Origin: Flavobacterium sp. 9R
GTDB lineage: Bacteria > Bacteroidota > Bacteroidia > Flavobacteriales > Flavobacteriaceae
Direction of reading: 5' to 3'
DNA: 64,000 bases
NCBI RefSeq assembly: GCF_902506345.1
Contig: NZ_LR733413.1
Location: forward strand, 190,530 to 254,529
The notes beneath the pieces are model-generated. The model was not told the origin of the DNA. It saw only the letters and a program-made list of their open reading frames with translations, and did no database searches. This document shows positions 1 to 64,000 of this stretch, in pieces (position 1 is the first letter of the stretch; each line of letters opens with the position of its first letter). The position numbers were made by a program, and so were the translations under genes.

Positions 1-537
1 AAAAGCTTCTCTAACATCGATTACGGTATGTGAAGGAAGCTTGGCTACTTTTTCGACTTCATCAATCGAAACCAAAGGCCATTGCCAGGTTGTACAAGGA
101 TATTTTTCTGTTTTTGCTATAGAAACGGGTTCTGAATTTACAGGGAAACCTGTTTTTTCTGCTGCTTGAATTCCGCCATTAAGGACTTGTACTTTTTCGT
201 GACCAATAGCACGTAGCATCCACCAAAAACGAGCGGCGGCATTAGCTCCATTTTTATCGTCATAAATTACCACCCAAGTTTGAGGAGTTATTCCTAAATC
301 ACCTAAAGTTTTTGAAAAATCTTCAATGCTAGGCAATGGGTGTCTTCCTCCAATTACAACATCAGTTTCGATAGTGGCCAATTGTGTGTTAGCATCTGCA
401 AAAATGGCTCCTTCCAAATGTTTGTTTTCGTAATTAAGTCTAGTGTTTGGACCATTACTAGCATCAACCAATAGGATGTTTTCGGTTTTGTAAATAGTTA
501 GTAGCTCTGTGGCATTTATAATTGGGGATACTGACAT
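1..537 (-). CDS. Sulfurtransferase (rhodanese family), 3' end outside the window
   Basis: The gene runs off the left edge; about 179 N-terminal residues are visible, starting at ATG 535-537 (MSVSPIINATELL). The visible part is one rhodanese domain: LLVDAS, then HLEGAIFAD, then VVIYDDKNGANAAARFWWML, then LNGG. A second domain begins at the edge (VIDVREAF). That layout matches the two-domain thiosulfate/3-mercaptopyruvate sulfurtransferases, which move sulfane sulfur from a donor to a thiol acceptor or cyanide. The catalytic Cys belongs to the second domain and is not in the window, so activity cannot be judged. The start lies 10 bp after the stop of the upstream minus-strand secreted protein, which suggests co-transcription. 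The family is secure; the substrate is not. Confidence 0.85.
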   Translation of the reverse strand, partial: MSVSPIINATELLTIYKTENILLVDASNGPNTRLNYENKHLEGAIFADANTQLATIETDVVIGGRHPLPSIEDFSKTLGDLGITPQTWVVIYDDKNGANAAARFWWMLRAIGHEKVQVLNGGIQAAEKTGFPVNSEPVSIAKTEKYPCTTWQWPLVSIDEVEKVAKLPSHTVIDVREAF

Positions 538-547
538 ATTAAATTTT

Positions 548-1201
548 TTAGTTGGTTTCAAAAGATTTTTTCAAACTATAATATAATAACATTCCTGTAA
601 TTTCATTGGTGTAGTTTATGGAGGCACTAAACAAATGATTATTTATGAAAGTGTTATAGATTTCTTGTGTTAATACAAGCCTTTCATTTTTAGCATTGTA
701 GAGCCTAATCGTTATTTTGTAGAATTGACGAGGTCCTAACTTTAGATTTGAAGCTTTTATTTCGGATTTGAGTTCTTTTATTTTAGTATAGGTATTGGTT
801 AATAATTGCACCGAAAAATCCTTGTGTTCTTCTAAAGTTACTTTTTTATCTCCTTTAAGCGATTCGTAACTTGAACTGAAATAGTTGTATTTATTTCTTT
901 CAAAACCAATCAAAATAAGAGGTTTGGAATGGACAACTGTGCCTTCTGGAGTATTGTTTTTGATAAAAACATACCCTTTGTTTTGAAGTTCTTCTGTTGT
1001 TTTTAGTTCGGTTACTTTAAATCCTTTGGGTATGGCAATTTTCCAATCAAATAGATTACAGATGAATACGTTGTTCTCTATTTTTCCATTGGTGACTTCT
1101 TCTATAATTAGTTCTTCTGGGTCAATATTTATTACTTTTTCTTGTGCGTAAAAAAAAGTAGTAAAACAGAGAAAAAATAATAGAAGGAGGCTATTCTTCA
1201 T
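548..1201 (-). CDS. Secreted hypothetical protein
   Basis: The protein has 217 residues and I do not recognise the family. It begins with a clear signal peptide (MKNSLLLLFFLCFTTFFYAQ, cleavage expected after the AQ), so it should be exported to the periplasm or surface. The mature part mixes short charged and hydrophobic strands (WKIAIPKGFKV, KPLILIGFER, FYKITIRLYNAKNERLVL), as in a small beta-rich domain. I chose ATG at 1199-1201 over the TTG six bases upstream because it puts the signal peptide exactly at the N-terminus. This ATG overlaps the stop region of the acetyltransferase gene, so translation of the two may be coupled. No function is proposed. Confidence 0.7.
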   Translation of the reverse strand: MKNSLLLLFFLCFTTFFYAQEKVINIDPEELIIEEVTNGKIENNVFICNLFDWKIAIPKGFKVTELKTTEELQNKGYVFIKNNTPEGTVVHSKPLILIGFERNKYNYFSSSYESLKGDKKVTLEEHKDFSVQLLTNTYTKIKELKSEIKASNLKLGPRQFYKITIRLYNAKNERLVLTQEIYNTFINNHLFSASINYTNEITGMLLYYSLKKSFETN

Positions 1202-1829
1202 TTGCAATAGCTTTCAAATTAATAATAGCATCGCCTGTAAGATTAGCGACATGTTTGGTAATTTTTTCGATATCCCAATCCCACCACTTAAGTTCTAAAA
1301 GTGTTTCAATTTGTTCATCTGAGAATCTTTTTTTAATCACTTTTGATGGGTTGCCTCCCATTATCGAGTATGGTGGAACATCTTTGGTTACTGTTGTATT
1401 GGCGGCAATTATGGCACCGTCACCAATTGTTATTCCTGGTAAAATTGTTACATTGTAACCTATCCAAACATCATTGCCAACTATTGTATTTCCTTTGTTC
1501 GGATATGTTTTGTCTTTCATAGCATTTTGCCAATCGTGTCCAAAGATTGCAAAGGGATACGAACTAATGCTTTGGGTTAAATGGTTCGCTCCGTTCATAA
1601 TAAACGTCACGTCAGAGGCAATCATACAAAACTTACCAATAATCAATTGATCTCCTATAAAATCAAAATGATATTTTACATTTTTTTCAAAATTAGCCAC
1701 ATCTTCAAAATCATCATAATAGGTGTAATCTCCAACGATAATGTTGGGATTGGTGATTATGTTTTTTAAAAAGCATAATCTTGTGTAGTTTTCGAGTGGA
1801 AATTTTTGATCTTTATCAGGATATTGCAT
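1191..1829 (-). CDS. Hexapeptide-repeat acetyltransferase, Vat/CatB (xenobiotic) type
   Basis: A 212-residue left-handed beta-helix acetyltransferase. Residues 50-160 carry imperfect hexapeptide repeats (IGKFCMI, IVGNDVWIGYNVTILPG, ITIGDGAIIAANT). The block NGANHLTQSISSYPF followed by FGHDW is the signature of the Vat/CatB group, in which the His of NGANH acts as catalytic base for acetyl-CoA-dependent acetylation of streptogramin A or chloramphenicol. The C-terminal helix (RFSDEQIETLLELKWWDW) also fits. Chromosomal homologues in environmental Flavobacteriia are common and need not confer resistance, so the substrate is open. It overlaps the next gene downstream by a few bases and sits in a minus-strand run of enzymes and secreted proteins. 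Confidence 0.88.
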   Translation of the reverse strand: MQYPDKDQKFPLENYTRLCFLKNIITNPNIIVGDYTYYDDFEDVANFEKNVKYHFDFIGDQLIIGKFCMIASDVTFIMNGANHLTQSISSYPFAIFGHDWQNAMKDKTYPNKGNTIVGNDVWIGYNVTILPGITIGDGAIIAANTTVTKDVPPYSIMGGNPSKVIKKRFSDEQIETLLELKWWDWDIEKITKHVANLTGDAIINLKAIANEE

Positions 1830-1862
1830 GTTGCTCTTCTGGTATCTCTTTCTGAATGCTAT

Positions 1863-2750
1863 TTATTTTAGATTTTTTTTAAAAAAGTCAATGGTTCTTG
1901 TCCAAGCCAATGTTGCTGCTTTTTCATCATATCTTGGCGTAGTATTGTTGTGAAAACCATGATTTACATCGGGATAGATAAAGGCTGTGTAATCAACTTT
2001 GTTTTGTTTTAAAATGGTTTCATAGGCGGGCCAACCTTCATTTACTCGAGTGTCTAAGGCTGCATATTGTATCAAAAGCGGTGCTTTTATTTTAGCAGCA
2101 TCTTCTGCGCTAGGTTGTCCTCCGTAAAACGGAACAGCTGCACCTAATTTTGGAATGCGAACGGCTATCATGTTGGCAATCCAACCACCAAAGCAAAATC
2201 CAACCACCCCTACATGGCCATTACAATCTTTATGGTCTTTTAAAAATTCGTAGGCGGCAATAAAATCTTCGAGCATTTCCTCACGGGTACGTTTTTTTTG
2301 TAATTCACGGCCAGCATCATCATTTCCGGGATATCCACCAAGCGGGCTTAAAGCATCGGGAGCTAATGTGATAAAACCTTCTGGTGCTCCTCTTCTTCCA
2401 ACGTCTTCAATGTAAGGATTTAGACCTCTGTTTTCATGAACTACAATAATGCCTGGAAGTTTTTTCTTTTTATCTGTTGGTTTTGAAAGTAATCCTTTGA
2501 TTGTTCCGCCTCCTTTAGGGGACGGATAGCTAATCATTTCTGACTGTAATCTTGGGTCATCGGCTGCTATAGTTAGAGTGTCCTTGTAATTTGGTGTCAT
2601 AAAATTGAGTAGGGTAGGAACAGTCAAACTGCCCACTGCAAAAAGCGATAATTTTTCAATAAATTGCCTTCTTTCAATTTTGTTATGAGCATAATCATCA
2701 TATAAATCAAAAACTTCTTGGCTAATGTCTGCTTTGGTGATTTCTTTCAT
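1863..2750 (-). CDS. Dienelactone hydrolase family protein
   Basis: A 295-residue alpha/beta hydrolase of the dienelactone hydrolase (carboxymethylenebutenolidase) family. The nucleophile elbow is GFCFGG with Cys186; Asp233 (ALDTR) and His264 (DVNHGFHN) complete the Cys-Asp-His triad. [16 protein letters not shown] (105-120) is the family's conserved stretch. Residues 27-50 contain RRQF followed by a hydrophobic run ([15 protein letters not shown]), which looks like a Tat-type signal, so the enzyme may be exported in folded form. The natural substrate cannot be read from sequence; many such proteins are general esterases. It lies 33 bp upstream of the acetyltransferase gene. Confidence 0.9.
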
Positions 2751-2778
2751 AGTTGGTTGTTTTTTTGTTATGTAGGTT

Positions 2779-3156
2779 TTATTTGTTGAGTAATAAATCT
2801 ATGACTCCAAGAGTTAAGGCGGCTCCAATATTATTAGTTCCGTAAGGGTTAAAAGAATCTATTTTTGCCCCTCTAGGATACATTGCATTTTGTGGAATAT
2901 AAAACGATTTACTGTATTTTGCTTCTTGATTTTTTAAATAAAATGTATCGTTCAAACCGCTTGTTGGATTATAGACATTCAACGAATAGGGTGTCGTGTG
3001 CGTTTTGAAACTAAAATTCGGATAAGTAAATTGAATGCTGTTATAATTTGAAAACGCCAATTTAGGTTGAAAAGTTGCAAGAGGAATTGGCATTTTGAAG
3101 TGTTGAGCATTCATTTGAGAAGTAGCAAATACAATTATGAAAAATAATGTTCTCAT
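2779..3156 (-). CDS. Small secreted hypothetical protein
   Basis: A 125-residue protein of unknown function. The N-terminus ([18 protein letters not shown]) is a signal peptide ending in AQ, a common cleavage site in Flavobacteriia. The mature part is rich in Asn, Tyr and Phe and ends in a hydrophobic stretch ([18 protein letters not shown]) that could sit on or in a membrane. It lies 28 bp upstream of the dienelactone hydrolase gene on the same strand, so the two may be co-transcribed. The 140 bp on its other side separate it from the divergent channel gene. I recognise no domain. Confidence 0.65.
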
Positions 3157-3296
3157 AGTTAGAAGGTTTTAGCACATAAAAATAACTTTTTTTTCGTTTA
3201 CATAATGAGTCATTGCAAACTCTAGCGTTATTTAGTTATTTTTATTGCATTAAAATTAACTAAAATATTGTTTTTGGTATATAATCATCAAATTTT

Positions 3297-4256
3297 ATGG
3301 CACTTTTTCAACGATTGAATTCCAAATTAACACCCATTATCAATACTGGATTTGGGACCAATGCTACTGTGAACGGAAAACGCTTTTTGGACAAGGAAGG
3401 TAGTGCAAGAGTGAAACGTTTAGGATTGACTTTTTTTGAAAGAAATAGTTGGTACCATACGCTTTTGGATTTACCTACTTGGAAGTTTCTTCTATTGTTG
3501 TTGTTGTTTTACATAGGTATTAATTTTGTTTTTGCTTATTTGTATTTCGTCATCGGAATAGAACACTTAAATGGTATAGCGACGACTCAAAGTCAATGGG
3601 AGCAGTTTGGACAAGCTTATTTTTTTAGTGCACAGACCTTTACTACTGTAGGATATGGTCATATAAGCCCCGTTGGTTTTTTAACTAGTTCGCTCTCTGC
3701 AGCCGAGGCTTTAATTGGTCTACTAAGTTTTGCAATTGCTACAGGTTTGTTTTTCGGGCGTTTTAGTAAGCCTAGAGTATATCTGAAGTTTTCGGAAAAT
3801 GCGATTATCGCACCATATCAAGGTGGAACAGCATTTATGTTTAGAATGGCGCCCTACAAAAACACGAATTATTTGGATACAGAAGTCAATGCAACATTTG
3901 GTTTGAGTATAGAAGAAAACGGAGTATTGACGAATAAGTTTTATACGTTAGATTTAGAGATTAGTAAAGTGAATACCCTAATGCTAAGTTGGACAATTGT
4001 GCATCCCATTACCGAAAAAAGTCCATTTTATCAATTTACTGCGCAAGATTTCGAAACCTTACAGGGTGAAATATTAGTTTTTATTAAAACTTTTGATGAT
4101 ATGTACAGCACAACGGTTGCCACAAGAACTTCTTATATTTTTAAAGAAGTTGTCTATGGCGCCAAGTTTAAACCGATGTTTGAAAGTAGTACAAAACACT
4201 CGCATACTTTAATACATTTAAATCAGCTCAATGATTTTGAAAAAGTAACATTATAA
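3297..4256 (+). CDS. Inward-rectifier (Kir-type) potassium channel
   Basis: A 319-residue bacterial Kir (KirBac) homologue. TM1 spans about 62-84, the pore helix and selectivity filter TTVGYGH are at 116-122, and TM2 is about 132-155. The C-terminal half (160-319) is the cytoplasmic immunoglobulin-like domain of Kir channels, including FRMAPYKNTNYLDTEV and the HPI motif (WTIVHPITEKSPFY). A slide-helix-like segment (WYHTLLDLPTWKF) precedes TM1. The length suits the family. It should conduct K+ across the inner membrane as a tetramer. It is transcribed singly, divergent from the 2779-3156 gene and just upstream of the carotenoid regulator, with no clear functional link to either. Confidence 0.93.
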   Translation: MALFQRLNSKLTPIINTGFGTNATVNGKRFLDKEGSARVKRLGLTFFERNSWYHTLLDLPTWKFLLLLLLFYIGINFVFAYLYFVIGIEHLNGIATTQSQWEQFGQAYFFSAQTFTTVGYGHISPVGFLTSSLSAAEALIGLLSFAIATGLFFGRFSKPRVYLKFSENAIIAPYQGGTAFMFRMAPYKNTNYLDTEVNATFGLSIEENGVLTNKFYTLDLEISKVNTLMLSWTIVHPITEKSPFYQFTAQDFETLQGEILVFIKTFDDMYSTTVATRTSYIFKEVVYGAKFKPMFESSTKHSHTLIHLNQLNDFEKVTL

Positions 4257-4271
4257 TTACTATTTTTTTTA

Positions 4272-4301
4272 TTGTTTATCGAAAAAAATATTTTACTTTT
4301 G
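4272..4301 (+). promoter_or_regulatory. Bacteroidota-type promoter of the carotenoid regulator/operon
   Basis: ATTG at 4271-4274 (-33) and TACTTTTG at 4294-4301 (-7) are separated by 19 nt. This matches the Flavobacterium/Bacteroides consensus TTTG-N19-TAnnTTTG with one mismatch. Transcription would start near 4307, 16 nt before the ATG at 4323. This is also the reason for rejecting the longer reading frame opening at TTG 4272, which would begin inside the promoter. Confidence 0.6.
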
Positions 4302-4322
4302 TTTAATAAATTTGAAAAAACA

Positions 4323-5219
4323 ATGAACAATATTAAAAATGTATTTAGCATCAAAGACCTAGAAAATCTCTCAGGGATTAAAGCACATACGATTCGTATT
4401 TGGGAAAAACGATACAATGTTTTGCAACCCATGCGAACAGATACTAATATTCGTTTATATGACCTTCATAGTCTTCAAAAGTTACTAAACATAACTTTGC
4501 TTCATGATTATGGGTACAAAATATCCAAGATTGCTACCTATTCAGAAGAAAAAATCCCATCCTTAGTTCGTGAGATTATCACCACAAAAAATGCCAATAA
4601 TCACGCAATTAGTGATTTTAAAATGGCAATGATGAATTTTGACCAAGATTTGTTTTTTAAAACGTACGATTGGTTAATTGCAAAAAAAACATTCAAAGAG
4701 GTTTTTTTGCAAGTGTTTGTTCCTTTGATGAATGAATTGGGTTTATTATGGCAAACCGACACTATTACACCAGCACATGAGCATTTTGTGAGCTATTTGA
4801 TTAAACAAAAATTACTAATTAATATTGAGCAATTACAAACGCAGCCTGTACAACATCATGATAAAGTATTTGTATTGTCTTTGCCAATGAATGAAATTCA
4901 TGAGCTAGGTTTGATGTATTTGCATTACGAAATTTTGTTGCAAGGCTATAAAACGGTTTATTTGGGCGAAAGCATGCCAATTGATAACCTTAAGGTGTTG
5001 AAAAATAATTTTGGTCCTATTGTATATATCACTTACATGACTGTACAGCCAGATCGTGAGGCAATAGATAATTATGTATCAACAATGGAGTCGGAGTTGT
5101 TGGGCGATGGTACGCAATTGTGGTTTATTGGTCGATTGGTTGAGAATATTGATAGAGATAAAATTGCCTCTGAAACGCATATTTTTCAATCCATAACAGA
5201 ATTAGTAGACGCAATTTAA
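4323..5219 (+). CDS. MerR-family B12-binding regulator, CarH/LitR-like putative photoreceptor
   Basis: A 298-residue protein with an N-terminal MerR winged helix (FSIKDLENLSGIKAHTIRIW, 8-27) and a C-terminal cobalamin-binding module. Two signatures of CarH light sensors are present: Wx9EH (Trp143 ... Glu153-His154) in the four-helix bundle and ExHxxG (Glu191-Ile-His193-Glu-Leu-Gly196) in the Rossmann fold, whose His is the lower axial ligand to adenosylcobalamin. In CarH, the dark B12-bound tetramer represses carotenoid genes and light breaks the Co-C bond to release DNA. The gene heads crtI-crtB-crtZ, 24 bp before crtI. The motifs and the neighbourhood agree; light control itself is inference. 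The start is ATG 4323, placed by the promoter. Confidence 0.85.
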   Translation: MNNIKNVFSIKDLENLSGIKAHTIRIWEKRYNVLQPMRTDTNIRLYDLHSLQKLLNITLLHDYGYKISKIATYSEEKIPSLVREIITTKNANNHAISDFKMAMMNFDQDLFFKTYDWLIAKKTFKEVFLQVFVPLMNELGLLWQTDTITPAHEHFVSYLIKQKLLINIEQLQTQPVQHHDKVFVLSLPMNEIHELGLMYLHYEILLQGYKTVYLGESMPIDNLKVLKNNFGPIVYITYMTVQPDREAIDNYVSTMESELLGDGTQLWFIGRLVENIDRDKIASETHIFQSITELVDAI

Positions 5220-5243
5220 ATCCCAAATAATGCCCCTCTTATA

Positions 5244-6710
5244 ATGAAAAAAATTACGATTATAGGCTCAGGTTTTTCTGCTTTATCCGCCTCTTGTTAT
5301 TTGGCCAAAAGCGGCCACGATGTTACTATTTTTGAGAAAAATGCAACAATTGGCGGAAGAGCAAGGCAGATGAAATCCGCTGGTTTTACTTTTGATATGG
5401 GTCCGAGTTGGTACTGGATGCCAGATATTTTTGAACGTTTTTTTGCCGATTTTAATAAAAAGCCAAGTGATTATTACGAGCTAATTAAGCTCTCACCAGC
5501 ATATCGTGTATATTTTGGTGTAGATGATTTTATAGCCATTGCAGATAATCTTGACGAAATTGTAACCACTTTTGAAAATATCGAAAAAGGAAGTGGCAAA
5601 GTCCTAAGAGCTTTTATGGCCGAAGCGCAAAGCAATTATGATATTGCCATCAAGGATTTGGTGTATCGACCTGGCGTTTCTCCGTTAGAATTAGTGACAA
5701 CAAAAACAGCCCAAAAAGTTGGTCAGTTTTTTAGCAATATCAGTCGTGATGTTCGCAAAAAGTTTACCAATCCAAGATTGATTCAGATTCTTGAATTTCC
5801 AGTTCTTTTTTTAGGAGCCAAACCTTCGGACACACCTTCGTTTTATAGTTTTATGAACTATGCCGATTTTGGTTTAGGAACTTGGCATCCCAAAACAGGA
5901 ATGTTTGACGTGGTTTTAGCTATGGAAAGTTTGGCTAGGGAGTTGGGAGTGAAATTTGTTACCAATGCAGCTATCGAAAAAATTGTAGTAGAAAACAAAA
6001 CAGCCAAAGCTGTTGTTATCAATGGACAAACGATTACTTCTGATGTAGTCTTGAGCGGTGCGGATTATCATCATACCGAAACCTTATTGGACAAAGAGCA
6101 TCGGGTTTACTCAGAAGCCTATTGGGAAAGCCGTGTCTTTGCACCTTCCTCATTATTGTTTTATGTAGGTTTTGATAAAAAAATAGAAAATATTTCGCAT
6201 CACGCTTTATTTTTTGATGTTGATTTTTACCAACACGCAAAAGATATTTACGATGAACCACAATGGCCAAAAGAACCGTTGTTTTATGCTAATTTCCCCT
6301 CTCTTACTGACCCAACTGCAGCACCAGAAGGTATGGAATCTGCTTTCTTTTTAGTGCCTTTAGCACCAGGAATTAATGATAGCGAAGCGTTGAGAGAACA
6401 GTATTTTGATAAAATAATTGCTCGTTTTGAGCAACTTACACAACAAACTGTGAAAAATAATATTATATTTAAACAATCATTCTGTAAAAATGATTTTGTT
6501 TCTGAATATAATTCATACAAAGGAAATGCCTATGGTATGGCCAATACGCTACTCCAAACGGCTTTTTTGAGACCAAAATTGAAAAGTAAAAAAGTAAACA
6601 ATTTATATTTCACTGGACAATTAACAGTGCCAGGACCAGGCGTTCCACCTGCATTAATTTCAGGAAAGTTAGTATCAGAGTTAATTAATAAAAAATTTTC
6701 AGAAGCGTAA
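5244..6710 (+). CDS. crtI: Phytoene desaturase
   Basis: A 488-residue FAD-dependent carotenoid desaturase. The N-terminus has the dinucleotide-binding fold (IIGSGFSALSASCYLAKSG, 6-24) followed by GGRARQM and GPSWYWMPDIFERFF. The C-terminus has the family signature NLYFTGQLTVPGPGVPPALI. CrtI-type enzymes convert colourless phytoene to lycopene through four desaturations at the membrane surface. It is followed 3 bp later by crtB and preceded by the CarH-like regulator, so all three are almost certainly one transcript. The length is typical. Lycopene cyclase (crtY) is not in the window, so the cyclisation step must be encoded elsewhere. Confidence 0.95.
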   Translation: MKKITIIGSGFSALSASCYLAKSGHDVTIFEKNATIGGRARQMKSAGFTFDMGPSWYWMPDIFERFFADFNKKPSDYYELIKLSPAYRVYFGVDDFIAIADNLDEIVTTFENIEKGSGKVLRAFMAEAQSNYDIAIKDLVYRPGVSPLELVTTKTAQKVGQFFSNISRDVRKKFTNPRLIQILEFPVLFLGAKPSDTPSFYSFMNYADFGLGTWHPKTGMFDVVLAMESLARELGVKFVTNAAIEKIVVENKTAKAVVINGQTITSDVVLSGADYHHTETLLDKEHRVYSEAYWESRVFAPSSLLFYVGFDKKIENISHHALFFDVDFYQHAKDIYDEPQWPKEPLFYANFPSLTDPTAAPEGMESAFFLVPLAPGINDSEALREQYFDKIIARFEQLTQQTVKNNIIFKQSFCKNDFVSEYNSYKGNAYGMANTLLQTAFLRPKLKSKKVNNLYFTGQLTVPGPGVPPALISGKLVSELINKKFSEA

Positions 6711-6713
6711 ATT

Positions 6714-7553
6714 ATGAAGCAATTATTTGATGATGTATCTTTTAAGTGTAGTAAGTTAGTTACCAAAAGCTATAGTACTTCTTTCTCTTTGGCCGTAAAA
6801 ATGCTGGCGCCAAGTATTCGAGAAGATATCTATAATATATATGGTTTTGTCCGTTTTGCTGACGAAATTGTTGACTCTTTTCACGGATATCAAAAAGAAC
6901 AATTGATTCAAGATTTTGAAACCGATTATTACAAGGCATTGGCTTCAGGAATTAGTTTGAATCCTATTCTGAATGCCTTTCAAATCACTGTAAAAAAGAA
7001 CAATATTTCTGATGATTTGGTGCAAGCTTTTCTAAAAAGTATGAAAATGGACTTGGTAAAATCAAAGTATAATACCAAGGCGGAATACGATGATTATATC
7101 TACGGTTCAGCGGATGTGGTGGGTTTAATGTGTCTTAAGGTTTTTGTTCAAGGCAATCAAGAAAAATACGATGCCCTTAAAGACGAAGCGATGAGATTGG
7201 GCTCTGCTTTTCAAAAAGTGAATTTCTTGAGAGATTTAAAAGACGACAATTTGGTTTTGAATCGCAATTATTTTCCAGGAGTAGACCTTCGTTCTTTTGA
7301 TGATGAAGCAAAAAAAGCGATTATTGCTGAAATTGATGAAGACTTTAAAGCAGCAAGAGAAGGCATCAAGAAATTACCGCTTGAAGCTAAATTTGGTGTT
7401 TTTACAGCCTATGTCTATTACAAAAAACTTTTGAATAAGTTAGAACGCACTCCTTCACACAAAATCGGCACATCAAGAATACGCGTTTCTAATTATTCCA
7501 AAGCGGGATTATTGGCGCAATCTTTCGTAACGTACAAGTTGCGATTAGTTTAA
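6714..7553 (+). CDS. crtB: Phytoene synthase
   Basis: A 279-residue trans-isoprenyl diphosphate synthase of the squalene/phytoene synthase family. It joins two geranylgeranyl diphosphates head to head to form phytoene, the first committed carotenoid step. The two Asp-rich Mg2+-binding motifs are visible: DEIVD at 50-54 and DLKDD at 174-178, along with YGFVRFAD and the GSADVVGLMCL stretch. The length is normal for the short bacterial form. It starts 3 bp after crtI and is followed 24 bp later by crtZ, so translation with crtI is probably coupled. Product assignment as phytoene synthase rather than squalene or diapophytoene synthase rests on the crtI/crtZ neighbours. Confidence 0.94.
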   Translation: MKQLFDDVSFKCSKLVTKSYSTSFSLAVKMLAPSIREDIYNIYGFVRFADEIVDSFHGYQKEQLIQDFETDYYKALASGISLNPILNAFQITVKKNNISDDLVQAFLKSMKMDLVKSKYNTKAEYDDYIYGSADVVGLMCLKVFVQGNQEKYDALKDEAMRLGSAFQKVNFLRDLKDDNLVLNRNYFPGVDLRSFDDEAKKAIIAEIDEDFKAAREGIKKLPLEAKFGVFTAYVYYKKLLNKLERTPSHKIGTSRIRVSNYSKAGLLAQSFVTYKLRLV

Positions 7554-7577
7554 TATTTCATTTCAAATTCATTCAAA

Positions 7578-8018
7578 ATGCTTAATTTTTTCATATTTCT
7601 AGGAGTTTTTCTTTTTATGGAGTGCGTCACTTGGTGTACACATAAGTTCGTGATGCACGGTTTTATGTGGTATTTTCACGCCGACCACCATCAGCCAAAA
7701 TATGCACATATCTTTGAGCGTAACGATATTTTCTTTGTCATTTTTGCCATTCCTAGTATTCTCCTTTTTTATTTTGGTGTAGAAGGTGGTCTTAATTATT
7801 TGTTTTTTATCGGATTGGGTATCTTTTTTTATGGATTGTGTTACTTTCTAATCCACGATGTATTGATTCATCAACGCTTCAAATGGTTCAAAAACACCAA
7901 CAACAAATATCTTATTGGGCTACGAAAAGCACACAAAGTACACCACAAACATTTAGGTAAAGAACACGGTGAATGTTTCGGAATGCTATTCGTCCCGTTC
8001 AAATATTATAAAATGTAG
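7578..8018 (+). CDS. crtZ: Beta-carotene hydroxylase
   Basis: A 146-residue integral membrane di-iron hydroxylase of the fatty acid hydroxylase/CrtZ family. The His clusters that bind iron are all present: His22/His27 (HKFVMH), His34, His37 and His38 (HADHH), His93/His98 (HDVLIH) and His119, His122, His123 (HKVHH). Hydrophobic segments near 3-20, 51-67 and 74-92 would be membrane helices. CrtZ adds hydroxyls at C3 and C3' of beta-carotene to give zeaxanthin, the main yellow pigment of many Flavobacterium. It is the last tightly spaced crt gene; a repeat element fills the 167 bp before the next gene. Confidence 0.93.
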   Translation: MLNFFIFLGVFLFMECVTWCTHKFVMHGFMWYFHADHHQPKYAHIFERNDIFFVIFAIPSILLFYFGVEGGLNYLFFIGLGIFFYGLCYFLIHDVLIHQRFKWFKNTNNKYLIGLRKAHKVHHKHLGKEHGECFGMLFVPFKYYKM

Positions 8019-8023
8019 TTTTT

Positions 8024-8154
8024 GGGCGTGCCCCCCGAAACACGAGTATACTAACGACACGATTCTCCAATCGGGGGTCGGGTCATCCATTCCCGCTTTG
8101 TTGTAGTGGCCTTTATCGCCCCTACAACAAGAGCTCCATTACTACCCCTCACGC
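8024..8154 (+). repeat. Structured intergenic repeat element (GGGCGTG ... CCTCACGC family)
   Basis: This GC-rich block in AT-rich DNA opens with TGGGCGTG and closes with CCCTCACGC. It contains the internal stem TTGTTGTAG (8098-8106) / CTACAACAA (8122-8130). The same ends recur, inverted, at 54158-54269, and related blocks occur at 27801, 31151, 46531, 50641 and 56020. It separates the crt genes from the SRPBCC-photolyase pair and may act at the RNA level as a terminator or processing site, which is inference. Confidence 0.6.
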
Positions 8155-8185
8155 AGGGAAATCAACACCATTTATCGCATACATT

Positions 8186-8647
8186 ATGAAAGTATATAAA
8201 TTAGAAACCGTGCAACACGTCAACGCAACTCTTGACGAATGTTGGGCTTTTTTTTCCAGTCCACAAAATCTGCAAAAAATTACGCCTTTAGATATGGGGT
8301 TTCAAATCGTAGATTTCGACGGAAGAACCGCCTATCCAGGTCAAGTGATACAATACAAAGTGTCGCCTTTAGCAGGAATAAAACTAAGTTGGATGACCAT
8401 CATTACAGCCGTAAAAGACAAAAGCTATTTTATAGACGAGCAGCGTTTTGGTCCCTATACGTTGTGGCATCACAAACATTTCTTTGAAGCCACCGAAAAC
8501 GGAGTAAAAATGACGGATGTTGTTCATTACGCCCTTCCTCTTGGTTTTTTGGGTCGCATTATGAACACACTTGTGGTCAAAAGCAAGTTAAAAGAAATAT
8601 TCTCTTATCGAGAAAAAGCCGTAGATGAACTTTTTAATACCAAATAA
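8186..8647 (+). CDS. SRPBCC family (START-like) ligand-binding protein
   Basis: A 153-residue single-domain helix-grip (SRPBCC/Bet v1-like) protein. The typical opening (VNATLDECWAFFSSPQNLQKITP, residues 13-35) and the late segment DVVHYALPLG are visible. Such proteins bind hydrophobic ligands. Homologues annotated as cell-division-inhibitor-like SRPBCC are often found next to photolyase genes. Here its TAA overlaps the ATG of the photolyase by one base (8647), so the pair is translationally coupled. A role in light or DNA-damage response is suggested only by this coupling. No catalytic residues can be assigned. Confidence 0.85.
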   Translation: MKVYKLETVQHVNATLDECWAFFSSPQNLQKITPLDMGFQIVDFDGRTAYPGQVIQYKVSPLAGIKLSWMTIITAVKDKSYFIDEQRFGPYTLWHHKHFFEATENGVKMTDVVHYALPLGFLGRIMNTLVVKSKLKEIFSYREKAVDELFNTK

Positions 8648-9942
8648 TGACTGCCCAGCCTATTACTGTTTTTTGGTTTCGTCGCGATTTGCGCTTAGAA
8701 GATAATGTAGGCTTGTATCAGGCATTACAAAGTGGCTATCCAGTACTTCCTCTTTTTATTTTTGATGATGCCATTTTGGAGCATTTACCCAAAGACGATG
8801 CTAGAGTCACTTTTATCTACGAATCATTATCGAAAATCAACGAAAAATTAGCCGAATTTGGAAGTTCTCTTTTGGTAAAAAAAGGAAAAACCCAAGATGT
8901 TTGGCAACAATTAATAACCGAATTTGAGGTCAAAGCGGTTATTTTCAATAAAGATTACGAACCTTATGCCATAAAGAGAGACCAACAGATTACTGAATTG
9001 TTAGCTCAAAATGGGGTAAAAGTGCAGGCATTCAAAGACCAAGTCATTTTTGAAGAAGCCGAAATCACCAAGGCCGACGGTTTGCCTTACACTGTCTACA
9101 CGCCCTATAAAAACAAATGGCTAGAAAAATATCGTACACTAGCTCCCGTTGTGGAATATGATACTACTGTTTTTTCTAAGAATTGGTTGGTAAGTACTTT
9201 TGTGTTTCCTTCTTTATCTGCTATTGGTTTTGAAAGGAGTGCCATCAAAGTCAAACCCCACAATTTGACTAAAATTGTTACCTATCACGAAACGCGTGAT
9301 TTTCCCGCATTAGATACTACCTCTTATTTGTCGCCACATTTGCGATTTGGCACTGTTAGTGTTCGAAAATTAGTGAATTGGGCCGCACGAAAAAATGATG
9401 TTTTCTTGAGCGAACTCATCTGGAGAGAATTTTTTATGCAAATCCTCTATCATTTCCCCAAAGTAGTGCAACACAATTTTAAATCGGCTTACGATGGCAT
9501 AGAATGGCGCAATGACGAAGCTGATTTTCAAAGGTGGTGTTCAGGAAATACAGGCTATCCTATGGTGGATGCAGGTATGCGCGAACTCAATGCTACGGGT
9601 TATATGCACAATAGAGTGCGTATGGTAGTGGCTAGTTTTTTGTGCAAACATTTGTTATTGCCTTGGCAATGGGGCGAAGCCTATTTCGCTCAAAAACTCT
9701 TAGATTATGATTTGTCTGCCAATGTGGGCAATTGGCAGTGGGCTGCTGGGACAGGCTGTGATGCCGCTCCTTATTTTAGAGTGTTCAATCCCGATATTCA
9801 ATTACAAAAATTTGATTCCAAAGGACAATACATCCGAAAATGGATTCCTGAATTTGATTTAGGCTACGGCGCACCTATGGTGGAACACGCTATGGCAAGA
9901 GACCGCGCCATTGCGACTTATAAGACAGGGATTCTGAAATAA
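8647..9942 (+). CDS. phrB: Deoxyribodipyrimidine photolyase (class I CPD type)
   Basis: A 431-residue flavoprotein that repairs UV-induced cyclobutane pyrimidine dimers using blue light. The N-terminal photolyase domain begins TVFWFRRDLRLEDN. The C-terminal FAD-binding domain has ELIWREFFMQILYHFP, GNTGYPMVDAGMRELNATGY, MHNRVRMVVASFL and NVGNWQWAAGTG, which include the flavin contacts and electron-transfer Trp residues of class I enzymes. The length is slightly short of E. coli PhrB (about 472). It overlaps the SRPBCC gene by 1 bp and lies downstream of the CarH-like regulator and crt genes, an arrangement also known for LitR/CarH regulons elsewhere. It is one of three photolyase/cryptochrome genes in the window. 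Confidence 0.94.
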   Translation: MTAQPITVFWFRRDLRLEDNVGLYQALQSGYPVLPLFIFDDAILEHLPKDDARVTFIYESLSKINEKLAEFGSSLLVKKGKTQDVWQQLITEFEVKAVIFNKDYEPYAIKRDQQITELLAQNGVKVQAFKDQVIFEEAEITKADGLPYTVYTPYKNKWLEKYRTLAPVVEYDTTVFSKNWLVSTFVFPSLSAIGFERSAIKVKPHNLTKIVTYHETRDFPALDTTSYLSPHLRFGTVSVRKLVNWAARKNDVFLSELIWREFFMQILYHFPKVVQHNFKSAYDGIEWRNDEADFQRWCSGNTGYPMVDAGMRELNATGYMHNRVRMVVASFLCKHLLLPWQWGEAYFAQKLLDYDLSANVGNWQWAAGTGCDAAPYFRVFNPDIQLQKFDSKGQYIRKWIPEFDLGYGAPMVEHAMARDRAIATYKTGILK

Positions 9943-9998
9943 ATCATTAATTAAGAAATAATTAAGTTTTCATTTTAAAAAACAATCATAATAAAAAG

Positions 9999-10006
9999 TA
10001 TTTTTG
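9999..10006 (+). promoter_or_regulatory. Possible -7 promoter element of the copper block
   Basis: TATTTTTG matches TAnnTTTG and lies 5 nt upstream of the ATG at 10011. If used, transcription would begin at or next to the start codon, giving a leaderless message. I see no convincing -33 TTG at the right distance, so this is tentative. Confidence 0.3.
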
Positions 10007-10010
10007 CTCT

Positions 10011-10379
10011 ATGAAATTACGATTTTTTATATTCACGCTACTTTTTTTAGGACTCTTTTGTGTTCCAATGAAAGGCTATGCTTGTGCTACAATTAAATCG
10101 ACTCATAAAATCAGTACTTCAAAATGCGAGTCTTCAAAAACACAAAAGCAAACGTGTTGCGAAAATCATTCAAATAAGAAGTCTAATCCATGTTCAGGAA
10201 AATGTGGAAGCACCAAATGCTTAACTTCTTGCACTTCATTTAATTTATTTCTAAATATTGAGTTTACATTTGAATCAAGCATCTTTGAAAATTTCATTCA
10301 AAAAACTACTTTTTATTATGTAGATCCTTTCGTTTCTACTGGTCATGTTTCTATTTGGTTACCCCCGAAAATAATATAA
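10011..10379 (+). CDS. Cys-rich secreted protein of the copper cluster
   Basis: A 122-residue protein with a signal peptide (LRFFIFTLLFLGLFCVPMKGYA) and a Cys-rich mature N-terminus: about ten Cys between residues 25 and 70, including TCCENH, CSGKCG, TKC and TSC. The C-terminal half is Cys-free and ends FVSTGHVSIWLPPKII. The Cys/His spacing suggests a periplasmic metal-binding or metal-buffering protein; the copper-handling genes immediately downstream point to copper. I recognise no named family, though similar small proteins sit in copper/heavy-metal clusters of other Flavobacteriia as far as I recall. The start codon is close to a possible -7 element. Confidence 0.65.
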   Translation: MKLRFFIFTLLFLGLFCVPMKGYACATIKSTHKISTSKCESSKTQKQTCCENHSNKKSNPCSGKCGSTKCLTSCTSFNLFLNIEFTFESSIFENFIQKTTFYYVDPFVSTGHVSIWLPPKII

Positions 10380-10461
10380 TTTTTTTGTTCCTAGCCATAG
10401 TTGTTTTTATTTCAGAATAGAAACCTATGAAAAAAATATATTAAATCTAAATAGAATTAAA

Positions 10462-11049
10462 ATGAAACAAATATCAAAAATTTTGGTAGTAATCGCTGTA
10501 TTATTATCGACCATAACTTCACAGGCAAAACAAGTAATTCCTGCAAAAGGAACCAACCAATTTCAAAATACTAATACCGAGCCAGTAGTTATCAAATCAA
10601 TGGGTGAGGCACAAAAAGACGATCAGGTCACTTCAGTTTTCGATACCTATTTTTCTGTTAAAGACGCTTTGGTCAGCAGCAATGGAAATCAAGCTTCAGA
10701 AAAAGCAAAACAAATGCTTTCAGCTATTAAAAGCGTTAAAATGGAAAAATTGGATATAAAAGTCCATATGGTTTGGATGAAAGTATTGAAAAATTTGACT
10801 GAAGATGCTGAGCATATCTCCGAAACAAAAGATCCAAAACACCAAAGAGATCATTTTATTACCTTGTCTCAAAATGTATATCAATTAATGAAAGTATCCA
10901 AGCAAGCTGCGCCAGTTTACTTCCAACATTGTCCAATGGCAAATGGAGGAAAAGGAGCCGATTGGCTTAGTAAAGAGAGCGCTGTCAAAAATCCATATTA
11001 TGGATCAATGATGCTAACTTGTGGTAAAGTAGTGGAAACTATAAAATAA
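10462..11049 (+). CDS. DUF3347 domain periplasmic protein
   Basis: A 195-residue protein with a signal peptide (KQISKILVVIAVLLSTITSQA) followed by a linker and a helical DUF3347 domain (about 55-190). Typical segments are VFDTYFSVKDALVSSNG, MVWMKVLKNL and, near the end, FQHCPMANGGKGADWLS followed by KNPYYGSMMLTCGKV. The HCPMA motif and the MMLTCGKV tail offer His, Met and Cys ligands. In Bacteroidota this domain occurs alone or on CusB-type efflux adaptors and is thought to bind copper or other soft metals. It sits between the Cys-rich protein and the multicopper oxidase, so a copper-shuttling role is likely but inferred. A hairpin follows its stop. Confidence 0.85.
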   Translation: MKQISKILVVIAVLLSTITSQAKQVIPAKGTNQFQNTNTEPVVIKSMGEAQKDDQVTSVFDTYFSVKDALVSSNGNQASEKAKQMLSAIKSVKMEKLDIKVHMVWMKVLKNLTEDAEHISETKDPKHQRDHFITLSQNVYQLMKVSKQAAPVYFQHCPMANGGKGADWLSKESAVKNPYYGSMMLTCGKVVETIK

Positions 11050-11053
11050 TTTT

Positions 11054-11079
11054 AAGGCGAAATGTTTTCATTTCGCCTT
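11054..11079 (+). terminator. Hairpin between DUF3347 and oxidase genes
   Basis: AAGGCGAAAT (11054-11063) pairs perfectly with ATTTCGCCTT (11070-11079) over a 6-nt loop. The T-run after it is weak (ATTAATTT). It may be a partial terminator or an mRNA-stability stem between the two copper genes. Confidence 0.5.
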
Positions 11080-11095
11080 ATTAATTTGATATACT

Positions 11096-13342
11096 ATGAT
11101 AGATATAAAAAAAAGGATGAGACTACTGAAAGTCTGTTTAGTGTTAATGCTGCTTTCAGTTGCAAGTTTTGCTCAAAATGTGGTGCGATATGATTTGTAT
11201 GTACGTGATACCATAGTCAATTTTACCGGTCAACCCAAGAGAGCTATTGCGGTAAACGGTCAAATTCCAATGCCTACCTTGACTTTTACAGAAGGAGATA
11301 TAGCTGAAATTTATGTGCATAATGAGTTAAAAGAATCCACATCTCTGCACTGGCATGGATTGTTTTTACCCAATAAAGAAGACGGTGTTCCCAATTTGAC
11401 TCAAATGCCAATTGCTCCTAATACGACGCACAAATATACTTTTCCCATTATACAAAGCGGAACCCATTGGTATCACAGCCATTCAGGTTTGCAAGAGCAA
11501 ATAGGAATGTATGGCTCTATGATTTTGAAAAAGAAAAACGCAGACAAACAGTTTAGAAAAGGAATTGATGATTTGCCTACTATTCCCATCATTTTGAGTG
11601 AATGGACCGATGCCAATCCTAATAATGTGCATAGAATGTTGCACAACGCATCGGATTGGTTTGCCATACAAAAAGGAACTACTCAAAGTTATGCTGAAGC
11701 TATTGCACAAGGACACTTTGGTACTAAATTGAATAATGAATGGAAGCGCATGAACGCTATGGATGTAAGCGATGTTTTCTATGATGCTTTTTTAATTAAT
11801 GGTAAAAAGGAAACACAATTATCGCAATTCAAGGCCGGTGATAAAGTACGCTTACGCATTTCAAATGGAGGCGCTTCTACTTATTTTTGGCTAACTTATG
11901 CTGGCGGAAAAATAACAGTTGTGGCTAACGACGGAAATGATGTTGAACCTATCGAGGTGGATCGCTTGCTTATAGCTGTTTCTGAAACCTACGATGTAGT
12001 AGTTACTATACCAAATGATGGAGCGTCCTACGAATTTTTGGCAACTGCAGAAGACAGAACGAAATCAACTTCATTGTATTTAGGAAATGGACCAAAAAAA
12101 TTAGCCAAACCATTACCTAAATTAAAGTATTTTGAGGGAATGAAAATGATGAATGGTATGATGAAAATGAATGGGGATTTAGATGATATGGGAATGAGCA
12201 TGAGTTTGAATCAAATGGATATGAATGTAGTAATGTATCCTGAAATTACGGGTGAAGCAAAAAAAGCTACGAGTAAAAAGACTATGAATATGTCTGAAAG
12301 TGACTATGATAGTAATGCCCTTTCCGATATTGTAACGCTCAATTATGCTATGTTAAAATCACCTTGGAAAACTAGTTTGCCCAAGGATGCTCCAGTAAAA
12401 GAATTGCGTTTTGAACTTACTGGAAATATGAATCGGTACGTATGGAGCTTAAATAATAAAGTAGTTTCTGAAACCGATAAAATATTGATTAAAAAGGGAG
12501 AAAACGTTCGGATTACCATTTATAATGGATCCATGATGAGACATCCAATGCATTTGCATGGTCATGATTTTAGGTTACTTAACAATCAAGGTGATTATGC
12601 TCCTTTGAAAAATGTGGTTGATATCATGCCAATGGAAACAGATACGTTGGAATTTAATGCTAATGTGGAAGGAGATTGGTTTTTTCATTGTCATATCTTG
12701 TACCACATGATGGCAGGAATGGGTAGGGTTTTTACTTATGAAAATCAGGCTGCAAATCCTTTGATTCCCAATCCTAAATTGGCGCAAAAGCAATTGTTTG
12801 CCGAAGATCGAATGTTTCATTTTATGTCTGAAAATGACTTTGCCACCAATGGAAACGATGGAGAAGTCATGTTTAGTAATACTCGGTGGAGTATTGGAAC
12901 CGAATGGAGATTGGGCTATAACGATCATCATGGGTACGAAACAGAAACTCATATTGGGCGGTACTTGGGTAAAATGCAATGGATAATGCCCTTTGTTGGA
13001 TTTGATTGGAGATACAGAAAAATGAATTTAGGACAACAGGAAAAAAATCTGTTCGGACAATCTAATACAAAAGATAACCGTTCTGTAGTAAGTTTGGGAA
13101 TAGAATATGTATTACCTATGTTGGTAAAACTACAAACTGAAGTGTATTCGAATGGAAATGTTCGACTACAATTAGAACGAAAGGATATCCCAATTTCGAA
13201 ACGCTTACGAATGAATGTGATGTGGAATACGGATAAAGAGTATATGGCAGGATTACGCTATATTACCGGAAGGAATTTTGGTATTACCACACATTATGAT
13301 AGTGATATGGGGCTTGGATTTGGAATTAATTTGAATTATTAA
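11096..13342 (+). CDS. Multicopper oxidase (CopA-type) fused to a CopB-like outer-membrane barrel domain
   Basis: A 748-residue exported protein (signal peptide in residues 7-27). Copper ligands of the oxidase are HWHG (85-88), HSH (127-129), HPMHLHGH (483-490) and HCHILYHMMAGM (531-542). A Met-rich insert (about 350-380, MMNGMMKMNG) is typical of copper-resistance oxidases that oxidise Cu(I) in the periplasm. After the oxidase fold ends near 550, about 180 further residues show alternating aromatic strands (WSIGTEWRLGYND, MPFVGFDWRYRKM, GLGFGINLNY) and end in Tyr, as in CopB-type copper-resistance barrels. A PcoA/CopA-plus-CopB fusion is the likely reading; the barrel part is inferred from pattern. 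It is followed 15 bp later by the HMA-AraC regulator. Confidence 0.88.
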   Translation: MIDIKKRMRLLKVCLVLMLLSVASFAQNVVRYDLYVRDTIVNFTGQPKRAIAVNGQIPMPTLTFTEGDIAEIYVHNELKESTSLHWHGLFLPNKEDGVPNLTQMPIAPNTTHKYTFPIIQSGTHWYHSHSGLQEQIGMYGSMILKKKNADKQFRKGIDDLPTIPIILSEWTDANPNNVHRMLHNASDWFAIQKGTTQSYAEAIAQGHFGTKLNNEWKRMNAMDVSDVFYDAFLINGKKETQLSQFKAGDKVRLRISNGGASTYFWLTYAGGKITVVANDGNDVEPIEVDRLLIAVSETYDVVVTIPNDGASYEFLATAEDRTKSTSLYLGNGPKKLAKPLPKLKYFEGMKMMNGMMKMNGDLDDMGMSMSLNQMDMNVVMYPEITGEAKKATSKKTMNMSESDYDSNALSDIVTLNYAMLKSPWKTSLPKDAPVKELRFELTGNMNRYVWSLNNKVVSETDKILIKKGENVRITIYNGSMMRHPMHLHGHDFRLLNNQGDYAPLKNVVDIMPMETDTLEFNANVEGDWFFHCHILYHMMAGMGRVFTYENQAANPLIPNPKLAQKQLFAEDRMFHFMSENDFATNGNDGEVMFSNTRWSIGTEWRLGYNDHHGYETETHIGRYLGKMQWIMPFVGFDWRYRKMNLGQQEKNLFGQSNTKDNRSVVSLGIEYVLPMLVKLQTEVYSNGNVRLQLERKDIPISKRLRMNVMWNTDKEYMAGLRYITGRNFGITTHYDSDMGLGFGINLNY

Positions 13343-13357
13343 AGAGAATCAAAACTA

Positions 13358-13939
13358 ATGGTAAAAAAACAAATGAAAATCTATATCAAAAATATGGTGT
13401 GCCCTCGTTGTATTATGGTGGTACAATCTGAGTTGGAAAAGAGCGGGTTTACGCCACTTTCCGTATCTCTTGGTGAAGTAGTTTTTGAAAAGGATCTTGC
13501 TGTAAGTGACCAAGAAATTATAGCTAAAACACTTCAAAATGTTGGTTTTGAAATTATCGAAGACCAAAAAAAGCAAGGCGTTGAAAAAGTAAAAAACTTG
13601 ATTATTGATTTGGTTCAAAATCAAAATTCGACACTCAAAAACACCCTTTCCGACTATTTGAGCACCCAATTGGATTGTGATTATAAATACATTACTACTT
13701 TGTTTACCGAACTCGAAGGCACTACGATTGAGAAATATTTCATTGCTCAAAAAATTGAAAAAGTAAAAGAGTTATTAGTATACAACGAATTGACTTTAAG
13801 TGAAATTGCATTCCAGTTGCAGTATTCCAGCGTGGCACATTTGAGCAATCAATTCAAAAGCGTAACGGGATTAACACCAAGTTATTTCAAAAATATTCGC
13901 ACCGAACGACGCATTCCCCTAGACCAAGTGAAAGCATAA
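13358..13939 (+). CDS. AraC-type regulator with N-terminal HMA (heavy-metal-associated) domain
   Basis: A 193-residue fusion. Residues 6-70 resemble an HMA fold with a CxxC metal site (NMVCPRCIMVV, Cys15 and Cys18). Residues 90-185 are a compact AraC DNA-binding domain: FIAQKIEKVKELL, LTLSEIAFQLQYSSVAHLSN, FKSVTGLTPSYFKNIR. Metal binding at the CxxC could switch DNA binding, making it a one-component copper sensor for the flanking oxidase and ATPase genes; this is inference. There is no classical CueR or CopY in the cluster, so it is the obvious regulator candidate. An internal ATG at 13373 (MKIYIKN) is an equally plausible start. Confidence 0.85.
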   Translation: MVKKQMKIYIKNMVCPRCIMVVQSELEKSGFTPLSVSLGEVVFEKDLAVSDQEIIAKTLQNVGFEIIEDQKKQGVEKVKNLIIDLVQNQNSTLKNTLSDYLSTQLDCDYKYITTLFTELEGTTIEKYFIAQKIEKVKELLVYNELTLSEIAFQLQYSSVAHLSNQFKSVTGLTPSYFKNIRTERRIPLDQVKA

Positions 13940-14014
13940 TTTTTATTGTTCACCTTCCGAATTTGTTGTAATTCTTTAGGATAATTGTGTAATACTTCTC
14001 AATTTGATTCCAAG

Positions 14015-14022
14015 TAATTTTG
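14015..14022 (+). promoter_or_regulatory. Possible -7 element upstream of copA
   Basis: TAATTTTG fits TAnnTTTG and ends 23 nt before the copA ATG. A matching -33 TTG at 19-20 nt is not obvious. It suggests that copA can be transcribed apart from the upstream regulator gene, from which it is 106 bp away. Confidence 0.35.
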
Positions 14023-14045
14023 TACTGTAATTTAAACAGTTCATT

Positions 14046-16256
14046 ATGAAAACTACTATAAAGAGACAAATTCCTGTTTTACAAATGGGATGTGCGTCTT
14101 GCGCCAATAGAATCGCTACTACGGTTCAAGCCTTAAACGGGATTGTTTCAGCCGAAGTTAACTATGCTTCGACGATGCTTTCTCTTGAGTTTCTGCCAAA
14201 AATCATTACCCTATCCGAAGTCCAAAAAGCGGTGCAAGACGCAGGCTATGATCTGTTTATTGAAGAAGAAGTCAATGAAAATAAAACCTTATCTTCGATT
14301 CAAGAAGAAAAAATAACCACTTTAAAAAACAAAACCATTTGGGCTTTGCTATTGGCTTTGCCTATTGTAATTATTGGAATGTTTTTTATGGAAATGCCTT
14401 ATGCTAACGAAATTATGTGGGTGTTAGCAACTCCAGTTGTTTTCGGATTTGGAAGCAGTTTTTTTATAAATGCTTGGAAGCAAGTTCAACATCGTTCGGC
14501 CAATATGGATACTTTGGTCGCTTTGAGTACGGGAGTCGCGTATGTGTTTAGTGTTTTCAACACATTGTTTCCGGAGTATTGGCATCAAAAAGGCCTACAC
14601 GGACACGTTTATTTTGAAGCAGCAGCTGTAGTAGTAGCTTTTATCTTATTAGGCAAATGGTTAGAAGAAAACGCCAAATCCAATACTTCTACTGCCATAA
14701 AAAAGTTAATGGCGTTGCAACCTAATGAGGTTACTTTGTGGCTAGACAACGAGGAGCAAAAAGTAATTTCCATCGAACAAGTCAAAGTTGGGGATCGATT
14801 GCTGGTAAAACCTGGCGAGCGTATTGCAGTCGATGGGGTCGTGATAAGTGGCGATTCCTATGTAGATGAAAGTATGTTAAGCGGCGAACCCATTCCCGTA
14901 CTCAAAATGGCAAATGAAAAAGTTTGGGCGGGTACGTTGAATCAAAAAGGGAGTTTGGTATTCCAAGCAGTTCAAATTGGCTCCGAAACCCTTTTGGCAC
15001 ACATCGTCAAAACAGTTCAAGACGCACAAGGAAGTAAAGCCCCAGTTCAAAAAAAGGTCGATTTTATCGCTAGTATTTTTGTGCCTGTGGTTATGGCGAT
15101 TGCGGTTGTAGCTTTTGTTTTGTGGTGGATTTTAGGAGGAGAAAATGGTTTTACACAAGGAATTTTGGCTTTAGTTACCGTTTTGGTGATTGCTTGTCCG
15201 TGTGCCTTGGGATTGGCAACTCCTACCGCAATTATGGTTGGAGTAGGCAAGGGTGCCGAAAATGGAATACTCATTAAAGATGCACTGAGTTTAGAATTGG
15301 CACAAAAAATAGACACCATCGTTCTAGATAAAACAGGTACTATCACCGAAGGAAAACCTAAAGTAACGGATGAACTGTGGAGTACTGTCGATTCTCATTT
15401 ACGTTCTATTTTGTTGAGTATTGAATCGCAATCAGAGCATCCTTTGGCCGAAGCCGTTGTCCATTATTTGCAAGGAGTTCCAATGGTTTCGATTACTAAT
15501 TTCGAGAGTGTTACAGGGCAAGGTGTTCGAGCCAAAGTAGAAGGTAAAGATTATTTTGTGGGGAATCCCTCTTTTTTAAAAGCCAACCAAATCGAAATTT
15601 ATGAAGACTTTCTTCAAAAGACTACCATTTGGGAAGCCGAAGCCAAAACCGTAATTGGCTTTGCCAATGCAACTAGAGTTTTAGCGCTCTTGGCTATTTC
15701 GGATGCAGTAAAACCAACTTCGGTGGCTGCTATTCGTGAGTTAGAACAGATGGGCATTGCTGTCTATATGCTGACGGGCGATGCTGAAAAAACCGCGCAA
15801 GCGATGGCTACACAAACGGGAATTACTCACTACAAAGGCGGAGTGTTGCCTCAACAAAAAGCCGATTTTATCAAAGAATTGCAAGCTCAAGGCAAAACAG
15901 TAGCGATGGTGGGTGACGGCATAAACGACAGCACCGCATTGGCTCAAGCCGATGTCAGTATTGCTATGGGAAAAGGAAGCGCCATTGCGATGGAAGTCGC
16001 CAATATGACGCTAATGACCTCCGATTTACATAAGATTCCGCAAGCGATACGCTTGTCTAAAGCTACCGTAGCTACGATTCACCAAAATTTATTTTGGGCT
16101 TTTATCTATAATGTGATTGGGATTCCTATCGCGGCGGGTATTTTATTTCCTTTCAATGGCTTTTTACTTAACCCAATGCTCGCGGGTGCAGCTATGGCAC
16201 TGAGTAGTGTAAGTGTGGTAAGCAACAGTTTACGATTGAAATTGAAAAAGTTATAG
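14046..16256 (+). CDS. copA: Copper-exporting P1B-type ATPase
   Basis: A 736-residue heavy-metal ATPase that pumps Cu+ out of the cytoplasm. One N-terminal HMA domain carries GCASC (about 15-19). The ion-binding CPC is Cys384-Pro-Cys386, the phosphorylated Asp is in DKTGT (Asp428), the HP motif is in SEHPLAEAV, and GDGIND is in the hinge. Eight membrane helices fit the hydrophobic pattern. CPC with a downstream YN (FIYNVIGIP) and MxxSS (MALSSVSVV) indicates the Cu+ subclass rather than Zn/Cd. It closes the copper block that starts at 10011; the neighbouring oxidase and HMA-AraC protein support copper specificity. Confidence 0.95.
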   Translation: MKTTIKRQIPVLQMGCASCANRIATTVQALNGIVSAEVNYASTMLSLEFLPKIITLSEVQKAVQDAGYDLFIEEEVNENKTLSSIQEEKITTLKNKTIWALLLALPIVIIGMFFMEMPYANEIMWVLATPVVFGFGSSFFINAWKQVQHRSANMDTLVALSTGVAYVFSVFNTLFPEYWHQKGLHGHVYFEAAAVVVAFILLGKWLEENAKSNTSTAIKKLMALQPNEVTLWLDNEEQKVISIEQVKVGDRLLVKPGERIAVDGVVISGDSYVDESMLSGEPIPVLKMANEKVWAGTLNQKGSLVFQAVQIGSETLLAHIVKTVQDAQGSKAPVQKKVDFIASIFVPVVMAIAVVAFVLWWILGGENGFTQGILALVTVLVIACPCALGLATPTAIMVGVGKGAENGILIKDALSLELAQKIDTIVLDKTGTITEGKPKVTDELWSTVDSHLRSILLSIESQSEHPLAEAVVHYLQGVPMVSITNFESVTGQGVRAKVEGKDYFVGNPSFLKANQIEIYEDFLQKTTIWEAEAKTVIGFANATRVLALLAISDAVKPTSVAAIRELEQMGIAVYMLTGDAEKTAQAMATQTGITHYKGGVLPQQKADFIKELQAQGKTVAMVGDGINDSTALAQADVSIAMGKGSAIAMEVANMTLMTSDLHKIPQAIRLSKATVATIHQNLFWAFIYNVIGIPIAAGILFPFNGFLLNPMLAGAAMALSSVSVVSNSLRLKLKKL

Positions 16257-16278
16257 GGAAGTAAACTTTTAAATAAAC

Positions 16279-16332
16279 AAATTCCAAATTCCAAATTCCA
16301 AGTGGCCACAGTAGCTTTGGAATTTGGAATTT
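16279..16332. repeat. Dispersed palindrome AAATTCC, copy 1
   Basis: Three AAATTCC repeats on the left face CTTTGGAATTTGGAATTT on the right across a 13-nt loop, making a long AT-rich hairpin directly after copA. A second copy is at 17243-17291. The placement between convergent genes fits a bidirectional terminator. Confidence 0.65.
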
Positions 16333-16384
16333 AAATTTTGGGATTTATCTCGAAACTTCGGGATGAGGATTTGTCAATTTAAAA

Positions 16385-16564
16385 TCAATCTTTTTTATTT
16401 TGTTGTTCGGTATGATTTTGATTTCCATTAAGCATTGTGTCTCCCTCGTTTAGTCCGTTTGACATTCCGACCATAAATGCTGTAATAATTAGAATAATTT
16501 TTCTTTTTATCCAAAGAAGAGGTCGTTTAGATTTCTCTAAACGTGTTTTATTGTTTTTATACAT
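16385..16564 (-). CDS. Small single-pass membrane protein (59 residues)
   Basis: The frame runs from ATG 16562-16564 to TGA 16385-16387 and encodes 59 residues. The protein starts with a basic segment (MYKNNKTRLEKSKR), has one hydrophobic helix (IILIITAFMVGM) and ends in a polar tail (NGNQNHTEQQNKKD). Positive charges before the helix predict an inside N-terminus. It has the look of a real gene: charged-hydrophobic-polar layout and an ATG start. I know no family. It lies downstream of the 16638-17009 gene on the same strand and convergent with copA. Confidence 0.5.
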   Translation of the reverse strand: MYKNNKTRLEKSKRPLLWIKRKIILIITAFMVGMSNGLNEGDTMLNGNQNHTEQQNKKD

Positions 16565-16637
16565 TTTGTAGATGATAAAAGATTATACATTTTTTATATT
16601 CTTATGCGCGGAATCGCATAAATGCTTAAAAATTAAT

Positions 16638-17009
16638 TTATGCTATGTATAAACTTTTGTATGCGTTTTTTGAAGTAATCAATTCATTTATAAAGATGTT
16701 TTGGGACATCATAGCGCTTACTTCTTGATAAAGTAGTGTTTGAATTTTTAAAAGAACCTTGACTTGAAGATTAATAAAATCTTTGATGTCTAGACATAAA
16801 AATAGAATTGGAAAGGAGGTAATCTTAGATGAATTTACTTGCTTGAAGAAGTACAATTCGGAATCTTTCGTGTTTAATTCTGTTTTGAGAATTACTTTCG
16901 AGAATTGATAATAAGTTGCTGAATTTGTTTGAGAATGTAAAGTACAATCATTAACAACTAGTCCAAAAACTAGAATGAGAGAAAGAAGATATTTTATGTT
17001 TTTGTTCAA
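16638..17009 (-). CDS. Secreted hypothetical protein
   Basis: A 123-residue protein of unknown function. The N-terminus (NKNIKYLLSLILVFGLVVND) is a signal peptide; a Cys follows it (NDCTLHSQ), so a lipoprotein or a secreted form are both possible, although the lipobox is poor. The rest is a mixture of hydrophobic and Lys-rich segments (FPILFLCLDIKDFINLQVKV). Base composition is very AT-rich. It is transcribed toward the small membrane protein gene at 16385-16564. Coding is supported by the signal peptide and frame length only. Confidence 0.5.
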   Translation of the reverse strand: MNKNIKYLLSLILVFGLVVNDCTLHSQTNSATYYQFSKVILKTELNTKDSELYFFKQVNSSKITSFPILFLCLDIKDFINLQVKVLLKIQTLLYQEVSAMMSQNIFINELITSKNAYKSLYIA

Positions 17010-17312
17010 TCTAATTAATTCTAATTGCTTGTTTGAGTTTGGTGTTTTTTAGCTGATTATTTTTTTCTAAACGAAACTACAAATAAATTGGATAATTTCA
17101 CCAAGTCTTCAACCTAAAGTTTTAACTCAAGTTTCAATTTTTAAAATGACAAAATCAATTTTTTGATTTTTTCCACCTTGTTAAATAAAACTAAAGTTTT
17201 TTTGTAAAAATTATTTTATCGGAGCTAACATCCCTGAAGCAACAAATTCCAAATTCCAAGTAGTCGTACAAGCCTTGGAATTTGGAATTTGCCCCAATTA
17301 GGGGATTGGAAT
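17010..17312. other. Intergenic region of about 300 bp
   Basis: This gap lies upstream of the 16638-17009 gene and downstream of the DUF2867 gene. It is very AT-rich with poly-T tracts and holds no frame worth calling. Its right end contains the second AAATTCC palindrome and a short CCCC-AATTA-GGGG stem (17292-17304). Confidence 0.6.
17243..17291. repeat. Dispersed palindrome AAATTCC, copy 2
   Basis: AAATTCCAAATTCCAAG (17244-17260) pairs with CTTGGAATTTGGAATTT (17274-17290), 17 bp perfect with a 13-nt loop. It matches the copy at 16279-16332 in the arms but not in the loop. It lies just beyond the stop of the DUF2867 gene, where a terminator would be expected. Confidence 0.65.
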
Positions 17313-18734
17313 TTATTTCTTAACCAATTTATTAATCATGCCTTCAAAGATGAAGCCATGAAAAGGGAGAACGGAGTACCAATACAATTTGCCCCAAAAA
17401 CCATGCGGTTTGAAAGTGGCGGCTTGGTATAACGTATTGTGTATGATTTTGAATTCTAACCAAGCTTCTCCTGGGAGTTTCATTTCGGCATACAAAACGA
17501 GCTTGCCTTCTTTTTTGTTGGCATACAATACCCGCCAAAAATCCAAAACGTCACCTGAATGAATGTCGTGTTTGTTGGTACGTCCCCTGCGAAGACCTAC
17601 GCCTCCAACTAATTTATCAAGAAAACCTCGTATCTCCCAAAGCCAGTCGCCATAGTACCAACCTGTTTCACCGCCAATAGACCAAATGCGTTCTGTGGTG
17701 TAGGAGCGGTTAAGGATTTCTTTTTTGCGACGATCGATAAAGCAATTCTTTTTAGGTACTTTCAGGTAATCGGCAACACTCCCAGTGAATTGACCGCTAA
17801 TCATAGCGTCTTTCCAACTTGATACAATGTCGTCTTTGTCTATTTTAACAAGTGCTCGCGAAACGGCTTCGCTATACCTCATTGGAGAAACTCCTAGTAG
17901 TTTATTAATGCGGTTGTCTTTGCAAACTACTTCTACTTTCATACTGCTGACTAAAGCAGCAGCGAGTTTGTAAGTAGTTGAAGTAACAAAGTACAACCAA
18001 TAAGATGACAATTTGGGCGTCATTACTGGAACTGTGTAGATGTAACGTTTCAGCCCTGCCGCTTGTGCAAATCCCAAGAGCATTTCTTTGTAAGTTAAAA
18101 TATCAGGGCCACCAATGTCAAAGTTTTGATCGTAAGTTTCCGGTTGATGTAAACTTTTTATCAAAAATGCTAAAACATCCGTAATGGCTATCGGTTGGCA
18201 TTTGGTATTGAGCCATTTTGGAGTAATCATAACAGGAAGTTTGTTTACCAAATCACGGATAATTTCAAAAGAAGCACTTCCTGAGCCTACAATAATCCCT
18301 GCTCTTAAAGTTGTGATGGCAAAAAGACCTGTTTTAAGGACATCTTCAACGGCTTTACGAGAGGCCAAATGTTTGGATAAAATAACATCATTGACAATAC
18401 CACTCAAATAAATTACTTGTTTTACTCGAGTGAGGTTCATTCGGTCTACAAAATTCAAAGCAGAGGCATATTCCAACTCATCATAATTCTTGGCCGAACC
18501 TGACATCGAATGAATCAAATAATAAGCGGCATCAATCTCATTGGGAATAGAAATTAGAGTTTCTTGGTTGAGAAAGTCTACTTCTATTACTCGTACTTGA
18601 TTTACATATTCTTCGGGTATTGTAAAACGATCTTTGTCTCTTACACAACAAATCACATGATGCCCTTGGGCCACTAGCAAAGGCAGTAGTCGCTTTCCAA
18701 TATATCCTGTGGCTCCTGTTAAAAGAATATTCAT
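17313..18734 (-). CDS. NAD(P)-binding SDR with DUF2867 domain
   Basis: A 473-residue two-part protein. Residues 1-290 form an extended/atypical SDR Rossmann fold with the nucleotide motif GATGYIG (7-13) and AYYLIHSMSGS. Residues about 325-470 are the DUF2867 domain, a START/SRPBCC-like fold with WYYGDWLWEIRGFLDKLVGG, DVLDFWRVLYA and the GFWGKLYWYSVLPFHGFIF tail. Homologues occur in photolyase/stress clusters of Bacteroidota and Proteobacteria, but no substrate is known to me. It is downstream of, and on the same strand as, the SDR-cryptochrome operon, after a 210-bp gap, so co-regulation is possible but not shown. Confidence 0.88.
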   Translation of the reverse strand: MNILLTGATGYIGKRLLPLLVAQGHHVICCVRDKDRFTIPEEYVNQVRVIEVDFLNQETLISIPNEIDAAYYLIHSMSGSAKNYDELEYASALNFVDRMNLTRVKQVIYLSGIVNDVILSKHLASRKAVEDVLKTGLFAITTLRAGIIVGSGSASFEIIRDLVNKLPVMITPKWLNTKCQPIAITDVLAFLIKSLHQPETYDQNFDIGGPDILTYKEMLLGFAQAAGLKRYIYTVPVMTPKLSSYWLYFVTSTTYKLAAALVSSMKVEVVCKDNRINKLLGVSPMRYSEAVSRALVKIDKDDIVSSWKDAMISGQFTGSVADYLKVPKKNCFIDRRKKEILNRSYTTERIWSIGGETGWYYGDWLWEIRGFLDKLVGGVGLRRGRTNKHDIHSGDVLDFWRVLYANKKEGKLVLYAEMKLPGEAWLEFKIIHNTLYQAATFKPHGFWGKLYWYSVLPFHGFIFEGMINKLVKK

Positions 18735-18944
18735 TTGTTTGTTAATTTATTGATAACAATATAGTTAAAAAAATTGTATAATCTTAGAAATAACCGATAG
18801 TATTGCTAAAATTATCGATAAAACGGTCTGAATCATGTTTTTTTGATTACTAATTCTTATATTTTTTCTGGTCAATTATTGTTGGTAATCTAGAATTCCA
18901 TTTGATTATTTTTTTATTTTTCTATAATTTGAATCAAACGGAGT

Positions 18945-19628
18945 TTATATTTTAAAACTAACCATACCATAATCTAAGGCAAAAACTTGTCCCGAAATGG
19001 ATTTGGCTTCTTTTGAAATTAAGAAATTCGCCATGTGCGCTACTTCATCAGGTTTTAGATACCCTTTCATCGGATGGCGTTCAATCATGTTTTCTTTCAT
19101 TCGGTCATTTCTTAAAATACCTGCTGCTAATGAAGTTTCGGTAATTGTTGGCGCAATGGCATTTACGCGTACAACTGAAGCCAGTTCCGCTCCTAATGAT
19201 TTTACCAATCCTTCAACACCTGCTTTGGCAGTAGCAATACTCGCGTGAAAAGGCATTCCTAATTTGGCAGCAACTGTACTAAACAAAAGAATCGAAGGCT
19301 GTTGTCCTTTTCGCAAGGCGGGCAAATATTTTTGAATGGCTTTTACAGCACCAATAACATTGATTTCAAAATCGTTTTTAAAATCGGATATGCTGAGGTT
19401 TCCGATTGGTTTTAAGTTAATCGAACCTGGACAATAAATCAAAGTATCCACATTTTCTATGTCCGGAAGCGGATCTTGCAAAACATCAACGGCATAGTGC
19501 GTTAAATTGGGATGTGACAAATCTGGCGCTGTTCTACTGATGTTAATTACTTGATTCGATTGCAATTGTTGCATTAGTATCGCGCTACCAATTCCTTTGC
19601 TACCGCCAATAATTACGATGTTTTTCAT
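18945..19628 (-). CDS. SDR family oxidoreductase lacking the catalytic Tyr
   Basis: A 227-residue short-chain dehydrogenase/reductase-like protein. The nucleotide motif GGSKGIG (8-14) and the strand ending LLFSTVAAK (Ser117) are canonical. The active site normally reads YxxxK; here Lys135 is present (HASIATAKAGVEGL) but position 131 is Ile. The enzyme therefore cannot use the standard Tyr proton relay. I recall the same HASIA..AK pattern in related proteins, so this appears to be a subfamily trait rather than a mutation. It ends the TetR-cryptochrome run and may have a binding or sensing role. Confidence 0.87.
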   Translation of the reverse strand: MKNIVIIGGSKGIGSAILMQQLQSNQVINISRTAPDLSHPNLTHYAVDVLQDPLPDIENVDTLIYCPGSINLKPIGNLSISDFKNDFEINVIGAVKAIQKYLPALRKGQQPSILLFSTVAAKLGMPFHASIATAKAGVEGLVKSLGAELASVVRVNAIAPTITETSLAAGILRNDRMKENMIERHPMKGYLKPDEVAHMANFLISKEAKSISGQVFALDYGMVSFKI

Positions 19629-19645
19629 AATGTGTTGAGTTTGGT

Positions 19646-19930
19646 TTATCGTTTAGATATTTTGTTATGGGTGATTTGTCGCTGTAAAGTACATTTGAAT
19701 CTTCCTTCGGTAAAATTTCGAAGTTTCTCGTGTTTTGTTTTTCGACCTTGTACTCGGGCGCGCCAAAGTCTGAAACTCGAAGGTTTCATTTCGGCACGCA
19801 TCAAGTCGATGACTTCTTGTTCTTTTAATCCAAATTGCAATTGGATGGCTTCGAAAGTGGTTCGGTCTTCCCAAGCCATTTCAATAATTCGGTCGATTTC
19901 TAATTCGGTAAGGGCTATTTTGTTGGGCAT
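19646..19930 (-). CDS. TIGR03643/DUF2805 family protein
   Basis: A 94-residue basic protein of the TIGR03643 (DUF2805) family. The hallmark segments are IDRIIEMAWEDRTTFEAI, FGLKEQEVIDLMRAEMKPSS and RLWRARVQGRKTKHEKL. The predicted helix-turn-helix-like N-terminus and the basic tail would suit DNA or RNA binding, but the function is unknown. The family is regularly found next to cryptochrome/photolyase genes, as here: the second cryptochrome gene ends 38 bp upstream and the SDR gene begins 17 bp downstream. Length is normal. Confidence 0.9.
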   Translation of the reverse strand: MPNKIALTELEIDRIIEMAWEDRTTFEAIQLQFGLKEQEVIDLMRAEMKPSSFRLWRARVQGRKTKHEKLRNFTEGRFKCTLQRQITHNKISKR

Positions 19931-19968
19931 AGCTAAAGCTTTTTTGATAGATGTTCTAGGTTTATTTT

Positions 19969-21453
19969 TTAATCGCTATCGCCAATATCGGCTAGGGTAT
20001 GTAATTTCAAAATCCGATTGCTTTCTTCTTTAACCAATGGATTTTTCTTCATTTTCCATAAAAAATCTGAAGCAAATTTTCGAGTTCTGTCAATATTGAC
20101 AATCGGTTTTGGATAGTCTTTTCCCAATTCGAAATTGTTGAATTTTTGGTCCAAAAAGGTCATTTTACTAGGTTGATGAACGAAAGGCAATGGCAAATTT
20201 CGTAACTCGGGTACCCATTGTTTGATAAATTCTCCTTGCGGGTCGTGTTCCAAACTATTTTTTATCGGATTGTAAATGCGCAATAAGTTGACACCTGTTT
20301 CGCCAGCTTGCATCTGCAATTGCGGGTAGTGAATGCCCGGCTCAAAATCCAAAAACATTTGCGATAAATGTTGTGTAGCTTCTTGCCAAGGTTGCCAAAG
20401 GTTATGAGTAAAAAAAGACACCAATAATGCTCGCATTCTAAAGTTGAGGTAGCCCGTTTCGTTCAAGCATCTCATTGCTGCATCAACGAGAGGGACACCC
20501 GTTTGTCCTTTTTTCCAAGCCTCGACATAATTGGAATTGATTTTCTTTTTTAAATCGTGATAGCCTTTGTTGATGCTTTCAAACTCCATAATTTCTTCCA
20601 TTTCAAATTTTTGAATAAAATGGGCTTGCCAAGTAAGTCTCGACACAAAGGAATCAATTTGTTTTTTATTGGTACAAATCAACCGAAATGTAGCAGCTCG
20701 CTGCAATACTTCTCGGGTAGATAAATTTCCCCAAGCAATATATGGTGAGATTCTGCTGCAACTTTTTCTCGCTAGTAGAGGTTTTGAAATATGATTGCTA
20801 TAATTGAAATAACGGTTTTTAAAAAAAGAGTCTAAATATTTCTGTCCCATTTCTGTACCTCCTTTTTGAAAAATAGCATCGGGAATGGTGACTAAATTTG
20901 TCTTTTCTAACAAGCGTTCTAGCTGTTCAATTTGGTTCAATTCTATAAAGCTATTGTTATTTGGTAAGAATGCAAATTGCGGTTCATTCATATATTTTTC
21001 CCATTGCACCACCCAATTGCTTCGGTTTTTTAGCCCTCTAAAAATGCCATTATTGATGTTTTCGACCCAATTAATTTGGTTGTTTTTGCAAAATCTTTTG
21101 AAAGCTTTGTCTCTGTCGTACGTAATTCTTATTCCGGTTTCTTGATGTGAGTAGACATTTTTGATGGTGTATAGTTCGAGTATGCTATTTATGGTGCTAA
21201 TGACTTCTCCATTTACAGCTAATACTTTTGTTTGATACGGTTGCAGTTCTGCATTGAGGGCTACGATAGATTGCTTGATAAAATTCCAATGCCTTGCGCT
21301 GTAGTGCGTATCGTTTTGCAGTGATTTTTCAAAAACATACAGTAAAAGTGTAGGCTGACCAGATTGGATTGCATTATGGATAGCCTCGTTGTCCTGCAAA
21401 CGAAGGTCTCTTTTGAACCAAACGATATTGATATGTTTTTTATTCGAATTCAT
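19969..21453 (-). CDS. Cryptochrome/photolyase family flavoprotein
   Basis: A 494-residue member of the cryptochrome/photolyase superfamily. The N-terminal alpha/beta domain begins [18 protein letters not shown]. The FAD domain contains [60 protein letters not shown] and a [17 protein letters not shown] segment that replaces the usual NWQW stretch. The changed Trp region and MQAGETG mark it as a different branch from the CPD photolyase at 8647 and from the adjacent cry-DASH; I cannot assign its photoproduct. It begins 3 bp after the cry-DASH stop, so both are in one operon. Confidence 0.9.
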
Positions 21454-21456
21454 CTT

Positions 21457-22761
21457 TTAAAAAAGTTGTTGTTGAAGCCAGCGTTGTTGAAATTTCGACT
21501 GCTTGTCATAGTTTTGGGCTTGCAAGGCGACATTGAATTTTCTATCACGAGGGTCGTTGCCTACACCTGAAACATACATCCAATTGCCATAATTGCTGTG
21601 CACATCATAATCCAAAAGCATCGATTCAAAATAGGCCGCTCCAATTCTCCAATCTAGGAGTAAAGTTTTGGCAAAGTAAGAAGCTACGTTTTGTCGTCCG
21701 CGGTTGCTCATCCATCCTGTTTGTTGCAGTTCCAGCATATTTGCATTCACAAAAGGTTCTGCCGTAGTGCCGTTAATCCATTGTTGGATGGCTTTTTTGT
21801 CTTGAGACCATTGATACTCTCGGTTTTGAATGCCCCCAATTTTAAAAATCGCATTGCCATTTTGAAGCGAAATGTATTTGAAATAGTCCCTCCAAAGCAA
21901 TTCAAAAATCAACCAATACGTAGACTCGTTGGCTTCTATTTCTTTTTCGTAGCGCTTGATTTCCCAATAAATGGTTTTAGGCGAAAGACATCCATTAGCC
22001 AACCAAGGCGAAAATTTTGAACTGTAATCTGTACCAATTAATCCGTTGCGGGTTTGTTTGTACTGACTGATTTTTTTGGTGTTCCAAAGGTATTCTTGCA
22101 GTCTTGCCAATGCCTGATTTTCGCCACCACGAAAAGGGAAAGCGGTTCTCCTATCTTCTTCAAATGTTGTAAATCTTAAATCTTCCAAAGTAGGAATTGT
22201 GGTTTGTATGTCAATTATATTGGACTCGGGTAGAGCGGTTAGCTTGCCTATTTTCGGAACGACTGCTTTTTTTTCACAAGCATTTCTGAATTGTGTAAAA
22301 ATCGCTGGTATTTCGGCTATCGCAAACGGAATGATTTCTGGCGGAAATAAAAATTGATGATAAGTAGCGACAAATTCTGCAGTTGGACCGCAATTTTTTT
22401 TCACGCTATCGATTTCCTCTTTTTCTTCGCTCGTCCATTCGTTTTGAAAGTAAATCGTAGTTTGGATAGAAGAATCAATCAAAGTCGGAATGATTTGTGA
22501 AGCCGAATCGTGATACACCAAAAGCGTAATGCCAAGTGTCGCCAAATTTGCCCTTAATTCTTGAACCGAATCTATGGTAAACTGAGCTCGAAAATGCGCA
22601 GTTTTTTTAAATCCAAAAGCCGTAGTTGCATACTGTTTTGGGTCAAAACAATGCACACCAACTACGCTTTCATTTTCGGCAATTGCCTTTTGTAGCGCTG
22701 GATTATCCGCGATTCTTAGGTCATTTCTGAACCAAACGATTCCTTTTTGTTTCTTCTGCAT
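21457..22761 (-). CDS. DASH-family cryptochrome
   Basis: A 434-residue cryptochrome-DASH. Recognisable parts are [36 protein letters not shown] and [19 protein letters not shown]. Near the C-terminus are [32 protein letters not shown] and [20 protein letters not shown]. The RNDLR and GVGNDPR elements are characteristic of DASH proteins, which bind FAD and a folate antenna and repair pyrimidine dimers in single-stranded or looped DNA; signalling roles are also reported. Its start overlaps the 3' end of the DUF2256 gene by 46 bp. It sits centrally in the TetR-led operon. Confidence 0.94.
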
Positions 22762-22871
22762 TTTTCGCTACAATATTTTACTTCGTCCCAAACTTTTTCC
22801 CATTTTTTTCTCCAATCAAAAGGGCGATTACAGACCACGCATATTTTGGATGGCAAGTGCGTTTTTTTCAA
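22716..22871 (-). CDS. DUF2256 small zinc-ribbon protein
   Basis: A 51-residue protein read from TTG 22869-22871 to TAA 22716-22718. The sequence [18 protein letters not shown] followed by [18 protein letters not shown] is the complete DUF2256 signature, with Cys11, Cys14, Cys33 and Cys37 as zinc ligands. The function is unknown, but the family is a regular companion of cryptochrome genes. It overlaps the cry-DASH start by 46 bp in a different frame and starts 2 bp past the AarF stop. No ATG is available in frame, so TTG is the likely start. It is shorter than most gene finders accept and is easily missed. Confidence 0.87.
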
Positions 22872-22873
22872 TT

Positions 22874-24181
22874 TTATAAATAGTTTTGGTATTGATTTAC
22901 GGCGATGGAAGCCTTTAGGTCAAACATCAAATTATACAAACCAAAGAAGGTTCTATTCATATAAATAAAATGCTTGGAACCTCGATTACCATTCATCTTG
23001 CGCAGGTTGGTGTCTTTGGCAAATCGTTCGCCCAATTGCGCAATATTGTTAAAAAAGACTTCATCCGAAAAATCGAAATGCGTGTTTTGAAACGGCAAAG
23101 TGAAGAGCGATAGCAAATCATAAAACATACTGGTGAAATACGCAATTTCTTCTGGAGTATCTTCTTTTCTTAAAATCTCAAGCTCGAATAATTTGGCATT
23201 AAAGAGTTGCTTGTTGTCAATGATTTCTTTGTTGATTAATTCAAAGTAAGGCACATAAAAGTCATTCGGAATGCTTTTCATACAGCCAAAATCCAATGCG
23301 ACCAATTGCTGGTTGTTATCTACCAAAAAGTTTCCAGGATGTGGGTCGGCGTGTACTTTTCGTAAAACGTGAATTTGGTACATATAAAAATCCCACAACG
23401 CTTGTCCTACTTTGTTGGCGGTTTCTTGATTGGTGTTTTCGGCAGTGAATTCAGATAAATGTTTCCCTATCATCCAATCCATCGTTAGGATTTTTTCGGA
23501 TGAAAATTCTGGATAGTAAGCAGGAAAAACCAAGTTGTCAATTTTTTGGCAAGCAGCGACCACTTCTTGACTTTGTTTTAGTTCAAGGGTATAATTGGTT
23601 TCTTCAATCAATTTGTCTTCTACTTCTTTAAAGTATTTATCAGAATCTTTGCCCTGTAGATTAAACATTCGAATCGCCATTGGTTTAACCAAGGCCAAAT
23701 CCGAAGAAATGCTATTGGCTACGCCTGGATATTGAATTTTTACCGCTAATTTTTTTCCGTTTTTCTTGGCCAAATGTACTTGACCAATACTTGCTGCATT
23801 TACCGATTCGGCATTGAATTCATCAAAAATCTCATAAGGTGTTTTGCCAAAATTCGATTTGAAGGTTTTGAGTACCAAAGGAGCCGAAAGCGGCGGAACA
23901 GAAAACTGCGACAATGAAAATTTTTCTACATAGGCTTGTGGCAGAAAATTTTTGTCCATACTCAGCATTTGTGCTACTTTTAGCGCACTTCCTTTCAAGC
24001 TTTTTAGGCCGTCATAAATATCTTCGGCATTGTCTTCGTTGAGTTTATCTCTCGTCAAGTCTGAGTTGACTATTTTTTCTCCGTAATATTTTAGGTAATT
24101 CACGCCTACTTTTGCCCCCGTTTGTACCAATTTGGTCGCTCTTTCAATCTTTGAAGTAGGAATATAGTCTATAGTTTTCAT
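22874..24181 (-). CDS. AarF/UbiB (ABC1) family atypical kinase
   Basis: A 435-residue ABC1/UbiB-type kinase-like protein. The nucleotide loop is the Ala-rich AASIGQVH; the Lys is in LAVKIQYPG; the catalytic and metal motifs are [12 protein letters not shown] and LDFGCMK. The N-terminal KxGQ signature is altered to KVAQ ([13 protein letters not shown]). UbiB-type proteins support isoprenoid quinone synthesis and lipid handling, while stress-operon copies have unclear roles. Its ATG shares one base with the TetR stop (24181), and it is followed by DUF2256 and cry-DASH, so it belongs to the photobiology/stress operon. Substrate unknown. Confidence 0.9.
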
Positions 24182-24840
24182 TAGTTTTTTTGTATTTTTT
24201 CTTTGAATAGGAATTTTCCAAAATCGATTAAACTGTCAATAGGAGTGATGTTCATTAATTCGAAGGCAGCCTTCACCGATTTTTCTATATAGATGTCTGT
24301 CTTTTCAAATCCTGCGGAACTGTCGTCCATCCAAAATTTTAAGGTGAGTAAAAACTGAATCCACAACGATTCTTTTGTCGCTTTTTCTTGGTATTCCTGA
24401 AAACGTTCTATTTGAATGCGGAAATCATCGGTGGTAATTTCACCTATATAATTTTTGAATTTTTTACGAACATCAGCCAAAAGCATTACGTTTTTTAACT
24501 GATTTTTATGTTGTTGCAATGCATATAAAACATAACTTCGATTCGCTGTAAGTAATTCGAAGAACGTAAAATAGAAGCTCAACAGTTTTGAACGCATTTC
24601 ATAACTTGGGTATGCAGGGTTTTTTTCTAGCAATTCGATGGTTTTATCAAAGAATTGAATGAAGATTTCTTTCTCGATAGCTTCAAGTGTTCCAAAGAAG
24701 GTATAAAATTCGGCTTCGCTAAATCCGTTGTTCTTAGCAAATTGGTAAATTGATTTTGGTTTTTCATTATGTTCAACCACGTGGTCCATATAATAGGATA
24801 CGATTTTGTCTTTGGTAAGTACTGTTTTTTTAGTTGCCAT
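24181..24840 (-). CDS. TetR family transcriptional regulator
   Basis: A 219-residue regulator with an N-terminal TetR helix-turn-helix (about 8-55: DKIVSYYMDHVVEHNEKPKS, FAKNNGFSEAEFYTFFGTLE) and a helical C-terminal ligand/dimer domain. It heads the minus-strand operon containing AarF, DUF2256, two cryptochromes, TIGR03643 and the SDR. It is divergent from the TIGR01777 gene; the gap between them holds a 9-bp perfect inverted repeat (24876-24907) suited to a TetR dimer. Auto-regulation and control of both directions is therefore likely but inferred. The inducing ligand is unknown. Confidence 0.9.
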   Translation of the reverse strand: MATKKTVLTKDKIVSYYMDHVVEHNEKPKSIYQFAKNNGFSEAEFYTFFGTLEAIEKEIFIQFFDKTIELLEKNPAYPSYEMRSKLLSFYFTFFELLTANRSYVLYALQQHKNQLKNVMLLADVRKKFKNYIGEITTDDFRIQIERFQEYQEKATKESLWIQFLLTLKFWMDDSSAGFEKTDIYIEKSVKAAFELMNITPIDSLIDFGKFLFKEKIQKN

Positions 24841-24875
24841 TTTAGTTCCTTTTAAATTAGAGTATAAAGATACTA

Positions 24876-24907
24876 TTGTTTAACTTATTATTAATAATGT
24901 TAAACAA
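24876..24907. promoter_or_regulatory. Candidate TetR operator (inverted repeat)
   Basis: TTGTTTAAC (24876-24884) and GTTAAACAA (24899-24907) are perfect 9-bp inverted repeats 14 bp apart. They lie in the divergent gap, 36 bp above the TetR start and just upstream of a -7 element reading toward the TIGR01777 gene. Bound repressor would block both promoters. Because the region is AT-rich, chance symmetry cannot be excluded. Confidence 0.5.
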
Positions 24908-24917
24908 AATTTTAACC

Positions 24918-24925
24918 TATGTTTG
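24918..24925 (+). promoter_or_regulatory. -7 promoter element of the TIGR01777 gene
   Basis: TATGTTTG matches TAnnTTTG and would start transcription near 24931, 26 nt before the ATG at 24957. The -33 region is poor and coincides with the right arm of the inverted repeat, consistent with regulated rather than constitutive use. Confidence 0.5.
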
Positions 24926-24956
24926 CATAAGTTATTTTGATAACACAAAAAATAAG

Positions 24957-25871
24957 ATGAAAAAGACAGTTTTAATCACAGGTGGTACAGGCTTTATTGG
25001 TCATTATTTGATAACATTACTGACCGAGAAAGGGTATACAATAAACGTTTTGACTCGAACCCATAAAAAAAATACCGCGACAGTTTCCTATTATACTTGG
25101 GATATTGCATCTGGTAGTATAGAAGAAAAAGCTGTTTTAGACGCCGATTATATTATTCATCTTGCTGGAGAATCTATTGCTGAGAAACGTTGGACAGTAG
25201 AACGCAAAAAAGCGATATTAGATAGTAGAGTTCAATCTACTGCTTTATTGGCATCGGTTTTGCAATCAAACAAGAATAATGTTAAAGCTTTTATTTCTGC
25301 ATCTGGAATCGGAATTTACGGCGCGTTGAATGGCGAAGGAATTTGTACTGAAACTTCACCAGCTGCGCACGATTTTTTGGGTAAAGTATGCCTAGAATGG
25401 GAAAAAGCTGTAGATGCAATTGTGCCACTTGGTATCCGAACTGTCAAAGTGAGAACTGGTTTGGTTTTGGGAGAAAGTGCTGGCTTTTTGCAAAAAATGG
25501 CACCTGTTTTTCGATACGGATTCGGTTCGGCATTGGGTTCGGGGAATCAATATATGCCTTGGATTCATATTCACGATTTGTGTGCCATTTATTTAGAAGC
25601 AATAGAAAATGAAGCAATGCAAGGCGCTTACAATGCGGCGATAGAGGACAGTACAACCAATTCGCTTTTCTCAAAAACCTTAGCTTATATTTATGGTTAT
25701 TCGGTTTGGTTGCCAAAAGTTCCTGCTTTTGTGTTGCAATTAGCCTTAGGCGAAATGGCACTTTTGTTGCTCACGGGGCGTCGGGTTTCTAATGATAAAT
25801 TACTCGATTTGGGCTTCCGCTTTCAATTTAAAAATCTCGATTTCGCTTTGCGCGATTGCTTAAAAAAATAG
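24957..25871 (+). CDS. TIGR01777 family epimerase/oxidoreductase (YfcH-like)
   Basis: A 304-residue extended SDR. The NAD(P) motif is ITGGTGFIG near the N-terminus; other family landmarks are YIIHLAGESIAEKRWT, ISASGIGIYG, VRTGLVLGESAGFL and MPWIHIHDLC. This family (YfcH/SulA-type) has no established reaction, but its members are often linked to stress or cell-division genes and photolyases. I start it at ATG 24957 because the 27 upstream in-frame residues would cover the promoter and operator. It is divergent from the TetR gene, which probably controls it. Confidence 0.9.
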   Translation: MKKTVLITGGTGFIGHYLITLLTEKGYTINVLTRTHKKNTATVSYYTWDIASGSIEEKAVLDADYIIHLAGESIAEKRWTVERKKAILDSRVQSTALLASVLQSNKNNVKAFISASGIGIYGALNGEGICTETSPAAHDFLGKVCLEWEKAVDAIVPLGIRTVKVRTGLVLGESAGFLQKMAPVFRYGFGSALGSGNQYMPWIHIHDLCAIYLEAIENEAMQGAYNAAIEDSTTNSLFSKTLAYIYGYSVWLPKVPAFVLQLALGEMALLLLTGRRVSNDKLLDLGFRFQFKNLDFALRDCLKK

Positions 25872-25921
25872 AAGAATTTGTTTTAATAGTTTAATTTGTT
25901 ACTTGTAGTTTGTTGTAATAA

Positions 25922-25960
25922 CCTCATTTTGCTGCTGCCATAGCGAAATGAGGTTTTTTT
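25922..25960 (+). terminator. Rho-independent terminator of the TIGR01777 gene
   Basis: CCTCATTT (25922-25929) pairs with AAATGAGG (25946-25953) and is followed by seven T. It sits between convergent genes; the T-run serves the plus strand. Confidence 0.75.
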
Positions 25961-26780
25961 ATTCTTTAAATGGAAACAACAAAAGAAAAGCTTCGTAGAC
26001 ACTTTGATGCAAAATAGTAGCGTGATTGTCGTTTGGCATACTCTTGAAATCTATCTTGGTGTCTTTCAATTGTGCTTTTTGTAAAATAGTAACTAATGTT
26101 TCGGCATCTTTTTGCATCACAGGATGCTCTTTTTTCCCTACAGCGATGTAAATGTATTTTGATTTAGGGCTTGATTTCGATAGTAATTCTGGAGCTTGAG
26201 TTAGTAAACTTTCGTCATCCCACCACAAACTTGGACTCAAAATTAAATAATGTGAGAATAAATTGGGGCGTTTTAGGACGATTTCAGTGGCTAAAAGTCC
26301 GCCCAAGGATTGACCAATTAAATAGTTGGTTCCGTTGGTTTTGTATTGGGATTGGATAAAGGGTTGCAACTCTTTCTCAATAAAATTGATAAATTCTGCC
26401 GAATGTCCTGTGGTAGGAAATTCTTTTTGAAAGTCTTTTTTATCGGTATAAAAAGTGAAATCTTTTTTACGGTCAATGTTGGCAATGCCCACAAGAATAC
26501 AATCGGGCATCTTGAATTGAAGGTTAAAAAACTGAACCAAACCTACAATATGCAGAAAATCTTCATTCCTACTTCCATCAAGAAGATAAATTACGGGATA
26601 AGATTTGGTCGCATCATAATTTTGAGGCAAATAAATATTTAAAGTTCGCTCTTCTTTTAAAATCGAAGAAGAAATAGTTTTCACTTCACCAATCGTCAAA
26701 GACGCACTTTGTTTTAAAACGGATTGCCCTTGAACAGAAAAATGAAGGATACAAAAAAGGACTAAAAAGGAATATTTCAT
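25959..26780 (-). CDS. Exported alpha/beta-hydrolase esterase (IroE/Fes-like)
   Basis: A 273-residue putative esterase with a signal peptide (KYSFLVLFCILHFSVQG). The nucleophile elbow is GQSLGG with Ser158; the oxyanion/strand segments YPVIYLLDGS and ILVGIAN precede it, and the late His is in PNDNHATILH. The pattern matches the esterase D/Fes family that includes trilactone (enterochelin) hydrolases and other carbohydrate or acyl esterases. No siderophore genes are nearby, so the natural substrate is undetermined. It is a single gene, convergent with the TIGR01777 gene. Confidence 0.88.
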   Translation of the reverse strand: MKYSFLVLFCILHFSVQGQSVLKQSASLTIGEVKTISSSILKEERTLNIYLPQNYDATKSYPVIYLLDGSRNEDFLHIVGLVQFFNLQFKMPDCILVGIANIDRKKDFTFYTDKKDFQKEFPTTGHSAEFINFIEKELQPFIQSQYKTNGTNYLIGQSLGGLLATEIVLKRPNLFSHYLILSPSLWWDDESLLTQAPELLSKSSPKSKYIYIAVGKKEHPVMQKDAETLVTILQKAQLKDTKIDFKSMPNDNHATILHQSVYEAFLLLFPFKE

Positions 26781-26841
26781 ACTATACTTGTTGCTTTAAA
26801 GTGCGTATATCTTAACTGTTAATTGAAATTAAAAAAACTTA

Positions 26842-26984
26842 ACCACATAGAGCCATAGATTAGTAGCAAATCAACATAGAAAAAACAGAAATAGTTCTAT
26901 TTTTCACAATAGATGACCTATGTGAATAGTAAAACGTCTATTTATTTCTTTTTAAAAACTATAAATTCTATGATTCTATGTGGT
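26842..26984 (+). repeat. MITE-like 143-bp palindromic element, copy 1
   Basis: It starts ACCACATAG and ends CTATGTGGT, with extended imperfect inverted ends (CATAGATT ... AATTCTATGATT). The interior carries a conserved GTGAATAGTAAAACGTCTAT block. Copies at 33388-33530 (inverted) and 59728-59873 share ends, interior and length. No frame inside encodes a protein. Confidence 0.75.
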
Positions 26985-27006
26985 AAAAATAATTTTACCC
27001 AACGGG

Positions 27007-27348
27007 CTATTTCTTGTTTTCTTCAACCCTGAACGCTATAATTTCAGCGATTAAATCAAGCGGAAGCGGCTGTTTATTCGGAAACTGCACGGAGCCTTTG
27101 CCTTGTTTGTAAGACGAAAGTGCTTCAGCGAAATGCGTATGGCCAGAAGGTGTAGCATACAAACCAATGTGATTTTTGAAAGCCGCATAATAAATCAACG
27201 GCTTCCCATTGGTTTTATAGGCGGGCATTCCGTAGCTAATGCTTTCTTGGGCCTCGGGCGCTTTTTCCAAAATGAGCGCTCTAATTTGCTGCATTCTTTT
27301 TTGACTGGCTTCGGGGAATTTCGCGAAATAAGAGGCTACGGTTTCCAT
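27007..27348 (-). CDS. DUF1801 family protein (YdhG/iron-chaperone-like)
   Basis: A 113-residue protein of the DUF1801 family. Characteristic segments are ETVASYFAKFPEASQKRMQQ, APEAQESISYGMPAYKTNGK, LIYYAAFKNHIGLYATP and GSVQFPNKQPLPLDLI. The fold resembles frataxin-like/YdhG proteins, some of which are labelled intracellular iron chaperones, but evidence for that role is thin. It is separated by 3 bp from the stop of the LprI-like gene upstream on the same strand. Length is normal. Confidence 0.88.
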   Translation of the reverse strand: METVASYFAKFPEASQKRMQQIRALILEKAPEAQESISYGMPAYKTNGKPLIYYAAFKNHIGLYATPSGHTHFAEALSSYKQGKGSVQFPNKQPLPLDLIAEIIAFRVEENKK

Positions 27349-27351
27349 ATC

Positions 27352-27702
27352 TTATTGGTTTAGATTTTTGAGACTTTCTTTCAAATGCTTCGTTCTTTCT
27401 TTCGTTATTTCCTCCATACAAGTCAACCAAATTAAGCGTTTTATGCTTCCACCCGTATAAGGGTCGGCCTCAAATTTACAATGCGAATCTCTGTATTTTA
27501 TCCAATCTTTTTGCGCTTGAATGAGCAACGCTTTTTCATTTTTGTCCAAAAGCGAAACCAACTTTTTGTAGGTTTTGTTGAGTTCTGCATCGGCTTTCTT
27601 GTAATCTAGAGAGGCTTTTTCGTTCATCTCTAACTGAGTTTGTGCTGTGGCAGCCGAAACGGTAAATACCAAAAATAATAGGGACAGTAGAAGTTTTTTC
27701 AT
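27352..27702 (-). CDS. LprI-like (DUF1311) secreted protein
   Basis: A 116-residue protein starting at ATG 27700-27702, which puts a good signal peptide at the N-terminus (KKLLLSLLFLVFTVSAATAQ); the longer frame adds 14 residues with no support. The mature part is the helical DUF1311/LprI domain: LEMNEKASLDYKKADAELNK, TYKKLV, QAQKDWIKYRDSHCKFEA and LTCMEEITKERTKHLK. The two conserved Cys (in SHC and LTC) would form the domain's disulfide. Some family members inhibit lysozyme; whether this one does is unknown. Probably co-transcribed with the DUF1801 gene. Confidence 0.88.
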   Translation of the reverse strand: MKKLLLSLLFLVFTVSAATAQTQLEMNEKASLDYKKADAELNKTYKKLVSLLDKNEKALLIQAQKDWIKYRDSHCKFEADPYTGGSIKRLIWLTCMEEITKERTKHLKESLKNLNQ

Positions 27703-27800
27703 TGGAGAATTAAAATTATTGATGATGTCGATGCGTTCTAACATAGTTGCATTTTAAGAAGGTGAATTTTAGGAGCAGTAACAATCGGCTTTTTGGCCAT

Positions 27801-27885
27801 CAAAGTCCCGTGATACGCTATATCTTTGTCTTTTTAAAGAAAAAAAACAAAGGATGCCGCTCCTCCCGGGGCTAAAAGGAAACAA
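27801..27885 (+). repeat. Structured intergenic repeat element (GATATAGCGG/GGATGCCGC family)
   Basis: TACGCTATATCTTTG and CAAAGGATGCCGC flank an AT-rich stem, followed by CCCGGGGCTA. The same core recurs inverted at 31151-31260 and 46531-46620 and in the same sense at 50641-50815. It fills most of the 330 bp before dctA; the remainder (27886-28074) holds nothing else I can call. Confidence 0.65.
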
Positions 27886-28074
27886 AGTACCCTTTTGGAA
27901 ACATTCTCAAAAATAGTAAAATCTTTTTTTTATTTTTTAGTCAGTAAAAGATTTAAAAAAGAATTTGTGAATTTGTGGCCTGCTTTTTTAGCCTTTGTTA
28001 GGATTCTTTTTTCATAACATCCAATTTTTAGCAAAAAATTATATCTTTAGCCAACTATAACTAACCTATTTCTT

Positions 28075-29352
28075 ATGTCATTTGAAGTGCATACCGCTCC
28101 AACTCTCCCCAAACCTTGGTATAAAGCTCTTTATTTTCAGGTGCTCCTTGCTATTGTAGCGGGTATTTTATTGGGTCATTTTGTACCCGAAAAAGCGATG
28201 AATTTAAAAGTCTTAGGAGACGGATTTATTGCTTTAATAAAAATGATTATTGCCCCAGTAATCTTTGTAACAGTTACTACTGGAATTGCCTCTATGGGCG
28301 ACCTAAAAGCAATGGGAAGAATTACTAGTAAAGCATTTATTTACTTTTTTATCTTTTCGACTTTGGCTTTGATTATAGGTATGTTAGTAAGTAACATCAT
28401 TCAACCTGGAGCCGGCCTGAACATTGATGCAAAATCCCTAGACCCCAAATCTATACAAGATTATATTGATGCCACAAAGGAGCATAATTTATCCAATTTT
28501 GTGCTAGATATTATTCCAAAATCGCTGATGAGTTCCCTCACTGGTGACAGCATTTTACAAGTGCTTTTCGTTTCGATTATGTTTGGTATTGGTATTACGT
28601 TGACTATCGATAAAAGTAAACCAGTACTTGATTTTTTACACGCATTGTCGCATCCCATTTTTAAAATCGTCGAAATATTGATGAAGTTGGCTCCCATTGG
28701 TGCTTTTGGAGCGATGGGTTTTACGGTGGGTAAATTTGGTTTGTCCGTATTATTGAAATTAGGAGGATTGGTAGTTACCTTTTACCTGACTTCCGCCTTT
28801 TTTATTTTTATCATTTTAGGCGCTGTTGCTTGGTACAATAAGTTCAATATTTTCAAATTGCTACGATACATTAAGGAAGAATTGGTTTTGGTATTAGGTA
28901 CTAGCTCTTCTGAATCAGCTTTGCCAAATGTGATGAAAAAATTAGAAAAAGCTGGCTGTGCCAAACAAGTCGTTGGATTGGTAATCCCTACTGGCTATTC
29001 TTTTAATTTGGATGGGACGAATATTTATATGACTTTGGCAGCACTTTTTATTGCCCAAGCCTGTGATGTTGATTTATCTCTTGACAAACAAATTTTGTTG
29101 TTACTTGTTGCTATGCTGAGTTCAAAAGGAGCTGCAGGAGTTTCGGGAGCTGGATTTATTACATTGGCAGCTACATTAGCTGTCGTTCCTGATGTGCCCG
29201 TAGTTGGAATGACGCTGATTCTTGGTATTGATAAATTTATGTCAGAATGTAGAGCATTGACTAATTTTATTGGCAATACCGTTGCTACAATTGTCATTGC
29301 TCGTTGGGAAAATCAACTCGATGAGGAAGCCTTAGAAAAAGCGTTGCGATAA
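28075..29352 (+). CDS. dctA: Dicarboxylate:cation symporter (DAACS family)
   Basis: A 425-residue integral membrane transporter of the dicarboxylate/amino acid:cation symporter family. It shows [20 protein letters not shown], the Ser-rich reentrant loop [30 protein letters not shown] and [20 protein letters not shown], which form the substrate and Na+ sites. Members take up C4-dicarboxylates or glutamate/aspartate. The DctA name follows overall similarity; glutamate specificity (GltP/GltT) is equally possible. It stands alone, 90 bp upstream of an APC permease on the same strand. Confidence 0.88.
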
Positions 29353-29442
29353 CGCCTTTACTTTTAAAGAGTGAACTCGCGTTTTTTATGCTATTAACAA
29401 CTGGCGAAAGCCAATTTTATTTAATGAATTTTAACTTCAACT

Positions 29443-30864
29443 ATGAACAAAGAAAACAAACCCGAAGATTTTAAACGTGAACTCGGACTTTTAGATGGTA
29501 CGATGCTCGTAGTAGGTTCGATGATTGGCTCAGGAATATTTATTGTAAGTGCCGATATTGCGCGACAAGTGGGTTCTGCTGCTTGGCTTACTTTGATTTG
29601 GTTAATCTCTGGACTCATTACTATGATTGCTGCGGTGAGTTATGGCGAATTGAGCGCGATGATGCCCAATGCTGGCGGACAATATGTGTATCTAAAAGAA
29701 GCCTACAACAAATTGATTGCGTTTCTGTACGGATGGAGTTTTTTTGCAGTGATTCAAACCGGAACTATTGCTGCGGTAGGTGTAGGTTTTTCTAAGTTTG
29801 CCGCCTATTTGATTCCATCGTTGAGTGATGAAAATATTTTGCTCTATTTGGGTGCTTTTCAACTCAACGCGGCTCAAATTGTGTCTATCATTACCATTGT
29901 TTTCTTAACCTATCTCAACAGTCGCGGCGTAAAAGACAGCAAAACGTTGCAAACCGTGCTTACCATTATCAAAATTTTGTCACTTTTTGGATTGATTGTT
30001 TTTGGATTTATCCTTGCGGCAAAAGCCGAGGTTTGGGACGTAAACTGGACGGGTGTATGGGAAACCAAATCCTATAATTTAGATACAAAACAATGGACAC
30101 CAATTGCTGGAACGGCTTTATTAGCTGGAATTTCGGCAGCTATGGTGGGGTCGTTGTTTTCGAGTGATGCTTGGAACGGAGTTACTTTTATTGCAGCCGA
30201 ATTGAAAAATCCAAAGCGCAATGTGGGCTTGAGTTTGTTTTTGGGGACTTTCATTGTGACGATTATTTATGTGTTGACCAATTTGATGTATTTGGCGGTT
30301 ATTCCAATAGAGGAAATTGCCACAGCCAAATCCGATAGGGTAGCGGTGGTTGCTTCTCAATATACGTTTGGCGATTATGGTACCGTGATTATTGCGGTGA
30401 TGATTATGATTTCGACTTTTGCCTGCAACAACGGATTGATTATGGCGGGCTCCCGAGTGTATTATACGATGGCAAAAGATGGTTTGTTCTTCAAGCAAGC
30501 CGCACAACTGAATGAGAAAAGTGTACCAAGTTGGGCGCTTTGGGCACAGTGTTTTTGGGCTTCGGCTTTGTGTTTGACGGGTAAATATGGCGATTTATTG
30601 GATTTTGTAATCATCATTGTATTGATTTTTTACATTTTGACCATCTACGGGATTTTTATTCTACGTAAAAAAATGCCCGATGCCGAGCGTCCTTACAAAG
30701 CGTTTGGCTATCCGTTTTTGCCAGGTTTGTATATTGTAATTGCTTCGGCAATTTGTATTTCGTTATTGTTTACCAAATTCTCTACTTGTGGTTGGGGCGT
30801 ACTGATTATGCTTACTGGAATTCCAGTGTATTATTTTACGCAGCGTAAGGTGTTGAAGGAGTAG
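29443..30864 (+). CDS. APC-family amino acid permease
   Basis: A 473-residue, about 12-TM transporter of the amino acid-polyamine-organocation superfamily. The N-terminal signature LGLLDGTMLVVGSMIGSGIF (14-33) is the unwound TM1 that binds the substrate amino/carboxyl group; SYGELSAMMPNAGGQYVYLK is the second conserved block, and YTMAKDGLFFKQAAQLN the third. It resembles LAT-type exchangers or Ser/Thr/Ala permeases. The substrate is not readable. It follows the DAACS transporter and is ended by a hairpin at 30911-30942. Alanine dehydrogenase lies beyond the repeats, so alanine is a speculative substrate. Confidence 0.88.
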   Translation: MNKENKPEDFKRELGLLDGTMLVVGSMIGSGIFIVSADIARQVGSAAWLTLIWLISGLITMIAAVSYGELSAMMPNAGGQYVYLKEAYNKLIAFLYGWSFFAVIQTGTIAAVGVGFSKFAAYLIPSLSDENILLYLGAFQLNAAQIVSIITIVFLTYLNSRGVKDSKTLQTVLTIIKILSLFGLIVFGFILAAKAEVWDVNWTGVWETKSYNLDTKQWTPIAGTALLAGISAAMVGSLFSSDAWNGVTFIAAELKNPKRNVGLSLFLGTFIVTIIYVLTNLMYLAVIPIEEIATAKSDRVAVVASQYTFGDYGTVIIAVMIMISTFACNNGLIMAGSRVYYTMAKDGLFFKQAAQLNEKSVPSWALWAQCFWASALCLTGKYGDLLDFVIIIVLIFYILTIYGIFILRKKMPDAERPYKAFGYPFLPGLYIVIASAICISLLFTKFSTCGWGVLIMLTGIPVYYFTQRKVLKE

Positions 30865-30910
30865 TATTCTACAAAGAATGGAAAATATTTAAGGAGATAA
30901 TATATTTTAT

Positions 30911-30942
30911 AGCAACGGATTGTAATTCGTTGCTTTTTTTTT
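30911..30942 (+). terminator. Terminator of the APC permease gene, REP-like
   Basis: AGCAACG (30911-30917) pairs with CGTTGCT (30928-30934), followed by a run of T. A related GCAACGGATTTTAATCCGTTG palindrome lies at 31083-31104, so the terminator is itself part of a dispersed palindrome family. Confidence 0.65.
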
Positions 30943-30955
30943 GCAAAATAAAATG

Positions 30956-31105
30956 GATTGAGCCTATGGCTCTTTTATCCTTAATGCTACGTTGAACTGG
31001 ACTGAAGTCCAGCCTTATAAAATATGCCGAGTCTACGACCCTTTTTGAGTGTGTAAGTTCCGTAGGAACGAAATATTTTGTAGCAACGGATTTTAATCCG
31101 TTGTA
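30956..31105. repeat. Cluster of REP-like short palindromes
   Basis: Within 150 bp lie GAGCCTATGGCTC (30960-30972), GGACTGAAGTCC (30999-31010), GTTCCGTAGGAAC (31057-31069) and CAACGGATTTTAATCCGTTG (31085-31104). Each is a short near-perfect palindrome. Such motifs are widespread between genes in Bacteroidota and resemble REP sequences mobilised by REP-associated tyrosine transposases; no such transposase gene is in the window. Confidence 0.6.
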
Positions 31106-31150
31106 TTTGTAAGTTAAAGATTTTATTATTTTTTTCTTTTCATTACCTCC

Positions 31151-31260
31151 AAGAAAGCCATTTCTCAGCTTTTAGCCCTGATCGCAGCGGCATTCTTTGC
31201 TTTTTGGGTTAAAAAACAAAGATATAGCGGAGAGCAGGACGATGCTCGCAAAAAAGCCTA
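31151..31260 (-). repeat. Structured intergenic repeat element (GATATAGCGG family), inverted copy
   Basis: It reads TAGCCCTGATCGCAGCGGCA, a CTTTG ... CAAAG stem, then GATATAGCGGA. On the minus strand it aligns with the element at 27801-27885 and with 46531-46620. Confidence 0.65.
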
Positions 31261-31285
31261 TTCTTTCCGCTCCAAAATAAGCATA

Positions 31286-31322
31286 AAAAAATCCGTCTGG
31301 TTTTGCAACGAGACGGATTTTG
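31286..31322. terminator. Bidirectional terminator
   Basis: AAAAATCCGTCT and AGACGGATTTT form a stem of about 11 bp with A-run on the left and T-run on the right, so it could work in both directions. It stands between the repeat block and alanine dehydrogenase. Confidence 0.65.
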
Positions 31323-31526
31323 TATGTTAAACATTTTTTTTAAACATATAAGTCATTTAAGCTATGTGAAGTAGCTTGTTTATGCAGATGGTTAAAGACA
31401 ATATAAGTTACAAGGGTTTTGTAAATTGGTCTTAAACTACTTCAATGAACTGACTATTTTACTTTATCTATTTAAACTAAAACTTAGGTTACTTATATGT
31501 TTTAATCAAAATGTTGTCAGATGGAA
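31323..31526. other. Non-coding gap with imperfect inverted repeat
   Basis: CATATAAGT near 31345 and ACTTATATG near 31491 are inverted ends of an AT-rich stretch, similar in their terminal motif to the repeats at 55.6-56.0 kb (AAACATATAAGTCATT). No coding frame is supported. Confidence 0.45.
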
Positions 31527-32657
31527 TTAGCAAACAGCTTCTTCTGCTAGAACGCTTTCTACTTCGTGCAAAGGTAAATCCCAAGCTTCGGCAACGCCAC
31601 GGTATACTACTTTTCCGTTGGCTACGTTCAATCCTAATTTTAATTCTTTGTTTTCTTCGCAGGCTTTTCTCCATCCTTTGTTGGCCAATTGAATTGCGTA
31701 AGGCAAAGTCGCATTGGTCAACGCTAAAGTTGAAGTGTAAGGCACAGCACCTGGCATATTGGCCACACAATAGTGAACAATATCATCGATGATGAACGTT
31801 GGGTCTTCGTGAGTGGTTGGTTTACAAGTTTCGATACAACCTCCTTGGTCAACGGCTACGTCTACTACTACGGTTCCAGGACTCATTAATTTTAGCATAT
31901 CGCGAGTGATTAAGTGAGGCGCTTTGGCTCCAGGAATCAATACACCACCAATTACTAAATCGGCTGTTTTGATCGCTTCGCAAATGTTGTAATGATTTGA
32001 CATTTGAGTTACTACGTTAGCTGGCATTACATCAGACAAATATCTCAAACGTGGTAAGCTTACGTCCATAATGGTTACTCTAGCTCCGAAACCAGCGGCC
32101 ATTCTAGCTGCTTGAGTTCCTACGATTCCACCACCTAAAACTACTACGTTTGCTGGAGGAACACCTGGTACACCACCTAAAAGGATTCCTTTTCCTTTCA
32201 TTGGTTTTTCTAAATATTTAGCTCCTTCTTGGATAGACATACGTCCCGCTACTTCAGACATTGGTACTAATAAAGGCAAGCTACGATCTGCTTTTTCTAC
32301 CGTTTCGTAAGCCAAACAAACTGCACCACGCTCTAACATTGCGTGTGTTAACGGCTCAGAAGAAGCAAAGTGGAAATAAGTGAATAATAATTGGTCTTTT
32401 TTAATCAAAGGATATTCAGAAGCGATTGGCTCTTTTACTTTTATGATCATTTCAGCAATGTCATACACTGCTTCTATAGTTGGAAGAATGGATGCTCCTG
32501 CATCTATATAAGATTGATCCCCAAAACCGCTGTTGATTCCAGCATTGGTTTGTACATATACGGTATGCCCTTGTTTTTTGAATTCGGCTACACCAGCTGG
32601 TGTAAGAGCTACTCGGTTTTCGTTATTTTTGATTTCTTTTGGAACACCAATAATCAT
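31527..32657 (-). CDS. ald: Alanine dehydrogenase
   Basis: A 376-residue NAD-dependent L-alanine dehydrogenase interconverting alanine with pyruvate and ammonia. The N-terminus MIIGVPKEIKNNENRVALTP is diagnostic of the AlaDH/PNT family; the Rossmann motif VVVLGGGIVGTQAARMAAG and the substrate region (KVKEPIASEYPLI, FTYFHFASS, DVAVDQGGC) follow. The length fits a hexameric AlaDH. An Lrp/AsnC regulator lies divergently 200 bp away, a common arrangement for alanine-responsive control. A -7-like TACTTTTA is seen about 40 nt above the start on the minus strand, but it is imperfect. Confidence 0.95.
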   Translation of the reverse strand: MIIGVPKEIKNNENRVALTPAGVAEFKKQGHTVYVQTNAGINSGFGDQSYIDAGASILPTIEAVYDIAEMIIKVKEPIASEYPLIKKDQLLFTYFHFASSEPLTHAMLERGAVCLAYETVEKADRSLPLLVPMSEVAGRMSIQEGAKYLEKPMKGKGILLGGVPGVPPANVVVLGGGIVGTQAARMAAGFGARVTIMDVSLPRLRYLSDVMPANVVTQMSNHYNICEAIKTADLVIGGVLIPGAKAPHLITRDMLKLMSPGTVVVDVAVDQGGCIETCKPTTHEDPTFIIDDIVHYCVANMPGAVPYTSTLALTNATLPYAIQLANKGWRKACEENKELKLGLNVANGKVVYRGVAEAWDLPLHEVESVLAEEAVC

Positions 32658-32857
32658 ATGAGAGAGTTTTAAGTTACTACTTGTTTGAAAGTATAAAAGT
32701 AATTTAAAAAGAAAAAGTTTTTACATACTATCATTAAATAGGAAAAAATTAATTTATTTATGTAAATTAGCCTAAAATATTTCTTTACGAAAACGTTTTT
32801 TTGGATTTAAAAAGAAATATTATCTAAAGAAGCCCTTATAGAAAAAATACCTTCATT

Positions 32858-33316
32858 ATGAATATAGATGAAACCGACAAAAAAATCTTACGGCTTTTGC
32901 AAGCTAACGCGCATTTGACGTTAAAAGACATTGCAAATCAAATAAATTTGTCTTTAACGCCAGTTCACGATCGTGTGAAACGTCTTGAAAAAGAGGGAGT
33001 TATTGATAAATATGTTACGGTACTCAATAAGAAAAAGTTGGGTAAGAATTTGACGGTTTTTTGTCAAGTCACGTTGGTAAAACAAACGTTTGACATCTCG
33101 GAGGCTTTTAATGAAGCGATTCTGAATTTGCCTGAAGTAGTGGAATGTGATTTTGTTTCGGGTAGTTTTGATTATTTGCTCAAAGTGGTGTTGCCTGATA
33201 TGGAAAGTTACCACCATTTTCATCAAAAGAAATTATCGGTGTTGCCCGAGGTTAGTTTGATCAATAGTTTCTTTATCATTTCTGAAGTGAAAAGCACAAC
33301 GGTGTTACCGATTTAA
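32858..33316 (+). CDS. Lrp/AsnC family transcriptional regulator
   Basis: A 152-residue leucine-responsive-type regulator. Residues 3-60 are the DNA-binding helix-turn-helix (DETDKKILRLLQANAHLTLK, DIANQINLSLTPVHDRVKRL); residues 70-150 are the RAM ligand domain (VFCQVTLVKQ, LPEVVECDFVSGSFDYLLKV). It is divergent from alanine dehydrogenase, so it probably senses alanine or another amino acid and activates ald, as AldR-type homologues do. That link is contextual. A hairpin follows its stop. Confidence 0.92.
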   Translation: MNIDETDKKILRLLQANAHLTLKDIANQINLSLTPVHDRVKRLEKEGVIDKYVTVLNKKKLGKNLTVFCQVTLVKQTFDISEAFNEAILNLPEVVECDFVSGSFDYLLKVVLPDMESYHHFHQKKLSVLPEVSLINSFFIISEVKSTTVLPI

Positions 33317-33322
33317 AAAAAG

Positions 33323-33350
33323 AACCATCAAAAGTTGCCTCTTGATGGTT
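33323..33350 (+). terminator. Hairpin after the Lrp gene
   Basis: AACCATCAA (33323-33331) pairs with TTGATGGTT (33342-33350), 9 bp perfect with a 10-nt loop, directly after the stop codon. The A-run before it would also serve the minus strand. Confidence 0.65.
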
Positions 33351-33387
33351 TGTTGAATTATAATTAACGTTATCCGTTGTTTTTTTT

Positions 33388-33530
33388 ACCACATAGGAGA
33401 ATCATAGAGTTTTAGTTTTTAAAAGTGAACAATAGACGTTTTACTATTCACATAGCTATACTATGTGTAAAATAGTGCTATTTCTATTCATTCTTTTATG
33501 TTTTTTACAATCTATTATTTTCTATGTGGT
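33388..33530 (-). repeat. MITE-like 143-bp palindromic element, copy 2 (inverted)
   Basis: It begins ACCACATAGG and ends CTATGTGGT, exactly as long as copy 1 but in the opposite sense, as the interior AATAGACGTTTTACTATTCA shows. A nested hairpin CACATAG-CTATA-CTATGTG is in the middle. It lies between the convergent Lrp and GAPDH genes. Confidence 0.75.
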
Positions 33531-33585
33531 TAATTTTTTTTACTGTTTTATTTTAATCTCAACGGATTAGTGTGAATACTATCTA

Positions 33586-35034
33586 CTAATAGTAAGTATA
33601 ACGTCTTACTTTTGAAATGTATTTGGCCAAACGAATTACTTGATGGCTGTAGCCGTATTCGTTGTCGTACCAAATGTACAATACTATGTTTTTTCCGTCT
33701 TTAGAAACAATAGTGGCATTGCTATCATAGATTGAAGGCGCTGTAGTTCCCACAATATCCGAAGAAACCAATTCGTTGTTCAACGAGTATTTGATTTGCT
33801 CTACCAATTCGCCTTCTAAAGCGTATTTTTTCATAATGTTGTTAATGCCTTCGACAGAAGTTGCTTTGTTAACTTCAAGATTCAAAACCACTAATGAACC
33901 ATTTGGAACAGGAACGCGAATCGCGTTTGAAGTTAATTTTCCTTCTAATGACGGTAAGGCTTTGGCAACCGCACTTCCAGCACCTGTTTCGGTAATTACC
34001 ATATTTAAGGCAGCAGCTCTACCACGACGGTATTTTTTATGCATGTTGTCAACCAAATTCTGATCGTTGGTGTAGGCGTGAATGGTTTCTAAATGTCCTT
34101 TTACTACTCCCAAAGTATCTTCGATAGCTTTCAAAATTGGAGTGATGGCATTAGTTGTGCAAGAAGCAGCAGAAAAAATATTTACTTCATCTGGATTGTA
34201 TTCGTTTTGGTTTACCCCGTGTACGATGTTCGGAACGCCTTTTCCTGGAGCAGTAAGCAATACTTTATCAGTTCCTTTTGAAGTTAAATGACGACTCAAA
34301 GCTTCTTGAGTAGTGAATGCTCCAGTATTGTCGATTACTAAGGCATTGTCAATATTGTAAGCAGTATAATCAATTTCTTCTGGAGTGTTGGCAGTAATCA
34401 TATGAACGGTAGTCCCGTTGATGATCAATGCATTGTTGGCTGGATCTGCAATAACAGAACCATTAAAATCGCCATGAATGGAATCGTAACGCAATAAAGA
34501 AGCTCTTTTTTCTAAGCTAGTAGCATCGTTTTTATCTCGAGTTACAATGGCTCTCAAACGCATTTGGTCTCCTTTGCCAGTTTTGGACATCAACTCACGA
34601 GCCAATAAACGCCCAATTCTTCCAAAACCATACAATACAACATCTTTTGGTTGGATTTCATCACTTGTTTTGGCTTCTTTTAATTTGTCAATAACAAAAT
34701 GTCTTGCGTCTGGATATTTTTCGTCCAAAAGACCGTATTCGTAAGTCAATTTTCCGATATCTAATTTAGAAGGAGGTAAGTCTAAAGATAGAATTACACT
34801 AGCGATTTCTACAGAATCAGAAATTGAAATGGGTTTTCCGACAAATTCACCTGCATATTCGTGCAAGTTTAGAATTTCGCTCACATTTCTGTCAATCAAA
34901 TGGTTTCTGAATAAAACCAATTCGATGGATTTGTCATACCATAAGTCGCTAATAATTTTGATTAATTCTACTCCAGACCGTCTTCTGTCGGCTTGTAACG
35001 TAACTTCTTTTTCGTATAATTGTGTTGTACTCAT
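33586..35034 (-). CDS. gap: Glyceraldehyde-3-phosphate dehydrogenase, long form
   Basis: A 482-residue GAPDH. The catalytic domain starts near 130 with LYGFGRIGRLLARELM and carries the active-site Cys in ASCTTNAITP; the C-terminus has WYDNEYGYSHQVIRLA. The first 130 residues are an extra helical domain not found in the usual 335-residue glycolytic enzyme; this long form is known from Bacteroidota and some other bacteria. It oxidises glyceraldehyde 3-phosphate to 1,3-bisphosphoglycerate with NAD(P). A promoter -7 motif lies 47 nt upstream. Whether it is glycolytic or gluconeogenic cannot be read from the sequence. Confidence 0.93.
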   Translation of the reverse strand: MSTTQLYEKEVTLQADRRRSGVELIKIISDLWYDKSIELVLFRNHLIDRNVSEILNLHEYAGEFVGKPISISDSVEIASVILSLDLPPSKLDIGKLTYEYGLLDEKYPDARHFVIDKLKEAKTSDEIQPKDVVLYGFGRIGRLLARELMSKTGKGDQMRLRAIVTRDKNDATSLEKRASLLRYDSIHGDFNGSVIADPANNALIINGTTVHMITANTPEEIDYTAYNIDNALVIDNTGAFTTQEALSRHLTSKGTDKVLLTAPGKGVPNIVHGVNQNEYNPDEVNIFSAASCTTNAITPILKAIEDTLGVVKGHLETIHAYTNDQNLVDNMHKKYRRGRAAALNMVITETGAGSAVAKALPSLEGKLTSNAIRVPVPNGSLVVLNLEVNKATSVEGINNIMKKYALEGELVEQIKYSLNNELVSSDIVGTTAPSIYDSNATIVSKDGKNIVLYIWYDNEYGYSHQVIRLAKYISKVRRYTYY

Positions 35035-35080
35035 ATGGGTTTTTTGTAAAAAAATAAAGTTGTGTTTTTTAAATTTTTTG

Positions 35081-35088
35081 CAAAAGTA
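35081..35088 (-). promoter_or_regulatory. -7 promoter element of gap
   Basis: On the minus strand this reads TACTTTTG, a full TAnnTTTG match, 46 nt before the ATG. A GTTTAC lies where the -33 TTTG is expected (19-nt spacing), a partial match. Confidence 0.5.
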
Positions 35089-35133
35089 CCCTATTTCAAT
35101 CGATTTCGTAAACTGTTTTGCAATTTTTTTTCA

Positions 35134-35168
35134 TAAAAAAAAGCCATCATGCTTTGGAGCGTGATGGC
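35134..35168 (-). terminator. Terminator of the HtrA protease gene
   Basis: GCCATCA (35143-35149) and TGATGGC (35162-35168) form a stem; on the minus strand it is followed by a run of eight T. It stands 24 bp after the htrA stop. Confidence 0.75.
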
Positions 35169-35191
35169 TATTGGATTTCTGTTATGTAGTG

Positions 35192-36592
35192 TTAAATAAT
35201 TATTCTGAAAATTTCTCCATTTCGGTTAATCATTTCAATTCGGATGCTTTGTTGCTCTTCCTTGTTTTTCATAATTTTTGAAACAGTTTCAACATTCGTA
35301 GCTTTTACATTGTCGATACTCAAAATGATATTGCCTTGTAATTCATCGGCATATTGGAGGTAACGTTCATTGGTGATGGCTTTGATTTTTACACCATAAT
35401 CAATTTTGAATTTCTTTTTGTCGCCAGCATCAATATTTTCTACCTCTATTCCTTTGAATTCAGAACTAAAATATTCGTTTTTGCTCAAGGTTACTGTAGT
35501 CGATTTGTTTTTGCCTTCACGAATATAGTTTACTACTACTTTATCATTTGGGCGTTTGGTATTAATGTATCCTGATAAGTCTGCATACGACGTTATGTTT
35601 TGATTATCAATTTTTACTATAATATCTGCTTTTTGTAAACCTGCTTTTTCAGCTCCAGAGTTTTTACTCACTTTATTAATGTAAAAACCTTCCGTTTCTT
35701 TTATTCCCAAATCTTTAGAAGCGGGACTATTCAATTCTCTACCTTCTACACCAAGAATGCCTCGTTGTACGTTACCGAATTCCATTAAATCTTCAATAAT
35801 TTTTCTAGCATTATTAGAAGGTACAGCAAAAGAATAACCCGTATAACTTCCAGTTGGTGAAGAAATCATCGTATTGATCCCGATCAATTCTCCTCTAGCA
35901 TTTACCAGCGCACCACCAGAGTTTCCTGGGTTTACAGCGGCATCCGTTTGAATAAACGACTGTATGCCTCTTGCATCTAAGTTTCTAGCTTTGGCAGAAA
36001 CGATACCTGCCGTTACTGTTGAGTTTAAGTTGTAAGGATTACCAACAGCCAAAACCCATTCACCTACTTTTACGTTATCAGAGTTAGCAAAAACCGTGTA
36101 AGGCAATTTTTCATCGGCAGTGATTTTCAACAAAGCAATGTCCATTTTAGAATCGGTTCCGATTAATTTGGCTGCATAGGTTTTTTTATTGTTCAGTGTG
36201 ATTTCGATTTCCGAAGCGTCTTTGATTACGTGATTATTCGTCACGATATAGCCATCTTCAGAGATGATTACTCCTGAACCTGTTCCTACTTGTTCTTGTA
36301 ATTGTCCGCCTCCATAGCCGTAGAAAAACTCCATAATAGGATTACTTACGGTTCTACGAGATACATTTTTTACGTGAACTACTGAGTGAACGGCTTTGTC
36401 AGCTGCTTCAGTAAAATCGACTGCTTCTGCTGAGAGACCTACATTTCTTCCGTAATTTTCTGATGCGACTGTTACAATGTCTTTTTTGTCATTAGAAAAA
36501 TACCCATTGCCCTCAAATAAAAGCTTGTAAGCTCCCAAAGTGGTAGCACCACTAAGTAACGATACCAAAAATAAGGATGAAAATTTTTTCAT
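35192..36592 (-). CDS. Do/DegP-type periplasmic serine protease (HtrA)
   Basis: A 466-residue trypsin-like protease with signal peptide (KKFSSLFLVSLLSGATTLG) and two PDZ domains. The triad is His121 (VTNNHVI), Asp151 (MDIALLKI) and Ser225 (NPGNSGGAL). PDZ1 covers about 280-370 and a shorter PDZ2-like region about 385-466. DegP/DegQ-type enzymes degrade or refold misfolded envelope proteins. A TAAATTTG -7 element is found 33 nt upstream on the minus strand. It is monocistronic, divergent from dapF. Assigning DegP rather than DegQ is not possible here. Confidence 0.94.
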   Translation of the reverse strand: MKKFSSLFLVSLLSGATTLGAYKLLFEGNGYFSNDKKDIVTVASENYGRNVGLSAEAVDFTEAADKAVHSVVHVKNVSRRTVSNPIMEFFYGYGGGQLQEQVGTGSGVIISEDGYIVTNNHVIKDASEIEITLNNKKTYAAKLIGTDSKMDIALLKITADEKLPYTVFANSDNVKVGEWVLAVGNPYNLNSTVTAGIVSAKARNLDARGIQSFIQTDAAVNPGNSGGALVNARGELIGINTMISSPTGSYTGYSFAVPSNNARKIIEDLMEFGNVQRGILGVEGRELNSPASKDLGIKETEGFYINKVSKNSGAEKAGLQKADIIVKIDNQNITSYADLSGYINTKRPNDKVVVNYIREGKNKSTTVTLSKNEYFSSEFKGIEVENIDAGDKKKFKIDYGVKIKAITNERYLQYADELQGNIILSIDNVKATNVETVSKIMKNKEEQQSIRIEMINRNGEIFRIII

Positions 36593-36624
36593 AATACAAT
36601 TTAGTTTTATTAGTTATTTGGTCA

Positions 36625-36632
36625 CAAATTTA
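36625..36632 (-). promoter_or_regulatory. -7 promoter element of the HtrA gene
   Basis: Minus-strand TAAATTTG matches TAnnTTTG, 32 nt from the ATG. No good -33 TTG is seen at 19 nt. Confidence 0.4.
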
Positions 36633-36701
36633 ATAGATGTCTTTTTGCTAAAAAAGTAGTTTAACGCACTTTAACAGTGTTTAACTTTTCATTATTAATC
36701 G

Positions 36702-36709
36702 TACTTTTG
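36702..36709 (+). promoter_or_regulatory. -7 promoter element of dapF
   Basis: TACTTTTG is a full TAnnTTTG match, 20 nt before the ATG at 36730. A TGTTTAA stands near the -33 position. It probably drives the dapF-GNAT-mltG run. Confidence 0.5.
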
Positions 36710-36729
36710 TGCATTAAAATTACTAAAAA

Positions 36730-37512
36730 ATGCTACTAGATTTTTATAAGTACCAAGGAACAGGAAACGATTTTGTAATGATTGATAATCGCTCTCTTTT
36801 TTTTCCAAAAGAGGATGTTGCTCTAATTGAGCGTTTATGCGATAGACGATTTGGAATTGGTGCGGATGGTTTGATTTTACTCGAAAATGATAGCGATACG
36901 GATTTTCGTATGGTTTACTATAATTCTGATGGGAATGAAAGTTCGATGTGCGGAAACGGAGGTCGTTGCTTGGTGGCTTTTGCAAAACAATTGAATGTAA
37001 TTGAGAATGCCACAACTTTTATTGCCACCGATGGTTTACATCACGCTTCGGTAGCCTCAGATGGCTTGGTTTCTTTGCAGATGATAGATGTAAATGAATT
37101 AAAAATTACTCCCGAGTTTTCTTTTTTGAATACAGGTTCACCACATCATGTGCAAATTGTAGATGACCTTGAGCATTATAATGTAAAGGAAAATGGTGCC
37201 GCAATTCGTTATAGTGATTTGTATGGTAAGGCGGGTAGTAATGTTAATTTTGTTTCTCAAATAAACGAAGATACGTTTGCAGTTCGCACATACGAGCGTG
37301 GTGTAGAAGATGAAACATTGGCTTGTGGTACAGGTGTTACAGCAGTTGCAATCGCGATGAACGCAACGGGAGTCACCTCTTCAAATGCTATTCATTTAAA
37401 TGTAGAAGGAGGAAAGCTAGAAGTTTCCTTTAATCAAGTAGGAAGTCAGTATACCAATGTATTCTTGAAAGGACCTGCTAAATTCGTCTTTAAAGGTCAA
37501 ATCGAAATCTAA
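36730..37512 (+). CDS. dapF: Diaminopimelate epimerase
   Basis: A 260-residue cofactor-independent epimerase converting LL- to meso-diaminopimelate for lysine and peptidoglycan synthesis. The two catalytic Cys are visible: Cys74 in SSMCGNGGRC and Cys199 in ETLACGTGV. The N-terminus FYKYQGTGNDFVMIDN is diagnostic. Length is slightly short of E. coli (274). It begins a plus-strand run with the acetyltransferase and mltG, consistent with cell-wall metabolism. Confidence 0.96.
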   Translation: MLLDFYKYQGTGNDFVMIDNRSLFFPKEDVALIERLCDRRFGIGADGLILLENDSDTDFRMVYYNSDGNESSMCGNGGRCLVAFAKQLNVIENATTFIATDGLHHASVASDGLVSLQMIDVNELKITPEFSFLNTGSPHHVQIVDDLEHYNVKENGAAIRYSDLYGKAGSNVNFVSQINEDTFAVRTYERGVEDETLACGTGVTAVAIAMNATGVTSSNAIHLNVEGGKLEVSFNQVGSQYTNVFLKGPAKFVFKGQIEI

Positions 37513-37528
37513 TTATTCTAACATCTTG

Positions 37529-38062
37529 ATGAATACTTTAAAAGGAAACACGATTTATTTACGAGCTTTAGAACCTAATGACTTGGAGTTTGTGTATGCT
37601 ATGGAAAACGACCAAAGCATCTGGGAAGTGAGCAACACCCAAACGCCTTACAGTCGATTCTTGGTCAAGCAGTATTTAGAAAATGCCCATCAAGACATCT
37701 ATGAAGCCAAACAATTGCGGTTAGCGATATGTAAGGACCAAGATTTTCCTGCGGTTGGACTCATTGATTTGTTTGAATTTGACCCCAAAAATAATAGAGC
37801 AGGAATTGGAATCGTTATTCAGTCAGCAGGGAATAGAAATCAGCAAATAGGTTCTGAAGCTTTAGAACTTTTGATTCGGTATTCTTTTTATGACTTGAAT
37901 TTACATCAGCTTTATGCAAATATAAGCGTTGAAAACACCGCTAGTATTGCTCTTTTTACTAAATTTGGCTTCGAAAAAATTGGAACAAAAAAAGATTGGA
38001 TTTTAGTAAATGGTTCCTACAAAGACGAGGCTATCTTTCAGTTAATTAATCATAAATTTTAA
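37529..38062 (+). CDS. GNAT N-acetyltransferase (RimJ/RimL type)
   Basis: A 177-residue GNAT domain protein. The acetyl-CoA region is AGIGIVIQSAGNRNQQIGSE; IYLRALEPNDLEFVYAMEND near the N-terminus and NTASIALFTKFGFEKIG near the C-terminus match the RimL/SpeG-like subgroup, which acetylates ribosomal-protein N-termini, polyamines or amino sugars. The start is taken at ATG 37529 because the preceding in-frame TTG has no support. It lies between dapF and mltG with gaps of 16 and 11 bp, so they are one operon. Substrate unknown. Confidence 0.88.
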   Translation: MNTLKGNTIYLRALEPNDLEFVYAMENDQSIWEVSNTQTPYSRFLVKQYLENAHQDIYEAKQLRLAICKDQDFPAVGLIDLFEFDPKNNRAGIGIVIQSAGNRNQQIGSEALELLIRYSFYDLNLHQLYANISVENTASIALFTKFGFEKIGTKKDWILVNGSYKDEAIFQLINHKF

Positions 38063-38073
38063 AATTTTATATT

Positions 38074-39114
38074 TTGAACGTAAAAAAAATCATTTCAATT
38101 GGAGCTGTAGTAGTTGCCGCTGTGTTATTAGTGTACGGTTTTGTATTGATTCGTCAAATTTTTAGTGCCAATACTAAATTCAGTGAGGAAAAAGTATACG
38201 TTTATGTTCCAACGGGTTCTGATTATGAGGCGGTCAAAAAACTCATTTCACCTTATGTTGAAGACATGAAACGATTTGAATTGGTAGCTGGAAAAACCAG
38301 TTATCCAGAAAATGTGAAATCAGGACGATTTTTACTTAAAAACGGAATGAGTAGTTATGATTTGGTAAAAACGATGCGAATCAATGATCCTGTGAAATTG
38401 GCTTTCAACAACCAAGAGCGTTTAGAAAACTTAGCAGGTCGTGTGGGCTCACAAATCGAACCAGATAGTTTGTCTTTATTGACTACGTTTAAAGATTCGA
38501 CTTTTCTTAAAGAAAACGGTTTTACAGAGGATAATGTTTTTGTAATGTTTATTGCCAATACTTATGAAGTATATTGGAACATTACAGCCGAAAAGTTTCG
38601 TGATAAAATGATCAAAGAATACCGTACTTTTTGGAATGAAAAAAGAACCCAACAAGCGGCTCAACAAGGTTTAACTCCTGTTACAGCAACGATTTTAGCT
38701 TCTATTGTTCATAAAGAATCGGTTAAAAAAGACGAAAGACCTCGTATCGCAGGAGTGTATTTGAACCGAATGAAACAAGGTATGCCGTTACAAGCAGATC
38801 CTACTGTGATTTATGCTTTGAAAAAGAAAAGCAATGATTTTAATCAAGTAATTAAGCGCGTGTTTTACAACGATTTGTTCTTGAATTCGCCTTACAATAC
38901 CTATAAGAATATTGGTTTACCTCCAGGTCCAATTGCTATGCCTGATATCACAGCACTTGAAGCGGTTTTGGCACCTGAAAAACACAATTACATTTATTTT
39001 TGTGCTAGTGTAGATCGTTTTGGTTACCATGAGTTTGCTGCTACCTTGCCAGAACATAATATTAATGCCAAAAAGTATTCAGATTGGATCAACAATCAAG
39101 GTGTGAAACGATAA
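38074..39114 (+). CDS. mltG: Endolytic murein transglycosylase MltG
   Basis: A 346-residue YceG/MltG protein anchored by one N-terminal helix (IISIGAVVVAAVLLVYGFVL). It cleaves nascent glycan strands to set their length. The catalytic Glu is in IVHKESVKKDE, followed by AGVYLNRMKQGMPLQADPTV and GLPPGPIAMP, all typical. The start is TTG at 38074, since no in-frame ATG precedes the membrane helix; this start is unusual but fits the family N-terminus. It is co-directional with dapF and the acetyltransferase. Confidence 0.94.
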   Translation: MNVKKIISIGAVVVAAVLLVYGFVLIRQIFSANTKFSEEKVYVYVPTGSDYEAVKKLISPYVEDMKRFELVAGKTSYPENVKSGRFLLKNGMSSYDLVKTMRINDPVKLAFNNQERLENLAGRVGSQIEPDSLSLLTTFKDSTFLKENGFTEDNVFVMFIANTYEVYWNITAEKFRDKMIKEYRTFWNEKRTQQAAQQGLTPVTATILASIVHKESVKKDERPRIAGVYLNRMKQGMPLQADPTVIYALKKKSNDFNQVIKRVFYNDLFLNSPYNTYKNIGLPPGPIAMPDITALEAVLAPEKHNYIYFCASVDRFGYHEFAATLPEHNINAKKYSDWINNQGVKR

Positions 39115-39134
39115 TTATCTCCTTTCGAAATACT

Positions 39135-40013
39135 ATGTTTCGATTGCTACTTTTTTTTTGGAGCACTTTTGGGCTTTTTGCACAAGAGGCTCCAAACTCT
39201 TTTTTTACCCCATCCGATTCTTTAAATATTCAAAGAAGAAACGCTGTTATCATTACTGAAACGGTGTTGGGAGGTGCTACTTTGGTAGGACTGAATCAAC
39301 TTTGGTACGCGGATTATCCCAAATCAAATTTTCATTTTATTAATGATAATTCTGAGTGGTTGCAGATGGACAAAATAGGACATTTGTACTCAGCTTATCA
39401 TTTGGGACGTTTTGGAGCCGAAGCTTTGCAATGGAGCGGCGTTCGAAAACAAGATCAGTTGATTTATGGCGCTACTTTAGGTTTTTCCTTTTTGTCTATT
39501 GTCGAAGTGATGGATGGTTATTCTGCAGAATGGGGAGCTTCATCTGGTGATATTTTGGCCAATGCGCTTGGAACAGGACTTTACGTTTCGCAAGAGTTGC
39601 TTTGGAAGGAACAACGAATTACTCCTAAATTTTCTTTTCATACTACTTCATTTGCTGCACAAAATCCCAATAAATTAGGCAGCACTTTTTCAGAACAACT
39701 TCTTAAAGATTACAACGGGCAAACCTATTGGTTATCGGTCAATATGCATTCTTTTTTCAAAGGATCTAAAATTCCAAAATGGTTGAACCTAGCATTTGGA
39801 TACGGGGCTGACGGGATGCTCTCAGGAATTGATGCAAAAGATCAACGATACAGACAGTTTTATCTTAGTTTTGATGTTGATTTAACGAAAATTACTACTA
39901 AAAATTCTTTTTTAAAGACCCTTTTTTCGGTTTTTAACACCATAAAAGTACCTGCTCCAACTTTGTCATATAGCACTCACACTGGCTTTAAGGCACACTC
40001 CTTGTACTTTTAA
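39135..40013 (+). CDS. DUF2279 family protein (YfiM-like)
   Basis: A 292-residue protein starting at ATG 39135 with a short signal peptide (FRLLLFFWSTFGLFAQ). The DUF2279 core is WLQMDKIGHLYSAYHLGRFG, LGFSFLSIVEVMDGYSAEWG and SSGDILANALGTGLYVSQEL. The His/Asp-containing DKIGH and the Gly-rich helices suggest a membrane-associated protein of the outer envelope. No reaction is known. It follows mltG closely and may share its message; the longer frame overlapping mltG by 30 bp was discarded because it hides the signal peptide. Confidence 0.86.
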   Translation: MFRLLLFFWSTFGLFAQEAPNSFFTPSDSLNIQRRNAVIITETVLGGATLVGLNQLWYADYPKSNFHFINDNSEWLQMDKIGHLYSAYHLGRFGAEALQWSGVRKQDQLIYGATLGFSFLSIVEVMDGYSAEWGASSGDILANALGTGLYVSQELLWKEQRITPKFSFHTTSFAAQNPNKLGSTFSEQLLKDYNGQTYWLSVNMHSFFKGSKIPKWLNLAFGYGADGMLSGIDAKDQRYRQFYLSFDVDLTKITTKNSFLKTLFSVFNTIKVPAPTLSYSTHTGFKAHSLYF

Positions 40014-40056
40014 CAATTTTTAACTTACTGTTTTTCAGTCTCTTTTTTTAAAGTGG

Positions 40057-40064
40057 TATCTTTG
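40057..40064 (+). promoter_or_regulatory. -7 promoter element of the lysozyme-like gene
   Basis: TATCTTTG matches TAnnTTTG, 46 nt before the ATG at 40111. The -33 region is poor. Confidence 0.4.
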
Positions 40065-40110
40065 CGTGTAGAAATTTCACAAGGTGACAGCGCGTGAAGA
40101 AAAACAATTT

Positions 40111-40743
40111 ATGATAAAGAAATGGTATTTTTTCTTGAGTTTAATGGGTATTGTTACCTTTTTAAGCTTAGGTTTTAAAAACGAAAAAAAGAGCCTCAGT
40201 CCAGTGGTTCAACCTGTAGAAAAGGAAACTACAATTTCAGCTTTTCCTTCCAACGAAACGTCTATTGCAGACATTCCCTTTACCAAGAATTTATTTGTAG
40301 GCTTCAAAGAAGCTATTGCTCACAAAGAATCTAGAGGTAAATATCAAAAAGTAAATTCTTTTGGTTACTTAGGGAAATATCAATTTGGTGTGCAAACACT
40401 TCGAGCGATTGGTGTACAAAACAATCATCATTTTTTAAACAATCCAGCATTACAAGAAAAAGCCTTTATTGCGCTTTTGTCCAAAAACAAATCCTTGTTG
40501 CAATCGGTTATCGAGAAGCACGAAGGAAGTGTCATTGATGGAATTTTGATTACCGAGTCTGGTATTTTGGCTGCCGCACATTTGGCAGGAGCCGGAACAG
40601 TAAAGAAATTTTTCAGACACAACGGCAAAAGGTATTTCCGTGATGCTTATGGAACTTCATTACGAAGTTATTTAAAAGCTTTTGGAGGTTACGACACCTC
40701 AGTTATTGTTGCTAACAGTAACGCAACAGTACATTCGATTTAA
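40111..40743 (+). CDS. Exported lysozyme-like (transglycosylase-fold) protein
   Basis: A 210-residue protein with an N-terminal signal/anchor (KWYFFLSLMGIVTFLSLGF), a low-complexity linker and a lysozyme-like domain from about 70. The putative catalytic Glu is in AIAHKESRGKYQ, followed by NSFGYLGKYQFG, as in goose-type/SLT-related folds; ESGILAAAHLAGAGTVKKFF completes the domain. It probably acts on peptidoglycan. Start at ATG 40111 rather than the GTG at 40084. It follows several cell-wall genes but has its own promoter motif and ends with a strong terminator. Confidence 0.82.
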   Translation: MIKKWYFFLSLMGIVTFLSLGFKNEKKSLSPVVQPVEKETTISAFPSNETSIADIPFTKNLFVGFKEAIAHKESRGKYQKVNSFGYLGKYQFGVQTLRAIGVQNNHHFLNNPALQEKAFIALLSKNKSLLQSVIEKHEGSVIDGILITESGILAAAHLAGAGTVKKFFRHNGKRYFRDAYGTSLRSYLKAFGGYDTSVIVANSNATVHSI

Positions 40744-40764
40744 GTTTAAAAGAAAAAACAAGAG

Positions 40765-40789
40765 AACCAGCTTTAGAGCTGGTTTTTTT
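40765..40789 (+). terminator. Terminator of the lysozyme-like gene
   Basis: AACCAGCT (40765-40772) pairs with AGCTGGTT (40777-40784-region) over a TTAG loop, followed by seven T. Confidence 0.85.
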
Positions 40790-40902
40790 ATGATTCACAC
40801 AGTAAAATCAGATTTCATAACTAAAAACTTGGGCTCTAGAGCATCTTAGATTATGATGCTTTATGCATTTGTTATATTTGATATAGCGTTAATGATTTAC
40901 TT

Positions 40903-41808
40903 ATGAACACCAATCACTTACTTGTTGCTTTCAGAAATAGAGCTTTAGGAGTCAAAGAAACGACCTCAAACTGGACTCATGAAATAGAATATTTGTACAA
41001 AAGAGGAGTAGGAATTGATGAAGCCTTGCATTATTTGTACTTTGAAAAACCATCTATTGAAGAATTTGAGCATTGGGTCAATGAAAAAGAAACTAAATTA
41101 CTTCCATCAGTTGCAGAAGTTGGTAACGTTTTAAATGATGAGGAACTTACTTTTTTTGAAACCAATGGGTATATTATTTTGCCAAATGCGATTTCAAAAG
41201 CGGATTGTGCTGCGACTCAACAGCTGATTTGGGAGTTTTTGGGAATGCATCCAGAACAACCTGATACTTGGTACCAAAGCCATCCACAACAACGCGGAAT
41301 GATGGTTAATTTTTTTGACCATCCGTTGTTAGAAAAAAACAGAGCTTCAGCCAGAATCAAGAAAGCTTTCGAACAGCTTTATCAGTCTGAAGCTATTTAC
41401 AAAACCATCGATAAAATAAGTTTTAACCCACCCGTTACGTCAAATTATGTTTTCAAAGGAGATGGTTTACATTGGGATGTGAGTTTGCAATTGCCCATCC
41501 CGTTTCGATTGCAAGGCTTGATTTATTTATCAGATTGTGGACCACAAGATGGTGCTTTCCATTGTGTGCCTGGTTTCCATCTTAAGATTGCTTCTTGGAT
41601 GGAGCAGATTCCCGAAGGTGTTCATCCGAGAGCGCACGCTTTAGCAACACTACAATCCAAGACGATTTCTGCTACTGCAGGCGATATGGTGATTTGGCAT
41701 CAAGCCCTGCCGCATTGCGCAACTCCAAATTACGGTACTTCGCCACGTATGGTGCAATATCTAAGTTATATTAGTGAATGGCATGAAGAAGCTAAAGAGT
41801 GGGTTTAA
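40903..41808 (+). CDS. Phytanoyl-CoA dioxygenase (PhyH) family protein
   Basis: A 301-residue Fe(II)/2-oxoglutarate-dependent oxygenase. The metal triad is His190-x-Asp192 (LHWDVS) with a late His (VIWHQALPH, His266 or His271), and Arg282 (SPRMVQYLS) would bind 2-oxoglutarate. The cupin-like core DCGPQDGAFHCVPGFH is typical of PhyH proteins, which hydroxylate very varied small molecules. The extra 70 N-terminal residues are helical and not recognised. It is a single gene, convergent with mutB, ended by the palindrome at 41819-41847. Substrate unknown. Confidence 0.86.
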   Translation: MNTNHLLVAFRNRALGVKETTSNWTHEIEYLYKRGVGIDEALHYLYFEKPSIEEFEHWVNEKETKLLPSVAEVGNVLNDEELTFFETNGYIILPNAISKADCAATQQLIWEFLGMHPEQPDTWYQSHPQQRGMMVNFFDHPLLEKNRASARIKKAFEQLYQSEAIYKTIDKISFNPPVTSNYVFKGDGLHWDVSLQLPIPFRLQGLIYLSDCGPQDGAFHCVPGFHLKIASWMEQIPEGVHPRAHALATLQSKTISATAGDMVIWHQALPHCATPNYGTSPRMVQYLSYISEWHEEAKEWV

Positions 41809-41818
41809 AATTGTCTAT

Positions 41819-41847
41819 ACCTGACAGGTTATTAAAACCTGTCAGGT
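41819..41847. terminator. Perfect 12-bp palindrome between convergent genes
   Basis: ACCTGACAGGTT (41819-41830) pairs with AACCTGTCAGGT (41836-41847) over a 5-nt loop. It is placed as a bidirectional terminator for the PhyH and mutB genes, and resembles the ACCTACAAGGT hairpins at 63.6 kb. Confidence 0.65.
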
Positions 41848-41859
41848 TTGAAAATACAA

Positions 41860-43986
41860 TTATTCCTCCATCAATATCTCCAAAATACTAATTGCAGCCT
41901 CGCTAATTTTAGTTCCAGGACCAAAAACGGCAACGGCTCCAGCATCAAACAGGAATTGGTAGTCTTGAACTGGTATGACGCCACCTACTACGACCATAAT
42001 ATCTTCACGACCGTATTTTTTGAGTTCTTCAATCACTTGTGGAACTAAGGTTTTGTGACCTGCGGCCAAGGACGAGACACCAAGAACATGTACATCGTTT
42101 TCTACGGCTTGTTTGGCCGCTTCTTCTGGTGTTTGAAACAATGGGCCAATGTCCACGTCAAAACCTACATCGGCATAACCTGTGGCTACTACTTTGGCTC
42201 CACGGTCGTGACCATCTTGTCCCATTTTGGCAATCATGATTCGGGGTCTTCTTCCGTCTTGTTTGGCAAAAGCATCGGCTAGTTGCTTGGCTTTTTCAAA
42301 ACTTTTGTCGTCTTTAATTTCTTTGCTATACACGCCACTAAAGGATTTAATTTGTGCTTTGTAACGTCCAAAAACTGTTTCTAAGGCATCGCTTATTTCG
42401 CCAAGGGTTGCTCGGTTTCGTGCAGCTTCAACGGCTATTTCTAATAAATTTCCTTCATTGGTTTTGGCACAATGAATCAATTTTTCGAGACTACTTTTTG
42501 CTTTTTCGGAGTCTCTATTGGCTTTGATTTTTTCCAATTGCGCCAATTGTTGTTTGCGAACCATTTGGTTGTCTACATCTAAAATCTGCAATGGGTCTTC
42601 TTTTTCCAATCGGTATTGATTGACCCCTACAATAATATCTTGTCCGCTGTCGATTCGCGCTTGTTTTCTAGCGGCAGCTTCTTCAATTCTCAACTTTGGA
42701 ATACCGGCTTCAATGGCTTTGGTCATTCCTCCCAAGGCTTCTACTTCTTGAATCAATTGCCAAGCTTTTTCGGCAATTTCATTCGTAAGGCTTTCTACAT
42801 AATAGCTGCCTCCCCAAGGGTCTACAGTTTTCGTAATTTGGGTTTCTTCTTGTAAATAGATTTGGGTATTTCTTGCAATTCTCGCTGAGAAATCGGTAGG
42901 TAACGCAATGGCTTCGTCTAGTGCGTTAGTATGTAATGATTGAGTTCCTCCAAAAGCAGCTGCAGCCGCTTCGACTACGGTTCGTGCTACGTTGTTAAAA
43001 GGGTCTTGTTCGGTTAAACTCCAACCAGAAGTTTGGCAATGGGTTCGCAAGGCCAATGATTTTTCATCCGCAGGGTTGAATTCTTTTAGCAGTTTAGCCC
43101 ACAACATTCTGCCCGCACGCATTTTGGCAATTTCCATAAAATGATTCATTCCAATGGCCCAGAAAAAGGATAATCTTGGCGCAAATTCATCAATTTTCAT
43201 TCCAGTTGCTAAACCCGTTCGAATGTACTCTAAACCATCGGCTAGGGTGTAAGCCAACTCAATATCTGCTGTAGCTCCCGCTTCTTGCATATGGTAACCA
43301 GAGATGGATATAGAGTTGAATTTTGGCATTTTCTTGCTGGTAAATTCAAAAATATCAGCAATGATTTTCATAGAAGGAGTAGGAGGATAGATATAGGTAT
43401 TTCGTACCATGAACTCCTTTAAAATGTCATTTTGTATCGTTCCCGAAAGTTGTTCCGGAGATACGCCTTGTTCTTCTGCTGCTACAATATAAAAAGCCAT
43501 AATAGGCAAAACGGCCCCATTCATAGTCATGGATACCGACATTTCTTGTAGTGGAATTTGATCAAATAACACTTTCATGTCTTCTACAGTGTCAATGGCT
43601 ACACCAGCTTTTCCAACGTCTCCAACCACGCGTTCGTGATCCGAATCATAGCCTCTGTGTGTAGGAAGATCAAAAGCAATGGACAATCCTTTTTGGCCCG
43701 CGGCTAAATTGCGTCGGTAGAAAGCATTGCTCTCTTCGGCAGTAGAAAAGCCCGCATATTGGCGAATCGTCCACGGTCTACGCACATACATTGTAGCATA
43801 GGGGCCGCGTAAGTTAGGAGCAAAACCAGCCCCAAAGTCCAAATGCTCTAAGGTTTCAATGTCTTTTTCAGAATAGGTAGGTGGAATCGTAATACCTTCC
43901 GCTGTTAGGAAAGGCTCTTGATTAGGGATACTAGCCCTTTTTGCGGAATGGTCTAAGGTAATATGTTGAAGGTCTTTTCTTTTCAT
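41860..43986 (-). CDS. mutB: Methylmalonyl-CoA mutase, large (catalytic) subunit
   Basis: A 708-residue adenosylcobalamin-dependent mutase interconverting succinyl-CoA and methylmalonyl-CoA. The TIM-barrel part ([45 protein letters not shown]) is followed by the B12 domain with the base-off motif DxHxxG in [12 protein letters not shown] start it at ATG 43986; the upstream in-frame extension overlaps mutA and is not conserved. The small subunit lies 40 bp upstream on the same strand. The pair serves propionate/odd-chain metabolism. Confidence 0.96.
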
Positions 43987-44026
43987 GGCTGAATAGTAAT
44001 GGTGAAACGTTTTGGTTGGAATAAGC

Positions 44027-45391
44027 TTACTCTGTGGCGAGTCGTTCTTGTTCGATTTTTTCGGCCAAACGTTTTTCAATTATCGGGGTAATCAGTGTTT
44101 TTCGTGGATTGATTTTTACAAAAGGAAACAATTCCAAATCGTTTTTCATCCGATCGGTTGGGTTGGGATGTTTGTTGGTTCCCAATAATATTTTTTTACC
44201 AGCATCAAATAAAGCTTGTTCTTTGTCGGCGCTTTCTTGGATTTTTCTTTTGACGATGCCTTCTTTCAATTGTTTTAAGAAACCACCGTTTTTCTCGATG
44301 TCTTTAAACAATTGAAGCGCTTTTTCTGCCAATTGTTGTGTAATGCTTTCTATGTAATAACTTCCATCAGCAGGATTATTGACTTTATCGAAGTACGACT
44401 CGTTTTTCAAAATCAACAATTGATTTCTAGCAATACGATCTCCAAATTCATTGTCTTTGTGGTACAAGGCGTCATAAGGTAAATTAGCCACTGCATCAGC
44501 TCCTCCCAAAATGGCGCTCATGCATTCTGTTGTGGTTCGTAGCATATTGACATTGTAGTCGTAAATCGTTTTGTTTCTTTTAGTAGGAGTGGCTAGAATA
44601 TGACAATCGATATCCGATTCATAGGCAGTGGATACGATTTCAAAAAGTTGACGAATGGCTCTTAACTTTGCAATTTCAAAAAAGTAGTTGCTTCCTACAG
44701 CCACTTGAAACACTACGCTTTTTTTACAGTTTGGAATATGGTTGAAGTATTCATTGGCTTGTGCTAAAGCATATGCGATTTCCTGAACCATATTGGCTCC
44801 TGCATTTTGATACAAGCCCATATTGACACTCAATAGTGAGCAATTTTGGGTACTGTTAAAAAGCGATTTAAGGGTTTCGAAATTGTCTTTTTCTGCTGAT
44901 GAAAACCAATTGCCGTCTTGGGCTAATTGTCCGATAGGATCCAATAAGCAGAAAATCGTAGCTTCTTTTTCTTTGGCAATTTGATCGATTTTTTTAACGA
45001 AATCGATTGAAAGAAATTGGAAATGAAAATATAGGGTTGTTGTAGCTAAAGGAAGTGCTGCAAGTAATTTTTCTACAGCGATGTTTTCATTTGGAATTGT
45101 AAATCGGAGGCTAGTTGCGCCACGTTGAATGGTATCTAAAGCTCTTTCTATAGATTTATCTAAGTCGTGTACAAAGATGTTTTGACAAATAGTAAACGCT
45201 GTTGCTTGGGTGTTGCTACCTACATTAGCTTTTAAATCTTCTTTGTCGTAGAATGGTTTTACTTTTATTTCCTCGGGGGAATTCCAAATCACTGTTTCGT
45301 TATAGTCGGCACCTTTGAGTTCAAATTGTATTTTTTGTTTCCATTGTTTTGCCGAAACAGGATTGAAATCTTCAAATAGATTGTTCGCCAT
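44027..45391 (-). CDS. mutA: Methylmalonyl-CoA mutase, small subunit
   Basis: A 454-residue barrel homologous to the large subunit but lacking the C-terminal B12 domain and ligand motif, as expected for the structural partner in the heterodimer. Typical segments are [40 protein letters not shown] and [20 protein letters not shown]. Start at ATG 45391; the longer frame runs into divIC. It is the third gene of the minus-strand run udk-divIC-mutA-mutB, a mixed operon that appears to be positional rather than functional. Confidence 0.94.
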
Positions 45392-45401
45392 TGTAATTGT
45401 A

Positions 45402-45734
45402 TTAGTTGGGGTCGTTTTTAGTAATGCTATCGCCTTCAAATTCTATGATATAGATGTCTTCGCTATCTTTTTTCATATAGTATTTTTCGCGAGCATATTT
45501 TTCTACTTGCTCAGAATTGTGTAATTGTTGGATGTGTTGTTTGTCTTTTTTAATTTCTTCTTGATAGTATTCTTTGTTTTCCCTTAACTCATTTATTTCT
45601 TTATCAAGAATTCGGTGATCAAAATAAGAATAGTTGTCTAGAAAAGTCATCCAAACAATAAAAAACAAAGAAACCCAAATGTATTTGTTACTGAGTATTT
45701 TGAACCATCTTTTGTCTTTGTAAGGATTATTCAT
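45402..45734 (-). CDS. Septum formation initiator (FtsB/DivIC family)
   Basis: A 110-residue bitopic protein: basic N-terminus, one helix (YIWVSLFFIVWMTFLDN), then a coiled coil (ELRENKEYYQEEIKKDKQHI) and a short C-terminal domain with EKYAREKYYMKKDSEDIYII. The layout is that of FtsB/DivIC, which bridges FtsL and FtsQ in the divisome. It lies 10 bp upstream of mutA and 29 bp downstream of udk. Identity as family member is firm; the choice of gene name is not. Confidence 0.9.
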   Translation of the reverse strand: MNNPYKDKRWFKILSNKYIWVSLFFIVWMTFLDNYSYFDHRILDKEINELRENKEYYQEEIKKDKQHIQQLHNSEQVEKYAREKYYMKKDSEDIYIIEFEGDSITKNDPN

Positions 45735-45763
45735 TGTTAAGGTTTTATGTAAGAAATTAAATT

Positions 45764-46372
45764 TTACAAGATACGTTGATTAATAACCGCACGAACGACA
45801 TCAATAGCTACGGTGTTGAACTTGTCATTAGGAATAATGATGTCTGCGTAGGCTTTGGTTGGTTCAATAAATTGTTCGTGCATAGGTTTTAAAGTATGTT
45901 GGTAGCGGCTCAATACTTCTTCCATATCGCGTCCTCTTTCTGATATATCACGGCGTAATCTACGAATTAATCGCTCATCAGAATCTGCATGTACAAAAAC
46001 TTTGATGTCGAACAAATCTCTTAGTTCTGGATTGGTGAAAATTAGAATGCCTTCAACAATCATTACTTTTCGTGGGTGAGTCACAATGGTGTCGTCTGTT
46101 CTGTTGTGTTTGATGAACGAGTAAACAGGTTGATTAATGATGTTGCCTCGTTTTAGTTCTTTTAAATGCGTAACAAGCAGTTCAAAATCTATAGCTCTAG
46201 GATGGTCAAAGTTGATGTTCGAACGCTCCTCATAACTCATATTTTTGTTCTCTTTGTAATAAGAATCTTGAGAGATAATGCCTACTTCAGCATCAGGTAG
46301 CTCGTTCATGATTTGATGTACTACTGTTGTTTTTCCACTTCCGGTTCCTCCTGCAATTCCTATGATGAGCAT
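45764..46372 (-). CDS. udk: Uridine kinase
   Basis: A 202-residue P-loop kinase phosphorylating uridine and cytidine with ATP or GTP. Walker A is GGTGSGKT (8-15); SQDSYYKENKNMSYEER, NFDHPRAIDFELL and HNRTDDTIVTHP are uridine-kinase signatures, and RRLRRDISERGRDMEEVL is the lid. Length typical. It leads the operon with divIC and mutAB; a TATTTTTG promoter motif is 27 nt above the start on the minus strand. Confidence 0.95.
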   Translation of the reverse strand: MLIIGIAGGTGSGKTTVVHQIMNELPDAEVGIISQDSYYKENKNMSYEERSNINFDHPRAIDFELLVTHLKELKRGNIINQPVYSFIKHNRTDDTIVTHPRKVMIVEGILIFTNPELRDLFDIKVFVHADSDERLIRRLRRDISERGRDMEEVLSRYQHTLKPMHEQFIEPTKAYADIIIPNDKFNTVAIDVVRAVINQRIL

Positions 46373-46398
46373 ACTAACTTTACTTTTAAAATTTGTTA

Positions 46399-46406
46399 CA
46401 AAAATA
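46399..46406 (-). promoter_or_regulatory. -7 promoter element of the udk operon
   Basis: Minus-strand TATTTTTG matches TAnnTTTG and would begin transcription about 20 nt before the udk ATG. No clear -33. Confidence 0.4.
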
Positions 46407-46530
46407 AGAATTAAAAGAGATACGGATTTGTTTTTGCGGACTATTTTTGAAAGACTTGCTAATTAAATGATTAGGAAATAAATTGTGAAAGAGTGTTTTT
46501 TTACTGCTTGCAAGAATGCTTTTTTTTTTG

Positions 46531-46620
46531 CCTTTTAGCCCCGGGAGGAGTGGCATCCTTTGCTGACATGGTTTGGCAGCAAAGATAGAGCGGATCACGG
46601 GACGATGTTTCCTGATAAGC
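46531..46620 (-). repeat. Structured intergenic repeat element (GATATAGCGG family), inverted copy
   Basis: TAGCCCCGGGAGGAGTGGCA, then the stem CTTTGCTG (46558-46565) / CAGCAAAG (46577-46584), then ATAGAGCGGATCACGGGA. It mirrors 27801-27885 closely, including CCCGGGGCTA on the minus strand. It lies between the RsmI-like and udk genes and takes up most of that gap. Confidence 0.7.
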
Positions 46621-46671
46621 GTATTTTTTCTGCTCCTTATACAAACAAAATCACAAGATATGTTGGCTTAT

Positions 46672-47394
46672 TTACATTTTATGCACAATAAAAATAGTCG
46701 GACGCTTGTGTAAGTCTACTTTTTCTTTTTTCCAAGCGGCTATTTTTTTGGTTTTGATGTATTCAGTAGGTAAGGTGATATCGGTCGCTACGCAAAGATG
46801 GGTCTCGGGATGTAGGATTTGAATCAAATCTTCGAGTAGTTTGTTGTTGCGATACGGGGTTTCGATGAAAATTTGCGATTGGTTTTTGTCTAAAGATAAT
46901 TTTTCTAAAAACTTTAATGCCGATTTTTTCTCTTCCTTTTCGATAGGTAAGTAGCCGTTGAAGGTAAAGCTTTGGCCGTTCATTCCAGAAGCCATAAGTG
47001 CTAGTAGGATAGAGGAAGGACCAACCAAGGGAACGACTTGTATGCCTTTGTCGTGTGCGATTTTTACAATGACTGCTCCAGGATCGGCTACGCCAGGGCA
47101 ACCGGCTTCGCTCATTAATCCCATATTTTTTCCCTCAAGCAAAGGTTTGATCATAGCCAAATGCTCTTTGTTTTCGGTATGCTTGTTTAGGGTAAAAAGC
47201 ACCAACTCGGATTGCTTTTTTTCAGGTTGCACTATTTTGATTGATTTTCTGGCCGTTTTTTCGTTTTCTACGATATAATGGTCAATAAAATCGATGCTTC
47301 TTTTGATGGTTTGCGGCAAAACATCCATAGGGTCGCAATCGCCCATAGTGGTTGGAATTAAATACAGTTTACCGAAAGAAGAAGTTGTAGTCAT
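46672..47394 (-). CDS. SAM-dependent methyltransferase, RsmI-like (tetrapyrrole methylase fold)
   Basis: A 240-residue tetrapyrrole-methylase-fold protein. The segments LYLIPTTMGDCDPMDVLP, GLMSEAGCPGVADPGA and VPLVGPSSILLALMASG match RsmI, the 2'-O-methyltransferase for 16S rRNA C1402; the Bacteroidota branch is shorter and lacks the C-terminal extension. The substrate is thus probable rather than certain, because this branch may coexist with a standard RsmI. It is the last gene after dnaA and the LMW phosphatase on the minus strand. Confidence 0.88.
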   Translation of the reverse strand: MTTTSSFGKLYLIPTTMGDCDPMDVLPQTIKRSIDFIDHYIVENEKTARKSIKIVQPEKKQSELVLFTLNKHTENKEHLAMIKPLLEGKNMGLMSEAGCPGVADPGAVIVKIAHDKGIQVVPLVGPSSILLALMASGMNGQSFTFNGYLPIEKEEKKSALKFLEKLSLDKNQSQIFIETPYRNNKLLEDLIQILHPETHLCVATDITLPTEYIKTKKIAAWKKEKVDLHKRPTIFIVHKM

Positions 47395-47436
47395 AGCCTT
47401 TGTGCTAATGGTGATAAAAGGGAATTTGATAAAGTG

Positions 47437-47904
47437 TTAACCGTGTTTGGCTATTAATTTAGTAGCAATTACATCGCAAACTTCGTCTAGCATTTGGTAT
47501 ACATTTTCAAAACCATTGGCTAAGCCGTAGTATGGATCGGGTACATCGACATTTTCTCCTGGAAATAATTCGTTCAAAATCATTTGAACTTTGTTTTTCT
47601 GGGTGTCGTTTTTGGCCATTTCAATCACAGTATCATAATTGGAGGCGTCCATTACATAGATATAATCGAAGGTGTCGAAATCTTTTGTGCTAAATTGTCT
47701 CCCTTTTTGGTGAGCAATCGAAAGGTTATGGTGCTCTGCTACTGCAATGGAGCGTTTGTCTGGCGAATGGCCTATGTGCCAAGAGCCTGTTCCGGCAGAA
47801 TCAACAAGGAATTGATCCTCTGGTAGTTTTGAGGCTAATATTCCTTCTGCCAAGGGAGAACGGCAAATATTGCCTAAACATACCATTAAAATCTTTACAG
47901 GCAT
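47437..47904 (-). CDS. Low-molecular-weight protein-tyrosine phosphatase
   Basis: A 155-residue LMW-PTP. The P-loop CLGNICR (Cys9-x5-Arg15) followed by SPLAEG is complete and the general acid Asp is in VPDPYYG. It dephosphorylates phosphotyrosine, often controlling exopolysaccharide tyrosine kinases. No such kinase is in the window. It begins 9 bp after the dnaA stop and precedes the RsmI-like gene by 42 bp, so all three form one unit. Confidence 0.94.
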   Translation of the reverse strand: MPVKILMVCLGNICRSPLAEGILASKLPEDQFLVDSAGTGSWHIGHSPDKRSIAVAEHHNLSIAHQKGRQFSTKDFDTFDYIYVMDASNYDTVIEMAKNDTQKNKVQMILNELFPGENVDVPDPYYGLANGFENVYQMLDEVCDVIATKLIAKHG

Positions 47905-47913
47905 AATCCGCGT

Positions 47914-49341
47914 TTATAGCGTTAATTTAGAGTTGATATCGTCAACAAATTTTTTGAACTGTTTGTCTGTCGCTACTAAGTTGTCTACTGTTTTACAAGC
48001 GTGTAAAACTGTAGCGTGATCGCGATCGCCTATTTGTGAACCAATATTCGCTAATGATGCTTTAGTGAATTTTTTGGCAAAAAACATTGCTAATTGGCGG
48101 GCTTGAACCACGTGTCTTTTTCTGGTTTTAGATTGTAGGGTTTCTAAATCCAGTTGGAAATAATCCGAAACAATTTTTTGAATATAATCGATAGAGATTT
48201 CTCTTTTGACGTTTTTGACAAATTTCTCCACCACACTTTTGGCCAACTCAATGGTTACTTCTTTTTTGTTGAAAGAAGATTGTGCGATTAACGAAATGAT
48301 AGCGCCTTCTAATTCACGAACGTTTGACTTGATATTTCTAGCAACATACTCAATGATGTCATCAGGAATTTCAACACCGTCACGATACAAAATATTTTTA
48401 AGAATCGAAATTCTAGTTTCGTAATCAGGTTGGTGTAACTCTGCCGATAATCCCCATTTAAAACGAGACAACAAACGTTGCTCAATATCTTGCATATCAA
48501 CAGGAGCTTTGTCCGAAGTCAAAATTACTTGCTTACCGTTTTGGTGCAAATAATTGAAGATGTGGAAAAATACATCTTGAGTTCCTGATTTTCCAGATAA
48601 AAACTGAACATCGTCTATAATTAACACGTCGATTAATTGATAGAAGTGAATGAAATCGTTACGGTTGTTTTTCTTAACCGAGTCGATATATTGTTGTGTG
48701 AAAATTTCGGCTGAAATGTATAAAACCGTTTTTTCAGGATATTTGTCTTTAATCTCTACACCAATAGCGTGAGCTAAGTGCGTTTTTCCTAATCCAACGC
48801 CACCAAAAATTAATAACGGATTGAAAGATGTTCCACCCGGTTTGTTGGCAACAGCCATACCCGCCGAACGAGCCAATCTATTTGAATCTCCTTCTAGGAA
48901 ATTATCAAAGCTGTAGTTAGGATTTAATTGAGATTCGATTTTTAAATTACGAATACCAGGAATCACAAAAGGATTTTTTAATTCTGGATTTAAGTTTTTG
49001 ATAGGAGCGTCCACTTCCTGTGGTTTCATAACCACTCGATTGGCACTTGGTAACTGTTCTGTAAACGGTTGTTTGTTGCCATAAGTGTTCTCCATTTTGA
49101 TTTTGTAAAGCAATTTAGCGTTCTTACCTAGTTCTTTGGTAAGGGCAACTTTTAACAATTTCACGTAGTGTTCTTCTAGCCATTCGTAGAAAAATTTACT
49201 AGGTACCTGAATGTATAAAGCATTGTCGGTTAGCTCAACTGATTTAATAGGCTCAAACCAAGTTTTGTATGCTTGCTCTTGGATATTGTCCTTTATAAAA
49301 GATAAACAGTTTTCCCATACCGATTGTGCAGTTTTATTCAT
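47914..49341 (-). CDS. dnaA: Chromosomal replication initiator DnaA
   Basis: A 475-residue DnaA. Domain I (1-85) contains SFIKDNIQEQAYKTWFEPIK; the AAA+ domain has Walker A GGVGLGKTHLAHA and Walker B LIIDDVQFLSG, sensor II region and initiator-specific motif; domain IV ends with the box-recognition helix IGDRDHATVLHACKTV. It binds DnaA boxes and melts oriC. Upstream there is only one near-box (TTATTCACA on the minus strand near 49430), so this need not be the origin. It heads an operon with the phosphatase and methyltransferase genes. Confidence 0.97.
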   Translation of the reverse strand: MNKTAQSVWENCLSFIKDNIQEQAYKTWFEPIKSVELTDNALYIQVPSKFFYEWLEEHYVKLLKVALTKELGKNAKLLYKIKMENTYGNKQPFTEQLPSANRVVMKPQEVDAPIKNLNPELKNPFVIPGIRNLKIESQLNPNYSFDNFLEGDSNRLARSAGMAVANKPGGTSFNPLLIFGGVGLGKTHLAHAIGVEIKDKYPEKTVLYISAEIFTQQYIDSVKKNNRNDFIHFYQLIDVLIIDDVQFLSGKSGTQDVFFHIFNYLHQNGKQVILTSDKAPVDMQDIEQRLLSRFKWGLSAELHQPDYETRISILKNILYRDGVEIPDDIIEYVARNIKSNVRELEGAIISLIAQSSFNKKEVTIELAKSVVEKFVKNVKREISIDYIQKIVSDYFQLDLETLQSKTRKRHVVQARQLAMFFAKKFTKASLANIGSQIGDRDHATVLHACKTVDNLVATDKQFKKFVDDINSKLTL

Positions 49342-49526
49342 AGATTTGGCGAAATTATTTTAACTTTAGTTGTTGTTTTTAGCAAAAAATCATATGTGTT
49401 TTTCGCAATTTTCAGGTTAACAAAAGTGTGAATAATTTTTTGTATAAAAAAATATATTGGACAATTATTTTAGAAAAAAATGTCGTAAGGGGCATTTCAA
49501 AATTTAAATTTTTTAAAGCATAACTA

Positions 49527-49931
49527 ATGAAAGATCACCAAGTAGAAGTACGTGTTCGTTATTCAGAAACCGATCAAATGGGAGTCGTTTATCACGGCAA
49601 TTACATCCCTTATTTTGAGATAGGACGCGTGGAATGGCTTAGAAATAAAGGAGTTTCGTATAAAGTGATGGAAGAAAACGGAATTGCACTTCCCATTGTT
49701 TCTATGAATATTAATTATAAAAAATCGGCGCGCTATGATGATTTGCTGACAGTACACACTCGTTTCAAAAGTCAGACGTCTGTGAAGATAGAATTTGATT
49801 GCGCAATTTATAACGAAGCACAAGAGTTATTAACAACTGCCGAATTTGTGTTGGTTTTTGTGTCCTTAAAAACGGGTCGTCCAGTCGCTCCTCCAGATTA
49901 TATTTTGGAATTATTAAAAACCATCGATTAA
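49527..49931 (+). CDS. Acyl-CoA thioesterase (YbgC/4HBT type)
   Basis: A 134-residue hot-dog fold thioesterase. The active-site stretch RYSETDQMGVVYHGNYIPYF, with Asp in ETDQMGVVYH, and EIGRVEWLR are hallmarks of the YbgC/4-hydroxybenzoyl-CoA thioesterase family, which hydrolyses short acyl-CoA esters. It is divergent from dnaA. In Proteobacteria YbgC neighbours the Tol-Pal genes; here it does not. Substrate undetermined. Confidence 0.92.
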   Translation: MKDHQVEVRVRYSETDQMGVVYHGNYIPYFEIGRVEWLRNKGVSYKVMEENGIALPIVSMNINYKKSARYDDLLTVHTRFKSQTSVKIEFDCAIYNEAQELLTTAEFVLVFVSLKTGRPVAPPDYILELLKTID

Positions 49932-49961
49932 CGACAAAAATCATCGACCAAAAGCACTATT

Positions 49962-50588
49962 TTATCTTTTTTTTGCGATTTGTATTTCAAACATATTTTC
50001 AAAAATGTCGAATACCATTTCGGCATTTTTTTTTCGAATACAGCATTCAATTTTGCCAATCGGTAAATTTGTTTCGGCATCAATTTCCATTTCTTGATTC
50101 ACAATTTGAAGTTGCTTTTCTTTAATAACGCGCATGACTTTGTTCATGTTCTTATAATCGAAAGTGATTTCGAAAAAGACATCAATAGTTTTCTCCACAA
50201 TTTCACTCGCTTCTATCGCTAATTGAGCTGTGGTTTTGTATGCGGCAATTAATCCGCCCACTCCTAATTTGGTTCCGCCAAAGATGCGAACCACCACAAT
50301 CAAAATATTCGTTAAACCAAACGATTGAATTTGTCCATAAATTGGCGTCCCGGCCGTATTGCTTGGTTCCCCATCGTCATTAGCCCTAAAAACCACCGAT
50401 TCGGTCCCAATTTGATACGCATAGCAATAATGCACCGCATGCGGATGTTCTTTTTTGAGTATTTCAATAATGGGTTTTACTTCCTCCTCGCTGCTAATCG
50501 GAAACGTATAGCCAAAAAACTTGCTGTTTTTCTCCTTAAACAGTATGGGTTCGTTGGGTGCAGCAATGGTTTGGTAGGTGTCTTTCAT
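49962..50588 (-). CDS. YigZ/IMPACT family protein
   Basis: A 208-residue protein of the YigZ/IMPACT (UPF0029) family. The core AVHYCYAYQIG, DDGEPSNTAGTPIYGQI and GGTKLGVGGLIAAYKTTAQL are diagnostic, and the C-terminal ferredoxin-like DUF1949 domain covers about 140-205. Eukaryotic IMPACT regulates translation under stress; the bacterial role is unclear. The start is ATG 50588, not the longer frame to 50654, because a TTG-N20-TACTTTTG promoter covers 50624-50654. Confidence 0.92.
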   Translation of the reverse strand: MKDTYQTIAAPNEPILFKEKNSKFFGYTFPISSEEEVKPIIEILKKEHPHAVHYCYAYQIGTESVVFRANDDGEPSNTAGTPIYGQIQSFGLTNILIVVVRIFGGTKLGVGGLIAAYKTTAQLAIEASEIVEKTIDVFFEITFDYKNMNKVMRVIKEKQLQIVNQEMEIDAETNLPIGKIECCIRKKNAEMVFDIFENMFEIQIAKKR

Positions 50589-50623
50589 TAGGTGTACTTC
50601 TCCAAAAGGGATTTTTTTTGATG

Positions 50624-50654
50624 CAAAAGTAGTTTTTTTTGGAGCCCCACCCAA
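50624..50654 (-). promoter_or_regulatory. Promoter of the yigZ-like gene
   Basis: On the minus strand TTG (50652-50654) and TACTTTTG (50624-50631) are 20 nt apart, close to the Bacteroidota consensus. The transcript would start near 50618, so only ATG 50588 is available as a start. Confidence 0.6.
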
Positions 50655-50655
50655 G

Positions 50656-50815
50656 GCATTTTCAGTAGGTATGGGTTCCCGCTATCCGCTATATCTTTTT
50701 TTATACCCTTGTCGGAAGTATTGTCATTAATCAAGGGTATAAAAAAAGGATGCCGCTGCACACGAGCGAAGCGAACTGGCGAAGCAATCGGGGCTACAGG
50801 AGCAGCAGTTGGCTT
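50656..50815 (+). repeat. Structured intergenic repeat element with 16-bp perfect stem
   Basis: CCGCTATCCGCTATATC, then the stem TTTTTTTATACCCTTG (50696-50711) / CAAGGGTATAAAAAAA (50732-50747), then GGATGCCGCTGC and CAATCGGGGCTA. It belongs to the family at 27801, 31151 and 46531. The long A/T-flanked stem could terminate transcription in both directions between the HAD and YigZ genes. Confidence 0.7.
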
Positions 50816-50836
50816 TTTTGGATACATTTTAAAGTT

Positions 50837-51442
50837 TTATCCCAAGCTGTTCTTTTCGAATAAATCGACTACATCTTCTTTACCGACTTGCAGATTCCAA
50901 ACCTGAAGTCCGAGAGCTTGAGCTGCATCAGTGTTTTCTTTTTTATCATCTACAAACAAGGTTCTTTTGGGAGACAAATCATTTTGTTGCAAAACGTGCA
51001 AGTAAATTTCTGCATCGGGTTTTCGCATTCCTACTTCAAAAGAAAAATACACTTTTTCAAAACATTGGTAAAAAGCGCCATAAAACGAACTTCCTGTTTT
51101 TTGTTCAAAAGTGTCAATATGAATCGCATCGGTATTGCTCAACAAAAACAAGCGGTATTTTTGTGACAATAATTGTAAAAACTCTAGACGATACAAAGGA
51201 AAATCAAGCAAAACCGCATTCCAAGCCTCAAGAATTTCTTCGTGACTCGCATTGGGAATTTGTTTTTGAAAACCGTTTAAAAAAGCTTCTCGTGTACAAT
51301 CGCCTTTTTCAAAAGCGATGTTTAGAGCGTCCAATTCTTCATTCCAAGCTTTGAGACCCAATGCTTGTAACTGGTCTTGCGTGGCTTGCTTGTCTAGATT
51401 GATAAATACATCTCCAAAATCAAAAATGATGGCATTAATCAT
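50837..51442 (-). CDS. HAD-superfamily hydrolase (subfamily IA)
   Basis: A 201-residue HAD phosphatase. Motif I is IIFDFGDVF (Asp8), motif II LLSNTDAIH, motif III Lys around MRKPDAEIY, and motif IV LFVDDKKENTDAA. The helical cap (about 20-80) marks subclass IA. Its start overlaps the end of ribD by 8 bp on the same strand, so they are translationally coupled. That link makes it a candidate for the dephosphorylation step of riboflavin synthesis, which HAD enzymes carry out in other bacteria; this is a hypothesis only. Confidence 0.88.
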   Translation of the reverse strand: MINAIIFDFGDVFINLDKQATQDQLQALGLKAWNEELDALNIAFEKGDCTREAFLNGFQKQIPNASHEEILEAWNAVLLDFPLYRLEFLQLLSQKYRLFLLSNTDAIHIDTFEQKTGSSFYGAFYQCFEKVYFSFEVGMRKPDAEIYLHVLQQNDLSPKRTLFVDDKKENTDAAQALGLQVWNLQVGKEDVVDLFEKNSLG

Positions 51443-52484
51443 AATTGCTAAGTATTAAAAGTTCGTCATTTGCAATAGTTGACTTATTTGGATTCTTTTT
51501 TTGGAGTATCGGTGCTTTTGTTCCTGAATGAAAAGAAATTGCTCCAATAAAAATCCGTGCTTCATCCCACATATTCAAATCGATAAAATGCTGAATGGTA
51601 GTGGTGCCACCTTCAATAATAACAGATTGAAGGCGGTGCTCATATAACCTTTGCAGGAGTTGTGGTACAATGTTTTGATTGAAATCTAGAGTTTCAAAAA
51701 TACAATTCTCCTTGTTTTCATTGTGCTTATTTGTTGTAAAAATCAGTGTAGGAACACTTTGGTCCAAAACAAAACTGTCCTCTGGTATGCGTCCTTCTTT
51801 GTCAATAATTATTCTTGTAGGATTTTGACCAAACCAATTTCTAGTGTCTAATTTTGGATTGTCTGCAAGCACGGTTTTTGTTCCCACCAAAATCGCCTGT
51901 TCTTCGCTGCGCCATTTGTGTACCAATTGACGTGAATAGCTATTGGTAATCCAAATCGGGGCGCGTTCTTGATTCGGTTTTGGCGATGGAGCGATGAAAC
52001 CATCTTGGCTTTCGGCCCATTTTAGGATAATGTAGGGACGTTTTTGGTTGTGAAACGTAAAAAAGCGTTTGTTGAGTTCTTGGCATTCTTTTTCGAGTAC
52101 ACCAACAGTCACTTCAATGCCCGCATTTTTCAAACGTTCTATGCCTTTACCTGCCACTTGATGGTTAGGGTCAACGGTTCCTATTACCACTCTAGGAATT
52201 TCACTTCGAACAACTAAATCAGCACAAGGTGGTGTTTTCCCAAAATGACTGCAAGGTTCAAGACTTACATAAATAGTAGCGTCTTTTAATTGCGATTTGT
52301 CTTTTACCGAATTAATAGCGTGCACTTCTGCGTGAGGTTCTCCGGCTTTTCTGTGCCAACCTTCGCCAATAATTTTTCCATTGGCGACAATTACGCTTCC
52401 TACCATCGGGTTAGGGTACGTAGTGCCTAAGCCATTTTTGGCTAGTTCGATGCAACGTTTTATATAAGTTTCATTTGTGTTCAC
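51435..52484 (-). CDS. ribD: Riboflavin biosynthesis deaminase/reductase
   Basis: A 349-residue bifunctional enzyme: N-terminal cytidine-deaminase-like domain with zinc ligands His51 and catalytic Glu53 (HAEVHAI), Cys78 and Cys87 (EPCSHFGKTPPC), and C-terminal reductase domain (RPYIILKWAESQDGFIAP, WRSEEQAILVGTKTVLADNP). It deaminates and reduces the GTP-cyclohydrolase-II product. The start is GTG (52482-52484), with an in-frame stop just upstream. A TACTTTTG lies only 5 nt before it, so the message may be leaderless. Confidence 0.95.
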   Translation of the reverse strand: MNTNETYIKRCIELAKNGLGTTYPNPMVGSVIVANGKIIGEGWHRKAGEPHAEVHAINSVKDKSQLKDATIYVSLEPCSHFGKTPPCADLVVRSEIPRVVIGTVDPNHQVAGKGIERLKNAGIEVTVGVLEKECQELNKRFFTFHNQKRPYIILKWAESQDGFIAPSPKPNQERAPIWITNSYSRQLVHKWRSEEQAILVGTKTVLADNPKLDTRNWFGQNPTRIIIDKEGRIPEDSFVLDQSVPTLIFTTNKHNENKENCIFETLDFNQNIVPQLLQRLYEHRLQSVIIEGGTTTIQHFIDLNMWDEARIFIGAISFHSGTKAPILQKKNPNKSTIANDELLILSNYD

Positions 52485-52488
52485 TATG

Positions 52489-52496
52489 CAAAAGTA
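52489..52496 (-). promoter_or_regulatory. -7 promoter element of ribD
   Basis: Minus-strand TACTTTTG ends 4 nt before the GTG start codon, placing the expected transcription start on the start codon itself. No clear -33. Confidence 0.35.
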
Positions 52497-52578
52497 CTAT
52501 TTTTTGGGCGTTAGATTTCGCTAATTTGTCAATTAACAATGCTATTTTTGTCAGACTAACCAAAGAAGATAAAGTACA

Positions 52579-53064
52579 ATGACATCTTGGACTATTAGAA
52601 AAATTGAAAAGAAAGACAATCCTGCCGTGGCCCAGTTAATACGAGCTGTTTTTGATGAATTGGAAATTCCAAAAGTAGGCACCGCTTACGAAGACCCTTA
52701 TTTGGATTTGATGTTTGAGGAATACAACAAGCCACGTTCTGTTTATTTTGTGGTAGAGCAGGAAGGCGAAGTAGTTGGTTGTGCAGGTATTGCGCCTTTG
52801 GCCAATGAAAAAGAAACCATTTGCGAATTGCAAAAAATGTACTTTTTACCTGCCACACGTGGAAAAGGAATTGGAAGCGAAATGATGGCTATTTGTTTGC
52901 AAGCCGCAAAAGACTTCGGTTTTGAGCAATGTTACCTCGAAACGATGCCGTTTATGCATTCCGCTCAAAAGTTGTATAAGAAAACAGGTTTTGAGTATTT
53001 GTGCAGTGCTATGGGCAATACAGGTCATAGCAGTTGTCCCGTTTGGATGCTGAAAGATTTGTAA
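52579..53064 (+). CDS. GNAT N-acetyltransferase
   Basis: A 161-residue single-domain acetyltransferase. The opening TIRKIEKKDNPAVAQLIRAV, the ICELQKMYFLPATRGKGIGS acetyl-CoA loop (RGKGIG) and the CYLETMPFMHSAQKLYKKTG helix are typical. Substrate unknown. It is divergent from ribD, and prmC follows 36 bp downstream on the same strand, so the two may share a transcript; PrmC acts on release factors, and no functional tie is evident. Confidence 0.88.
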   Translation: MTSWTIRKIEKKDNPAVAQLIRAVFDELEIPKVGTAYEDPYLDLMFEEYNKPRSVYFVVEQEGEVVGCAGIAPLANEKETICELQKMYFLPATRGKGIGSEMMAICLQAAKDFGFEQCYLETMPFMHSAQKLYKKTGFEYLCSAMGNTGHSSCPVWMLKDL

Positions 53065-53100
53065 ACTCTTCCATTAATTCGATATTTAGTACTATAAATT

Positions 53101-53955
53101 ATGACAATAAGAGCCTACAGAACTCATTTTATTCAGGAACTTTCTTCTATTTATGAGGAAGGCGAGGCCGAAAGTTTTTTCTATCTAATTTTGGAAGCCA
53201 AGCATCAGCTCAAAAGAATCGATTTGGCGTTACAACCCGATTTGACTTTTTCGGAGGTGGAACTTGTGGTTTGGAACAGCATTTTAGAAGATTTAAAAAA
53301 AGAAATCCCGATACAGTACCTTTTAGGAAAAACCAGTTTTTATGGATTGGATTTTGAAGTCAATGAAAATGTGTTGATACCAAGACCCGAAACCGAAGAG
53401 TTGGTCGAATGGATTCTTGAGGATTGTGGCAAAACAGATACAACAGCAGAATTTTCAATTCTTGATATTGGAACGGGAAGTGGCTGCATTCCGATTAGTT
53501 TGAAAAAGCAGTTGTCAGTGGCGAAAGTTTCGGCTATTGATGTTTCTGAAAAGGCTTTGGAGGTTGCTAAGGGCAATGCCAAGTTAAACGGAGTTGAAGT
53601 GAATTTTATACTTCAAAACATTTTGGAAACAACCGATTTGTTGGAAAGCTATGATGTCATTGTTTCGAATCCACCTTATGTTCGCAATTTGGAAAAACAA
53701 GAAATCAAGAACAATGTGTTGGAGTATGAACCGCATTTGGCTTTGTTTGTAGCCGATGATGATGCTTTGATTTTTTACAGAAAAATTGGAGCGTTAGCAT
53801 TGAAAAGTTTGCGTCCCAACGGAAAGTTATTTTTTGAAATCAATCAGTATTTGGGCAAAGAAACGGTTGATTTGTTAAAAGATTTAGGCTTTCAAAACGT
53901 TGAATTACGTAAAGACATTTACGGGAATGACAGGATGATTTTGGCTTTTTTGTAG
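53101..53955 (+). CDS. prmC: Peptide chain release factor N5-glutamine methyltransferase
   Basis: A 284-residue SAM methyltransferase. PrmC methylates the Gln of the GGQ loop in RF1/RF2 to speed termination. The substrate motif NPPY is in VSNPPYVRN; the SAM motif is ILDIGTGSGCIPI; IQYLLGKTSFYGLDFEVNEN and VLIPRPETEELV are family signatures. The length is normal. A repeated palindrome (53994-54051) lies 40 bp after its stop. Confidence 0.95.
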   Translation: MTIRAYRTHFIQELSSIYEEGEAESFFYLILEAKHQLKRIDLALQPDLTFSEVELVVWNSILEDLKKEIPIQYLLGKTSFYGLDFEVNENVLIPRPETEELVEWILEDCGKTDTTAEFSILDIGTGSGCIPISLKKQLSVAKVSAIDVSEKALEVAKGNAKLNGVEVNFILQNILETTDLLESYDVIVSNPPYVRNLEKQEIKNNVLEYEPHLALFVADDDALIFYRKIGALALKSLRPNGKLFFEINQYLGKETVDLLKDLGFQNVELRKDIYGNDRMILAFL

Positions 53956-53993
53956 CTGAGGACTTGCTGTGAAATATTTAATTCATTATTTTT

Positions 53994-54051
53994 TGTCAGT
54001 TCGAGCGCAGTCGAGAACAGTTCGTGAATCTCGACTGCGCTCGATTTGACA
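53994..54051. repeat. TCGAGCGCAGTCGAGA palindrome
   Basis: TCGAGCGCAGTCGAGA (54001-54016) pairs perfectly with TCTCGACTGCGCTCGA (54029-54044), with flanking TGTCA/TGACA. This 16-bp GC-rich stem stands out in AT-rich DNA and could end prmC transcription. Similar sequences are common in Flavobacteriia from my recollection. Confidence 0.65.
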
Positions 54052-54157
54052 GTACTTCTAGAGTATTTTAATCTAGTTTTTGTACAAAAAGAAGTATGGA
54101 TTTGGTTGTTGATTGATAATTTTTGATGTCAAATTTGAAATCTTTACTCGTTGTTTT

Positions 54158-54269
54158 GCGTGAGGGATAGCAGCTGGCTACCGAAGTAGCGCGTATAGCC
54201 CGACCGCATAAAAAAAGGGACCGACTAGCACAATTGCTGAGTGGGTCCCTTTTTTTTATGGGGTCACGC
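54158..54269 (-). repeat. Structured intergenic repeat element with terminator stem
   Basis: Read on the minus strand it starts GGGCGTGACCCC and ends GCTATCCCTCACGC, matching 8024-8154. Its centre is a strong stem: A-run plus GGGACC (54217-54222) facing GGTCCC plus T-run (54244-54257). It lies 8 bp after the permease stop, so it is a likely bidirectional terminator. Confidence 0.7.
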
Positions 54270-54277
54270 CCAAATAT

Positions 54278-55522
54278 TTATTCGTATCGCAATGCTTCAA
54301 TTGGGTCGAGTTTCGAAGCTTTTATAGCTGGATACAATCCAGAAACAATGGCCACCATAAAACTAGTAGCAAAAGCAGCTAAGATGGCGCCCCACGGAAT
54401 AACGAAGGCAAAATCCATTGCGCTCGCGATACCAAAACCGATTAAGATTCCGAAAAAGATTCCGACCAGTCCGCCGATTTGACCAATGAGTAAGGTTTCG
54501 ATAAAAAACTGAATCGCCACGGTCGATTTCTTGGCGCCTAAGGCTTTTCGAACGCCAATTTCTCGGGTTCTTTCGGTTACCGAAACAATCATAATATTCA
54601 TCAAAGCGATGGAAGAACCAAAAATGGTAATCACCCCGATGAGCCAAGCAGCTAACCCTAAATATTGAGTGATACCTAAAATACGGTTGATTAAATCATC
54701 ACTGCGCACTACACCAAAGTTGTTGTCTTTTACGGGGCTTAATTTTCGCACGCGACGCATTACGCTAGTGGCGTTGTCTACGGCTTGGTCTAGTAATTCT
54801 TTTTTGCCCACCATTACGCTCAAACTGTAATTGATGTTGGGAGCACTAAAGAGCGAACGCGCTACTTGAATCGGAATCAACACGCGCAAATCCTGACTGT
54901 TGCCAAAAGTGGAACCCTTTTCTTTGAGTACGCCAATGACTCTGAATTTGGCTCCGCGAATCGAAATGACTTTGTCGATAGGATTGACGTCTTTCAAAAG
55001 TCCTTTCTCAAAATCCGAACCTACGATACACACAAAGGCATTGTTGGCAATGTCAAAACTCGTAAAATTTCGTCCCGCACTAAAATCCAATCCCGAATTC
55101 ACCGCATACATTTCGTCTACGCCTACAATTTTGTTTTCTGGGTCTGTTTTGGTGTTGAGGTATTTCACTTCGGCGGCCGAGCTTGCGGTAAACGAAATCG
55201 AAGTCTCGGTAAAAGGATATTTGTATTTGTTTCTAAACGCCACGGCATCTGGGTAAGAGATAATCGGGTTGATGATTTCTCGTTCGCCGCCGCCACGGTT
55301 TCGCGTCGTATTTTCGTATTGATTGATGTTGAAGGTATTGGCACCCATCGAGGCAAAATCCGACGAAATTTGATTTTCTAAGGCCGCCACCACGGTCAAA
55401 ATTCCCACCAAAGCCGTGATTCCAATAGCAATAATCAGTACCGTAAGAATGGTACGCAGCAATTGCGTTTTGATTGAACCCAACGCAATTTTAATATTTT
55501 CTTTGAATAATTTTAGCATCAT
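54278..55522 (-). CDS. ABC transporter permease, MacB/FtsX type
   Basis: A 414-residue permease with the MacB topology: TM1 near 22-44 (TILTVLIIAIGITALVGILT), a periplasmic domain of about 220 residues, then three TMs near 285-310, 340-365 and 375-400. VSVTERTREIGVRKALGAKK, just after TM2, is the coupling-helix signature of the family. Such proteins pair with a LolD/MacB-type ATPase for mechanotransmission or lipoprotein/peptide export; no ATPase gene is adjacent in the window. MMLK may start at either Met. It borders the repeat-rich pocket. Confidence 0.88.
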   Translation of the reverse strand: MMLKLFKENIKIALGSIKTQLLRTILTVLIIAIGITALVGILTVVAALENQISSDFASMGANTFNINQYENTTRNRGGGEREIINPIISYPDAVAFRNKYKYPFTETSISFTASSAAEVKYLNTKTDPENKIVGVDEMYAVNSGLDFSAGRNFTSFDIANNAFVCIVGSDFEKGLLKDVNPIDKVISIRGAKFRVIGVLKEKGSTFGNSQDLRVLIPIQVARSLFSAPNINYSLSVMVGKKELLDQAVDNATSVMRRVRKLSPVKDNNFGVVRSDDLINRILGITQYLGLAAWLIGVITIFGSSIALMNIMIVSVTERTREIGVRKALGAKKSTVAIQFFIETLLIGQIGGLVGIFFGILIGFGIASAMDFAFVIPWGAILAAFATSFMVAIVSGLYPAIKASKLDPIEALRYE

Positions 55523-55618
55523 ATAAGTTTGTCACGAAAATACAATTTTTGTTACAAGTTTGGTTTTCAAAAAACACTAAATTTCAAATCCACAAGCCTT
55601 CTATTTTTTTTAAAAACC

Positions 55619-56012
55619 ATATAAGGCATATAAGAGCATTTAAGTTTTTCTTTCCGAACTTGGCTGACATCTTTGTTTCTTTTCCAGTTAAATTTCACAG
55701 CTTCAATAAAAACTTCTACGATTATATGTTTGATAGCTTTGCGAACTTTGCGTAAAACTTTGCGAACCTTGCGGTTAAATTTTACAGCTTTTAAATAAAA
55801 CTTATATGCCTTTAAATGCCCTTATATGGTTCACAATAAAGTTTCAAAAAAACTCCAATGACTTATATGTTTTATGCTTTGCGAACCTTGCGTAAAACTT
55901 TGCGTTCCTTGCGGTTAAATTTCACAGTTTTAAAATAAAACTTATATGCCCTTAAATTCCTTATATGGTTCACAATAAAGCTTCAGAAAAAAATCCAATG
56001 ACTTATATGTTT
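55619..56012. repeat. Tandem ~140-bp repeats with an inverted flank
   Basis: Two direct units begin at 55736 and 55876 (GCTTTGCGAAC, then TTGCGTAAAACTTTGCG, CCTTGCGGTTAAATTT and CTTATATG ... TTATATGGTTCACAATAAAG). A degenerate inverted piece (AACCATATAAGGCATATAAG) lies at 55616-55648, and a fragment recurs at 59889-59935. No frame is convincing. With the element at 56020 it fills almost all of the 800 bp between the permease and the HNH gene. Confidence 0.65.
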
Positions 56013-56019
56013 ATTTTTA

Positions 56020-56177
56020 GGAGCTATTCCCGCTTTTCATTACAAGTCCTCGCACCATAAGCCATTTTTCTACGCCCCAAAAGGAGCTTCCGTTGGTCGC
56101 TCTTTTAGGTCAAGAAAAATTGGCTTTTGGCGCTCCGGGCTTTCCATTACAATCGGGGCTAGGGCAGTAGGAACACC
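56020..56177. repeat. Degenerate structured repeat element
   Basis: GAGCTATTCCCGCTTTTCAT at the left and CAATCGGGGCTAGGGCAG at the right match parts of the element at 50656-50815. The centre differs. It appears to be a decayed or divergent family member. Confidence 0.45.
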
Positions 56178-56245
56178 AAAACGTTTGGTTGGAATTATAT
56201 CCCTAAAAGGAATCATTTTTATCAATTTTTGTAAGGGATTAGTGT

Positions 56246-56253
56246 TATATTTG
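56246..56253 (+). promoter_or_regulatory. -7 promoter element of the HNH cassette
   Basis: TATATTTG matches TAnnTTTG. Transcription would start near 56260, before either candidate start of the HNH gene. The TTG at 56229-56231 is too close (14 nt) to be a standard -33. Confidence 0.4.
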
Positions 56254-56358
56254 GATTCTTACTACGAAACCAACTTTTGTTGATTGTGATGATTTGGGAG
56301 TGTTATAGGAAGATGGATTTTGTCTAAGAAAGAGTTGTATGAAAAAAAAATTAAAACT

Positions 56359-57051
56359 ATGTCGTGTAAAAGAGGAAAGGCATCTCCAAGTCCATATGTA
56401 AAACTTCAACTTTTTGCTGATTCTGGCGGATATTGCCAAAACCCAGAATGTAATCTTCCCTTGTTTCACAATTTAGGAGAAAGTAATTTTCATATTGCAG
56501 AAATGGCTCATATAATTGGTGCAAGTAATGATGGACCACGAAATTCAATAACTTTGACAAAATCTGAAAAAGGGAAATTTGAAAATTTAATTCTTCTATG
56601 TCCAAATTGTCACACTAAAATTGATAAAGTAGAAAGTGAATTTTCGGATAGCCTTTTAAAAAAATGGAAATCGAATCATTCAAGAAGAATAAAGGATCTT
56701 TTTGGAATTAAAAAGTTTGAAGAGAGAGAGTCAATAAGAAAAGTTTTAAGAAAAATTATGTTGGAGAATAAAGTTATATTTGATACAGTAGGTCCGTTAA
56801 CTGATGAAAGGTTTAATCCAGAAAGTGAGAATCCAAAAAAATGGAAAGAAGGAATACTTTCGACAATTCTTCCAAATAATAGAAAGATTTTGGGAATAGT
56901 TGAAGCTAATTATGATTTATTAAATCCAGATGAAGAAATTGTATTTGCAAACTTTAAACAACACGTTCGAGACTTTGAAGATAAGCATATAAACGATAAT
57001 GAATTGAGTGGTGCAACATTCCCATTAAAAATGAATAATATATTTGAATAA
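56359..57051 (+). CDS. HNH endonuclease family protein, first gene of a three-gene cassette
   Basis: A 230-residue protein from ATG 56359 (a TTG at 56320 would add 13 residues). A zinc-bound HNH/McrA-like module is visible: Cys26 and Cys31 (GGYCQNPEC), HIAEMAHIIGA with His51, Asn76 (KGKFENLILL) and CPNCHTKID with Cys81, Cys84 and His85. The remaining 140 residues have no motif I know and may recognise a target or partner. The next gene starts 1 bp after its stop. HNH proteins of this type are nucleases in restriction or defence systems, but also in other roles. AT-rich and unlike its neighbours in codon use (many ATA, AGA). Confidence 0.82.
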   Translation: MSCKRGKASPSPYVKLQLFADSGGYCQNPECNLPLFHNLGESNFHIAEMAHIIGASNDGPRNSITLTKSEKGKFENLILLCPNCHTKIDKVESEFSDSLLKKWKSNHSRRIKDLFGIKKFEERESIRKVLRKIMLENKVIFDTVGPLTDERFNPESENPKKWKEGILSTILPNNRKILGIVEANYDLLNPDEEIVFANFKQHVRDFEDKHINDNELSGATFPLKMNNIFE

Positions 57052-57052
57052 T

Positions 57053-57697
57053 ATGATTGAACCTAGCTTGTCAAAATGGGCATTAGAAAAAATTAAAATT
57101 CATGATGAAGTATCTTCAGTTGATATAAATGAAGACGAAGTAATAATTATAAAGAGGATAAATGGCAGTTTCATAAGGGTAGGTTCTTTTTCTTTTGCTG
57201 AATTGAATTTGGAAAATATAAATAAAATCGTTGAAAAATATAGATTGGATTTTATATTAAATATTAAATCGGGGGCTATCTATAAAGGAGAAATTTATAG
57301 CTTTCTAGATGATTGTAAAATAAGTTTTGGAAGCTTAAGTGACTTGTATAGAGTTATCTCTCAAAGTGAAAACTGGCCATATCTTCATAGGGATGTAAAA
57401 TTCATTCTTCGAGGTCTTGAACAGCACTCTAAAGTTGTAAAAGTTGTAAGACTAGATAACAAAAGACTGAAAATTTTTAAAAGAGATTTACAATTTATAG
57501 TTATTGTTGCGACAAACGATTATGAGGTTAATGCAGAATCGATTCGTAAATTACAAGACGATTTTAATAGTTTTGATGCAATCTTAGCTTCAAATCCAAG
57601 TGGTCGGATTACCTCTCAAGCATACACTGTAGCAAGTATGCTAAATGTTCCACTTTATAATTGGTCAGAATTATATGTTGAATTGAATAAATCATGA
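57053..57697 (+). CDS. Unknown protein with two similar halves, second gene of the cassette
   Basis: A 214-residue protein that I do not recognise. Residues 66-99 (DFILNIKSGAIYKGEIYSF ... SDLY) resemble residues 175-208 (DAILASNPSGRITSQAYTVA ... SELY): D-x-I-L, S-G, an I and Y four to six positions on, then S-[DE]-L-Y. Between them lies RGLEQHSKVVKVVRLDNKR. This suggests an internal duplication of an alpha/beta unit. No catalytic motif is evident. It begins 1 bp after the HNH stop and its TGA overlaps the ATG of the nucleotidyltransferase gene, so the three are made together. Start ATG 57053 chosen over TTG 57044. Confidence 0.75.
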   Translation: MIEPSLSKWALEKIKIHDEVSSVDINEDEVIIIKRINGSFIRVGSFSFAELNLENINKIVEKYRLDFILNIKSGAIYKGEIYSFLDDCKISFGSLSDLYRVISQSENWPYLHRDVKFILRGLEQHSKVVKVVRLDNKRLKIFKRDLQFIVIVATNDYEVNAESIRKLQDDFNSFDAILASNPSGRITSQAYTVASMLNVPLYNWSELYVELNKS

Positions 57698-57963
57698 AAA
57701 CATATGTAAATTCAGAGATAAGAAAAATTTCGAAACAATATTCTAATTATGATTTTTACCTTTTTGGTTCTTTCATTGAGAATGATATCCGATATAGCGA
57801 TATAGATGTTTTGATAATATACGATACTATGGAACAGATAAGTTCGGTACGATCTGATTTTAAAAAAATAGATACTTTTGAAATTTTTGATTTAATGTTT
57901 TTGAGTATTGACGAAGAGAAAGAAATTAAATTTGTCGAGAAAGTAAAAGCTGTTAGGATATAA
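57694..57963 (+). CDS. Minimal nucleotidyltransferase (MNT-like), third gene of the cassette
   Basis: An 89-residue nucleotidyltransferase-fold protein. The core is LFGSF (23-27) followed by YSDIDVLIIYD (34-44), giving the GSx10DxD signature with Asp36 and Asp38; FDLMFLS (about 65-71) provides the possible third acid. Such minimal enzymes transfer AMP or other nucleotides, for example as MntA antitoxins that AMPylate HEPN toxins. No HEPN partner is present here; the upstream genes are an HNH protein and an unknown protein. It overlaps the preceding gene by 4 bp (ATGA). Confidence 0.82.
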   Translation: MKTYVNSEIRKISKQYSNYDFYLFGSFIENDIRYSDIDVLIIYDTMEQISSVRSDFKKIDTFEIFDLMFLSIDEEKEIKFVEKVKAVRI

Positions 57964-58134
57964 TTAGTTAAATATTATTTTTCTTTAAAAAAAAACAAAG
58001 ACTAAAAAAAAATGTTTAGCGTTTTATTTTTTGATGTTATAGATTGACAAATGTCAACTAGATAAAAATCAAAATGTTTAATCAGCGACTTGTCCGATGA
58101 CTAAACGCTTTAAGCCCGATAGCCCTTTTTAAAA

Positions 58135-58626
58135 ATGACCTCAAAATTATCCCTTAGCGAGTTTCGTAACAGAATTAAAGAAAATTTGGATATCGGCTCT
58201 CTTAAACTAAAATTAAGTCCATTGTCTGTTTTTACAATGTTTGGGGAAACCTCCAAACCTTTTTATGGGAATTATGATGAGACTTCGTTTCGATTAACTG
58301 CGAACAGTACAATAACACCTACCTTTTATATCTTAAAAGGGAAGTATAAAAAAGTGAATGCTACCGTAACGGTAAACTATAACATCGTTTCGCCTTCTAA
58401 ATTTCATAAGATTTGGATAAAATTTTTTCCGATTTTGGCTTGTATTGCGGTAAATTCGGTGTTTTTTTTTGATTCAACTAAAGCTCCAATTGAAGTATAT
58501 GTGGTTTTTAATTCATTTTGGATTGTATCCTCGCTTTTTTCCGTATGGTACAATAAAAGAAAAAAGAGAAAGTTAGAAGAAAAGTTTTTAGAATTATTTG
58601 AAATAACTAAAGAGTATAGTGAATAG
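58135..58626 (+). CDS. Two-helix membrane protein, unknown
   Basis: A 163-residue protein. A soluble N-terminal part of about 100 residues (SKLSLSEFRNRIKENLDIGS at the start; FRLTANSTITPTFYILKGKY) is followed by two membrane helices (IWIKFFPILACIAVNSVFFF; YVVFNSFWIVSSLFSVWY) and a basic/acidic tail (NKRKKRKLEEKFLELFE). I recognise no family. It lies 171 bp after the nucleotidyltransferase gene on the same strand. It could be a fourth cassette member or independent. Coding is supported by the topology and frame. Confidence 0.6.
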   Translation: MTSKLSLSEFRNRIKENLDIGSLKLKLSPLSVFTMFGETSKPFYGNYDETSFRLTANSTITPTFYILKGKYKKVNATVTVNYNIVSPSKFHKIWIKFFPILACIAVNSVFFFDSTKAPIEVYVVFNSFWIVSSLFSVWYNKRKKRKLEEKFLELFEITKEYSE

Positions 58627-58794
58627 AATTAAAACCTAGATAGAATATGAAATGACGCTGACAATAATTCAAAATCGCGTTATAAAGTCCTCTAACTTTT
58701 TTCTATATTCGTCTCCCAATGAAAATTCGTGATGCTTCTCATATTTGGTTTCTTTAACTTTCGATGAGCGCATCAATTCACACCAAAAACTAAA

Positions 58795-59682
58795 ATGACA
58801 CCACCAACCCTCACAAAAATACAATTCGACAACTTTGTTTGGATAGACATTTGCCAACCCAACAAAGAAAATCTAGATAAAATCGCCCAAGAATACCAGT
58901 TGGATTATTTTCAAATTAAAGACAGTTTGGAGCGAGGCCACTTGCCCAAATTTGAAAAACAGCCCAATTATAATTTTTTAATTCTGAGGGCTTTTACGCC
59001 GAGAATGGCCAGTAAAGCGACAACCATCAATGAATTATCGCATAAAATTGCCTTTTTTTACAACGGACACAAAATCATCACGATTCATCGCAGTCCGTTT
59101 GCGTTTTTGGAAACGGTAAAAAAAGACCACAAAACACCCGAAGAGATTTTGATTTATCTCATCCACAAAATGGTAGAAACTTATCAAGTGCCTTTGAATG
59201 ACTTAGACGAAAAAATCATTCAAATCGAAAAGACGATTTTCCTGCAAGATTATTCTAAAATCTCCTTAGAAGAACTGTATTTTTTGAAAGCGCAAACCCG
59301 TATCACCAAAAAACTATTGCAGATTTTTCAAAATGTCATTCACCAACTCGAAGTGAGCGAGTCTTCAAAAACCGCTTTGCAAGACATCAAAGACAAGCTG
59401 CTGAGTTTGCTGCTCAATTATGACGAAGTGCTTGAAAATGCGAACAATTTACTGAATACCTATCTTTCGGTCAACGCACAAAAAAGCAATGATGTAATGA
59501 AGTTATTGACCATCTTTTCGGCTTTCTTTTTACCCTTAACATTTATTGCAGGTATCTACGGAATGAACTTTGAAAATATGCCCGAACTTCAATGGCCTTT
59601 GGGTTATTTTATGACCTTGGGCGTGATGGTCGTTATTGCTTTGGTTATCTATTTTTGGTTCAAAAGAAAACGCATTCTTTGA
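58795..59682 (+). CDS. corA: CorA family Mg2+/Co2+ transporter
   Basis: A 295-residue CorA. The C-terminal signature YGMNFENMP (the GMN selectivity loop) stands between the two membrane helices (LLTIFSAFFLPLTFIAGI and GYFMTLGVMVVIALVIYFWF), ending in a basic tail. The cytoplasmic N-terminal domain is mostly helical (LDEKIIQIEKTIFLQDYSKI). It assembles as a pentamer for Mg2+ influx. A preceding 168-bp gap has no promoter match I trust. A MITE-like element follows it. Confidence 0.94.
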   Translation: MTPPTLTKIQFDNFVWIDICQPNKENLDKIAQEYQLDYFQIKDSLERGHLPKFEKQPNYNFLILRAFTPRMASKATTINELSHKIAFFYNGHKIITIHRSPFAFLETVKKDHKTPEEILIYLIHKMVETYQVPLNDLDEKIIQIEKTIFLQDYSKISLEELYFLKAQTRITKKLLQIFQNVIHQLEVSESSKTALQDIKDKLLSLLLNYDEVLENANNLLNTYLSVNAQKSNDVMKLLTIFSAFFLPLTFIAGIYGMNFENMPELQWPLGYFMTLGVMVVIALVIYFWFKRKRIL

Positions 59683-59727
59683 TTTAAGTTCTATTTTCAA
59701 CTGTTTGGGTAATCACATTAAAAAGCA

Positions 59728-59873
59728 ACTACATAGGAGCATCATAGATTACACTAACTAGGCAAAGAATGAATAGAAATAGGTCTATTTTGCACATAGT
59801 ATCGCTATGTGAATAGTAAAACGTCTATCTTATTCTTTTAAAGACTATAAATTCTATGTTTCTCCTATGTGGT
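59728..59873 (+). repeat. MITE-like palindromic element, copy 3 (146 bp)
   Basis: It begins ACTACATAGGAGCATCATAG and ends TTCTCCTATGTGGT. The nested hairpin CACATAG (59797-59803) / CTATGTG (59809-59815) and the GTGAATAGTAAAACGTCTAT block match copy 1 in the same sense. It fills most of the corA-hisS gap; from 59889 to 59935 is a fragment of the CTTATATG repeat, and 59936-60037 shows nothing else. Confidence 0.75.
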
Positions 59874-60037
59874 AAAAAATTATTTCTACATAATTAAAAA
59901 CTTATATGACCTTAAATGCCTTAAATGGTTCAAAAACAAGATTGGTTTGTTGTATGATAATAAAACCCACTTTTTTTGGATAGGATTTCTTTTAAAAAGT
60001 AAGATATTTGCAAACCTAATTGAAAATTCATTTTACA

Positions 60038-61408
60038 ATGGCTTCAAAACCCAGTATACCCAAAGGAACGCGCGATTTTTCGCCAGCCGAAGTGGCCAAA
60101 AGACAGTACATTATTCAAACGATAAAAAGCAACTTTGAAAAATTTGGCTTTCAACCTATAGAGACTCCATCCTTCGAGAATTCAGATACTTTGATGGGAA
60201 AATATGGTGAAGAAGGCGACCGCTTGATTTTTAAAATCTTGAATTCGGGAGATTATTTGTCAAAAGCCAATGCGACGCATTTAGAAAACAAAGACAGTTT
60301 AAAATTGACCGCGAGTATTTCTGAGAAAGCTTTGCGTTATGATTTGACTGTTCCTTTTGCACGTTACGTGGTACAACATCAAAGTGAAATTGAGTTTCCG
60401 TTCAAACGCTATCAAATTCAGCCCGTGTGGCGCGCTGATCGTCCGCAAAAAGGTCGCTTTAGAGAATTTTTTCAATGCGATGCTGATGTGGTTGGTTCCA
60501 AATCGTTGTGGCAAGAAGTGGAGTTGGTACAATTGTATGACACCGTTTTTACGGCTTTAGGATTAGAAGGTGTGACCATCAAAATCAATAATCGTAAAAT
60601 TTTATCTGGAATTGCTGAGGTGATTGGCGCTTCGGATAAGCTGATTGATTTTACAGTTGCATTGGATAAACTGGATAAAATTGGCGAAGACGGTGTGAAG
60701 AAAGAAATGATTGAAAAAGGCATTTCTGAAGAAGCGATTGCTAAAGTGCAACCGTTGTTTAGTTTTACAGGAACGATTGCTGAGAAAATCAACCAACTAT
60801 CACAATTGCTTTCTGTTTCAGTAGAAGGGATGAAAGGTGTTGAAGAATTGCAATTCATTTGCGAAAAAGTAACCCAACTCGGACTTGCAACTGCACAGTT
60901 AGATTTGGACGTGACTTTGGCAAGAGGATTGAATTATTATACAGGAGCTATTTTTGAAATTGCCCCACCTAAAACTGTTGCTATGGGCTCCATTGGCGGC
61001 GGAGGAAGATATGACGACTTAACTGGTATTTTTGGTTTAAAAAATATGAGTGGTGTGGGGATTTCTTTCGGCTTGGACCGTATTTATTTGGTAATCGAAG
61101 AATTGGGATTGTTCCCAGATACGGTTGCCGCTACTTCAAAAGCGTTGTTTGTGAACTACGGCGAAACAGAAGCTTTTGCTGCGATGCAAACCATTCAAAA
61201 ACTTAGAGCAGAAGGCATTAAAGTAGAATTGTATCCTGATGCTGTCAAAATGGGCAAACAATTGCAATATGCTGACAAAAGAGGCATTCCGTTTGCAGTG
61301 ATTATAGGGACACAAGAATTAGAATCGAGTACTTTTTCAGTTAAAAATTTAGTTTCTGGAGAACAAGTAGTTCTTGATTATGAGTCTCTTAAGTCCTATT
61401 TGTCATAA
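60038..61408 (+). CDS. hisS: Histidyl-tRNA synthetase
   Basis: A 456-residue class II synthetase. The N-terminus [14 protein letters not shown] is diagnostic. Motif 2 is in [20 protein letters not shown], the His-specific motifs are [14 protein letters not shown] and GGGGRYDDL, and motif 3 is [14 protein letters not shown]. The anticodon-binding domain occupies the last 95 residues. I start it at ATG 60038, since the six upstream in-frame residues are outside the conserved N-terminus. A perfect terminator follows. Confidence 0.96.
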
Positions 61409-61423
61409 GGAATACTAACAAAA

Positions 61424-61455
61424 AAAGCTTCGTTTTGATAAACGAAGCTTTTTTT
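61424..61455 (+). terminator. Terminator of hisS
   Basis: AAAGCTTCGTTT pairs with AAACGAAGCTTT over a TGAT loop, then a T-run. It is the strongest classical terminator in the window. Confidence 0.9.
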
Positions 61456-61720
61456 ATTATAAACAATGCTGAATTAATAATTAACTAAAAACGGGAATAA
61501 TTCTCTGTATATAAATTATTAGGTCGAAATAATAGATTGACAAATTTAGGTAAACTATTTCGTGATAGTCTTAAAATTATATTAAATTTTTAAGAAGTTC
61601 GTAAAATCGTTAGAAGTTGTATTTGTTTGATGCTAAAATCGTTTTGTTTTATATATGACAATTTGACATTTTATTAGTTTTGGCAACACTTTTGACAATA
61701 AATGAAAAGAATCAAAAATA
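61456..61720. other. Upstream region of grpE
   Basis: This 265-bp AT-rich gap precedes the heat-shock pair. Close to grpE it has TGACAATTTGACATTTTA (61654-61671) and TTTTGACAATAA (61688-61700), repeated TTGACA-like words that could be a regulatory site. I see no CIRCE element and no standard TAnnTTTG. No coding frame. Confidence 0.4.
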
Positions 61721-62296
61721 ATGTTTAAAAAATTTTTTAAAAATAAAAGCAATATGACTACTGAAAATACAGAGTTCGATCAAGAAATAGATGATGCAAC
61801 GTTAGAGAATAATGCAAATGGAGAGCAACTAATCATTGAAGAATTAAGTGTTGAGGAACAATTAGCACAAGATTTAGCCAAAGAAAAAGATAAATTCTTG
61901 CGCTTATTCGCTGAATTTGAAAATTACAAAAGACGTACGACAAAAGAGCGTATTGAGTTATTCAAAACAGCGAGTCAAGAAGTTTTATTGGCTTTGTTAC
62001 CTGTTTTGGACGATTTTGATCGTGCAATGGTTGAAATCAACAAATCTGAGGATGAATTATTAGCTAAAGGTGTGGAATTGATTCACGAAAAGCTAAAAGG
62101 AACTTTGGTAACCAAAGGATTAGAAGTAGTTGACGTAAAAGCTGGAGATGCATTTGATGCTGATTTTGCAGAAGCGATCACTCAAATTCCTGCGCCATCA
62201 GACGACTTGAAAGGTAAAATTGTAGACGTATTGGAGAAAGGATACAAATTAGGCGATAAAATTATTCGTTTCCCAAAAGTGGTAATTGGACAATAA
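61721..62296 (+). CDS. grpE: Nucleotide exchange factor GrpE
   Basis: A 191-residue DnaK cochaperone that releases ADP from DnaK. The long N-terminal helix (about 30-85), KDKFLRLFAEFENYKRRTTK, LLPVLDDFDRAM and the C-terminal beta domain (FDADFAEAITQIPAP, GYKLGDKIIRFPKVVIGQ) are all standard. A second ATG (61754, MTTENTEF) could be the true start, because the first 11 residues are Lys/Phe-rich and poorly conserved in general. It is followed 51 bp later by dnaJ; dnaK is not in the window. Confidence 0.95.
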   Translation: MFKKFFKNKSNMTTENTEFDQEIDDATLENNANGEQLIIEELSVEEQLAQDLAKEKDKFLRLFAEFENYKRRTTKERIELFKTASQEVLLALLPVLDDFDRAMVEINKSEDELLAKGVELIHEKLKGTLVTKGLEVVDVKAGDAFDADFAEAITQIPAPSDDLKGKIVDVLEKGYKLGDKIIRFPKVVIGQ

Positions 62297-62347
62297 TCAG
62301 AATTCAAAGTAGCGCATTTGTAGCTAAATGTAATAGCACCATATAAA

Positions 62348-63457
62348 ATGAAAAAAGATTTTTACGAAATATTAGGGATATCTAAGAGTGCTTCGGATGC
62401 TGAAATCAAAAAAGCGTACCGAAAAAAAGCATTAGAGTTCCATCCTGACAAAAACCCTGACAATCCTGCAGCCGAAGAGCAATTCAAATTGGCTGCCGAA
62501 GCCTATGAAGTGTTAAGCGATCCGCAAAAGAAAGCCAAGTATGATCAGTATGGTCATCAAGCTTTTGATGGAGCTGGCGGATTCGGTGGTGGTCACGGCG
62601 GTATGAATATGGATGATATTTTTAGTCAATTCGGAGATATTTTCGGAGGTGGCTTTGGTGGTTTCGGAGGCGGAGGCGGAGGTCCTCGTCGTGCCAAAGG
62701 AAGCAATATGCGAATTAAAGTCAAATTGACATTAGAAGAAATTGCCAATGGTGTTGAGAAAAAAGTAAAAGTTAAGCGTAAGGTGCAAGCACCTGGCGTT
62801 TCCTATAAAACCTGTTCTACTTGTAATGGTCAAGGTCAAGTGATGCGTGTGACCAATACTATTTTGGGACGTATGCAATCGGCGTCTACTTGTCCGTCTT
62901 GTGGAGGTTCAGGACAAATCTTGGATAAAAAACCAAACAATGCCGATGCGCAAGGAATGATTTTAGAAGACGAAACAGTTTCGATCAAAATTCCAGCAGG
63001 TGTAGTTGACGGTATGCAATTGAAAGTTTCTGGAAAAGGAAATGATGCTCCTGGGAATAGTATTCCTGGCGATTTGATTGTAGCGATTGAAGAGTTAGAG
63101 CACGAGTTCTTGAAACGTGAAGGAGAGAACTTACACTACGATTTGTACATCAGTTTTGCTGAAGCGGTTTTGGGTATTTCTAAAGATATTGAAGCGGTGA
63201 ATGGAAAAGTGCGTATCAAATTAGAAGAAGGTATTCAATCTGGGAAAATATTGCGTTTGAAAGGAAAAGGAATTCCAAGTATCAATGGTTACGGAAGTGG
63301 CGATTTATTAGTTCACGTGAATGTTTGGACGCCAAAAACATTGAACAAAGAACAAAAACAATTCTTTGAAAATGCGTTGAACGACGATAATTTCACGCCG
63401 CATCCTGAAAAATCAGACAAATCATTCTTTGAGAAAGTTAAAGATATGTTTTCTTAA
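62348..63457 (+). CDS. dnaJ: Chaperone DnaJ with a shortened zinc domain
   Basis: A 369-residue type I J-protein. The J domain (1-70) has HPD at 32-34; a Gly/Phe-rich linker follows (about 73-113); the substrate-binding domains run to the end ([28 protein letters not shown]). The zinc domain has only two CxxCxGxG repeats (Cys156/Cys159 and Cys182/Cys185) where E. coli DnaJ has four. By position they match repeats 2 and 3, which bind one zinc. It works with DnaK and GrpE in folding. The terminator follows 24 bp after the stop. Confidence 0.95.
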
Positions 63458-63481
63458 TTTTTTTAATCTTATTTTATATTT

Positions 63482-63515
63482 ATCCCTATGTTTTTGTAGC
63501 ATAGGGATTTTTTTT
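63482..63515 (+). terminator. Terminator of grpE-dnaJ
   Basis: ATCCCTATG (63482-63490) pairs with CATAGGGAT (63500-63508), followed by eight T. Confidence 0.85.
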
Positions 63516-63541
63516 GCTGTTTTGTTTTTGAAAATTGTAGT

Positions 63542-63729
63542 ACCGCAAATTCGCAAATTTTAGAATATTGAGTAAGGCGAAAGACCTACAAGGTTTTGGA
63601 AACCTTGCAGGTTGGGAATTTCAAAAAAAAGAGTTTTGTTGCAGTCTTTCCTGCAAGGTCTTTTTTTGACCTTGTAGGTGTTCAAATTTTAAATGTATTT
63701 ATGGTTGGGATAATTTGCGAATTTGCGGT
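63542..63729. repeat. 188-bp MITE-like element with 18-bp perfect terminal inverted repeats
   Basis: ACCGCAAATTCGCAAATT (63542-63559) and AATTTGCGAATTTGCGGT (63712-63729) are perfect inverted ends. Inside are two hairpins: ACCTACAAGG...CCTTGCAGGT near 63583-63612 and CTGCAAGGTC-T-run-GACCTTGTAGG at 63651-63678. No frame. The rest of the right edge (63730-64000) is AT-rich, with a GCCCCGAT fragment of the structured repeat family at 63782-63790, and no gene that I can support. Confidence 0.7.
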
Positions 63730-64000
63730 TCAAATTTGGTTGGCATTAAAAAGGTAATTGAAATAGCAAAACGTACTTTTTAGCCCCGATTACTATGATA
63801 TATACAAACTAAAAATTTATTTATTTTTTAGTTTAAAAAAAAGACATAACAAGCCTTCGAATAAGAATTACACGAAGGTTTGTTGTGCCTTTCATAAGTT
63901 ATTTTTATTCGTAAACATCATAAATTTATCAAGATAGGTTTCTTTTCAAATAAACCTGTCTGCTCTTAGCCTAATCAAGGCAAAACTGTAAAAAATGAAC

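Follow-up and report, generated by a model that had tools for sequence, protein, structure and literature searches.

A conserved cassette encoding a Cap5-type HNH protein, a duplicated-domain protein and a minimal nucleotidyltransferase is probably an undescribed bacterial immune system

MntA keeps HepT off by nucleotide transfer, and this type VII toxin-antitoxin system is one of several described systems with which a three-gene cassette of Flavobacterium sp. 9R can be compared. The cassette lies in a stretch of 64,000 nucleotides (the window) and encodes an HNH protein, a middle protein and a minimal nucleotidyltransferase (MNT). As in HepT-MntA, an MNT with a GS...DxD motif shares a compact operon with a putative nuclease; unlike in HepT-MntA, the nuclease is of the HNH type, a third protein is present and there is no match to HEPN. 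Pfam searches that covered the trio and the ORF immediately downstream, with the C-terminal domain of the HNH protein compared by sequence, found no HEPN domain at E values up to 1, in agreement with a preliminary description of the locus that had noted the absence of a HEPN toxin. The NCBIfam MntA model scored 16.8 bits against the window MNT, where the cut-off is 60.

The Cap5-type HNH domain is a feature common to the cassette and the CBASS effector Cap5. The cassette protein has a predicted helical bundle of 113 residues in place of the SAVED domain of Cap5, however, and the cassette differs further from CBASS in having an extra middle protein and lacking a CD-NTase. The PADLOC HNH-SAVED and effector models stop by residue 129 of 230 (142 of the 243-aa translation), and the PADLOC CD-NTase models did not match the MNTs of the window or of loci L012, L015 and L024-L026. 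Because neither SAVED nor a CD-NTase was found, identity of the trio with CBASS was dropped. Likeness to the PADLOC candidate PDC-M68A (E 2.3e-28) lies in the HNH region and is limited to positions 9-110 of the 253 in that profile, while the SduA model of Shedu also matches the HNH region only, and a Pfam search up to E 1 gave no match to DUF4263, the nuclease domain of Shedu.

A further comparison is with a three-gene system of prophages that we take to be the one named 3HP in later papers. Like the trio, it has three genes and occupies the gpA-gpQ site in P2-like prophages of E. coli; it differs in that the available part of PMC9122126 (Rousset et al. 2022) reports no clearly predicted domain for it. 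Since the available part of PMC10855318 includes 3HP in a table and often names PADLOC, we infer that PADLOC models 3HP; no PADLOC hit of that name was obtained for the L025 trio or for the middle and MNT proteins of L024 and L026. On this PADLOC comparison, identity of the trio with 3HP is judged unlikely. The trio itself has no entry in PADLOC 2.0.0 (2023), NCBIfam 20, Pfam or PHROGs, consistent with the earlier remark that no named system with exactly these genes was known. Among the papers listed by searches of the open-access literature, none was recognised as describing it, and it is not described in the available parts of PMC9519451, PMC3710099, PMC12839542, PMC13092281, PMC13101515, PMC11305592 and PMC10855318, although it may stand as an untested entry in newer system lists or in the supplement of PMC9122126.

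All three genes of the window cassette are on the forward strand and form a tight operon. The HNH gene (56359..57051, 230 aa) is separated by 1 bp from the middle gene (57053..57697, 214 aa), which in turn overlaps the MNT gene (57694..57963, 89 aa) by 4 bp (57694-57697), confirming the spacing first reported. For the HNH gene the most likely start is the ATG at 56359 rather than 56246, since most relatives in the alignment also begin at this MxC motif. One possible promoter had been proposed. The box TATATTTG at 56246..56253 (+) fits the Bacteroidota -7 consensus TAnnTTTG and is a possible promoter element, but no well-spaced -33 element was seen for it, and upstream sigma-70-like sites were not enriched (14, against 15.5 in shuffled sequences, sd 4.0). 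The dense repeats said to flank the cassette were likewise only partly recovered, since a scan of 55,500-58,800 found long repeats on the upstream side (about 55,645-55,991) and none downstream. Two 85-nt direct repeats, 91% alike and 140 nt apart (55736..55960, +), lie upstream of the cassette and are probably not part of it; besides this pair, TTTGCGAACCTTGCG-like units, TTATATG blocks and weaker copies were observed across 55645-55991. By inspection, the neighbours read as housekeeping genes, as had been described, with an ABC-type permease upstream and a corA-like gene and hisS downstream, and the window copy sits outside any defence island. A 163-aa ORF downstream of the cassette (58135-58626) has likely membrane spans, again by inspection, and gave no above-cut-off match in Pfam or NCBIfam.

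Profile searches of each protein identified a Cap5-type HNH, an unnamed middle family and a Polbeta/NTP_transf_2 MNT. The HNH protein scores just below the cut-offs of Pfam HNH and HNH_2, though it has strong PADLOC and PDB matches to Cap5-type HNH domains, which upholds its original identification as an HNH nuclease. The Cap5-type domain spans residues about 9-117 (56383-56709, +), and sequence comparison shows that its HNH and zinc-ligand residues are retained: H51, N76, H85 and cysteines 26, 31 and 81 are invariant in all 15 aligned loci, and position 84 is either C or H. Residues 118-230 (56710-57048, +) form a helical bundle in the structure model. The VIA rows for this model contain no HEPN chain, a result that is uninformative on HEPN likeness. 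From domain identity and the conservation of these residues, the HNH protein is very probably the effector of the cassette.

The middle protein consists of two homologous repeats (residues 1-110 and 111-214), as the preliminary description had proposed. Comparison of its two halves with hhalign gave a probability of 97.4 (E 1.2e-11), and an AlphaFold2 model shows two similar halves. On the basis of predicted secondary structure and VIA-align, the fold is tentatively predicted to resemble PD-(D/E)XK, with its alpha-beta-beta-beta-alpha-beta core, minus the catalytic motif. An [EDQ]x[KR] sequence in or near strand 3, sought as the catalytic (D/E)xK, occurs in 1 of the 47 rows of the family alignment per half, and no row has an acid at alignment positions 41-46 and 149-154. 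A polar set (Q124, Y157, R165 and D175) is invariant across the 47 rows. Foldseek was uninformative by itself (best E 0.037), and profiles of the middle protein found nothing better than E 0.29 among PDB sequences. The window protein has no significant match in Pfam, NCBIfam, PHROG or PADLOC. Weak matches to PF19923 (E 0.17) and NF041548 (E 0.11) were set aside, as were phrog_36999 for the L025 protein (E 0.0063), PF21735 (E 0.02) and PF07488 (E 0.096) for the L015 and L012 proteins, and PF24281, which reached E 0.0015 in one of the 47 family members.

The MNT scores above the Pfam cut-offs for Polbeta and NTP_transf_2, so that its assignment as a minimal nucleotidyltransferase holds. All 16 aligned rows contain FGS and DxD; the third NTase carboxylate position is D or H in the family, and catalysis is therefore not certain. 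Its PDB relatives are weak, the best being AF0614 (1ylq, E 8.7e-6), and in PADLOC the window MNT matched only PDC-S09 models, also weakly (best 1.7e-5). The gene is shortened in some loci: the Acinetobacter MNT (L014) has only 70 aa, and in two of three Rhizobium leguminosarum plasmid records (L013, L036 and L037) a full-length HNH gene is accompanied by an MNT gene of 165 bp, while the third record has a full-length MNT gene and a shortened HNH gene. The R. leguminosarum copies reflect either decay of the cassette or sequencing errors.

The preliminary description had held that failure of the three genes to co-occur elsewhere would speak against a system. HNH, middle and MNT genes were found in this order in all 17 distinct fetched loci whose HNH protein has this C-terminal domain, genomic context having been seen for a minority of the 612 HNH relatives. 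The hosts are Bacteroidota, alpha- and gammaproteobacteria and prophages, and the loci are the window, L003, L005, L008 (another family of the phylum), L009 (Vibrio), L010 (Polymorphobacter), L011 (Phaeobacter), L012 (Ensifer), L013 (Rhizobium), L014 (Acinetobacter), L015 (Klebsiella), L016 (Novosphingobium), L024-L027 (IMG/VR) and L035 (E. coli), with near-identical copies counted once (L034 with L025; L021 with L015; L036 and L037 with L013). Among them L013 and L014 have a shortened MNT, the HNH gene of L027 is cut by a contig end, and the middle protein is double in 13 loci and single-domain in four (L008, L014, L015 and L016). The trio was absent from all six fetched loci in which the HNH domain has another C-terminal region (L017-L020, L022 and L023; judged from annotation alone for L017 and L020), and L017 is a CBASS operon. 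Separate searches with the HNH and middle proteins apparently had four contigs in common. For the middle protein, 392 relatives were found in the protein collection at E up to 1e-3; a hit in a deltaproteobacterial metagenome-assembled genome (L002) was rejected as chance, as the match spanned some 30 residues and its surroundings showed neither an HNH nor an MNT gene.

Within related genomes the cassette is rare. Counting the genome itself, the HNH profile was found in 2 of 299 genomes of the genus, 2 of 395 of the phylum and 1 of 395 of the order at E limits of 1e-30 or 1e-25, limits so strict that diverged copies were possibly missed. The middle protein was found in 1 of 60 relatives and in 3 of 398 genus genomes, own genome included, and a corA-based search for the empty site gave a match in 3 of 40 genomes, again including its own. 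Among plasmids, the HNH query was matched over 80% or more of its length in 17 records. The trio is present in 13 of them (H5, H6 and H14 as judged from annotations) and absent from H12 and H15, while H16 and H20 were left out.

In both pairs compared, one of which is the window and G214, each of the three genes has a pN far lower than its pS; pS is near or at saturation, and a usable dN/dS is confined to the HNH gene in that pair (0.11). Protein distances across 15 loci (leaving out L013 and L014, with shortened MNTs, and L027, with its HNH gene cut by the contig end) are correlated at 0.94 for HNH and middle, 0.75 for HNH and MNT and 0.81 for middle and MNT, and a Mantel test gave 0 of 5000 for each pair; the rank correlation of the MNT distances is weak (Spearman 0.23 with HNH and 0.42 with middle). 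The constant gene order in all 17 loci and the low pN relative to pS mean that the recurrence is not due to chance, and these sequence comparisons show that the trio is a conserved operon.

The copies outside the window lie in varied settings. When the L025 trio was compared with 5,426 complete E. coli genomes, 16 had matches: 14 cover the whole query with at least 99% identity, including three records of ATCC 8739, and the other two cover 37% of it with 71% identity. In the opened E. coli copy of each of the two variants, which share 70% of residues in HNH, 47% in middle and 46% in MNT, the trio lies between P2 gpA (replication endonuclease) and gpQ (portal), and matches to a phage replication nickase and portal also flank L025 and L026. 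As far as the available parts of the sources go, this site of P2-like prophages is an anti-phage hotspot at which other functions are present too (PMC9122126), and four of the systems of PMC9519451 were found there. Extra genes beside the E. coli trios encode a hypothetical protein (L034:7043-7720) and a DUF4145 protein (L035:3813-4553); their difference supports a unit of three genes. At L024 a CI-like repressor gene is adjacent and an integrase gene lies 2.7 kb away. In uncorrected neighbourhood counts, trios on plasmids adjoin Shedu (L011) and Drt3a/Drt3b (L016), have ABC-3C genes (L010) or a DUF1837 gene (L013) no more than about 4 kb away, or stand inside a conjugation module (L015). The Klebsiella trio DNA had no match in E. 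coli. In viral collections, the window HNH protein had one phage-record match, spanning 44% of its length; a search of viral_contigs with the profile of the middle protein gave no relative, and neither the L025 middle protein nor the L025 trio DNA matched phage records.

Because the trio recurs in the same order in distant bacteria, including at the anti-phage P2 site, it is probably an undescribed bacterial immune system. The original suggestion that an HNH protein beside an MNT fits the logic of defence or of a toxin-antitoxin system gains from the co-occurrence in every such fetched locus, the P2 hotspot and the Shedu and Drt3a/b neighbours, and we regard a defence role as likely. The housekeeping surroundings of the window copy are evidence against a defence cassette; moreover, genes can gather at hotspots through common mobility alone, the P2 site holding non-defence genes too. 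We lean slightly towards a three-gene anti-phage cassette, of abortive-infection or toxin-antitoxin-like type, carried as mobile cargo. In such a cassette the HNH protein would cut DNA, and its helical C-terminal domain would be the docking or gating part that replaces SAVED. The middle protein, given its predicted fold, could bind nucleic acid or serve as an adaptor, detecting infection and holding on to the effector. By analogy with MntA, the MNT might transfer a nucleotide to the effector or adaptor, imposing an off state in uninfected cells that infection would undo; that it is a negative regulator we put at slightly below an even chance. The most specific version, a new class of nucleotide-gated DNA-cleaving immunity in which a Cap5-type HNH protein has a small docking domain instead of a ligand sensor, covalent MNT nucleotidylation acts as the check and a fast-evolving tandem PD-(D/E)XK-like pseudonuclease releases it by sensing phage DNA, is tentative and rather doubtful as a whole.

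The shortened MNTs beside full-length HNH genes in two of the three R. leguminosarum records argue, unless they are sequencing errors, against an indispensable antitoxin, and led us to entertain a type IV-like restriction system. Here the middle protein, as a catalytically dead PD-(D/E)XK-like subunit, would join the HNH protein in a complex that recognises and directly cleaves modified or replicating phage DNA, with the MNT altering DNA ends or tRNA or otherwise regulating. We consider this unlikely, since Pfam found no modified-base reader in the three genes and since every one of the 17 loci has an MNT (shortened in two), a component that restriction does not obviously require.

CBASS-like signalling, in which infection would cause the MNT to make a small nucleotide that the middle protein or the HNH C-terminal domain senses, switching the HNH protein on, would account for a Cap5 HNH domain with its sensor replaced, for a nucleotidyltransferase within the operon and for the conserved polar set of the middle protein. 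It appears quite improbable, because no PADLOC CD-NTase model matched the scanned MNTs, the SAVED models reach no further than the first few residues of the C-terminal domain, GS...DxD is a general MNT motif with a variable third acid, and known CD-NTases are far larger than 89 aa. An addiction module that maintains plasmids or prophages, with the HNH protein as toxin and phage defence as a side effect, has an equally small chance in our estimation. In its favour are the small size and overlap of the genes and their presence on plasmids, within a conjugation module and in prophages, and the weak PDB relatives of the MNT include the Mnt-family antidote 5yep (E 0.01); copies also occur on chromosomes among housekeeping genes, however, the cassette is found repeatedly at a P2 site where anti-phage genes are abundant, and two-gene toxin-antitoxin pairs are not known to have a third, fast-diverging subunit.

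Should the trio prove to act in defence, it would bring in an uncatalogued module and a family of proteins that Pfam lacks, and a Cap5 HNH effector would be tied to MNT control instead of a cyclic-nucleotide sensor. E. coli ATCC 8739, a strain in common laboratory use, carries a copy. Two Shewanella plasmids, both typed as IncC and conjugative, carry Cap5-like HNH genes with a different C-terminal region and without the trio (L018:3998-4921 and L020:3998-4918); their setting is similar, and they are possibly another undescribed module.
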